This document shows, piece after piece, positions 1 through 34,475 of a stretch of 34,475 bases of DNA. The stretch is from positions 1 to 34,475 of the forward strand of contig JAEELJ010000033.1 in assembly GCA_016288855.1 (NCBI GenBank), given 5' to 3'. Every line of letters begins with the position of its first letter. The stretch's first letter is position 1. Origin of the DNA: Acholeplasmatales bacterium. Its GTDB lineage: Bacteria; Bacillota_I; Bacilli_A; Acholeplasmatales; Anaeroplasmataceae. The notes under the pieces were generated by a model that was given only the letters and a program-made list of their open reading frames with translations, was not told where the DNA came from and made no database searches. A program made the position numbers and the translations under genes.

Positions 1-2060
1 ATAAATGGCATTGAACCAAAGTTAGAATCTACTAAAACTAAGTGAGAACAATTTCTTGCAGCCTCACTACCTGAAGCAACAGCAATAGAACAATCTGCTT
101 CTCTTAAGGCCAAAATATCATTTACACCATCACCAGTCATCGCAACAGTTCTACCTGATGCTTTTAGCTGTTGAACTAAAATCTTCTTTTGATTTGGTGT
201 AACACGACCAAATACTGTATATCTTAAGGCGCAACGAGAAACCTCTTCATCTGTCATACCATCAAGTGATATATATCTTTCAGCATTAGGAACACCAGCA
301 CGTTGAGCAATTTTAGATACAGTTACTGCATTATCACCAGAAATTACTCTAACTTCAACTTGAGATTCTTTAAAATACTTAATTGTTTCAATTGCATCTG
401 GTCTAATATTGTCTGTAATTAGAATCATTGCAATTAATGTAATATCACCACTAGGAAGTGTATTATCTAAAATTTCACCATCTTGATGTGCAATTGCAAT
501 AACACGATATCCTAATGATGCATATTTATTTACATCGCGTTCATATTTCTTAAATTGATCTTTTAATACGAATTCAGGAGCACCCATTAAGAATGTGCCA
601 TATTTCACAAATGTAACTGCAGAATATTTTCTTTCACTTGAGAAAGGAATAATACCCAAATGACTCATTCTCTTACCTAAACCAAACTTCTCTTTCATCG
701 CATGTGATGTTTGGTTTTCACTTGGTAAGGCATTTAATATCGCAGAAACTATATTTTTAGTCGCAAGACCATGAACCTCATTATAATCAATAACTGTTTT
801 TACTGACATAGTACCATCAGTAATTGTACCAGTCTTATCTAGACAAATACAGTTAACTCTTGCAAGCATTTCAATACAATAAAGCTCTTGGACTAATACA
901 TTTCTTTGACCTAATCTAATAACACCAATCGTTACAGCAATAGATGACATTAAGAATAATCCTGAAGGAATCATACCAACCATTGCGCCTGCAGTTTTTC
1001 TAATACAAGTTACGATATCTACAGTAGAATCAAAATACATTCTAATGAATAAGAATGTTCCAATAGTGATAATAGGAATAAACATAAATTTAATCATTAA
1101 ATTTAATGATCCTAATAGGTCACTCTTAGGCTTCTTATATATTCTTGCTTGGCTTGATAATTTTTCAATATAATTATCAGCACCAATCTTATCTACTCTT
1201 GCATTGCATGTTCCTGCAACAACAAAAGATCCAGAATATAGTTGATCTCCTGGGTTCTTTAAAATAGAATTAGATTCACCAGTTAATAATGATTCATTTA
1301 CTTCTATAGAACCAGATACAACAATTGAGTCACTACAAATCTGATCTCCACTAGATAATTTTAATAAATCATCTAATACAACCATATCTACAGTTACTTC
1401 TTTTTCAACACCGCTTCTTATAACCTGGGCAGTTGGTGCACTCATTAATGATAATTTATCAATCATATTCTTGGCATTTATCTCTTGGATAATACCAATA
1501 ATAGTATTGACAATAACTATTAAGAAGAATACTAGGTCTGTAAATGTATGAATATTATTATACATTATACCTACAGTTATTAATGCTGCCGCAATAATAA
1601 ATATAAGCATATTAAAGAATGTAAAAACATTTGAGAAAATGATTTTACCAATAGACTTAGAGGTTTTTCTAACTATTGTATTAGTTAAGCCCTCAAGCTC
1701 TCTTTCATTTACAACTTCAGTTGGTAAGCCGTTTTCTGGATCTGTATCATAACGTTTAATATTAACCTTATGATGCTTTAGATACTTCTTAGATTTTTTA
1801 ATCTTTTTGGCTCTTCTTTTAGCTTCAATCTTTTCTTCCTTAGAGCGTTTCTTTTCTTCTCTTTTTTGAGTAATTCTAGCCTCTAAGGTAACCTCACCTG
1901 CAATATAGGTGTTGTTTTCTTCTTCACGCATTGCCTCTTCATATCCATCGGCACGTAAATCTTCATTCTTAGATTTCTTTTCGATTTCAGCTTGGGCTTC
2001 TTCTAATTCTTCTTTAGTATATTCAATTGGCTTTACTGCATCATTATCAATTTTGCTCAT
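1..2060 (-). CDS. CtpE-like cation-translocating P-type ATPase (C-terminus beyond window)
   Basis: Membrane ATPase that should pump a cation; in the related CtpE family calcium is the reported substrate, so that is inference here. I translated it from the ATG at 2060 and it stays open to the left edge, giving about 686 residues. Visible are the phosphorylation motif DKTGT (Asp about residue 408), the hinge motif GDGVND (about residue 640), a TGES-type motif (TGESN) in the actuator domain, and the membrane motif MIPSGLFLMSS, which fits the CtpE-like group. The first ~100 residues are a Lys/Glu/Arg-rich extension before the usual start near GLPTEVV. The start overlaps the end of mrnC by 14 bp and has a GGTGAG ribosome site. 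It is the last visible gene of cysS-mrnC-ATPase. The C-terminal membrane segments lie outside the window. Confidence 0.9.
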   Translation of the reverse strand, partial: MSKIDNDAVKPIEYTKEELEEAQAEIEKKSKNEDLRADGYEEAMREEENNTYIAGEVTLEARITQKREEKKRSKEEKIEAKRRAKKIKKSKKYLKHHKVNIKRYDTDPENGLPTEVVNERELEGLTNTIVRKTSKSIGKIIFSNVFTFFNMLIFIIAAALITVGIMYNNIHTFTDLVFFLIVIVNTIIGIIQEINAKNMIDKLSLMSAPTAQVIRSGVEKEVTVDMVVLDDLLKLSSGDQICSDSIVVSGSIEVNESLLTGESNSILKNPGDQLYSGSFVVAGTCNARVDKIGADNYIEKLSSQARIYKKPKSDLLGSLNLMIKFMFIPIITIGTFLFIRMYFDSTVDIVTCIRKTAGAMVGMIPSGLFLMSSIAVTIGVIRLGQRNVLVQELYCIEMLARVNCICLDKTGTITDGTMSVKTVIDYNEVHGLATKNIVSAILNALPSENQTSHAMKEKFGLGKRMSHLGIIPFSSERKYSAVTFVKYGTFLMGAPEFVLKDQFKKYERDVNKYASLGYRVIAIAHQDGEILDNTLPSGDITLIAMILITDNIRPDAIETIKYFKESQVEVRVISGDNAVTVSKIAQRAGVPNAERYISLDGMTDEEVSRCALRYTVFGRVTPNQKKILVQQLKASGRTVAMTGDGVNDILALREADCSIAVASGSEAARNCSHLVLVDSNFGSMPF

Positions 2061-2445
2061 CTAAAAACTCACCCACATTAAATATATATACTATTAGTTC
2101 TTTTATTCTATCATATTTTTCTTCGAAATATAAATATCCAAAAATTGCTTCAAAGCCTGTTGCTTCAAGATATGTTTGAATATCAATATTCTTTCTTCTA
2201 GAAGAAACATGACTGTTTCTTCCATGACGGAATGCTTCTTTTTCTAAATCTGTTAGTATATTATCGTTCATCATTTTATGAACTAAGAAAGCCTGTGATT
2301 TACCACTAGTATATTTAGTAACAAGCTTATGTAGGTTATTAACATTAGTATTTCCTAGTTCTATGAAATGACGTCTAATCTCAATTTCATAGATAGCATC
2401 TCCCATATATGCTAAAGACATTCCATTTAATAAATTTGTATTCAT
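2047..2445 (-). CDS. mrnC: Mini-ribonuclease III (23S rRNA maturation)
   Basis: Mini-III is an RNase III catalytic domain without a dsRNA-binding domain; in Bacillus it trims the 23S rRNA ends in the cytoplasm. The protein shows the family signatures LAYMGDAIYE near the N-terminus and later HGRN, RRKN and ATGFEAIFGYLY, with the acidic residues (Asp of GDA, Glu of FEA) intact. I chose the ATG at 2445 because it overlaps the cysS stop as TAATG, the usual sign of translational coupling. An ATG 15 bp upstream (2460) would add five residues but has no convincing ribosome site. The length of 132 residues fits the family. cysS followed by mrnC is a common Bacillota gene order, which supports the call. 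Confidence 0.95.
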   Translation of the reverse strand: MNTNLLNGMSLAYMGDAIYEIEIRRHFIELGNTNVNNLHKLVTKYTSGKSQAFLVHKMMNDNILTDLEKEAFRHGRNSHVSSRRKNIDIQTYLEATGFEAIFGYLYFEEKYDRIKELIVYIFNVGEFLDEQN

Positions 2446-3773
2446 TATAATATATTCCATTCAACAAGCTTTGCTCTATAAATATCTGCAGTATCGAAAT
2501 CCTTATTATTTCTAGCATCCTGCCACTTCTTATAGCTATCAAGCTGTTCTTCAGTCATTTTTTCAATAAATAAATTAATTCCTAATACATCTAAAATCTT
2601 CTTAAATGTATTTAATTCAACTAATAAGTTTTGATAATCTTTACTTCTAGTTAATACATTAACCTGTTTAACAATATCAGTAATTAGAGTTAAAACATTT
2701 TGAACATTGAAATCATCATCCATGAATTCCTTGAATTTATTGATTTCAGCATCATTTAAATTATCTCCATTAATATCATTATATTGTAATGTATATAAAG
2801 CCTGCTTATATGCACGTTGCCACTTATCATATTCTTTAGCATATTGATTCTTTAAATCTTCAGAATAGCTAATAATTGAACGATAAGGTGAGAATAGAAT
2901 TAATGAACGTAGAATCATTCCATCCTTCTTTGATTCTAAATCCTTAACGAAAATAACATTTCCTAAAGATTTACTCATCTTTTCTCCTTGAAGATCTAAT
3001 CTACCAACATGTAACCAATATTTAGCTAAATGATTATGATATAATGCTTCACTTTGAGCAATTTCATTTTCATGGTGAGGGAATTTTAAATCCATTCCAC
3101 CACCATGGATATCAATAGTATCACCAAATAGCTTATGGTTCATACATACACATTCTGTATGCCAACCAGGTCTACCTGCGCCAAATGGAGAATCCCATTT
3201 AATACCTTTATCTGTTTTCTTCCATAATGCAAAATCTAATGGTGATTCCTTTTTGTCATTTACAGCAATTCTAGCACCAGACTCTAAATCATCAGAAACC
3301 TGATTAGATAAGCAGCCATAGTCTTTAATCTTACCAACTCTAAAGAAAACATCTCCATCATTGCCATATGCATATCCTTCATGAATTAAATCATTAATGA
3401 AATTAATCATTTCAGGAATATATTGTGTTGCGTGAGGAATTAAATCTGGCTTTTTAGAGCCAACCATCTCAACAGAATTCCAATATTGTTCTTCAAAGAA
3501 TTTTGCAACCTCTTCTTCACTTTTACCTTCAGCAATTGCCTTATTAATGATTTTATCATCAACATCAGTAATGTTTGATGCATATGTAACATCATATCCT
3601 AGGAATTCTAAATAACGCTTCATCATATCATAGAATATTACAGGTCTTGCGTTACCAATATGGATATAGTTATATACTGTTGGTCCACAAACATACATAT
3701 TTACCTTTTTACCTTTTTGTGGAACAAATTCTTCAATTTTATTTGTTAATGAATTATAAAATCTTAATGCCAT
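2445..3773 (-). CDS. cysS: Cysteinyl-tRNA synthetase
   Basis: Class I aminoacyl-tRNA synthetase that charges tRNA-Cys with cysteine using ATP. Visible motifs are MYVCGPTVYN with zinc ligand Cys29, the HIGH-type motif as HIGN (38-41), WHTEC with zinc ligand Cys208, FPHHENE with His233 and Glu237, and KMSKSLGN (265-272). At 442 residues it is slightly short for the family (about 460-470), with a trimmed C-terminal anticodon region. The ribosome site GAGAGGTGA lies 8 bases before ATG. Only 56 bp separate it from the upstream lipoprotein gene and these contain a terminator, so there is no room for a T-box leader; transcription may come from read-through or a promoter inside the lipoprotein gene. 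It is translationally coupled to mrnC. Confidence 0.97.
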   Translation of the reverse strand: MALRFYNSLTNKIEEFVPQKGKKVNMYVCGPTVYNYIHIGNARPVIFYDMMKRYLEFLGYDVTYASNITDVDDKIINKAIAEGKSEEEVAKFFEEQYWNSVEMVGSKKPDLIPHATQYIPEMINFINDLIHEGYAYGNDGDVFFRVGKIKDYGCLSNQVSDDLESGARIAVNDKKESPLDFALWKKTDKGIKWDSPFGAGRPGWHTECVCMNHKLFGDTIDIHGGGMDLKFPHHENEIAQSEALYHNHLAKYWLHVGRLDLQGEKMSKSLGNVIFVKDLESKKDGMILRSLILFSPYRSIISYSEDLKNQYAKEYDKWQRAYKQALYTLQYNDINGDNLNDAEINKFKEFMDDDFNVQNVLTLITDIVKQVNVLTRSKDYQNLLVELNTFKKILDVLGINLFIEKMTEEQLDSYKKWQDARNNKDFDTADIYRAKLVEWNIL

Positions 3774-3793
3774 AAATAATCACCTCTCAATAG

Positions 3794-3818
3794 AGAAAAA
3801 TAGAGCCTAAGCTCTATT
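3794..3818 (-). terminator. Intrinsic terminator after the surface lipoprotein gene
   Basis: A perfect 8-bp stem (AATAGAGC/GCTCTATT) with a 4-base loop is followed on the minus strand by TTTTTCTC. It lies 12 bp past the lipoprotein stop and just before the cysS ribosome site. The plus strand also has a T-rich run after it, but nothing needs terminating in that direction. Confidence 0.8.
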
Positions 3819-3829
3819 CTCTTTTTCTA

Positions 3830-5560
3830 CTATGCAATATAGTTCTTTGATGTTAAATAAGTATAAACGCTTGAATCAGCATCAAAAACATTTAAATAAT
3901 CAGAAGCTAGGTTAGTTACCTTGCAACCATTAAATCTAGTACCTTCTTCATAACCATTATAACCTGCGAAGTCATCAATTATAGTCTTATCAGTCTTCTT
4001 AGCATTATAAATAGTTTCAGTCTTGAAAATTACAAATGAATCAGTTAACTGTGCATATGGTTCTGGTGCAAATCCAACGAATCCACCAACATATACATTA
4101 TAATCAGCTAATACTAATAATGTATCAGAGAAATCATTTGAATCTGTTTCTTCTTCTGCTGTTGTTGTAGTTGTTGTTATAACATCATCAGTAGTTGTTG
4201 TAACATCTTCTAAGTTAGCAAATAATTTTGCATTAGCCTCAATTGTAGAAGTTGTTGTAGTTTCTTCACTACTAGATTCAGTAATAATACCTGCGTTAAT
4301 ATCAATTGATGTAACTGCAACACACTTAGATACATTGAATCCTGAACCAGCTCCAACGAATCCACCAACTTCAACATTTGCATATCCATGAGATGAATCT
4401 GACTTATAAACCTTGATTGTTGAATCAGCATATGATTCAGTAACTAAGCCAATTGCATTTAAGTTACCAACGAATCCACCTAAGAATAAGCTACCTACAG
4501 TTGAATCTGAAGATGAAGTGTAATATAGAGTAGTTGTTAAGTTACCTGTTGCACTTGAATCCTTAACTAAGTAAGATGCCTTATTATAATTTGAACCAGA
4601 GATTTCTCCAGCGAATAATCCCATATAAACATTTAATCTAGCACGAGTAACATTGATATCTGCATCATAAACATTAACATTTGTAATTGTTGATGTTAAA
4701 ACATTACCGAATGCTCCACCGATATATAGCTTAGTAGTTGAAATACCAGCAAATGTGAATGAACAAGAAATTACATCTACATTTGTAATTGTTGAGCTTT
4801 CAACCATACCAGCTACTGCACCAATTGCTGATGAAGAACGACCAGTAGATAAATCAACAATTGCATTTTCAACTGTTAAATCAGAAATTGTTGCATTTGA
4901 ACAATAATTGAATAATCCCATATAGTTAGATGCTGGGATTGTATAGTTCTTAATTGTATGACCATTTCCCATGAATGTTCCAGTAAATGGAGTTGATGCT
5001 GAGAACATTGTTACTGAAGATAATGAAACTCCCTCTGCTTCAAAATCAATATCATTTTCTAATGTGAAATAACCACTTGGGTCATCATAGATTTCTAAGA
5101 ATTCTTCTGCAGTAGTAATTACTGTTGAATCTGAAGATGAAGAATTCTGCTTAGTCTTTACATCTAAAGAAGTAATTTCTTCTTCGTATGAATTATAAGT
5201 AACCTTGAAAATATATCTATATTCAGTATCAGCTTCAAGACCAGTGAATTTTACTGTTGAACTTGTGTAAACATTATTAGAGAATGTTACTTGCTGTTTC
5301 TTATTAGTACTTAATTCATATTCGTCTGAAGTTGAATTATATACATATTCATATACGTATGGCACTGCTGCCCCTGACTTAATATTATCATTTTCACTAA
5401 TTGTTATCGATAAAGTTACTGTTGATGCTGTAATCTTTGGACTCATCTTAACATCACTTGATTTTAATCCTGATGATGATGAACATGCTGTTAAGCATAA
5501 AGTTACAAGGCCTAAAACAAATGCAGTAACAATAGATAAAATTGTTTTAAACTTTTTCAT
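3830..5560 (-). CDS. Surface lipoprotein with Fn3-like and GLUG-like repeat regions
   Basis: The N-terminus is a lipoprotein signal peptide with lipobox LTAC and acylated Cys26, so the 576-residue protein should be anchored outside the membrane. Residues ~35-137 look like one fibronectin-III-type beta domain, with a typical LEADTEYRYIFKV strand. From ~150 on there are repeated units of the type GTFMGNGHTIKNYT, GLFxxCxNATISDLTVENA and IGGAFGNVxxSTITNVNV, resembling GLUG/right-handed beta-helix repeats of Gram-positive surface proteins. A Thr-rich stretch (runs of TTTT) near residue 430-470 could be a flexible linker. No catalytic residues are recognisable; adhesion is only a guess. The ribosome site GAGGT precedes the ATG. 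It has its own regulated-looking promoter and a terminator, so it is probably monocistronic. Confidence 0.8.
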   Translation of the reverse strand: MKKFKTILSIVTAFVLGLVTLCLTACSSSSGLKSSDVKMSPKITASTVTLSITISENDNIKSGAAVPYVYEYVYNSTSDEYELSTNKKQQVTFSNNVYTSSTVKFTGLEADTEYRYIFKVTYNSYEEEITSLDVKTKQNSSSSDSTVITTAEEFLEIYDDPSGYFTLENDIDFEAEGVSLSSVTMFSASTPFTGTFMGNGHTIKNYTIPASNYMGLFNYCSNATISDLTVENAIVDLSTGRSSSAIGAVAGMVESSTITNVDVISCSFTFAGISTTKLYIGGAFGNVLTSTITNVNVYDADINVTRARLNVYMGLFAGEISGSNYNKASYLVKDSSATGNLTTTLYYTSSSDSTVGSLFLGGFVGNLNAIGLVTESYADSTIKVYKSDSSHGYANVEVGGFVGAGSGFNVSKCVAVTSIDINAGIITESSSEETTTTSTIEANAKLFANLEDVTTTTDDVITTTTTTAEEETDSNDFSDTLLVLADYNVYVGGFVGFAPEPYAQLTDSFVIFKTETIYNAKKTDKTIIDDFAGYNGYEEGTRFNGCKVTNLASDYLNVFDADSSVYTYLTSKNYIA

Positions 5561-5613
5561 TGTTATTACCTCATTAAATTTCTATTCGGGCAAAAAGCCC
5601 ATAAATCAAAATT

Positions 5614-5642
5614 ATTATACATTAAAACGTTTTAATATACAA
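5614..5642 (-). promoter_or_regulatory. Promoter with LacI-type palindromic operator for the lipoprotein gene
   Basis: On the minus strand the -35 TTGTAT (5637-5642) and -10 TATAAT (5614-5619) are 17 bp apart. The spacer holds a perfect 16-bp palindrome, ATTAAAACGTTTTAAT (5621-5636), with a central CG as in LacI/GalR-family operators. A regulator bound there would block RNA polymerase. The expected leader carries a small hairpin, GGGC/GCCC with an A5 loop (5588-5600). No LacI-family gene is seen in the window. Confidence 0.75.
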
Positions 5643-5730
5643 TAATTAAATTAGACCTAATCTAATCCCCATTATTTATAATAATGGAGTTTCACCATTT
5701 ATACTAATAAACATTTATTTTCATATAATA

Positions 5731-5781
5731 AAAAACAGGTTCTATCAAAACAGTATCTATATTCACTGCTTCATAGAACCT
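5731..5781 (-). terminator. Probable terminator after the 121-residue gene
   Basis: A 9-bp stem (AGGTTCTAT/ATAGAACCT, arms 5773-5781 and 5737-5745) encloses an inner CAGT/ACTG pairing and is followed on the minus strand by GTTTTTT. The large internal loop makes it weaker than the other terminators here. Confidence 0.55.
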
Positions 5782-5789
5782 TTTAATGT

Positions 5790-5824
5790 ATTACTATGTG
5801 GTTACACTTTCAAATCATAGTAAT
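5790..5824. repeat. Inverted repeat downstream of the 121-residue gene
   Basis: ATTACTATG (5790-5798) and CATAGTAAT (5816-5824) are perfect 9-bp inverted arms around a 17-base gap, between the gene stop and the terminator hairpin. No T-run follows it directly; it may stabilise the mRNA 3' end or be an unrelated scar. Confidence 0.5.
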
Positions 5825-5853
5825 CAAGTTAACAAATCAAAACTATGACTATT

Positions 5854-6219
5854 CTAATATCTTGTCATAAATGGCACGTAATTATTACCAACATATTCAA
5901 TTAATTTCATTTTATCATCGTATGACAAAGCTGGATTATAATCCAACTCATTACCTTTAATAACAAACAAACTAGATAATTCATTATTAGTATTTAATAT
6001 TTCAATTAACTTATTTGTCCAGTTAAATTCAGGTTTTAAAGTCATAGCTTTATGATATTTATATCTATTATCCTTTAATTTTTTGTAGTCGCATTTTAAC
6101 CACGACAATAAATTAGTACAAATAATCATTAAAATCTTTTCATCATCACATTTTAATACATCCATTAACTCATTTGAATTACTACTTACAAAATCATTCA
6201 TCATTTCTATTATTTTCAT
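5854..6219 (-). CDS. Hypothetical protein, 121 residues
   Basis: I do not recognise this family. It is a soluble, Asn/Lys/Asp-rich, probably mainly helical protein with no signal peptide or membrane segment. A proper GAGGT ribosome site sits about 8 bases before the ATG, and a terminator-like hairpin follows. It lies directly downstream of a 39-codon ORF with a GSGYHGGFG motif and a truncated gene, an arrangement seen where secreted-toxin tails sit next to immunity genes. An immunity role is therefore possible but is inference from position only. Confidence 0.6.
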   Translation of the reverse strand: MKIIEMMNDFVSSNSNELMDVLKCDDEKILMIICTNLLSWLKCDYKKLKDNRYKYHKAMTLKPEFNWTNKLIEILNTNNELSSLFVIKGNELDYNPALSYDDKMKLIEYVGNNYVPFMTRY

Positions 6220-6233
6220 TTAAATACCTCACT

Positions 6234-6353
6234 TTAATAATTTTTATCTATGTAATCTTCAATTTCCTTTTCTGATTTAAATTGAATTTTGATTTTTTTT
6301 GCCATTTGAAAACCATTAGTTAGGCCAAAGCCTCCGTGATATCCTGACCCCAT
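6234..6353 (-). CDS. Small ORF with GSGYHGGFG motif, 39 residues
   Basis: Translated by hand: ATG at 6353, TAA at 6234-6236. It begins MGSGYHGGFGLTNGFQ and continues with a basic stretch (MAKKIKIQFK) and an acidic helix-like tail. The Gly-rich HGGFGxTxG signature resembles a motif I associate with C-terminal tails of secreted or polymorphic-toxin-type proteins, from memory and unchecked. The ATG lies one base after the stop of the upstream fragment, so it may be coupled to it or be the broken-off tail of that gene. No good Shine-Dalgarno is seen. Whether it is expressed is uncertain. Confidence 0.4.
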   Translation of the reverse strand: MGSGYHGGFGLTNGFQMAKKIKIQFKSEKEIEDYIDKNY

Positions 6354-6354
6354 A

Positions 6355-6609
6355 TTAATCAACCTCCATTTCTAATGAAAGCTGACAATAATAATCCGGC
6401 TTAAAGTGTATTATTCTTATACCTTGTTCATTATATTTATCAAATATATGATCAGGACAAAAACCATAAATAATTATCGCAATTGGATGTAATATTTTAA
6501 TAATAACATCAAGTACATCTACAAAAATCTTTCTATCTATAATTTTACCACGCATAGGATTAATTACAGTTCTTTTTGTTAAAATTTCAAAACTTAAATT
6601 TCTTAACAC
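6355..6609 (-). pseudogene. N-terminally truncated gene fragment, possibly DUF4417-like
   Basis: The 84-codon reading frame starts only at a GTG with no ribosome site and has an in-frame TAG five codons upstream, so the 5' part appears to be missing. The segment ILHPIAIIIYG followed by an aspartate/isoleucine-rich strand and GIRIIHFK recalls the C-terminal half of DUF4417 proteins; this match is from memory and weak. Together with the following 39-codon ORF it looks like the eroded remains of one longer gene. I see no independent promoter. Confidence 0.4.
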
Positions 6610-6778
6610 ACCAGTAATATACTATTAATGTTCAAATAATATTGCATATATTCTAGTTTTCGGAAAAATCAACTCTAAAAAATGTAAGATTATAACATTT
6701 TCTTAGTTATTTTTGTAGGTATTATATCTTTAGTGTTTCTAAAACGTAAGAATTAATAACAAAAATCCACTAAATTCA

Positions 6779-6807
6779 TTGACAAATTTTATTATTATAA
6801 ATATAAT
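6779..6807 (+). promoter_or_regulatory. Strong sigma-A promoter for the activase operon
   Basis: Consensus -35 TTGACA (6779-6784) and -10 TATAAT (6802-6807) are separated by 17 bp. They lie 30 bp upstream of the start codon, with an AGGGAGG ribosome site at 6824-6830. The 170 bp upstream are AT-rich; I found no clear Crp-type palindrome there. Confidence 0.9.
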
Positions 6808-6836
6808 AATGAATATGCACTTTAGGGAGGTAATTT

Positions 6837-9767
6837 ATGCTAAAGGTTGGCCTAGACATTGGTTCTACTACCATAAAATGCGTGGTTTTAGACGAAAATG
6901 AAAATATTATATATCAAGACTATCAACGTCACTATTCTCACATTAGAGATAAGATGGTTGAAAAGTTAAGCTATTTAAAAGGAAATAGCATTATTGGAGA
7001 TAAAGTATTATTTGCAATCTCTGGTTCTGCTGGCATGGGTATTGCAGATGGATGCCATCTACAATTCGTACAAGAAGTTTATGCAACAAGAATTGCTGCA
7101 AATAAGCTAATTCCTGGTACTGACTGTATCATTGAATTAGGTGGAGAAGATGCAAAGATTCTATTCTTAACAGATGGACTTGAGGTTAGAATGAATGGTT
7201 CTTGTGCTGGTGGTACAGGTGCATTCATTGACCAAATGGCTACATTATTAAATGTAGATATAACACAAATTAATGCTCTTGCATCAGAACACAAAAAGAC
7301 ATATCCAATTGCATCAAGATGTGGTGTATTTGCTAAAACGGATGTACAGCCATTATTAAATCAAGGTGCTTCAAAATCAGATATTGCTGCATCTATTTTC
7401 TATGCAGTAGTTAACCAAACTATTGGTGGTTTAGCACAAGGTAGAGAAATAAAAGGGAAAGTTGCTTATTTAGGTGGACCATTAACATTCCTTTCTGAGT
7501 TAAAGGAAGCATTCGATAAGGTTTTAAAGACTGATGGTTTATGCCCAGATAATTCATTATATTATGTATCACTTGGTGCAGCATTCTGTGCAAGTGAAGA
7601 AATATCCGTATCTAAAACAATCACAGATCTTGTTAATTTCACTAATAAAGCAACATATGCTTATAATGAACCATTATTTGCATCTGAAGCTGATTATCAA
7701 GAATTCTTAGATAGACACGCCAAGGATAGAGTTGAAACTTATCCACTAGATGGTTATGATGGACCTTTATATTTAGGTATTGATTCTGGTTCTACTACAC
7801 TAAAATTTGTATTAATTGATGAAGAAGGTAATATCCGTTTTGAATCATATAATCCAAATAAAGGTAACCCAGTTTCAGTAATTAAAGAAATATTTGATGG
7901 ATTATATGAAAAATATCCTAATTTAAATATTAAAGCTTCTGCTTCAACTGGTTATGGTGAAGAATTAGCTAAAAATGCATTTAAGCTAGATGGTGGATTA
8001 GTTGAAACAATGGCTCACTATATGGCTGCAGAAAAATTCATGCCAAATGTTGATTTCATTATCGATATTGGTGGACAAGATATTAAATGCTTTAAGGTTG
8101 AAAACCATGCAATTTCAAACATCTTCTTAAATGAAGCATGTTCTTCTGGTTGTGGTTCTTTCCTTCAAACATTTGCAAATGCATTAGGATATAAAATTGA
8201 AGATTTTGCAAATATAGCGTTAATGGCACCAAAGCCTGTTGATTTAGGTTCAAGATGTACAGTATTCATGAACTCTTCAGTTAAGCAAGCTCAAAAGGAT
8301 GGTGCAACAATCGATAACATTTCTGCAGGACTTTCTATTTCTGTTGTTAAGAATGCATTATATAAGGTTATTCGTACTCCATCTAAGGAAGCATTAGGAC
8401 AGCATATTGTTGTACAAGGTGGTACTTTCTTAAATAAGGCTGTATTAAGAGCATTTGAGCGTGAATTAGGATTAAATGTTGTTTGTCCTAATATTGCAGG
8501 ATTAATGGGCGCTTATGGTGCAGCATTATATGCTAAATCATTAAAAATTGAAAAGACTTCTACTATTTCTAAGGAAGAATTAAAGGAATTCGTTCATGAT
8601 GTTAAAAATGTTAATTGTCAATTATGTAACAACCATTGTCTTTTAACAATTAACTCATTTAAGAATAATCCTAATAAGTTCATATCTGGTAACCGTTGTG
8701 AACGTCCTTTAGGCACAAAAGCTCAAGCAAAAGGTGAAAACCTATATGAATATATTAGAGCAAAGCTAAATACATATAAGCCAGTACCTAACGCTAAGCG
8801 TGGTGAAATTGGTATCCCACTTGTATTAAATAATTATGAATTATGGCCATTCTGGTATACATTCTTTAAAGAATTAGGATTTAATCCAAAGCATTCAGGA
8901 TTCTCTAATGCTATGATTTATTCTATGGGACAGCATACTATTCCATCAGATACAGTATGTTATCCAGCTAAATTAGTTCATGGTCATATTGAAAAATTAT
9001 TACTTGAAGGATTTAAGACTATCTTCTATCCATGCATTACATATAACATTGATGAAGGAAAAGGTGACAATCATTACAATTGTCCTATTGTTGCATATTA
9101 TCCAGAAAACATTGTAAATAATGTTAACGCAATAAAGGATATAGATTTCATTTATGATTTCGTTACATTAGATGATATTCCTAACTTCAAAATAAAGATG
9201 AAAGAAATATTATCAAAGCACTTCAAAGGAATAAGCCAAAAGGATGTCAATAGAGCAGCTGATTGTGCATTTACTGAATATGCTAATCACCTAGAGGATA
9301 TAAGAAATAAGGGTCAAGAATTTATTAAAGAGGCAAGAGAAAAGAATATGCCAATTATAGTTCTTGCCGGAAGACCATACCATGTTGACCCTCAGGTTAA
9401 CCATGGTATTGATAAGCTTATTGCATCAATGGGTGCTTATGTTGTTACTGAAGAATCAATTTCTAATTTAATTGATAAATATAGAGTAAGAGTATTAAAT
9501 CAATGGACTTACCATTCAAGATTATATGCTGCAGCTAAATACTGCTGCCACCAAGATGATATGAACCTAGTACAATTAGTTTCATTTGGATGTGGTCTTG
9601 ATGCAGTTACAACTGATGAATGTAAGCTTATATTAGAATCAAATGATAAAATCTATACACAAATTAAGATAGATGAAATTACTAATTTAGGTGCTGTAAA
9701 GATTAGATTACGTTCTTTATTTGCAGCATTAAAGCAAAGAGAGGCTAAGAAAAATGCAGGAAAATAA
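6837..9767 (+). CDS. Acyl-CoA dehydratase activase, tandem BadF/HgdC ATPase domains plus DUF2229-like region
   Basis: BadF/BadG/BcrA/BcrD proteins are [4Fe-4S] ATPases that use ATP to push one electron at very low potential to a partner such as a 2-hydroxyacyl-CoA dehydratase. Two copies are visible. Copy 1 has GLDIGSTTIK (5-14), cluster Cys123 in NGSCAGGTGAF and Cys162 in SRCGVF. Copy 2 has GIDSGSTTLK (314-323), Cys435/Cys439 and Cys474 in SRCTVF. A Cys cluster follows (Cys594, 597, 601, 621), then a DUF2229-like region from about 670. In many bacteria this is the front of a single protein of about 1,400 residues; here the rest is the next gene, overlapping by 14 bp. No classical dehydratase subunits are nearby, so the target is unknown. 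The strong promoter implies substantial expression. Confidence 0.92.
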   Translation: MLKVGLDIGSTTIKCVVLDENENIIYQDYQRHYSHIRDKMVEKLSYLKGNSIIGDKVLFAISGSAGMGIADGCHLQFVQEVYATRIAANKLIPGTDCIIELGGEDAKILFLTDGLEVRMNGSCAGGTGAFIDQMATLLNVDITQINALASEHKKTYPIASRCGVFAKTDVQPLLNQGASKSDIAASIFYAVVNQTIGGLAQGREIKGKVAYLGGPLTFLSELKEAFDKVLKTDGLCPDNSLYYVSLGAAFCASEEISVSKTITDLVNFTNKATYAYNEPLFASEADYQEFLDRHAKDRVETYPLDGYDGPLYLGIDSGSTTLKFVLIDEEGNIRFESYNPNKGNPVSVIKEIFDGLYEKYPNLNIKASASTGYGEELAKNAFKLDGGLVETMAHYMAAEKFMPNVDFIIDIGGQDIKCFKVENHAISNIFLNEACSSGCGSFLQTFANALGYKIEDFANIALMAPKPVDLGSRCTVFMNSSVKQAQKDGATIDNISAGLSISVVKNALYKVIRTPSKEALGQHIVVQGGTFLNKAVLRAFERELGLNVVCPNIAGLMGAYGAALYAKSLKIEKTSTISKEELKEFVHDVKNVNCQLCNNHCLLTINSFKNNPNKFISGNRCERPLGTKAQAKGENLYEYIRAKLNTYKPVPNAKRGEIGIPLVLNNYELWPFWYTFFKELGFNPKHSGFSNAMIYSMGQHTIPSDTVCYPAKLVHGHIEKLLLEGFKTIFYPCITYNIDEGKGDNHYNCPIVAYYPENIVNNVNAIKDIDFIYDFVTLDDIPNFKIKMKEILSKHFKGISQKDVNRAADCAFTEYANHLEDIRNKGQEFIKEAREKNMPIIVLAGRPYHVDPQVNHGIDKLIASMGAYVVTEESISNLIDKYRVRVLNQWTYHSRLYAAAKYCCHQDDMNLVQLVSFGCGLDAVTTDECKLILESNDKIYTQIKIDEITNLGAVKIRLRSLFAALKQREAKKNAGK

Positions 9768-11088
9768 TAATTTAAATGCAAATCCTAACCGTAGAATTAT
9801 TCATGAAAATGATATAGAGGATGAAAGCTTTGAATTTCCTAAATTCACACAGGAAATGAGAAAAGATTATACAATCCTAATTCCTAATATGCTAGATATC
9901 CATATGTCATTATTTGAAGGTATATTAAACATGAGTGGATATCATGTTGAAATTATGCATAATGAAGGACCTGAGGTTGTAACTGAAGGCTTAAAATATG
10001 TACATAATGATACATGCTATCCAGCACTTTTAGTAATTGGTCAATTCATTGATAACCTAAATCATAGAAATGATCATGATAAGCTAGTTCTTCTTATTAC
10101 TCAAACAGGTGGTGGATGCCGTGCATCTAACTACCTACACCTTTTAAGAAAAGCTTTAGTTAAAGCTGGATATGGTTTTATTCCAGTAGTTTCACTAAAT
10201 GCTTCTAACCTAGAAAAGGATTCTGGTATACAGTTAACAAGAAAGCTAATATTTAGAGTTGCTGCCGCAATGACTTATGGCGATATGCTAATGTATACTT
10301 ATAATAAGACAAGAAGCTATGAGGTTAATAAGGGCCAAGCTAAAGAATTAACTTATAAATGGGTAGATAAGCTATTAGATCAATTTAGAAATAATAAAGG
10401 TACAAGCTACCATGATTTAAAGAAAAATATAAATGCTATCGCACGTGATTTTGATAATCTTGAAATTGATGATTCTCATCAAAAGCCAAAGGTTGGAGTT
10501 GTTGGTGAAATTTATATTAAATATGCAGGCTTAGGCAATAACCATCTTGAGGAATTCTTAGTTTCACAGGATGCTGAGGTTATGGTACCTGGCTTATATG
10601 GTTTCGTATTATACACTCTATATAATGGTATTTATGATAATTTACTATATGGTCGTTCTAAGAAATCAGCAATCATTGATAAATTATTAATTTGGTATTT
10701 AAGAAGACGTGAGGCTTTAATGATTAAAGCATTAAAGAAAACAAAATTCACTCCAATGAACTACTTCCGTCGTACAAAGGATTTAAGTGAAGGTGTCTTA
10801 GACCATGGTGTTAAGATGGGTGAAGGCTGGCTTTTAACTGCTGAAATGATGGAGCTTGTTGAAATAGGTTATCCAAATATCATTTGTGCACAGCCATTCG
10901 GTTGCTTACCTAACCATATTTGTGGTAAAGGTGTTATGAAAAAAATTAGAACACTTCATCCAGACGCAAATATTATCGCAATCGACTATGACCCTTCTGC
11001 AACTAAGGTTAACCAAGAAAATAGAATTAAGCTTATGCTTGCTATCGCAAGAGAAAGATTAGATAAGAACGGAAAGGCGGACTTATAA
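9754..11088 (+). CDS. HgdB/COG3581-like dehydratase-type protein, partner of the activase
   Basis: This 444-residue protein matches the C-terminal part of the long fused activase-related proteins and the fold of 2-hydroxyglutaryl-CoA dehydratase subunits. Conserved cysteines are in NDTCYPALLVIGQF, GGGCRASNYLHLL and FGCLPNHICGKGV, and could hold an iron-sulfur cluster. The first ~35 residues are polar and probably disordered, as expected of a linker in the fused version. The ATG lies inside the end of the previous gene (14-bp overlap, +1 frame) with GAGAGG about 10 bases upstream, so translation is coupled. It presumably accepts the electron delivered by the activase; the chemical substrate cannot be read from the sequence. 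Confidence 0.85.
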   Translation: MQENNNLNANPNRRIIHENDIEDESFEFPKFTQEMRKDYTILIPNMLDIHMSLFEGILNMSGYHVEIMHNEGPEVVTEGLKYVHNDTCYPALLVIGQFIDNLNHRNDHDKLVLLITQTGGGCRASNYLHLLRKALVKAGYGFIPVVSLNASNLEKDSGIQLTRKLIFRVAAAMTYGDMLMYTYNKTRSYEVNKGQAKELTYKWVDKLLDQFRNNKGTSYHDLKKNINAIARDFDNLEIDDSHQKPKVGVVGEIYIKYAGLGNNHLEEFLVSQDAEVMVPGLYGFVLYTLYNGIYDNLLYGRSKKSAIIDKLLIWYLRRREALMIKALKKTKFTPMNYFRRTKDLSEGVLDHGVKMGEGWLLTAEMMELVEIGYPNIICAQPFGCLPNHICGKGVMKKIRTLHPDANIIAIDYDPSATKVNQENRIKLMLAIARERLDKNGKADL

Positions 11089-11090
11089 TT

Positions 11091-11735
11091 ATGAAAGAAT
11101 TATGTACAAACCTTACCCAATACGAAACAAAGAAATTATTATCTTCTGTTAAAATTGAAGAATTACATTTAAAGAATGGTGATTGTCTTTTTAAAGAAGA
11201 TGATATATGTGAAAAGCTATGCTATGTAGTTAATGGTACAATAATTGCCAAACAAAACTTTAGTGATGGACATGATTGCATCTTAAGATTATTACCAAAG
11301 TCTTCTTTTATTGGTATTAATCTAATCTTCTCCTCAGATCCATACTATAAAGGAACATTCTATGCACAAGGTGAAACTGATGTTAAATTAATTTCTAAAG
11401 AAGATTTATTTGCTTTAATGGAAAATAAAGTAGTTAAAGAAAATGTTTTAGCTATGATTAGTGATACAGCAGTTGAATTAAATGAGCATATTAAGCTTTT
11501 AAATCATAGAAGCATTCGTTCTAAAGTTTGCTACTACATTTATAAGCTATATAAAGAAAATAAAGAATTATCATTTAGAATGCCTGTTTCTAAAACAAAT
11601 CTTGCTGCATTATTAAATGTAGAACGTCCAAGCCTTTCATTTGAAATTAAAAAGCTTTGTGATGAAGGAATACTAAAGAATCATAATAGAGATTATGAAA
11701 TCTTAGATTTAAATGGAATAATTAAAGAAATATAA
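11091..11735 (+). CDS. Crp/Fnr-family transcriptional regulator
   Basis: Residues ~25-115 form a cyclic-nucleotide-binding-type beta-barrel (CLFKEDDICEKLCYVVNGTI onward, with LPKSSFIGINLIF). Residues ~145-205 form the winged helix-turn-helix (VSKTNLAALLNVERPSLSFE, then IKKLCDEGIL). The Cys residues near the N-terminus are not in a clear Fnr iron-sulfur pattern, so the signal sensed is unknown. The gene begins 2 bp after the preceding stop, with a GGAAAGGCGGA ribosome site, and ends at a strong terminator; it is the last gene of the activase operon. Autoregulation or control of related electron-transfer genes is plausible, but I found no obvious binding palindrome at the operon promoter. Confidence 0.9.
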   Translation: MKELCTNLTQYETKKLLSSVKIEELHLKNGDCLFKEDDICEKLCYVVNGTIIAKQNFSDGHDCILRLLPKSSFIGINLIFSSDPYYKGTFYAQGETDVKLISKEDLFALMENKVVKENVLAMISDTAVELNEHIKLLNHRSIRSKVCYYIYKLYKENKELSFRMPVSKTNLAALLNVERPSLSFEIKKLCDEGILKNHNRDYEILDLNGIIKEI

Positions 11736-11740
11736 GATTA

Positions 11741-11773
11741 AAAAAAGCTAGTTTTTTCCAAACTAGCTTTTTT
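11741..11773. terminator. Bidirectional terminator between activase operon and CbrC gene
   Basis: A 14-bp perfect stem (AAAAAAGCTAGTTT and its complement) with a 5-base loop. The A and T runs at both sides give a U-tract in either direction. It closes the plus-strand operon and the minus-strand CbrC-family gene, which end 40 bp apart. Confidence 0.92.
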
Positions 11774-11775
11774 CA

Positions 11776-12372
11776 TTACATATTCATATCAACTAAGATA
11801 GTTTTGCAGTGTAAGCAACGGAATACACATAATTTAACTAATCCCTTTTGCATACCCTTCTTGATTTCTTTAATAGAATAGCCATATTCATTATCTTCAA
11901 GTAACATAGTTACCTTTTCAGTAATTCCTAGCTTATCCATTTGTTCGAAGTCAAGACATCCTAAGAATTCACAATAATCATCACAATGAGCTAACCATTT
12001 CTCATTATAGATTGCAAAATATCCAGGATTCTTAGTTATTAATTCTTCTAACTTCTTTGGATCAGATACACTATCACAAGCATCTGGATCAAAGAATGTT
12101 GCATTTAGCTTCTTTGCAGCCTCTCCTGATGCAATACATGGAGCACAAATCTTTTTAACATCTCCATTGCAATATGCTGGACCTGCATAAATAAATGTAG
12201 GTGTAGTACCACATACATCACACTTGCATTCATTCTCATTATGAACAAATACACCACTATTATATGGATCCTTATTATATGTAAATAATTTTAATGAATT
12301 AATTTGTTCAACTGTAGGAACAAATTCTACCTTTTTCTTCTCTTTTTTAGGGAAACCAAACATTTTTTTCAC
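11776..12372 (-). CDS. CbrC-family (UPF0167) zinc-finger-like protein under riboswitch control
   Basis: The 198-residue protein shows the CbrC/UPF0167 pattern: LFTYNKDPYNSGVF, then CKCDVCG, FIYAGPAYC, ICAPCIASGEAAKKLNATF, the PGYFAIYNEKWLAHCDDYCEFLG block and a final CVFRCLHCK with CxxC. The many Cys pairs suggest zinc binding. In E. coli CbrC belongs to the CreBC regulon and is linked to colicin E2 tolerance; its biochemistry is unknown. No signal peptide. The first ~15 residues are a Lys-rich extension (FPKKEKKKVE). AGGAG precedes the ATG. The mRNA starts with a c-di-GMP-I riboswitch and terminator, so expression probably rises with the second messenger. It is a single-gene unit. Confidence 0.85.
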   Translation of the reverse strand: MKKMFGFPKKEKKKVEFVPTVEQINSLKLFTYNKDPYNSGVFVHNENECKCDVCGTTPTFIYAGPAYCNGDVKKICAPCIASGEAAKKLNATFFDPDACDSVSDPKKLEELITKNPGYFAIYNEKWLAHCDDYCEFLGCLDFEQMDKLGITEKVTMLLEDNEYGYSIKEIKKGMQKGLVKLCVFRCLHCKTILVDMNM

Positions 12373-12431
12373 TCCTATATTATGATTTTTAATAGTTACG
12401 AAATAAAATTGTTAACTCATTTCATCTACCC

Positions 12432-12467
12432 GAAAAAAAAATCAGTCGTGCAATTATTATGCAACTG
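12432..12467 (-). terminator. Riboswitch expression-platform terminator
   Basis: On the minus strand CAGTTGCA (12460-12467) pairs with TGCA-CG-ACTG (12443-12452, CG bulged) and is followed by a run of nine T (12433-12441). Its 5' arm is the same stretch that forms the 3' side of the aptamer's closing helix, so the two structures exclude each other. Confidence 0.82.
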
Positions 12468-12527
12468 GCTGACTCCTTAAGTCCCTCTAGCTTTGCGTCA
12501 CAAGATTGCTCTTGCTTTGCCAACTAT
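12462..12527 (-). promoter_or_regulatory. Cyclic-di-GMP-I (GEMM-I) riboswitch aptamer
   Basis: Read on the minus strand from 12527: closing helix strand AGTTGGC, then GGCAAAGC, a stem AAGA/TCTT capped by the GNRA loop GCAA, the near-invariant block GTGACGCAAAGCTA, a short P3 around GGGACTTAAG/GAGTC, then AGCCAGTTGC, which re-pairs with the start. These are the conserved blocks of the GEMM-I class as found in Clostridia. The G before CAAA corresponds to Vc2 G20, which favours c-di-GMP over cGAMP, and the middle A of GCAAAG corresponds to A47. The closing helix competes with the terminator, which predicts that ligand turns the downstream CbrC-family gene on. Confidence 0.87.
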
Positions 12528-12546
12528 TAACCTATATTCCAAAGAA

Positions 12547-12574
12547 ATTATAACATTATTTTAGAATATTTCAA
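12547..12574 (-). promoter_or_regulatory. Promoter of the riboswitch-CbrC transcript
   Basis: On the minus strand -35 TTGAAA (12569-12574) and -10 TATAAT (12547-12552) are 16 bp apart. Transcription should start near 12540, about 13 bases before the aptamer. Confidence 0.78.
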
Positions 12575-12629
12575 TAAAAATCATATCATTTTTGTTGAAA
12601 AGTTCAGAAAAGTGCTTTCATAATTTATT

Positions 12630-13550
12630 TTATAATTTAAACTCTTTAATTAAATATGAAAATACTTTATCTATCTCTTCAATAAGCATTTTATCATTTT
12701 CTATGTTATCTTCTTCAATAAATAACTCTTTTACGGCCTTTGCTTCAACATCTGTTAAAACATCTAATGTAGAGCTTAACAATGTTTTAAAGTCCAAATT
12801 ATTTAATTCGTATTTTGCACGAGTTAAAAGATAAGTTTTTAAACCTAATGATACTGCGACATACCCAAGGTCCGAATCATGATAAAGCTTTATGATTTCA
12901 TCTTTATTAGGAACCATGCCATTTAATCCATATACAACTAGATTAGCTAAATTCTTCGAATCAATAGATGCAGAAACATCTTTAAAATTACCTTCAGCTA
13001 TAAAATTAGCAATCATTAATCTAAACGCTTCAGGTAAAACACTATCCTTTTTGTCATAAGATTTATTAGAAATAGTCTTAACTACATTCTTTATTTGCTT
13101 ACATGTAGCTTCTAATTTAGCTTCATCATTATATATAATTAATGAAATCTTTTTCTTTTCTTCATCTATGAACTGATATTCATATTGACAATCATATGTA
13201 ACAAGTAAGCCTAATAAATCTTTACTAAAACCATATTTATCATTTTTTAGATATTTATCTATATCTTCTTTTAACATGGCTTCAGTTAAATCTTTTTTAA
13301 TTTTAGGATTCTTTGATAAAAAGTCTTCTACATTTTTATTTAATTCATCAATCTTTTCATTATATTTATTTTGAGTGTTTTCTTTTATCTTATTACTCAT
13401 CTTACCAAATATATTATATTTGCCAACACTTTCATTCTTCTTATTAGAATCAACCTTTTCCTTTGCAAGCTCAATATCTAATAATAATCTAAAATAAACT
13501 ATCTCATTTAATAATTCATCCAATTTTAATACACTATCTTCTAATGTCAT
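12630..13550 (-). CDS. Hypothetical cytoplasmic protein, 306 residues
   Basis: I do not recognise a family. The protein is Lys/Asp/Glu-rich with no signal peptide or membrane segment. Residues ~10-100 look strongly helical, possibly coiled coil; the centre contains beta-like YQFIDEEKKKISLIIY; the C-terminal ~150 residues are again helical (NLANLVVYGLNGMVPNK, LLSSTLDVLTDVEAKAVKELF). I chose the ATG at 13550 because AAGGTGAT lies about 6 bases before it; a GTG 9 bp upstream is part of that ribosome site. It has its own promoter and lies between the heptose genes and the riboswitch gene. No convincing terminator follows it. Confidence 0.75.
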   Translation of the reverse strand: MTLEDSVLKLDELLNEIVYFRLLLDIELAKEKVDSNKKNESVGKYNIFGKMSNKIKENTQNKYNEKIDELNKNVEDFLSKNPKIKKDLTEAMLKEDIDKYLKNDKYGFSKDLLGLLVTYDCQYEYQFIDEEKKKISLIIYNDEAKLEATCKQIKNVVKTISNKSYDKKDSVLPEAFRLMIANFIAEGNFKDVSASIDSKNLANLVVYGLNGMVPNKDEIIKLYHDSDLGYVAVSLGLKTYLLTRAKYELNNLDFKTLLSSTLDVLTDVEAKAVKELFIEEDNIENDKMLIEEIDKVFSYLIKEFKL

Positions 13551-13579
13551 TTTTATCACCTTCTTAATACCTTATATAA

Positions 13580-13608
13580 ATTATAATATTTAAAAAATTA
13601 TTATTCAA
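13580..13608 (-). promoter_or_regulatory. Promoter of the 306-residue hypothetical gene
   Basis: On the minus strand -35 TTGAAT (13603-13608) and -10 TATAAT (13580-13585) have a 17-bp spacer, 30 bp before the ATG at 13550. Confidence 0.75.
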
Positions 13609-13622
13609 CCTTAATAGGATTT

Positions 13623-13651
13623 AAAAAGCCTGACTAAACGTCAAGCTTTTT
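13623..13651 (-). terminator. Terminator of the heptose operon, overlapping the last codons
   Basis: A 12-bp stem (AAAAAGCTTGAC/GTCAGGCTTTTT on the minus strand, one U-G pair) with a 5-base loop is followed by TTTTTAA. The upstream arm is inside the coding sequence and the TAG stop lies at the loop, so coding and termination signals overlap. Confidence 0.85.
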
Positions 13652-14791
13652 ATAATTAAAATCAACTTTTTCTTCTTCATATTGAGTCTTATAGAAATAT
13701 AATTCCTTAACTCCAATACTATTTGCAGCAATTAAATCACTCATCTTATCGCCTATCGCAATAGATAAATCTACATTTATATTAAAATCATATACTGCTT
13801 TTTTAAACATACCAGGCTTAGGCTTTCTACAAGTACAGTTATCACTATCCTGGTGAGGACAGAAATATATTGCAGATAATTCTATACCATGCTTCTTAAA
13901 TTCCTGAAACATATAAGAATTAATAGTATATACGTCATCAATAGGATATAGCTTTTTAGCTACACCTGCTTGATTTGTTATAACAATAATTAAATATCCT
14001 AAATCATAATATTTCTTAGCTAAATTGAATATAAATGGCGTGAATTCAAATTTATCAATAGTATGAACATGACCATAATCAATATTTATTATTCCATCTC
14101 TATCTAAGAATAAAGCTTTCTTTTTTTTAAAATCATCTTGAGCCTTTTGATAATCTGATGGTATTCCTATATCTAAGAAATAGGAATTAGTCATGTATGC
14201 TTTTATTCCTAATTCCTTCATATAAGGAGTAAAGAAATCAGCTTCTAAAGAGAATTTATGAGGTAATTCATATTTATCAAAAATATTCTTTGGTAAATAA
14301 TAAATACCACCATTTATATACCCCTTATCAACATGACGCTTTTCTTCAAATGATTGAATAATAGAATTTTTAATTTTAACCTCACCATATCTATCAAACA
14401 TTTCCATATATTTGCAAGCGATAGATATTTTATTAGAACTTGCCATTTTATTAAAATCAACCTTGAATATAGTATCTCCATTTAATACAAATACCATATC
14501 CTCTCTTGCAAGCTCTAATGCAAGCTTTATAGCACCACCTGTACCTAAAGATTCCTCCTCAATAGAATAAGATAATTCCATCCCCTTATAGGATGTGCCA
14601 TAATAGTCCATTATTACTTCTTTTTTATATCCAACGCATAAAATAACATGGTTAAAATTAAAATAAGAAAGTTCGTCTAATATGAAGTTTAAAAATGGTT
14701 CTCCGTTAACCGGAGCCATTGGTTTTGGTACATCTGATACAACACTTCTTAGTCTTGTACCAAGTCCTCCGGCAAGTATTATAGCTTCCAT
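13634..14791 (-). CDS. Fused HddC guanylyltransferase / GmhB phosphatase for GDP-heptose synthesis
   Basis: Two enzymes in one 385-residue chain. Residues 1-~220 are a sugar nucleotidyltransferase (AGGLGTRLR 7-15, PKPMAP, SLGTGGA, VLNGD) of the HddC type, which makes GDP-D-glycero-alpha-D-manno-heptose. Residues ~225-375 are a HAD phosphatase of the GmhB type (DRDG 230-233, TNQAG, zinc loop Cys311-x-His313 and Cys319-x-Cys321, GDKMSD 347-352), which removes the 7-phosphate of heptose-1,7-bisphosphate. The fusion joins two successive steps after HddA. I chose the ATG at 14791, one base after the gmhA stop with GGAG 6 bases upstream; the upstream TTG is not needed. It is the last gene of hddA-gmhA-hddC/gmhB. 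Confidence 0.92.
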   Translation of the reverse strand: MEAIILAGGLGTRLRSVVSDVPKPMAPVNGEPFLNFILDELSYFNFNHVILCVGYKKEVIMDYYGTSYKGMELSYSIEEESLGTGGAIKLALELAREDMVFVLNGDTIFKVDFNKMASSNKISIACKYMEMFDRYGEVKIKNSIIQSFEEKRHVDKGYINGGIYYLPKNIFDKYELPHKFSLEADFFTPYMKELGIKAYMTNSYFLDIGIPSDYQKAQDDFKKKKALFLDRDGIINIDYGHVHTIDKFEFTPFIFNLAKKYYDLGYLIIVITNQAGVAKKLYPIDDVYTINSYMFQEFKKHGIELSAIYFCPHQDSDNCTCRKPKPGMFKKAVYDFNINVDLSIAIGDKMSDLIAANSIGVKELYFYKTQYEEEKVDFNYKKLDV

Positions 14792-14792
14792 A

Positions 14793-15422
14793 TTATTCTC
14801 CAAAAAATTCCTCTTCTAATGCTAGACATATAGCATGATAAATTGGTAAATGTAATTCCTGAATTTTAAATGTTTCAGTTGATGTTGCTTTAATTGTAAT
14901 TTCTGATAATTCACTTAATAAAGAATCCTTCTTACCAGTAAGTGCAATTGTATGAATTCCTAGCGCATTTGCAACCTTAACTGCATCAACACAATTTTTT
15001 GAATTACCTGATGTAGATATAGAAATTAAAACATCGCCCTTCTTACCATATCCTAAAACGCCTTGCGCAAATACTGCAGAAGGTAGCTTGTCATTTGAAT
15101 ATGCAGTAGTAAGTGCAACCTCAGACACTAATGATATTGCAGGAAGCCCCATTTCTAAGGCATTAGATAATTCATCATCATTAATCTTTTCTCTTAATTC
15201 CGAACTAATAGGTCTTTTTAATTTAAAAGATTTCATTAATTCACCAACAATATGTAATGAATCAGATGCAGAACCACCATTTCCACATACTAATACCTTA
15301 CCACCGTTTTTATAAGATTTAATTAAAAGCTCAACTGAGTTAATAATTTCATTATAACAAGGATTTAATTCAGGATATCTTTTAATAAGCTCATCTATTC
15401 TTAATTTCGCATTAGTCTTCAT
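14793..15422 (-). CDS. gmhA: Sedoheptulose-7-phosphate isomerase
   Basis: SIS-domain enzyme converting sedoheptulose-7-phosphate to D-glycero-D-manno-heptose-7-phosphate, the first committed step of heptose synthesis. The 209-residue protein shows VCGNGGSASDSLHIVGEL (45-62) with metal-site candidates His57 and Glu61, the phosphate loop STSGNSKN (137-144), and QELHLPIYH (188-196). I chose the ATG at 15422, which has GGAGGCAAT directly upstream; a longer frame would start inside hddA without a ribosome site. The start overlaps the end of hddA by 11 bp, so the two are coupled. It is slightly longer than E. coli GmhA (about 192), with an insertion after residue ~70. Confidence 0.94.
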   Translation of the reverse strand: MKTNAKLRIDELIKRYPELNPCYNEIINSVELLIKSYKNGGKVLVCGNGGSASDSLHIVGELMKSFKLKRPISSELREKINDDELSNALEMGLPAISLVSEVALTTAYSNDKLPSAVFAQGVLGYGKKGDVLISISTSGNSKNCVDAVKVANALGIHTIALTGKKDSLLSELSEITIKATSTETFKIQELHLPIYHAICLALEEEFFGE

Positions 15423-16446
15423 ATTGCCTCCAAGACTTAGAACCTGAATCAACGAAGTCAACAGTTCTAACTAAACCAAATCCTAATTCATTTAATGATT
15501 TAATAAGATTATATCTCTTGCAAGGATCACATAAAATCATCATGAATCCTCCACCACCAGCACCACTTATTTTACAAGCTCTTGCGCCATGGTTTATTGC
15601 ATAATTATATACTTCTTCAATTTTAGGATTAGATATTACTGCAGATGTTTTCTTCTTAGCTTCCCAGTTAGCAAGTAAGCATTCAGCCATCATCCCCATA
15701 TCTGCACGTAATACTGCTTCTTTCATTTTTCTAGTTTGATTCTTTATTTCTATCATCGCATCAAGGCTCTTTTTATTATCAAGTGCCTTTGATTGTTCTT
15801 CAATAATCTTTGATGAATCATGAGATAATCCAGTGTAAAACATAATTAAAGATGATTCAATTTCATTCTTTAACCAGCTCTTTAAACGTAGTGGATTTAC
15901 AACAACATGGTCCTCATCATAAAATTCAATATAATTTAAGCCACCAAATGTTGCCGCATACTGATCCTGCATACCACCCTTAAATCCTAGGTCATGACGT
16001 TCAATTTGATATGCTAGATTTGCGATATCATATTGACCTAATGGTAGTGATAACCATTCTTGGAATGCTTTTAGGATTGTTACAACCATTGTTGATGATG
16101 TACCAAGTCCAGATCCAGATGGAGCTTCACTATAAGTAATCATTGTAAAAGATAATGGCTTACCACCATTAAAATCCTTAACGACTCTATTATAAATACC
16201 ACAATGAAGTGGTAGCTTTTCTTTATCAACTGGTAATACACTTAATGAATCAAAAACAAGCTTTTGATCCATGTCTGGGGCAATAAAAGTAATCTTACCA
16301 TCATCAGTTGGCTTTATTGTACAATAAGAGTACATATTAATAGTAACATTAAGAACACATCCGCCATATTCTTTTAGGAATGGCATAACATCTGTTCCAC
16401 CACCTGCTAAGCCAAGTCTTAATGGTGTTTTACTTCTTATAATCAC
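15412..16446 (-). CDS. hddA: D-glycero-alpha-D-manno-heptose-7-phosphate kinase
   Basis: GHMP-family kinase that phosphorylates heptose-7-phosphate at C1 to the alpha-1,7-bisphosphate, the branch leading to GDP-heptose. Motifs: SKTPLRLGLAGGGTDV at the N-terminus (5-20), the ATP loop PSGSGLGTSS (109-118), and the C-terminal KISGAGGGGFMM. Length 344 fits the family. The start is a GTG at 16446 with AGGAGTGAT upstream at a slightly long spacing; an ATG in between is out of frame. First gene of the heptose operon, with its own promoter 40 bp upstream. HddA rather than HldE marks the GDP-heptose route used for S-layer and capsular glycans, not the ADP-heptose route of LPS. Confidence 0.93.
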   Translation of the reverse strand: MIIRSKTPLRLGLAGGGTDVMPFLKEYGGCVLNVTINMYSYCTIKPTDDGKITFIAPDMDQKLVFDSLSVLPVDKEKLPLHCGIYNRVVKDFNGGKPLSFTMITYSEAPSGSGLGTSSTMVVTILKAFQEWLSLPLGQYDIANLAYQIERHDLGFKGGMQDQYAATFGGLNYIEFYDEDHVVVNPLRLKSWLKNEIESSLIMFYTGLSHDSSKIIEEQSKALDNKKSLDAMIEIKNQTRKMKEAVLRADMGMMAECLLANWEAKKKTSAVISNPKIEEVYNYAINHGARACKISGAGGGGFMMILCDPCKRYNLIKSLNELGFGLVRTVDFVDSGSKSWRQYED

Positions 16447-16484
16447 TTAACATCACTCCTGTTTCAAAGTAAACTTATAATTAC

Positions 16485-16512
16485 ATTATAACCGTTTATT
16501 TTTTTTATTCAA
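16485..16512 (-). promoter_or_regulatory. Promoter of the heptose operon
   Basis: On the minus strand -35 TTGAAT (16507-16512) and -10 TATAAT (16485-16490) are 16 bp apart, between the preceding terminator and the hddA GTG. Confidence 0.75.
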
Positions 16513-16514
16513 CG

Positions 16515-16545
16515 ATTAAAAAGTGGGCTAGGTTAAGCCCACTTT
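16515..16545 (-). terminator. Terminator of the glycosyltransferase operon
   Basis: A perfect 10-bp stem (AAAGTGGGCT/AGCCCACTTT) with a 6-base loop is followed on the minus strand by T-rich sequence. It separates the three-glycosyltransferase operon from the heptose operon. Confidence 0.85.
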
Positions 16546-16574
16546 ACAAAAAGAATATTTTTTTTATTTTTTAA

Positions 16575-17705
16575 CTATTTTGTAATGAATTTCACTTCAT
16601 TTTCTCTTGCTTCATCTGATAATTTTTTAACATTATTATAATCATTAATCATATCATTTGAATTAATATTTTCATATGATAAAATCTTTTCTTTTATATC
16701 TTTAATATCAAATGGATTAAAGAATAACGCATGTGGATATAATTCAGTAAGAGTAGGGATACCTGATGCAATAACTCTAGTACCATATTTCATTGCTTCA
16801 AACAAAGGATTACCAAATCCTTCATAGAATGATGGATAAATAAGTGCTAATGCGTTTTGATATAAATATTCTAAATCGCAATTAGTAACCCAGTCTAATG
16901 ATATAACCTTATCCTTATGCTTTAATCTCTTATATACCTTAGATGGTAGATGTCCAACTGATAAAGTCATTGGGAAATTATCATTCTTATCATATATCAT
17001 ATCTAAAGCTTTAAGTCCTGAATAAGTATTCTTTGTATATAATGATGAAGATACAAATAAGAAATAATTTTGATATGATAAATCAGTTGATTCATCATCT
17101 GCAGGAAGCTTTGTTGGTGAAAAATACACATTTATCTTATCTTCTTCTATATTAAAATTCTTTATGATATCTTCTTTTGTTGCATTAGAAACACAAATAA
17201 CCTTTGTTGCATTTTCTAGGTTAGATTTCATTCTATTGAATGTTTGTCTATACCAAATTCCAGTTCCTCTTTTAATAGATTTAATAAAATATTTTAAATG
17301 ACCTAATATACCTTCTGTATAAAGTAAATCATATTTATTATATTTACCCTTTTTAGAGAATACTAATTCAGCAAGTGAATAAACAGTAAAATAGAATTCA
17401 GTTTTATCTCCAAAATTATAAATATGACCTACTGGCTGATATGGAAAATAAACTCTATCATAGTCCTTTCCCATTTCTTCAACCTCATTAAAATATCTTT
17501 TAGTATCTACATTAGAATTAATATAACAAATATTAGTTGCGATTTTTAAAATAGAATCCTCTAATTTAGTATTTCTTAATACCATCAATGTAATATCATT
17601 TTTAGCATCAGATTTCATTAATTCAATAAAACGAGCTTTTGAATGAGCATATACAGATGAATAAATGTTTTCTTGAACATAAGATAAATCATATAAAATT
17701 TTCAT
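16575..17705 (-). CDS. GT4-type glycosyltransferase (third of operon)
   Basis: Cytoplasmic GT-B-fold enzyme that should add a sugar to the lipid-linked polysaccharide repeat unit. The C-terminal half carries the GT4 nucleotide-sugar motif YPSFYEGFGNPLFEAM (around residue 285-300) with the conserved Glu pair, preceded by ICVSNATKEDI and FLFVSSSLYTKN. The donor and acceptor sugars cannot be read from sequence. The N-terminal half (LYDLSYVQENIYSSVYAHSK) is less conserved. AAGAAGG precedes the ATG. It lies 17 bp after the preceding glycosyltransferase gene and before the terminator. Confidence 0.88.
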   Translation of the reverse strand: MKILYDLSYVQENIYSSVYAHSKARFIELMKSDAKNDITLMVLRNTKLEDSILKIATNICYINSNVDTKRYFNEVEEMGKDYDRVYFPYQPVGHIYNFGDKTEFYFTVYSLAELVFSKKGKYNKYDLLYTEGILGHLKYFIKSIKRGTGIWYRQTFNRMKSNLENATKVICVSNATKEDIIKNFNIEEDKINVYFSPTKLPADDESTDLSYQNYFLFVSSSLYTKNTYSGLKALDMIYDKNDNFPMTLSVGHLPSKVYKRLKHKDKVISLDWVTNCDLEYLYQNALALIYPSFYEGFGNPLFEAMKYGTRVIASGIPTLTELYPHALFFNPFDIKDIKEKILSYENINSNDMINDYNNVKKLSDEARENEVKFITK

Positions 17706-17722
17706 TACTAAGACCTTCTTTA

Positions 17723-18748
17723 TTAAATAAACTTTTCTTCTATTTTAGCTGCAAATTTCTTTGAGTTAAATTTTTCATTTATTTCTTCATAATTAATTAA
17801 AGGTAATTTTGGTGAAGTATTTAATATTTTATCCTTTAAAGACTCACTATCATTTACCTTAAAGAATTCAACAGGAAGATTTGTATATACTTCCTTAAAT
17901 ACATCAATATCTGAAATAATAGGCTTAGTACCTAAAACTAAAGCCTCAAGTGGTGGTAAGCCAAATCCTTCATATAATGATGGTTGAATTAAAAATTTAG
18001 CTTTCTTAATTAAAACTTTTAATTCTTCATCTTTAATATATCCAGTAAATCTAATGTTTTTATTAGTTAAATATTTATCTAATTCTTCATCTTTATTTTT
18101 AAAAGATGTTGCATCACCAACTATATAAAGTAACATATCCTTATCTATTTCTGATACTTTATTAAATGCTTCAGTTAAGCATTTTAAGCCTTTATTCTTT
18201 TTTACGTTACCAACAAAAATAATATAATTATCTTTATCTAAAATTTTATCCTCATTAAAGAATGAGCTTGAAATAGATTGGTAAGATTGAATAATCTTAT
18301 CCTCATATTTTTTAAAATAATGGATTATTCTTTCCTTTGAAAAATTAGATACAGTAAAAACATTAATACTTTTCTTCATACATCTTTTAAGTAAGAATTT
18401 CTTAATAGTTGTATCTAAGAATCCTGAATTAACCTCAGGCATATCTAAAAATATAATATCATGCAATGTAGTAATTGCCTTACATTTAACAGTATATGGA
18501 ATAATAAAATTAGGTGAATAATAATAATCCATAACATTAGTAATTTTAAATGATGCATCAAAAAGACCCTTTTTAGAAAAAGGAGATAATTCTGTATTAA
18601 TTATTTTAGCTTTAGTATATTTTTTTAATACTTCCTCTTTTCCAAATAAATAATATTCATTTTTATCATAATCTAGGTTATCTAAGATTCCCATTAGGAA
18701 TCTACCAATACCAGATAATCCATATCTTGCATCAATAGCTATTTTCAT
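17723..18748 (-). CDS. GT4-type glycosyltransferase (second of operon)
   Basis: A 341-residue GT-B enzyme. N-terminal IDARYGLSGIGRFLMGIL is the usual acceptor-side loop; the centre has TTLHDIIFLD, TVSNFSKERI and IIFVGNVKKNKGLK; the donor motif is QPSLYEGFGLPPLEA. It should act on a lipid-linked repeat unit at the inner membrane face; sugar specificity is unknown. The start overlaps the stop of the upstream glycosyltransferase as TAATG, so they are translationally coupled. Confidence 0.9.
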   Translation of the reverse strand: MKIAIDARYGLSGIGRFLMGILDNLDYDKNEYYLFGKEEVLKKYTKAKIINTELSPFSKKGLFDASFKITNVMDYYYSPNFIIPYTVKCKAITTLHDIIFLDMPEVNSGFLDTTIKKFLLKRCMKKSINVFTVSNFSKERIIHYFKKYEDKIIQSYQSISSSFFNEDKILDKDNYIIFVGNVKKNKGLKCLTEAFNKVSEIDKDMLLYIVGDATSFKNKDEELDKYLTNKNIRFTGYIKDEELKVLIKKAKFLIQPSLYEGFGLPPLEALVLGTKPIISDIDVFKEVYTNLPVEFFKVNDSESLKDKILNTSPKLPLINYEEINEKFNSKKFAAKIEEKFI

Positions 18749-19878
18749 TATTTATACTCCAAAAATAAATCATTTACTAATTCACTAAATTTTTTAAAGC
18801 TGAAATTATCTTTATATCTATTATAACCAGCATTACCCATAGATAATCTTAAATCAGGATTATTTCCAAGCTTTATTATTGCAGAAGCTAATGCTTTAGA
18901 ATCAGAATTTGGTGATTCTATTGCAGTAATACCATCTAGAGCAACATAATTAATTCCAGATCCTTCTACTGTAAATGTTACTGCAGGCTTTGATGCTGCT
19001 TCAGCTTCAACTAAAGCAAGGCCAAATCCTTCATTTTTAGTAATTGAAGGGAAGGCAAATATATCACATGCTTTAATATAAGATTTTAATTCATTATTAT
19101 CTAAGAAGCCTAAGAATTTAATCTTATTATCTCCTTCTGCTTGTCTTTTTAATTCTTCAGTTAAAGGTCCTTTTCCACCAATAAATATTTGATAATCGTT
19201 AGGTAATAATTTAGAAGCCTCAACTAAATACTTAAGTCCTTTATATTCAACATGTCTACCAAAAGAGAAAATGATCTTTTTACCTTCATTTTCTTTTCTA
19301 ATCTCTTCTGCACGAATGGTAATATCGCCAGAATAATCAGCACGATAATCAGGAATACATGAAGGAATAGGTGTTACTTTTGCAATATTTGCAGTTAAAT
19401 ACTTACTTCCTTCAATATATTTAGGTGATGTACATACAATCTTATTAGCACGCTTTAATAAATATTGGCTTTGCTTTTCAAAAAGCTTTGCAAGTCTTTT
19501 TTGCTTAGTTATATCCATATGCCACCATAGGATAAAAATAATATTTGGATTCTTTTTTAAATATTTAACTAAATAATGTGCTAAGAAAGGGTTAGGGTAA
19601 TGGAATACAATAATATCAGGATTATATTCCTTCATTTCCTTTTTCAATAATTTCTTATAAGAAAGGCTTAATGATTGTGAAGCAACCTTCTTAAATTCAC
19701 CACATTTAATAACCTTTATTCCATCTATTTCTTCTATTGAATCTCCCTTTTCACCTCTAAAGCAAATAACCTCTTCAGTAAAAGATGAATCAAGTGAGTT
19801 AACTATATCTCTTGCAGTTTGTTCAATTCCACCAATGTGTGGGTGGTAATAATTAGGTATGTGTAAAATTTTTTTCAT
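18748..19878 (-). CDS. GT4-type glycosyltransferase (first of operon)
   Basis: A 376-residue GT-B enzyme of the GT4 type: YYHPHIGGIEQTARDI at the N-terminus, IVCTSPKYIEGS at mid-length, then FSFGRHVEYKGLKYLVEA and FAFPSITKNEGFGLALVEAEA in the donor domain. Probable mannose- or glucose-like donor, but not decidable here. AAGGATGG lies upstream of the ATG. It has its own promoter and leads an operon of three glycosyltransferases that ends at 16515. Confidence 0.9.
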   Translation of the reverse strand: MKKILHIPNYYHPHIGGIEQTARDIVNSLDSSFTEEVICFRGEKGDSIEEIDGIKVIKCGEFKKVASQSLSLSYKKLLKKEMKEYNPDIIVFHYPNPFLAHYLVKYLKKNPNIIFILWWHMDITKQKRLAKLFEKQSQYLLKRANKIVCTSPKYIEGSKYLTANIAKVTPIPSCIPDYRADYSGDITIRAEEIRKENEGKKIIFSFGRHVEYKGLKYLVEASKLLPNDYQIFIGGKGPLTEELKRQAEGDNKIKFLGFLDNNELKSYIKACDIFAFPSITKNEGFGLALVEAEAASKPAVTFTVEGSGINYVALDGITAIESPNSDSKALASAIIKLGNNPDLRLSMGNAGYNRYKDNFSFKKFSELVNDLFLEYK

Positions 19879-19925
19879 ACTAATTCCATCCTTAATATAA
19901 ATATGTATTTAAAAAATACATAACT

Positions 19926-19953
19926 ATTATAACATAGTTATTAATCATTTCAA
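19926..19953 (-). promoter_or_regulatory. Promoter of the glycosyltransferase operon
   Basis: On the minus strand -35 TTGAAA (19948-19953) and -10 TATAAT (19926-19931) have a 16-bp spacer. The -35 lies in the T-tail of the upstream terminator, so the two signals overlap. The leader holds an imperfect ATGTATTT/AAATACAT hairpin. Confidence 0.78.
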
Positions 19954-19980
19954 AAGAAAAAGCGTTACGAAACATAACGC
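19951..19980 (-). terminator. Terminator after the membrane-anchored protein gene
   Basis: Stem GCGTTA/TAACGC with a 7-base loop, flanked by AAG and followed on the minus strand by TTTTTCTTTTG. Confidence 0.8.
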
Positions 19981-20015
19981 CTTATAATCAATAATTTCTA
20001 TATCAAATAATTAAA

Positions 20016-21095
20016 TTATAATTCAATATAATATTCTCCCATAATAGGATTGTCTCTTGTTTGCAATAATAATCTATTTTCAAATACATAACTCCAACGG
20101 ACAGTTTTATCAATATCTAATAAGCATGTATAGAATTTATGTTCTAAAGTATCATATTTAACCAAGCACGTATAACTTTCTTTTTTACCAATTGTTTTTT
20201 CACTAAATATAACAAAATATATACAACTGCCATATGAATCCAATGAACCACAATAAATATCTAGGTCTGAATCTAATTCTATATGTTCTATATGTTCACC
20301 ATCTTCATCATAATCAATCATTTGAACATAAATATACGCATTAGTTGGGGTGATACTGTACATGTCTCTTGAAATATGATATTCAACTAGTTTATCCGCA
20401 TAAAGTACATGTTGAAAATTAACGTAATCACAATTATCTTCATCAGTTATTACATTTTTATTATTATCAAAGAATTTCACAAATTCATATGAGTTATCAT
20501 ATTCATTTACATATATTAAATTATCATTAGATTCAATCTTAAATATACATGTTTTTTCTTTATTAACAACACAATAATATAATTCTTCATCGAATTGATT
20601 TTTGAATATATATGTAATAGTTTCATCTTCGATATTTCTTTCATATATAACTAAATTTGTATTTGTTAAATAATCATACTTAATTATTTTTGAATTATTA
20701 TTATCATTTATCGCAAAATATAAATAATTATCTTTATCAAATATTCTACATACATAGCCATATGGGTTTAATGTATATCCTTCTTCTAATTGATAACTTA
20801 TTTCATTACCATCTATATTTAATTTAATATTTCTATCTTCCTCATTATAAGAATAATAAATATCATCTTTTACATATATTTCATTTAAATAATTTGATTT
20901 TTTTATTTCAACCTCAAAGTGTTCATAATTATTAATAGTTTCATAAAATTTATCAAAATTATGCCTATATTGGTGTATCTGGTTACCAAACACTAAGAAT
21001 ACGCCCAAAATAATAAATACCAAGAAAAAAGCTAAGAATATTTTTAATACTATAAATCCTAATCGCTTCTTAAGATAGTAATTTTTTCTTATCAT
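20016..21095 (-). CDS. Membrane-anchored extracellular protein of unknown function
   Basis: Short basic N-terminus, one strongly hydrophobic segment (FIVLKIFLAFFLVFIILGVF, about residues 13-32), then ~320 residues with repeated short beta-strand units rich in Tyr and Asp (for example IYVKDDIYYSYNEED, NYLYFAINDNNNSKIIKYDY, CIYFVIFSEK). The pattern suggests a beta-propeller-like extracellular domain of the DUF5050 kind; I cannot assign an enzyme activity. I chose the ATG at 21095, which has AGAGAAG upstream; a TTG 18 bp earlier overlaps that site. It lies between glycosyltransferases and the polymerase, so a role in surface-glycan sensing or assembly is possible, but only from position. It has its own promoter and terminator. 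Confidence 0.72.
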   Translation of the reverse strand: MIRKNYYLKKRLGFIVLKIFLAFFLVFIILGVFLVFGNQIHQYRHNFDKFYETINNYEHFEVEIKKSNYLNEIYVKDDIYYSYNEEDRNIKLNIDGNEISYQLEEGYTLNPYGYVCRIFDKDNYLYFAINDNNNSKIIKYDYLTNTNLVIYERNIEDETITYIFKNQFDEELYYCVVNKEKTCIFKIESNDNLIYVNEYDNSYEFVKFFDNNKNVITDEDNCDYVNFQHVLYADKLVEYHISRDMYSITPTNAYIYVQMIDYDEDGEHIEHIELDSDLDIYCGSLDSYGSCIYFVIFSEKTIGKKESYTCLVKYDTLEHKFYTCLLDIDKTVRWSYVFENRLLLQTRDNPIMGEYYIEL

Positions 21096-21178
21096 AAATA
21101 CTTCTCTTTTCAACTCATTTCATTACAATTGTGAACTTTTAAACTAGTATTTAGTCCCCCAAAACTAATGATATTCAA

Positions 21179-21207
21179 ATTATAGCACTTAGCATATTTA
21201 GAATCAA
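21179..21207 (-). promoter_or_regulatory. Promoter of the membrane-anchored protein gene
   Basis: On the minus strand -35 TTGATT (21202-21207) and -10 TATAAT (21179-21184) with a 17-bp spacer. The leader of about 75 bases contains a GGGGG run flanked by TTAGT/ACTAA. Confidence 0.65.
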
Positions 21208-21255
21208 TGTTAATTACATGCTATTTATGAAATAATATGATTTTACTAATAAAGC

Positions 21256-21295
21256 AAAAAAGTAGACAAGGCATTTAACCCTTAGTCTACTTTTT
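21256..21295 (-). terminator. Terminator of the polymerase gene
   Basis: A long stem, AAAAAGTAGAC plus AAGG/CCTT with one bulged base, with T-runs on both sides. It follows the minus-strand wzy-like gene by 3 bp. Confidence 0.88.
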
Positions 21296-21297
21296 AA

Positions 21298-22794
21298 TTA
21301 CCAACGCTCAGTTGAAATTCTACCATATGGGATCATTAAATAATCAGCTTCTCTATCTAATACAGCCATACCAATTACTAATGGTATCATGAAATAATAC
21401 ATATGGTAAGTATTATCCATTAAACCATATAAATCAAGTGATATATATGCAACTAAGAAATAAATAAAAGTATTTTTATCAAACATTGATATTCTATAAT
21501 ACTTTTGTGACATGTGTAAGCTTAGGCATGCTAAGCCAAATACACCACCAATTGCCATTGTTTCATAAATAAATGAGTGGAATACCTGTGGGCCATAAAC
21601 ATAGTTACCAACAACTCCTGATTCTTGTGGTTCAATATCACAAGCAAAGCCAGGCCCAAATAGAATCTTATACCAATCTCTAGCAGTATAATCTGTTGCC
21701 ATATTCCATAATTCAAATCTTCTATTTGAAATTTTAGATAAATCGATTGTACCATCATCAATACCAGTACCAAATACTTTATCGAATAATGATTGTAGAA
21801 CACTTATAACCTTATTATGGAATATTACTGCAACAACTATAGCTAAGCCAATTGCAATATATACCATTATTCTAAATACCTTCTTATTTTCTGCCTTAAA
21901 GAAGGTAACAACAACTAATGCAATAAATTCTAAGCCAAATATTAAATATGCACCACGTGATGTAGTAATTAAAACACCAATACCAGTAATTCCTAATATT
22001 GCAACATATATTAGCATATCTAATACATTCTTCTTTTTAGCTAATATATAGAATGTGAAAGGGCATGAGAAGCATAGCATTATACCAGCCTCATTACATA
22101 ATCCCCATCCTAACCAATAGTAAGCATCAAAGATATTATCAATTGTACCATCTCTTAATTGATTTATTACACAAACCATACATTCTAATGTAATAAGAAT
22201 TGATAAATATGACATTGTTTTAATAAACATTTGTTTAGAATTTGCTTTAATTCCATTCGCAAATAAGCAATAAATAACTAAATAACCTAAATCACCTAAA
22301 TATAAGACATACCATACTAAATCCATGTGTCTTATTTCATTTAGTTCCTGATTTAAGAATGTGATATTAAATGCCCATATTAAAGGTATTATCTCACATA
22401 CCGCAAGACCTAATAGTCCTAAGACTGATTTCATCTTTGAAAAATCAATTTTATTTTTTATAGTATGATAAATTAATACACCTGCAAATATCAAAACTGC
22501 AATAACAAGATCAATAGGTATTGCGTTAGCACCACTAACCTCGTTTGCAATGTTATATATTAAATATATTGCAACAGGTATTAGATATTTTAAATCATGT
22601 AAAAATAATATTAATAAAACTGCAATAATAATTAATAAATCTAATCCAAGCATAATACTAATATTAGTCATTGTTGATATAGTCCAACCAACAAATGTTA
22701 TAAATGCTAATAATAATATTAAGCAATCATCAAAATATTTAGTCTTAGATAATCTATTTAATTTAGTAGATAGACTACTAACAAATTCTCTCAT
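21298..22794 (-). CDS. Wzy/WaaL-type O-antigen polymerase or ligase
   Basis: A 498-residue polytopic membrane protein with about 11-13 hydrophobic segments and a long outer loop near residues 330-410 holding NRRFELWNMATDY, GPGFACD and GPQVFHSFIYE, the features of the O-antigen ligase/polymerase superfamily (Wzy_C). Another typical motif is TTSRGAYLIFGLE. It should polymerise or transfer lipid-linked repeat units outside the membrane. Because a Wzx flippase is encoded divergently next to it, polymerase is the more likely role, but ligase is not excluded. AGGAGATATATG precedes the ATG. Single-gene unit with its own promoter and terminator. Confidence 0.85.
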   Translation of the reverse strand: MREFVSSLSTKLNRLSKTKYFDDCLILLLAFITFVGWTISTMTNISIMLGLDLLIIIAVLLILFLHDLKYLIPVAIYLIYNIANEVSGANAIPIDLVIAVLIFAGVLIYHTIKNKIDFSKMKSVLGLLGLAVCEIIPLIWAFNITFLNQELNEIRHMDLVWYVLYLGDLGYLVIYCLFANGIKANSKQMFIKTMSYLSILITLECMVCVINQLRDGTIDNIFDAYYWLGWGLCNEAGIMLCFSCPFTFYILAKKKNVLDMLIYVAILGITGIGVLITTSRGAYLIFGLEFIALVVVTFFKAENKKVFRIMVYIAIGLAIVVAVIFHNKVISVLQSLFDKVFGTGIDDGTIDLSKISNRRFELWNMATDYTARDWYKILFGPGFACDIEPQESGVVGNYVYGPQVFHSFIYETMAIGGVFGLACLSLHMSQKYYRISMFDKNTFIYFLVAYISLDLYGLMDNTYHMYYFMIPLVIGMAVLDREADYLMIPYGRISTERW

Positions 22795-22827
22795 ATCATA
22801 TATCTCCTAACAAAACCAGATAGCCTT

Positions 22828-22856
22828 ATTATATAAAAAATAAATTTTATTTACAA
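22828..22856 (-). promoter_or_regulatory. Promoter of the wzy-like gene
   Basis: On the minus strand -35 TTGTAA (22851-22856) and -10 TATAAT (22828-22833) have a 17-bp spacer, 34 bp before the ATG. Confidence 0.75.
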
Positions 22857-22867
22857 TTCAATTATTA

Positions 22868-22913
22868 ATAAGAGTTATACTCTTATATTAAAAAGTAATG
22901 TATGCCATACATT
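22868..22913. repeat. Two short palindromes in the divergent wzy/wzx control region
   Basis: ATAAGAGT-TAT-ACTCTTAT (22868-22886) and AATGTAT-GCC-ATACATT (22897-22913) are both perfect inverted repeats with 3-base centres. They lie just upstream of the wzy -35 and before the wzx promoter. Size and position suit operators; the second could also be a weak hairpin, with T-rich sequence after it on the plus strand. Confidence 0.5.
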
Positions 22914-22959
22914 TTAAATTTTTTTATGGTTTTTAACGAATTAATAAAGGCTTATTTGT

Positions 22960-22987
22960 TTGTAATTTTTTATTATTATGTTAAAAT
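22960..22987 (+). promoter_or_regulatory. Promoter of the flippase operon
   Basis: -35 TTGTAA (22960-22965) and -10 TAAAAT (22982-22987) with a 16-bp spacer, 30 bp before the TTG start of the flippase gene. Confidence 0.6.
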
Positions 22988-23017
22988 ATTGTTGTTATAA
23001 AGGATGGAAGTGATAGC

Positions 23018-24616
23018 TTGGAAGATAATACAATTGAAGAAAATAAAGATGAAGCTACTTCAACCCCTGGGAAAAAAGTATACTCAAATTATATATTAAA
23101 TGTTATATACCAAGTATTCACATTAATAGTACCTTTAGTTTTAACACCATACTTATCAAGAGTACTTGGTGCTGAAATGCTTGGAAAATATTCATTTTCT
23201 AATTCATTAATGCAATATTTTTATTTAGTTGCATGCTTAGGATGTAATTATTATGCTCAAAGAGAGCTTATTAAATATCAAAATGACAAATATAAGCAAT
23301 CCCAAGCTTTCTGGGAAATAATGATATTAAGAGGAACAGTAACACTAATTTGCTTTGGTGCACAGCTTATTATGGCATCTATTGGTGTTTTTGGTTCTTA
23401 TAAGGTTTTAATGGTTATATTATCATTAAATGTACTTGCAGTATTATTTGATGTTACATTTGTATTCCAAAGCCAAGAAAACTTTAAAACTTTAGTATTA
23501 AGAAGCTTTATTGTAAAAATAGTAGCTGTTGTATTAATATTTTTATTTGTTAAAAAACCATCTGACTTATGGCTTTATTGTTTAATTAATAATGGTGGTG
23601 TCCTACTTCTATCATATATTATTTTATGCCTTGCAATGCCTAAATATATAACAAAGGTAAAGATTAAAGATATCCACCCAATGCATCACTTCTTACCAAT
23701 TATGGGATTATTTATTCCATCACTTGTAATGAGTTTATATACCATATTAGATAAAACATTGATTGGTTTATTAATTCCTGGTACATATGAAGAGGCTGTA
23801 ACTGTTTTTAAAGACGGAGTTAGTGTTGTAACAATAGAGATTAAGAAAATGTCAGATGTCCAAAATGGATATTATGAGCAAGCTGAAAAATTAATTAAAA
23901 TTCCTTTAACTATTATTACTTGTCTTGGTGTTGTTATGATTCCAAGAAATAGTAAGGAATTTAGTCATGGTAATATTAAACAATTATTAAATAATGTTTA
24001 TTTCTCATTTAAATTCGTTTGGTTCTTAGCAATACCTCTAGCAATAGGTCTTGCGGCAATATCAAGAAATTTAAATGAATGGTATTTTGGTAAGGGCTAT
24101 GAGCCTGTAATACAATTAATGATTACATTCTCACCTATCGCACTTGCAATGGGTTTATCAAATGTTATTGGTGTACAATATTTAATTCCAACCGGAAGAG
24201 ATAAGGAATATACTATATCAATTCTTATTGGTACAGTATTCAATTTAACTTTAACAATAATATTATTAATTACTGTTGGTACAATTGGTGCTGTTATTGC
24301 ATCTGTTATCGGTGAATTTGTTATTCTTTTTGTAGATTTATTTATAATAAGACATGATATATCAATTAAGAAAGCTTTACTTTGTGGCTGGAAAAATGTA
24401 ATTGCAGGTATCATAATGGGTGTTGTTCTATTCCTAATAGAAGGATATTTTCCAACAAGACCTATATCAACAATTATATTAGTTTTAATTGGTATGGCTA
24501 TATATTTCATAGTTACATTAATATTAAGAGATGAAATGTTATTTACTGGAATCAAAATGGTTCTTTCTAAATTACATAAGAAAAATGATCAAGAACTAGA
24601 AAATAAAGAAAACTAA
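23018..24616 (+). CDS. Wzx-type polysaccharide flippase
   Basis: A 532-residue MATE/MVF-superfamily membrane protein with about 12-14 hydrophobic segments. After a polar N-terminal tail of ~20 residues comes SNYILNVIYQVFTLIVPLVL then TPYLSRVLGAEMLGKYSF, the typical opening of RfbX/Wzx flippases. It should move the undecaprenyl-linked repeat unit across the membrane to the polymerase. The start is a TTG at 23018 with GGATGGAAGTGAT just upstream; a nearer ATG at 23005 is in another frame. First gene of a two-gene plus-strand operon with a GT2 glycosyltransferase. Confidence 0.9.
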   Translation: MEDNTIEENKDEATSTPGKKVYSNYILNVIYQVFTLIVPLVLTPYLSRVLGAEMLGKYSFSNSLMQYFYLVACLGCNYYAQRELIKYQNDKYKQSQAFWEIMILRGTVTLICFGAQLIMASIGVFGSYKVLMVILSLNVLAVLFDVTFVFQSQENFKTLVLRSFIVKIVAVVLIFLFVKKPSDLWLYCLINNGGVLLLSYIILCLAMPKYITKVKIKDIHPMHHFLPIMGLFIPSLVMSLYTILDKTLIGLLIPGTYEEAVTVFKDGVSVVTIEIKKMSDVQNGYYEQAEKLIKIPLTIITCLGVVMIPRNSKEFSHGNIKQLLNNVYFSFKFVWFLAIPLAIGLAAISRNLNEWYFGKGYEPVIQLMITFSPIALAMGLSNVIGVQYLIPTGRDKEYTISILIGTVFNLTLTIILLITVGTIGAVIASVIGEFVILFVDLFIIRHDISIKKALLCGWKNVIAGIIMGVVLFLIEGYFPTRPISTIILVLIGMAIYFIVTLILRDEMLFTGIKMVLSKLHKKNDQELENKEN

Positions 24617-24638
24617 TTCTTAAAAGGGGGAATTTTTA

Positions 24639-25616
24639 ATGAAAAAGCTAGCAATTATCATTCCTGTTTATAATACTTCTAAATATTTAGAAAAGTGCTT
24701 AAAATCTATTGAAGCACAAAAGTTAGATGATTATGAAGTAATTATTGTAGATGATGGTTCCACAGATGGCTCAAGCCAAGAATGTGATAAATATCAATCT
24801 GATATTATTAAAGTTATTCACATTGAAAATGGTGGAGTTTCTAATGCTAGAAACCAAGGTATTTTAGCATCAGATTCTAAATATATTACATTCGTCGATT
24901 CAGATGATTATATTGATCCATGCTATAACGAATTAATGAACTATTTAGATGAGGGTGCTGATTTAGTATCTTTTGGTATATCTATTGATAACGAAAAAAC
25001 CCATTTAGAAGATAGATGTATTATTGGCGAAGATTTAGTTACAACTTATAATAAGAGTGGATATATTGAAAAAATAGTAGATATATCATATTTCAATTGT
25101 GTTATTTGGAATAAGATATATAAGTCTTCTATTATTAAAGAAAACAATATATTATTTGATAAAAATATACATGTTGCTGAAGATACATTATTTGCAGTAA
25201 CATATTCCTTAAACATATTAAAAGCTGTTCATGTAAATAAACCTTATTATCATTATATAATTCATGCTAATAGTGCCCTAAGGGTTAAAAATTCAAGTTT
25301 TATTAAAAGAGTTGAAACATCAATCCCTGCTTATCAAAAAGTTCAAGAATTATTAAAATTTGATGAGAAGCTATATGCCCTTGCAGTAATCCAAGGAGCA
25401 CACGCAAGACTAGGTCTTTCAGAGCATTATTATAATTTTAAATATGATAATTATAAATCTTTAATTAAAGAGAATAAAGTTTGGATAAAGAATCATAAAT
25501 CATATATTAATAAATATGCGCCTAAAAAAGAAAAGCTAAGAATAAAATTATTCTTAACTTCTACTAAATTAAGCTGTATGATTGTTAATATGAGAAATAA
25601 AAAGCGTAGTAGCTAG
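24639..25616 (+). CDS. GT2-family glycosyltransferase
   Basis: A 325-residue GT-A-fold enzyme. N-terminal signature IIIPVYNTSKYLEKCLKSI, nucleotide-sugar motif IIVDDGSTDGS, ENGGVSNARNQGI and the DxD-type FVDSDDYIDP mark the GT2 family. The C-terminal part lacks a membrane segment. It probably adds one sugar of the repeat unit in the cytoplasm. AAGGGGG lies about 9 bases before the ATG; the gene starts 22 bp after wzx and ends at a strong terminator. Sugar specificity is unknown. Confidence 0.93.
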   Translation: MKKLAIIIPVYNTSKYLEKCLKSIEAQKLDDYEVIIVDDGSTDGSSQECDKYQSDIIKVIHIENGGVSNARNQGILASDSKYITFVDSDDYIDPCYNELMNYLDEGADLVSFGISIDNEKTHLEDRCIIGEDLVTTYNKSGYIEKIVDISYFNCVIWNKIYKSSIIKENNILFDKNIHVAEDTLFAVTYSLNILKAVHVNKPYYHYIIHANSALRVKNSSFIKRVETSIPAYQKVQELLKFDEKLYALAVIQGAHARLGLSEHYYNFKYDNYKSLIKENKVWIKNHKSYINKYAPKKEKLRIKLFLTSTKLSCMIVNMRNKKRSS

Positions 25617-25622
25617 TAATTA

Positions 25623-25656
25623 CCTTCATGGAATGCCATGAAGGTTTTTTTATTTT
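25623..25656 (+). terminator. Terminator of the flippase operon
   Basis: A perfect 9-bp stem (CCTTCATGG/CCATGAAGG) with a 4-base loop is followed by TTTTTTTATTTT. Confidence 0.93.
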
Positions 25657-25684
25657 AAAAAAAAAGGAGATAAAATCTCCTTTT
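25655..25684 (-). terminator. Terminator of the sugar-transferase gene
   Basis: On the minus strand a 10-bp stem (AAAAGGAGAT/ATCTCCTTTT) with a 3-base loop is followed by a further T-run. It begins at the stop codon of the sugar transferase, back to back with the flippase-operon terminator. Confidence 0.85.
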
Positions 25685-26351
25685 ATTCAGCACCTTCATG
25701 CTTTAGGACTCCTATCGCAGTCCACCATATAATTCTTATATCTAACCACATACTTCTTTTAACTGAATAATATAATTCAAGCTTAATTCTATCATCATAT
25801 GTAGTATTACTTCTACCATTTGCTGCCCAGAAGCCTGTTAAGCCTGGCTTTACCTTAGTTAATAGGTCTTTATTTTCACCATAACGCTCTAATTCTTCTG
25901 GTAGTATAGGACGCCAACCAACAATAGACATTTGTCCTAAGAATATATTAAATAATTGAGGTAATTCATCAAGAGATGTTTTTCTTAAGAACTTACCAAC
26001 CTTTGTAACTCTTGGGTCATTAATAACCTTAAAGTCACGCTTCCATTCTTCCATTTGCTCTGGAGTGAATATTTCTTCTAAAGGTCTATTTTCGTTTTTC
26101 ATAGAACGGAATTTTAATACCTTAAACATCTTACCATTCTTACCAACTCTACTATGTCCATAGAATACAGGGCCTTTAGAAGAGCATTTAACTAATATAG
26201 CTAAAATGATTAATAACCATGATAATAAAAGAATTGCAGTTAATGATAAAATGATATCAAAAAATCTTTTAACGAAATCAAACAAAGGCTTCTTTTTATA
26301 CATTGAAGTATTATATTCAGTTTCTAGTGCTTTTTGAACACATTTTCTCAT
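25683..26351 (-). CDS. Undecaprenyl-phosphate sugar-1-phosphate transferase (initiating enzyme)
   Basis: Bacterial sugar transferase (PF02397 type) that starts polysaccharide repeat-unit synthesis by moving a sugar-1-phosphate onto undecaprenyl phosphate. The 222-residue protein has one hydrophobic segment (about 27-50, DIILSLTAILLLSWLLIILA), then GPVFYGHSRVGKNGKMFKVL, KFRSM, DPRVTKVGKFLRKTSLDELP, QLFNIFLGQMSIVGWRP and VKPGLTGFWAANGRS, all typical. It is the short form without the N-terminal four-helix and CoA-binding-like region of WbaP/CpsE, similar to PglC. GAGGT lies about 11 bases before the ATG. Single-gene unit. The first sugar cannot be read from the sequence. Confidence 0.94.
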   Translation of the reverse strand: MRKCVQKALETEYNTSMYKKKPLFDFVKRFFDIILSLTAILLLSWLLIILAILVKCSSKGPVFYGHSRVGKNGKMFKVLKFRSMKNENRPLEEIFTPEQMEEWKRDFKVINDPRVTKVGKFLRKTSLDELPQLFNIFLGQMSIVGWRPILPEELERYGENKDLLTKVKPGLTGFWAANGRSNTTYDDRIKLELYYSVKRSMWLDIRIIWWTAIGVLKHEGAE

Positions 26352-26385
26352 AATTAAATATACCTCATAAAAAACTTTTAAGACT

Positions 26386-26413
26386 ATTATATCACAATTA
26401 CTTATATTAACAA
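26386..26413 (-). promoter_or_regulatory. Promoter of the sugar-transferase gene
   Basis: On the minus strand -35 TTGTTA (26408-26413) and -10 TATAAT (26386-26391) with a 16-bp spacer, 35 bp before the ATG. Confidence 0.72.
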
Positions 26414-26639
26414 ATTAATTTTTATTTTTCAAATAGATTAAATGTTTTCATCATTTTTATTTTTTAAAATAAAATACATACTGTAAAACGAAATGATATT
26501 TAACATTATAGTATTTTTCACTATTAGTAACTGTTCGGTTTTTCCGAACAGTTGAATTTTCATCTAATTATCTGACATATACTTATTATTCAGGGGATAT
26601 TTTTTCTAACCGAACTGGATTATTAAATCATGCTTACAA
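26414..26639. other. Gene-free spacer holding one strong isolated hairpin
   Basis: The gap between the sugar-transferase and pepF genes (26352-26683) contains a promoter at its left and a terminator at its right. The middle has no ORF I can support. Its one feature is a perfect 10-bp inverted repeat, AACTGTTCGG-T5-CCGAACAGTT (26529-26553), richer in G+C than its surroundings and with no T-run directly after it on either strand. A related CCGAACTGG occurs at 26611. It could be an operator or a small RNA stem; I cannot tell which. Confidence 0.5.
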
Positions 26640-26674
26640 TTTATAAAAAAGATGCCATAAAATTATGACATCTT
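26640..26674 (-). terminator. Terminator of pepF
   Basis: On the minus strand a 10-bp stem with one U-G pair (AAGATGTCAT/ATGGCATCTT) and a 6-base loop is followed by TTTTTTAT. Confidence 0.85.
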
Positions 26675-26683
26675 AGTTAATAT

Positions 26684-28447
26684 TTACTTTAATTCATTTT
26701 CAAGTAATGTAACAAGTGAATCTAGCTTTCTTGCGACAGCACGGAAAGCATCAGGTTTAGTTAAATCAACACCTGCTTCTTGTAATAATTTAACTGGGTA
26801 ATTCTTTCCACCACTCTTTAATAAATTAATATATTTATCAAATTGCTCCTTATCTCCATTAGATACCTTTTCATAGATTAATGCTGATGCAGCGTAGCTT
26901 GTTGCATATTGGTATACATAGAATGGACTTCTAAATAGATGTGGGATATATGCCCATACATATTTAGTTAATTCTTCCTTAGATAGATCAAGTCCATAGT
27001 ATTTCTTATATAAATCCTTCATTATATTAGATAATACTTCTTCATCAATTACTTCACCAGCTTCATACTTTTCATGAGCTAAATATTCATAATGTGCAAA
27101 TAAAGCCTGACGATAGAATGTTGCAATTAAATTATCAATTGCTTTTTGTAATAAAACAATTCTTTCATCCTTATTCTTAGTATTTTTTAACATGTATTCT
27201 AAGAATCTAGCTTCATTGAATGTAGATGCAACCTCAGCAACGAAAATAACATAATCATGTGTTTCATAAGGCTGTGCTTCAATTGAATACATAGAGTGTA
27301 TTGAATGTCCTGCCTCATGAGCTAGAGTGAATGCTGATTCTAGGTTGTTTGTATTATTTAATAAAATAAATGTTCCCTTATCATAGATGTGTGTTGAATA
27401 TGCACCATTATATTTACCATCACATGGTTCAACATCAACTCTACCATCCTCTAAAACCTTGCATGCTTTATTATAATAATCGCTACCTAATTCCTTATCA
27501 GCTTCTAATACTAATTCCTTTTGCTTTTCATATGTGAAATTAATATCAGTCTTTCTAAATTGTAAGAAACGGTCATATGTATATAAATTATCTAATTTAA
27601 AATAATTCTTTCTTAAATTATAATAACGCTTAATAGCTTCATTATCATTAGATGCAACATCAATTAAAGATTTAAATACATCTGTATTAATATCATTAGA
27701 ATCTAAGAACATATCTAGGGTAGTATTATACCCTCTATTAATTCTTTCAGCATTCTCACCAGCCATAATACCCTTATAAATACCTGATAAGGTATGCTTA
27801 TGAGTATCATAATATGAATATAATGCTTCAAAAACAATTCTTCTATCCTCTTGGCTTTCAAGGCTTTGAAGTAGAGATGTATATGTTGCGTGAGAAACTA
27901 AAACTTCCTTACCACTAGTTAATGTAACCTTCTTAGGTGTTGAATCCTGTTCACATAATGCACTATATAGATTTTGATATCCTGTAGTAGCATCATTGTA
28001 TAAAGCCATAACACCTTCTGTTTTAACATCTAAGACATGGCTTTGTCTTTTAAATAATTTTTGAATCATGAATCTAGAATTTGCAACATCACTATCACTA
28101 TCACATAAAGCCATTAAGTCTTCATATTTATTTTGTAATAATTCTGGTTCAACAAATGATAATCTAGATACAGCCTCTAAATACTTTTGATAAACTAGTT
28201 GATATCTTTTTGCAGCACTAACCTCTTTTTGATTTAAATGATGAGACTGTGAAGCATATGAAAATACCTTAGATAATAATTGATCTAATTCTTTATTTAA
28301 AGAAAAATATTTCTTAATATCTACATTGTTATTAAGCTTACCTTTTAATCCTTCAATTTTTGAAACATAATCTAGGCACTTATTTAAATCATTATTAAAA
28401 TCCTCTTCAGTTTCATATATTAATTTTAAATTCCATTTATTGTTCAT
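26684..28447 (-). CDS. pepF: Oligoendopeptidase F (M3B zinc metallopeptidase)
   Basis: Cytoplasmic zinc endopeptidase cutting oligopeptides of roughly 7-17 residues. The active site HEAGH (377-381) is followed by the third zinc ligand Glu405 in FVAEVAST, the M3 arrangement. The length of 587 fits PepF (about 600), and the C-terminal region AYIPHLFRSPFYVYQYATSY is conserved in the family. GGAGG lies 7 bases before the ATG. A -10-like TATAAT lies about 50 bp upstream (28494-28499) but without a good -35. Single-gene unit with terminators on both sides; its link to the neighbouring glycan genes is probably only positional. Confidence 0.96.
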   Translation of the reverse strand: MNNKWNLKLIYETEEDFNNDLNKCLDYVSKIEGLKGKLNNNVDIKKYFSLNKELDQLLSKVFSYASQSHHLNQKEVSAAKRYQLVYQKYLEAVSRLSFVEPELLQNKYEDLMALCDSDSDVANSRFMIQKLFKRQSHVLDVKTEGVMALYNDATTGYQNLYSALCEQDSTPKKVTLTSGKEVLVSHATYTSLLQSLESQEDRRIVFEALYSYYDTHKHTLSGIYKGIMAGENAERINRGYNTTLDMFLDSNDINTDVFKSLIDVASNDNEAIKRYYNLRKNYFKLDNLYTYDRFLQFRKTDINFTYEKQKELVLEADKELGSDYYNKACKVLEDGRVDVEPCDGKYNGAYSTHIYDKGTFILLNNTNNLESAFTLAHEAGHSIHSMYSIEAQPYETHDYVIFVAEVASTFNEARFLEYMLKNTKNKDERIVLLQKAIDNLIATFYRQALFAHYEYLAHEKYEAGEVIDEEVLSNIMKDLYKKYYGLDLSKEELTKYVWAYIPHLFRSPFYVYQYATSYAASALIYEKVSNGDKEQFDKYINLLKSGGKNYPVKLLQEAGVDLTKPDAFRAVARKLDSLVTLLENELK

Positions 28448-28523
28448 AATTACCTCCTAAAATTTAACTCCAATAACTCAATAAAACAATATAATTATAC
28501 TACATTACAAATATTAATAAAGA

Positions 28524-28561
28524 AAAAATAAGAAAGAACTTCACCATTCTTTCTTATTTTT
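28524..28561 (-). terminator. Terminator of the pseudo-RNase III gene
   Basis: A perfect 15-bp stem (AAAAATAAGAAAGAA and complement) with an 8-base loop; T-rich flanks in both directions. The gene stop lies 8 bp from it. Confidence 0.85.
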
Positions 28562-28568
28562 ATAAATA

Positions 28569-29561
28569 CTATTTTTCTTCTAAAGAAAATACATATTTTA
28601 GCATATCAAATGCTGTATTTCTTTTAGCTACCTTTTTAGATATATCCTCACATGTAAATGTCTTATTAGAGCCTTCAAGCATACATCTACATTTCCATAT
28701 AACCTCACCCTTAGAATTATATTTTTGATTAATCTTATATTCAACCTCTCCAATATAACCCTTATCATGTAATTCCTGAAGCTGGTTAATACATCTTTCT
28801 AGGTCTGGGGATCCAACCTCATCCTTATATGTTATTAGCATATCATTTTCTTTTAAATAATTATAAGCAATAGATGCTACCTTAAGCTTTGCAAGAGTAA
28901 TACTTCTTTCCTTTGCTAAAAATACTCCATCAACCCCAGGCATTGCAAGCTCAACTGAAATATCAAAATTTGAATTATCAGAATTAATTACATTTAAAGC
29001 CTTATAGTCTATTGTTTTATATATATGATATTCATTATCTATTTCATGCTTCTTTAAACACCATTCAGATACTCTTTTAATGTAATTATCATCATTATCA
29101 AGCTTTAATCCAATATTATTATATAAATCTAATGTTTTAATAATAACATTCTTAACTAAAGAAGTATCACTTCTAGAATCAATTAAAATAGATCCTAATA
29201 ATGCATAATAAAGGTTACAATTAGTTTCTTCTTTATTATCTTTATTAGATAGGAATTTATCTAATTCATTATTAATAATAAAATCATTAATATTATCATT
29301 ACTAATTAATTCTTTAGATAATTTAAGATAAGATTCTTCATCTAAATTAGTAATAAATTCATTATCATCATTAACGAATGCTAATTCATTATATAGTATA
29401 TCTAATATTCCAAAGCTTAAATAGTTTTTACCAAGTAACTCAAATGATTTATTAGTATCTATATCATCACTTTCATTAGTAAATGCTTTTTCTAATAAAT
29501 TCTTATTATCAAATTGGTACCCCAATATACCTTCAATCATTGATATTTGTTCTAACCACAT
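28569..29561 (-). CDS. Degenerate RNase III-fold protein with two probable dsRNA-binding domains
   Basis: Residues 1-~150 follow the RNase III fold: GILGYQFDNKNLLEKAFTNE is the usual LGYxFxNxxLLxxALTHxS start, and NKSFELLGKNYL (37-48) aligns with the signature NERLEFLGDAVL. Of the four catalytic acids only Glu41 is kept; the Asp of GDA is Lys45, and in the second motif (NCNLYYALLG) the Asp and Glu become Asn116 and Tyr119. RNA cleavage is therefore unlikely. Residues ~160-238 (ending LAKLKVASIAYNYLKE) and ~251-327 (ending SKKVAKRNTAFDMLKYV) resemble double-stranded RNA-binding domains. It may bind dsRNA without cutting it. GAGGT precedes the ATG. It is separate from the real Mini-III gene at 2 kb and is not a substitute for rnc. 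Confidence 0.7.
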   Translation of the reverse strand: MWLEQISMIEGILGYQFDNKNLLEKAFTNESDDIDTNKSFELLGKNYLSFGILDILYNELAFVNDDNEFITNLDEESYLKLSKELISNDNINDFIINNELDKFLSNKDNKEETNCNLYYALLGSILIDSRSDTSLVKNVIIKTLDLYNNIGLKLDNDDNYIKRVSEWCLKKHEIDNEYHIYKTIDYKALNVINSDNSNFDISVELAMPGVDGVFLAKERSITLAKLKVASIAYNYLKENDMLITYKDEVGSPDLERCINQLQELHDKGYIGEVEYKINQKYNSKGEVIWKCRCMLEGSNKTFTCEDISKKVAKRNTAFDMLKYVFSLEEK

Positions 29562-29616
29562 AATATTACCTCACATACTATAAGTCATTTTAACATTTTT
29601 GATTATAAAAATAAAG

Positions 29617-29649
29617 ATTTAAAAAGCCTGAAGCATTGCTTCAAGCTTT
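29617..29649 (-). terminator. Terminator of the XRE-pentapeptide operon
   Basis: On the minus strand a 12-bp stem with one U-G pair (AAAGCTTGAAGC/GCTTCAGGCTTT) and a 3-base loop is followed by TTAAATC. Confidence 0.82.
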
Positions 29650-29655
29650 AATAAA

Positions 29656-30279
29656 CTATTTAACTTTTACACCTAGCATTTCTGTAATAATTACTGCACC
29701 TTCATTAGATACAGTTAAGCCTTTTAAGCTTTTTAAGTCAAATCTTACTGAATCAATTCTAGATGTTGATAAATCTATTTTGTCATGTTCTACATAAGTA
29801 AAGTCAGTCTTAGATAAATCTACGTTGTCAAATATTACATTTTTTAAAGTAGAATTTGTAAATACTGAATCAATCATTTTAGTGTCTATAAATTGTGTAT
29901 TTGATATTATTGCATCACTAAAATCAATATATGAAGCATTAGATTCAACAATACTAATATCCTTTAATATTGATTTATGAAATGATACACCAGAAAGCTT
30001 AGATGTCATAATAGAGCATCTAGTTAAATCAACCTGGCTTAAATCTAGATTTGATAAATCACAATTTGCAAATCTACAATCGATAAAGCATACACTATCT
30101 AGCTTTATTTTTGCAAATGATATACCTTCAAATACACAAGAAGAAAATATTTTATTAGATATTAATATATCTTCTTTTATATCATTTACAACCTCTTTAT
30201 TATAATATTCATCAACTTCAATTATTTTAGATAACTCCATTCTTTCTAAAAATGTTATCTTTGGCTTTACTATTTTCAT
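29656..30279 (-). CDS. Pentapeptide-repeat protein, Qnr-like overall layout
   Basis: A 207-residue protein whose residues ~50-185 run in five-residue steps of A/C/S-D/N-L/F-x-x (FANCDLSNLDLSQVDL and similar), forming a right-handed square beta-helix. Residues ~1-45 are a non-repeat lead-in, and the end (LKGLTVSNEGAVIITEMLGV) resembles the C-terminal dimer helix of Qnr/EfsQnr proteins, which mimic DNA and protect gyrase from quinolones. Length also fits (EfsQnr is about 211). Whether it protects gyrase is inference. AGGGAG precedes the ATG. It begins 11 bp after the XRE regulator gene, so the two form an operon. Confidence 0.85.
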   Translation of the reverse strand: MKIVKPKITFLERMELSKIIEVDEYYNKEVVNDIKEDILISNKIFSSCVFEGISFAKIKLDSVCFIDCRFANCDLSNLDLSQVDLTRCSIMTSKLSGVSFHKSILKDISIVESNASYIDFSDAIISNTQFIDTKMIDSVFTNSTLKNVIFDNVDLSKTDFTYVEHDKIDLSTSRIDSVRFDLKSLKGLTVSNEGAVIITEMLGVKVK

Positions 30280-30290
30280 ATTACTCCCTA

Positions 30291-31046
30291 TTAATCTTCA
30301 TCTTCTTCATCTTCATCTTCTTCGTCATCATCATCTTTAATGCCAAATACATTATTAACAATACCTGCAAAAATATAATACGCAGGAATTAGTAAGAATA
30401 CAACCCAAGCTGGATGCCATAATCCCTTTAGCATTCCTAATGGAATATATATTATTATTGCAATAAATACTATATTTAGCTTTTTTAAATTCTTATAATA
30501 AATCATATCTATAATAGATGATACTACAGGACCAACTAGTAAAGCAACCCATAGCCAGCCCCAAAATGTTTCACTAACGAATACTGATAATAATACATAT
30601 AATATTAAAGATATAAGCATTACGCTACTACATACTATAGTTGCAACTCTAGCTTCCTTTTTAGCTTCAGTAGATTTAATATATTTAATCTTACCATCTT
30701 TTTCTACTTTAATATTATCACCTGTAATTAAAACCTCTTCCCCATTAGATGTATTAATAACTATATCCTCTCCATTAACCTTAACATGCTCTTCATTAGG
30801 TTCACTCTTTAATAACTGATCCTCTTTAATATCTTCTATTGTATCATCAGTTTTTAATAAATCATCTAAAGATACATTATAAAGCTTTGCAAGACATATT
30901 AGATTATCTGTATCAGGAGATGCTTCCGCTCTTTCCCACTTAGATACAGCCTGTCTTGATATACCTAGCTTTGATGCTAACTCCTCTTGTGATAAACCAT
31001 TTTCTTTTCTTAATTTTACTAATTTATTTGCGACTTCTATTGTCAT
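30291..31046 (-). CDS. XRE-family regulator with C-terminal membrane segments
   Basis: Residues ~8-62 are a Cro/CI-type helix-turn-helix (LRKENGLSQEELASKLGISR and QAVSKWERAEASPDTDNLICLA, written in two parts). A linker follows with charged, beta-like sequence (VKVNGEDIVINTSNGEEVLI), then three to four hydrophobic segments from ~130 to ~230 and a strongly acidic tail of Asp and Glu. The layout suggests a membrane-tethered regulator. GGAGG lies before the ATG. It leads a two-gene operon with the pentapeptide-repeat gene, and its mRNA leader can fold in two ways that affect the ribosome site. Autoregulation is likely but not shown. Confidence 0.88.
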   Translation of the reverse strand: MTIEVANKLVKLRKENGLSQEELASKLGISRQAVSKWERAEASPDTDNLICLAKLYNVSLDDLLKTDDTIEDIKEDQLLKSEPNEEHVKVNGEDIVINTSNGEEVLITGDNIKVEKDGKIKYIKSTEAKKEARVATIVCSSVMLISLILYVLLSVFVSETFWGWLWVALLVGPVVSSIIDMIYYKNLKKLNIVFIAIIIYIPLGMLKGLWHPAWVVFLLIPAYYIFAGIVNNVFGIKDDDDEEDEDEEDED

Positions 31047-31054
31047 ACGCTATT

Positions 31055-31138
31055 CCTCCTAACTTCAGCCTAATTCTATTAAAAACTGCTGGTTTCTACT
31101 ACCAATTCTAGTTTTCAAATTAGGCAACTTTTGGTTGC
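31055..31138 (-). promoter_or_regulatory. Structured 5' leader with possible switch at the ribosome site
   Basis: On the minus strand a nested fold is visible: outer helix GCCTAATT (31118-31125) with AATTAGGC (31068-31075), middle helix AAAACT/AGTTTT (31110-31115, 31082-31087), inner TGGT/ACCA with a 7-base loop. A separate hairpin, GCAAC/GTTGC (31124-31138), touches the outer helix. The same CCTAA can also pair with TTAGG of the ribosome site TTAGGAGG (31055-31062). The two pairings exclude each other, a translational on/off arrangement. I do not recognise a known riboswitch class. Confidence 0.45.
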
Positions 31139-31174
31139 GTAATAGATTTTAATGGATTTTTCAATGCTAAAACC

Positions 31175-31203
31175 ATTATAACATAGATTTTAAAACTTAC
31201 GAA
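31175..31203 (-). promoter_or_regulatory. Probable promoter of the XRE-pentapeptide operon
   Basis: A consensus -10 TATAAT (31175-31180) on the minus strand, with only a poor -35 (TTCGTA, 31198-31203). It would give a leader of about 125 bases. A weak -35 would suit an activated or repressed promoter. Confidence 0.45.
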
Positions 31204-31209
31204 AGAGAA

Positions 31210-31236
31210 AAGAAAAAAACGGCACGCATGCCGTTT
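31210..31236 (-). terminator. Terminator of the TIR gene
   Basis: On the minus strand a perfect 8-bp stem (AAACGGCA/TGCCGTTT) with a 4-base loop is followed by a T-run (TTTTCTTTTC). It begins inside the stop codon of the TIR gene. Confidence 0.9.
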
Positions 31237-33295
31237 AAAATGTAGATATAAATGAAACAAAAAATACAATTAAAAAAATCATATTTAATATAGAAATACC
31301 TGATATTATTATTTTATCTATTAGTTTATTGAATAATGTAAATGAAACTGCCCACATAATAACGATCGAAATAAATAAAAATACTTTTACAATTACTATC
31401 ATAACTGGCAATATACCATTTTCATATTTTAATAATAATGCAAGTATTATGAACATCACACTTATAAATAAATACATTAAGTAATATGCAATACTTTGTT
31501 CCCTACATCTTAAGACAAAATATAATGCATGAATAGCAATTAAAATAAGTAATGGCAAAATGGAATAAACTTTAAAATTATCTAAAACTGAACTTTTAAA
31601 TGAATATGTCATTATAAGGAATAATGATACTCCATAAAACACAGATGTAATTATGTAATAAAACATATATCTAGAATTAAACAAATGTAATTTAAAATTA
31701 CAATCATCCTGATATTTATTAGAAGATTTATATGTTGGGTATTTTTCAAAAAATACCAATGCTTCCCTATATTTTTTGCTTTTATATAAATCTATTGCGA
31801 TTTGATATTCAACCTCTGTTAATAAGTCCTTTACATCCTTATAAAAAGTTATATTTTTTAGAAGCTTACGAGCTGCATAATATGCCTTATTATTAATATC
31901 TACAATAGCCATTTGATATTCTTTTTCAACAAATTGCATTGCTTCATCTTCTTCTTTTTTCTTTTGTGCAGTATAAATATCATTTAATAAAATAGTTGCT
32001 TTTTCATAGCTTTTTATTCTAGATGCTTGCACAATTGCATCTTCATATCTACCTTTTTCATATAATGATTTTGCATTATTATAAATGATTGAATATATTC
32101 TATCTAATATAGAATTCTTAAAGCTCTCATCAGCATATTTTAAGAATCTTTTATAATTATAATTATTTTCAGGCTCATTATATTTCTTTGATAATTCATT
32201 TATGCTTGAAGAATTAGTATCAGCTAAATATAAGTATAAATAAGCTTTTGCATTTTTTGGTTCTTTATTTAATACATTATCAATTATGCTTGAAGCTTTT
32301 TTATATTCACCATCGCTTATTAATAATAGTGCTCTTTCAAGCATTGGATCTACTTCTGATAAAACTGGTGTAGTTTTTTCTTTTTTCAAAACATCCTTAC
32401 CAAATATCTTATCAAGTCCTCTTAATATATCTTGTAGGAAGCCAAGCTTGTTCATATCCTGTGCTTGGAAATCAATAAGCTCATTTGGTAGGTCATATAT
32501 ATCCATATCTTTATAACATGGTATTAAATATTTCTTTTCTTTAGAATCATTCATAATGCTTAAGAAACGACTCCATTCGTTTCTTACCCATACTGAATTG
32601 AAATATTCAGGCTTAGTGCCTATTACAATCATTACCTTAGCTGTATTTAATGCACTAAATATATATGGTTCATATTGACTACCTAATTTAGATTCTAGGG
32701 TTATCTTAGAAAAGAAAACCTTATAATCCTTTTTAGTTAATTCATCATATAATTCTTGAGCTATAACTGAATCTCTTGTTCTTTTATTATCTTCATCATT
32801 TTCCTTATAACAAATAAAAATGTCATAAGGATTTTCATTTTGCATTAAATGAATAATCTCTTTTTGAAGCTTATCTATTTTTGTAGCTTCTTCTTGATAT
32901 AATCTTTGTGATATTACATCACTATTTTCAATTGCTGCCTTATAATCAATATCATCAAATATAGATTTATATAATGTTCTATGACATGTAGGAATTTTTT
33001 CACCTGTTTTTTTATCATCTACATATTCTATTCCATATCTAGATAATAATAGTCCAAAGTGTGCTTCTGCATCACGAGGGTTTTCATTAACTAAATTCTC
33101 GTAAGTTAGAATAGCTTTATCAAATTCATTTTTTAAGCGTAGTGTATTTGCACGATTATGCAAAGAATTAATTTTTGCATCATCAATAAATTGTGGCACT
33201 GTTTGTAAGCTTCCACAATAATCACAAGTAATTGTCTTATCCCCTTTATTTACTTCAATTGCAGCACCACACATTTTACATTTCAATTGAGCCAT
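31235..33295 (-). CDS. Zinc-ribbon/TIR/TPR membrane protein
   Basis: A 686-residue multidomain protein. A zinc ribbon at the N-terminus (Cys6, Cys9, Cys24, Cys27) is followed by one TPR-like hairpin (~45-80). A TIR domain (~156-295) has YDIFICYKE, KVFFSKITLE, VMIVIGTKPEYFNSVWVRNEW and a Glu at 209 (SQYEPYIF) in the place of the catalytic Glu of TIR NADases. TPR/Sel1-like repeats fill ~310-525, and five hydrophobic segments the last ~140 residues. TIR domains in bacteria often cut NAD+ or make signal nucleotides in phage defence; here membrane anchoring also allows a signalling role. GAGGTGG precedes the ATG. Single-gene unit with a palindrome in its promoter. Confidence 0.85.
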   Translation of the reverse strand: MAQLKCKMCGAAIEVNKGDKTITCDYCGSLQTVPQFIDDAKINSLHNRANTLRLKNEFDKAILTYENLVNENPRDAEAHFGLLLSRYGIEYVDDKKTGEKIPTCHRTLYKSIFDDIDYKAAIENSDVISQRLYQEEATKIDKLQKEIIHLMQNENPYDIFICYKENDEDNKRTRDSVIAQELYDELTKKDYKVFFSKITLESKLGSQYEPYIFSALNTAKVMIVIGTKPEYFNSVWVRNEWSRFLSIMNDSKEKKYLIPCYKDMDIYDLPNELIDFQAQDMNKLGFLQDILRGLDKIFGKDVLKKEKTTPVLSEVDPMLERALLLISDGEYKKASSIIDNVLNKEPKNAKAYLYLYLADTNSSSINELSKKYNEPENNYNYKRFLKYADESFKNSILDRIYSIIYNNAKSLYEKGRYEDAIVQASRIKSYEKATILLNDIYTAQKKKEEDEAMQFVEKEYQMAIVDINNKAYYAARKLLKNITFYKDVKDLLTEVEYQIAIDLYKSKKYREALVFFEKYPTYKSSNKYQDDCNFKLHLFNSRYMFYYIITSVFYGVSLFLIMTYSFKSSVLDNFKVYSILPLLILIAIHALYFVLRCREQSIAYYLMYLFISVMFIILALLLKYENGILPVMIVIVKVFLFISIVIMWAVSFTLFNKLIDKIIISGISILNMIFLIVFFVSFISTF

Positions 33296-33313
33296 AAAAC
33301 CACCTCATTTGAT

Positions 33314-33342
33314 ATTATACTATTGTATACAATAATATACAA
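33314..33342 (-). promoter_or_regulatory. Promoter with GntR-like palindrome for the TIR gene
   Basis: On the minus strand -35 TTGTAT (33337-33342) and -10 TATAAT (33314-33319) are 17 bp apart. The spacer contains a perfect 14-bp palindrome, TATTGTATACAATA (33321-33334), similar to operators of GntR/HutC-type repressors such as the TreR site. The start codon is 19 bp past the -10, so the leader is very short. The architecture matches the lipoprotein promoter at 5614, with a different palindrome. Confidence 0.7.
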
Positions 33343-33383
33343 TTATATTTTATATAACAATAGTAATAGAAAATATAAATTAA

Positions 33384-33518
33384 TTATAACATAGATATAA
33401 AAACTGTTGAATCACTTAGACCAACTTTATCTATTTTATAATCTAAGCCATATATTATATCATTTATAGACTTAGGAATATAAATACCATAATCACTACT
33501 AACATCCATAAAACACAT
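33384..33518 (-). pseudogene. Truncated N-terminus of an aminoglycoside-phosphotransferase-like gene
   Basis: A 44-codon frame starting at ATG 33518, two bases past the flavodoxin stop, and ending at TAA 33384. Its sequence contains IYIPKSINDIIYGLDYKID then KVGLSDSTVF, the pattern of the first 40 residues of APH(3')-type kinases (a strand-rich P-loop-like GxSxxxVY segment after a short helix). The kinase core is absent, and the TIR gene's promoter follows directly, so this is a remnant. Family assignment is by motif memory only. It is probably co-transcribed with the flavodoxin gene. Confidence 0.5.
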
Positions 33519-33519
33519 T

Positions 33520-33966
33520 TTATAATTCTTTTAATTTTTCTAATTCTTCTTTATATTTCTTTGGTTGCTTCAATATAATAATATTTGAATTCTGATATGA
33601 AGCTTTTAATCTCTTATATGCATTCTTTGCTTCTCCACTACCACTATATAATATAAAAGTTATTTTCTTATTAGAAAGATCTGTTTTATCTAATATAGAA
33701 TTACATACTGGCGCAAGCCTAGAATTCCATATAGGAGTGCCTATTATTATATGATCATATTCTTCTATATTATTATCATAATTAATAAGCTTAGGCTTTT
33801 TCTTTCTTGCAGCATCAAATCCACCCTTCATCATTTGAAAGAATAAAATATTACTTAATTTATAATTAGATTCTACTTTTCTTATATCAATATCTTTTTC
33901 TTTTAAAAAATCAGCAACTACATCACCATTTCCACTATAAGAATAATAAATAAATATTGTTTTCAT
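33520..33966 (-). CDS. Flavodoxin-like protein
   Basis: A 148-residue flavodoxin-fold protein for FMN-dependent electron transfer or quinone reduction. The FMN-phosphate loop is IYYSYSGNGDVVADF near the N-terminus; the second loop is IIIGTPIWNSRLAP and the third FILYSGSGEA. I chose the ATG at 33966, preceded by GGTGGTG; an upstream TTG only extends into that site. It resembles the short NAD(P)H/flavodoxin group in Bacillota (about 150-160 residues). It has its own promoter in the shared divergent region and is followed by the APH remnant. Confidence 0.9.
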   Translation of the reverse strand: MKTIFIYYSYSGNGDVVADFLKEKDIDIRKVESNYKLSNILFFQMMKGGFDAARKKKPKLINYDNNIEEYDHIIIGTPIWNSRLAPVCNSILDKTDLSNKKITFILYSGSGEAKNAYKRLKASYQNSNIIILKQPKKYKEELEKLKEL

Positions 33967-33996
33967 AAATTCACCACCCAAATAATCATTAATTTA

Positions 33997-34047
33997 ATTT
34001 TAATTTTATAAAATATACTTTTCAACTACTATATTAGCTAATATAAT
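33997..34047. promoter_or_regulatory. Overlapping divergent promoters with a 16-bp palindrome
   Basis: Minus strand, for the flavodoxin gene: -35 TTGAAA (34020-34025) and -10 TAAAAT (33997-34002), 17-bp spacer. Plus strand, for the lipoprotein fragment: -10 TATAAT (34042-34047) with a weak -35 TTTTCA (34019-34024). The perfect palindrome TATATTAGCTAATATA (34030-34045) covers part of the plus-strand -10 and lies just upstream of the minus -35, a position where one regulator could affect both genes. Confidence 0.55.
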
Positions 34048-34064
34048 AAAATTTAGGTGATGCT

Positions 34065-34337
34065 ATGAAAAAACTATTATTAATATTTAATTTTATATTC
34101 ATAATATTATTCTTATCTTCTTGTAAAATTATTAATAATACCAAAACTACTAATGAAGAAAATATAAATAATAGCTTTGGCACTTGGTGGTGGGATAAGA
34201 ATCTAGATATAGATACATATTTAGAATTTGCTAAGGAATATAATATTAATGAAATATATTTTTGTGATTATAGTTTTAAAAATAATTTATCTATCCTACT
34301 TCCTAAAGCATATAATTATAATATTAAAGTATATTGA
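34065..34337 (+). pseudogene. Lipoprotein gene, cut off after 90 codons
   Basis: Begins with a lipoprotein signal peptide (KKLLLIFNFIFIILFLSSC, Cys20 acylated). The next part, FGTWWWDKNLDIDTYLEFAK and then NINEIYFCDYSF, resembles the first strand-helix-strand of a secreted TIM-barrel-like glycosidase or lipoprotein. The frame ends at TGA (34335-34337) directly before G+C-richer repeat DNA, in a place where a barrel would continue (KVY then Trp/Leu is usual). It is therefore probably truncated by insertion of a mobile element. A GGTGAT ribosome site lies before the ATG. Confidence 0.65.
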
Positions 34338-34475
34338 TTATTACGCGATGTGAGCGCACGCGATACGCTCTTTGAGAGCCACCGATACGCTCGAATAGAG
34401 CCACCTGTTCACAGGAATAGAGCCACTTAATTAAATATATTAGCTTTCTGTAGTAAAATATAGTGAGGTATAACA
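34335..34475. mobile_element. Probable end of an IS21-family-like insertion sequence
   Basis: From 34335 to about 34430 the base composition changes to near 50% G+C against ~30% around it, just where the lipoprotein frame breaks off. It holds three 22-bp repeats with AGAGCCAC (GTGGCTCT on the other strand), a motif I associate with the multiple transposase-binding repeats of IS21-family ends. The first bases of the block are TG, as expected of an IS21-type terminus. No istA or istB gene is in the window, so only the end is seen. The boundary is estimated. Confidence 0.45.
34362..34427 (+). repeat. Three 22-bp tandem repeats
   Basis: Units at 34362-34383, 34384-34405 and 34406-34427. All end in AGAGCCACC or AGAGCCACT at an exact 22-bp period (GAGCCAC at 34376, 34398, 34420). 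Units 1 and 2 share the leading GATACGCTC, units 2 and 3 the GAATAGAGCCAC. A degenerate fourth unit may precede them (34340-34361, GAGCGCAC). Fits regularly spaced protein-binding sites at an insertion-sequence end. Confidence 0.85.

Follow-up and report, generated by a model that had tools for sequence, protein, structure and literature searches.

A c-di-GMP-I riboswitch upstream of a UPF0167/CbrC-family gene in an Acholeplasmatales bacterium, and a possible link to toxin immunity

In the 34,475-nt stretch of Acholeplasmatales DNA analyzed here (the window), a c-di-GMP-I aptamer lies downstream of a strong promoter and is followed by a U-tailed hairpin and then by a small, zinc-finger-like UPF0167/CbrC-family gene, which the riboswitch almost certainly controls. 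The aptamer, the promoter, a hairpin that is mutually exclusive with the aptamer, the conservation of the locus between two species, and immunity-type neighbors of UPF0167 genes elsewhere are all computed results. The reading that would unite them, in which a c-di-GMP ON riboswitch acts on an orphan immunity gene made together with secreted matrix-like proteins, is offered tentatively, at a little short of an even chance. The range first noted, 12432-12574, extends from the U tract through the -35 box, and the features of the locus are as follows.

12547-12574, minus strand: promoter, with -35 TTGAAA at 12574-12569, a 16-nt spacer, and -10 TATAAT at 12552-12547 (scan, 11 of 12 positions matching; the sister species has both hexamers at the same distance)
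12457-12531, minus strand: c-di-GMP-I aptamer (RF01051), full length (cmscan; the ortholog in L036/L038 scores 55.0 bits)
12500-12515, minus strand: first aptamer hairpin, 6 bp with a GCAA tetraloop (Rfam alignment; fold)
12463-12492, minus strand: second aptamer hairpin, P3, whose 3' strand is common to the terminator (Rfam alignment; constrained fold)
12433-12477, minus strand: terminator-like hairpin at 12477-12437 with a U9 tract at 12441-12433 (fold, prefix folding; kept in G004)
12372-12376, minus strand: ribosome binding site AGGAG (read from the sequence)
11776-12363, minus strand: UPF0167/CbrC-family gene, 195 amino acids (Pfam PF03691, NCBIfam, invariant cysteines, dN/dS)
11739-11775, minus strand: terminator after the UPF0167 gene, ahead of a convergent Crp-family gene (scan)

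When all Rfam families were searched with cmscan, the sole match in the window was RF01051 at 12531-12457 on the minus strand, covering model positions 1 to 87 of 87 with 53.1 bits against a gathering threshold of 35 and an E value of 8.1e-8 (for the 34,475-nt window and 4227 families). The covariance-model check proposed in the first-pass annotation thus came out well above threshold, and its statement that all blocks of a GEMM-I aptamer are present holds: the hallmark strings GGCAAA and GACGCAAA were found along with both hairpins. Its description of P3 as unusually short does not, as 21 nt, the P3 interval here, is also the length seen most often among the aptamers compared (13 of 41). Ligand-specificity position 20, assigned according to the Vc2 structure numbering, is G in the window aptamer and in 39 of the 41. 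G20A is named as a specificity change in work cited in PMC6274999, and an A at this position was taken as the mark of cGAMP variants; the G of the window aptamer fits c-di-GMP rather than cGAMP, and cGAMP specificity is accordingly disfavored. Two aptamers carried A instead, as in cGAMP-type variants: L003:1501-1576 (G000:C75) and L031 (G052). The riboswitch itself is an ordinary further member of the known c-di-GMP-I class. It resembles the terminator type of that class in its full-length aptamer, specificity G, overlapping intrinsic terminator, and GGDEF-rich genome, and differs from it in that the downstream gene encodes a UPF0167/CbrC protein.

From the position of the promoter, transcription should start near 12540. 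The terminator-like hairpin folds at -11.2 kcal/mol, compared with -14.1 kcal/mol for its counterpart in G004, and 41 of 1000 shuffles folded as well as its core, compared with 4 of 1000 for the ortholog of the second species; taken alone, this hairpin is weaker evidence than the conservation of promoter, aptamer, and hairpin together. A simple terminator scan of the window did not list the hairpin at 12477-12437, probably because of its interior loops.

According to both the Rfam alignment and the folds, aptamer and terminator share AGGAGUCAGCCAGUU, which forms the 3' side of P3; the claim that they share the 3' strand of the closing helix is not supported. Folded without constraint, the leader forms the terminator while its 5' portion pairs with the 5' strand of P3 (-27.8 kcal/mol); with the aptamer hairpins forced, the terminator is lost (-19.3 kcal/mol, a value that does not include ligand energy). 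Because P3 and the terminator compete for one strand, which is the 3' strand of the former and the 5' arm of the latter, aptamer and terminator are mutually exclusive, and since the aptamer fold abolishes the terminator, ligand binding should oppose termination, as in an ON switch. Without ligand, the P3 3' strand and the downstream sequence would form the terminator and RNA polymerase would stop ahead of the gene; with c-di-GMP bound, P3 would be held, the terminator blocked, and the UPF0167/CbrC gene transcribed. We infer this response to ligand, and its ON direction, from the sequence and consider it likely. The earlier proposal had the ligand acting by holding the closing helix, which in the window aptamer is weak and lies outside the Rfam structure model; its wording is therefore corrected and its predicted direction kept, with the ON logic now drawn from the exclusion between P3 and terminator and the closing helix dropped as an element.

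Overlap of this kind recurred among most of the other RF01051 loci scanned in the taxonomic order: in 16 of 21 rows the hairpin started inside the 3' end of the aptamer. That set counts some loci twice, includes an L005 row that fits a separate terminator better, and misses the interrupted hairpin of the window. As the automated scan had misjudged the window hairpin and the L005 leader, the rows were checked by eye. At L005:1501-1760 (G000:C74:6352-6425), and also at L034 (G016), the aptamer precedes a GGDEF protein and is followed by a separate downstream terminator, a layout that reads as an OFF switch and would amount to negative feedback on c-di-GMP synthesis. OFF layouts thus seem to be present in the same genome as the window (in L005, the 5' arm of the separate terminator is able to base-pair with the 5' strand of P3), and if the window switch worked in that direction, its gene would be expressed at low c-di-GMP. 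We regard this as unlikely, because the window terminator takes its 5' arm from the 3' strand of P3, which makes the two structures mutually exclusive, and because the leader of the ortholog has the identical layout.

Promoter, aptamer, hairpin, and UPF0167 gene are all retained in a second species of the genus. Between the two species, the promoter hexamers and their spacing, the aptamer core, and the U-tailed hairpin are maintained while the surrounding leader has diverged; the UPF0167 proteins are 87% identical, and a dN/dS of 0.11 from this two-species comparison places the gene under purifying selection. These observations bear on whether the aptamer could be a decayed relic, unresponsive to ligand and simply traveling with the promoter. 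Of the six copies in its genome, the window aptamer scores lowest (53.1 bits, the best being 65.9), and the ortholog has the more stable terminator, which would suit a relic; retention of aptamer core, promoter, and hairpin within an otherwise diverged leader, ahead of a gene under purifying selection, argues against decay and makes this explanation very improbable.

Beyond these two species, the arrangement is rare. A search of the organism's own genome and 100 relatives found UPF0167 in only two, both with the switch directly upstream; among 395 genomes sampled across the class, 5 had it. No c-di-GMP-I aptamer reached the gathering threshold upstream of UPF0167 at the loci scanned in other members of Bacilli, on a plasmid from Clostridia, and in Gammaproteobacteria; the proposed search of other genomes for GEMM-I upstream of CbrC-family genes thus found the pairing in the second species and not at the more distant loci, and the pairing is known from two related metagenome-assembled genomes only. 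Within the stretch compared, nine other members of the genus carry the neighboring activase-Crp operon with neither UPF0167 nor a 309-amino-acid gene beside it, and the leader DNA of the window had no match in plasmids. The 309-amino-acid protein (12630-13559, minus strand) is encoded just upstream of the riboswitch gene and has no convincing Pfam match; its sister-species counterpart is about 56% identical in part, and it was placed there in only these two of the genomes compared. UPF0167 is broken in two other genomes, by split frames in G182 (L061-L065, G182:C1) and by several stops in G148 (L063, G148:C1).

The encoded protein matches Pfam PF03691 (UPF0167) with 129.9 bits against a gathering threshold of 25. 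It scores 95.3 bits against the NCBIfam CbrC equivalog model NF040891, far under the cut-off of 300, and is therefore a member of the family rather than CbrC proper. Translation likely begins with the ATG at 12363, which follows AGGAG, and the gene has its own terminator on the 3' side, making a single-gene transcript plausible; together with the RF01051 and PF03691 matches, this agrees with the earlier account of a c-di-GMP-I riboswitch ahead of a single CbrC/UPF0167 gene. Its suggestion of a probable Gram-positive host is likewise in keeping with a Gram-positive-type genome, whose nearest named relative is the Erysipelotrichaceae MAG RUG12899, and on the basis of taxonomy we take the organism to be Gram-positive. 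The cysteines of the window protein form CxxC pairs at C48/C51, C73/C76, and C183/C186, with a further C127, and there is no apparent signal peptide. Pfam lists UPF0167 as an uncharacterised family, the nearest NCBIfam model being that of the colicin E2 tolerance protein CbrC, and a sequence search of solved structures returned no member. An AlphaFold model (mean pLDDT of 81) gave no convincing match in the PDB (best Foldseek E value of 0.41; best VIA Z of 5.5 over 58 residues); the fold thus gives no help on function and is still compatible with a known fold.

The genome contains 21 GGDEF matches and six RF01051 copies as well as at least one EAL protein, and from its GGDEF gene content the organism is predicted to make c-di-GMP. 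Among the targets of the other five riboswitches, four products are apparently secreted or membrane anchored and one is a GGDEF protein, leaving UPF0167 as the odd one out. In the same genus and order, TasA/camelysin-type secreted genes (a label read from the sequences, most of these products having no Pfam match) also lie under c-di-GMP-I switches in which a terminator overlaps the 3' end of the aptamer; their products look secreted or membrane anchored, in contrast to the window protein. Some relatives carry three or four tandem c-di-GMP-I aptamers within a few hundred bases before one gene (G065:C2:259425-259876 in L028, G002:C58, and G085:C1).

The neighborhoods of UPF0167 genes elsewhere repeatedly contain toxin or immunity genes. 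In G139, an orphan Rhs C-terminal tip carrying an LHH nuclease domain is followed after 18 bp by UPF0167; in G150 and G382, the slot behind LHH toxins is held by a SUKH-like gene (recognized by eye). On a Subdoligranulum plasmid, UPF0167 is flanked on one side by a 2065-amino-acid protein carrying Imm68, Imm33, SUKH, and SUFU domains and on the other by an Imm32 protein, with SUKH and DUF4304 proteins next in line; this is a polyimmunity locus in the sense in which Zhang et al. (PMC3482391) describe such loci. UPF0167 adjoins SUKH_5 on a Vibrio plasmid, and on a Salmonella plasmid some 2.3 kb separate it from an S-pyocin that is followed by immunity genes, and a colicin immunity gene is nearby. 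Of the 395 sampled genomes, 5 have LHH and 5 have UPF0167, with 2 in common (hypergeometric P of 0.0013, on small numbers and with genome size uncontrolled). The distribution is patchy and includes plasmids and prophages; in viral contigs, UPF0167 was found at 10 loci with an alignment query and at none with a single-sequence query. In four IMG/VR prophage contigs (L096, L097, L098, and L099), the gene stands among or beside phage structural genes, like prophage passenger genes. The records of Campylobacter phages A11a and A18a (MG065691.1 and MG065686.1) contain a CbrC-like gene as identical to the query as are E. coli plasmid copies, possibly through assembly contamination. Immunity-type neighbors are a property of relatives and not of the window gene, which has no toxin or immunity gene beside it in a genome where searches for LHH, LXG, and SUKH found none, and several UPF0167 genes elsewhere also sit among unrelated genes.

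E. coli CbrC protects against colicin E2 (cited in PMC3599342), and this tolerance, together with the contexts of the UPF0167 relatives, points to an orphan immunity gene under c-di-GMP; that the product is of the immunity type we regard as an evenly balanced call. The main rival accepts the riboswitch as described and makes UPF0167 a metal-binding or redox factor, or an envelope-acting protein, in the service of a c-di-GMP surface program. The CxxC pairs are suggestive of metal binding or redox chemistry, some UPF0167 genes lie among metabolic genes, the other riboswitch targets in the genome look secreted or membrane anchored, and PMC3599342 links CbrC to altered outer membrane structure and not to direct neutralization. 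Against this, toxin and immunity neighbors recur across Bacilli, Clostridia, and Gammaproteobacteria, the patchy distribution with plasmids and prophages fits immunity better, and an outer membrane role would be impossible in a Gram-positive organism; we consider the rival a real possibility that falls clearly below an even chance.

The immunity reading has precedents that it resembles in part. E. coli CbrC (YieJ) shares the Pfam family, the CxxC pairs, and about 33% identity in the alignment, although the window protein is far from the NF040891 cut-off and CbrC is described in PMC3599342 as regulated by the CreBC two-component system rather than by a c-di-GMP riboswitch. The immunity proteins of polymorphic toxin systems (SUKH, SUFU, Imm68, Imm33, and Imm32; Zhang et al. 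2012, PMC3482391) are the families that UPF0167 relatives adjoin, one relative lies behind an LHH nuclease tip, and the patchy, mobile distribution is similar; unlike them, the window gene is solitary, lacks any identified toxin gene in its vicinity, and has a second-messenger switch of its own. In the portions of Zhang et al. 2012 (PMC3482391) used here, Tox-LHH is paired with SUKH only, and CbrC and YieJ are not named. Neither the pairing of c-di-GMP-I with UPF0167 nor an immunity reading of the family outside E. coli was found in the open-access literature searched, where a single paper mentions UPF0167 by name; no priority is claimed.

Under the immunity reading, the UPF0167 product would serve as an orphan immunity protein that protects the cell from toxins arriving from outside, probably HNH/Endo VII-type nucleases, and would be made alongside secreted matrix-like proteins as c-di-GMP rises and close contact with competitors becomes likely, a timing that we infer. 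The fuller proposal, that UPF0167/CbrC is an unrecognized family of HNH/Endo VII-toxin immunity proteins, an orphan copy of which a c-di-GMP ON riboswitch has wired into a surface and matrix regulon as a shield before crowding, is speculative, and we would sooner doubt than assume it. The arrangement tentatively suggests a toxin shield raised on entering the surface-attached state. The idea that c-di-GMP supplies this family with a physiological signal can be extended, as the contexts elsewhere point to toxin immunity, which the first-pass annotation did not raise. If this is true, an uncharacterised family would gain a directly testable function, the colicin E2 tolerance conferred by E. coli CbrC could be reread as cytosolic protection from an HNH DNase instead of an envelope change, and pre-emptive toxin immunity would join the processes under direct c-di-GMP riboswitch control.
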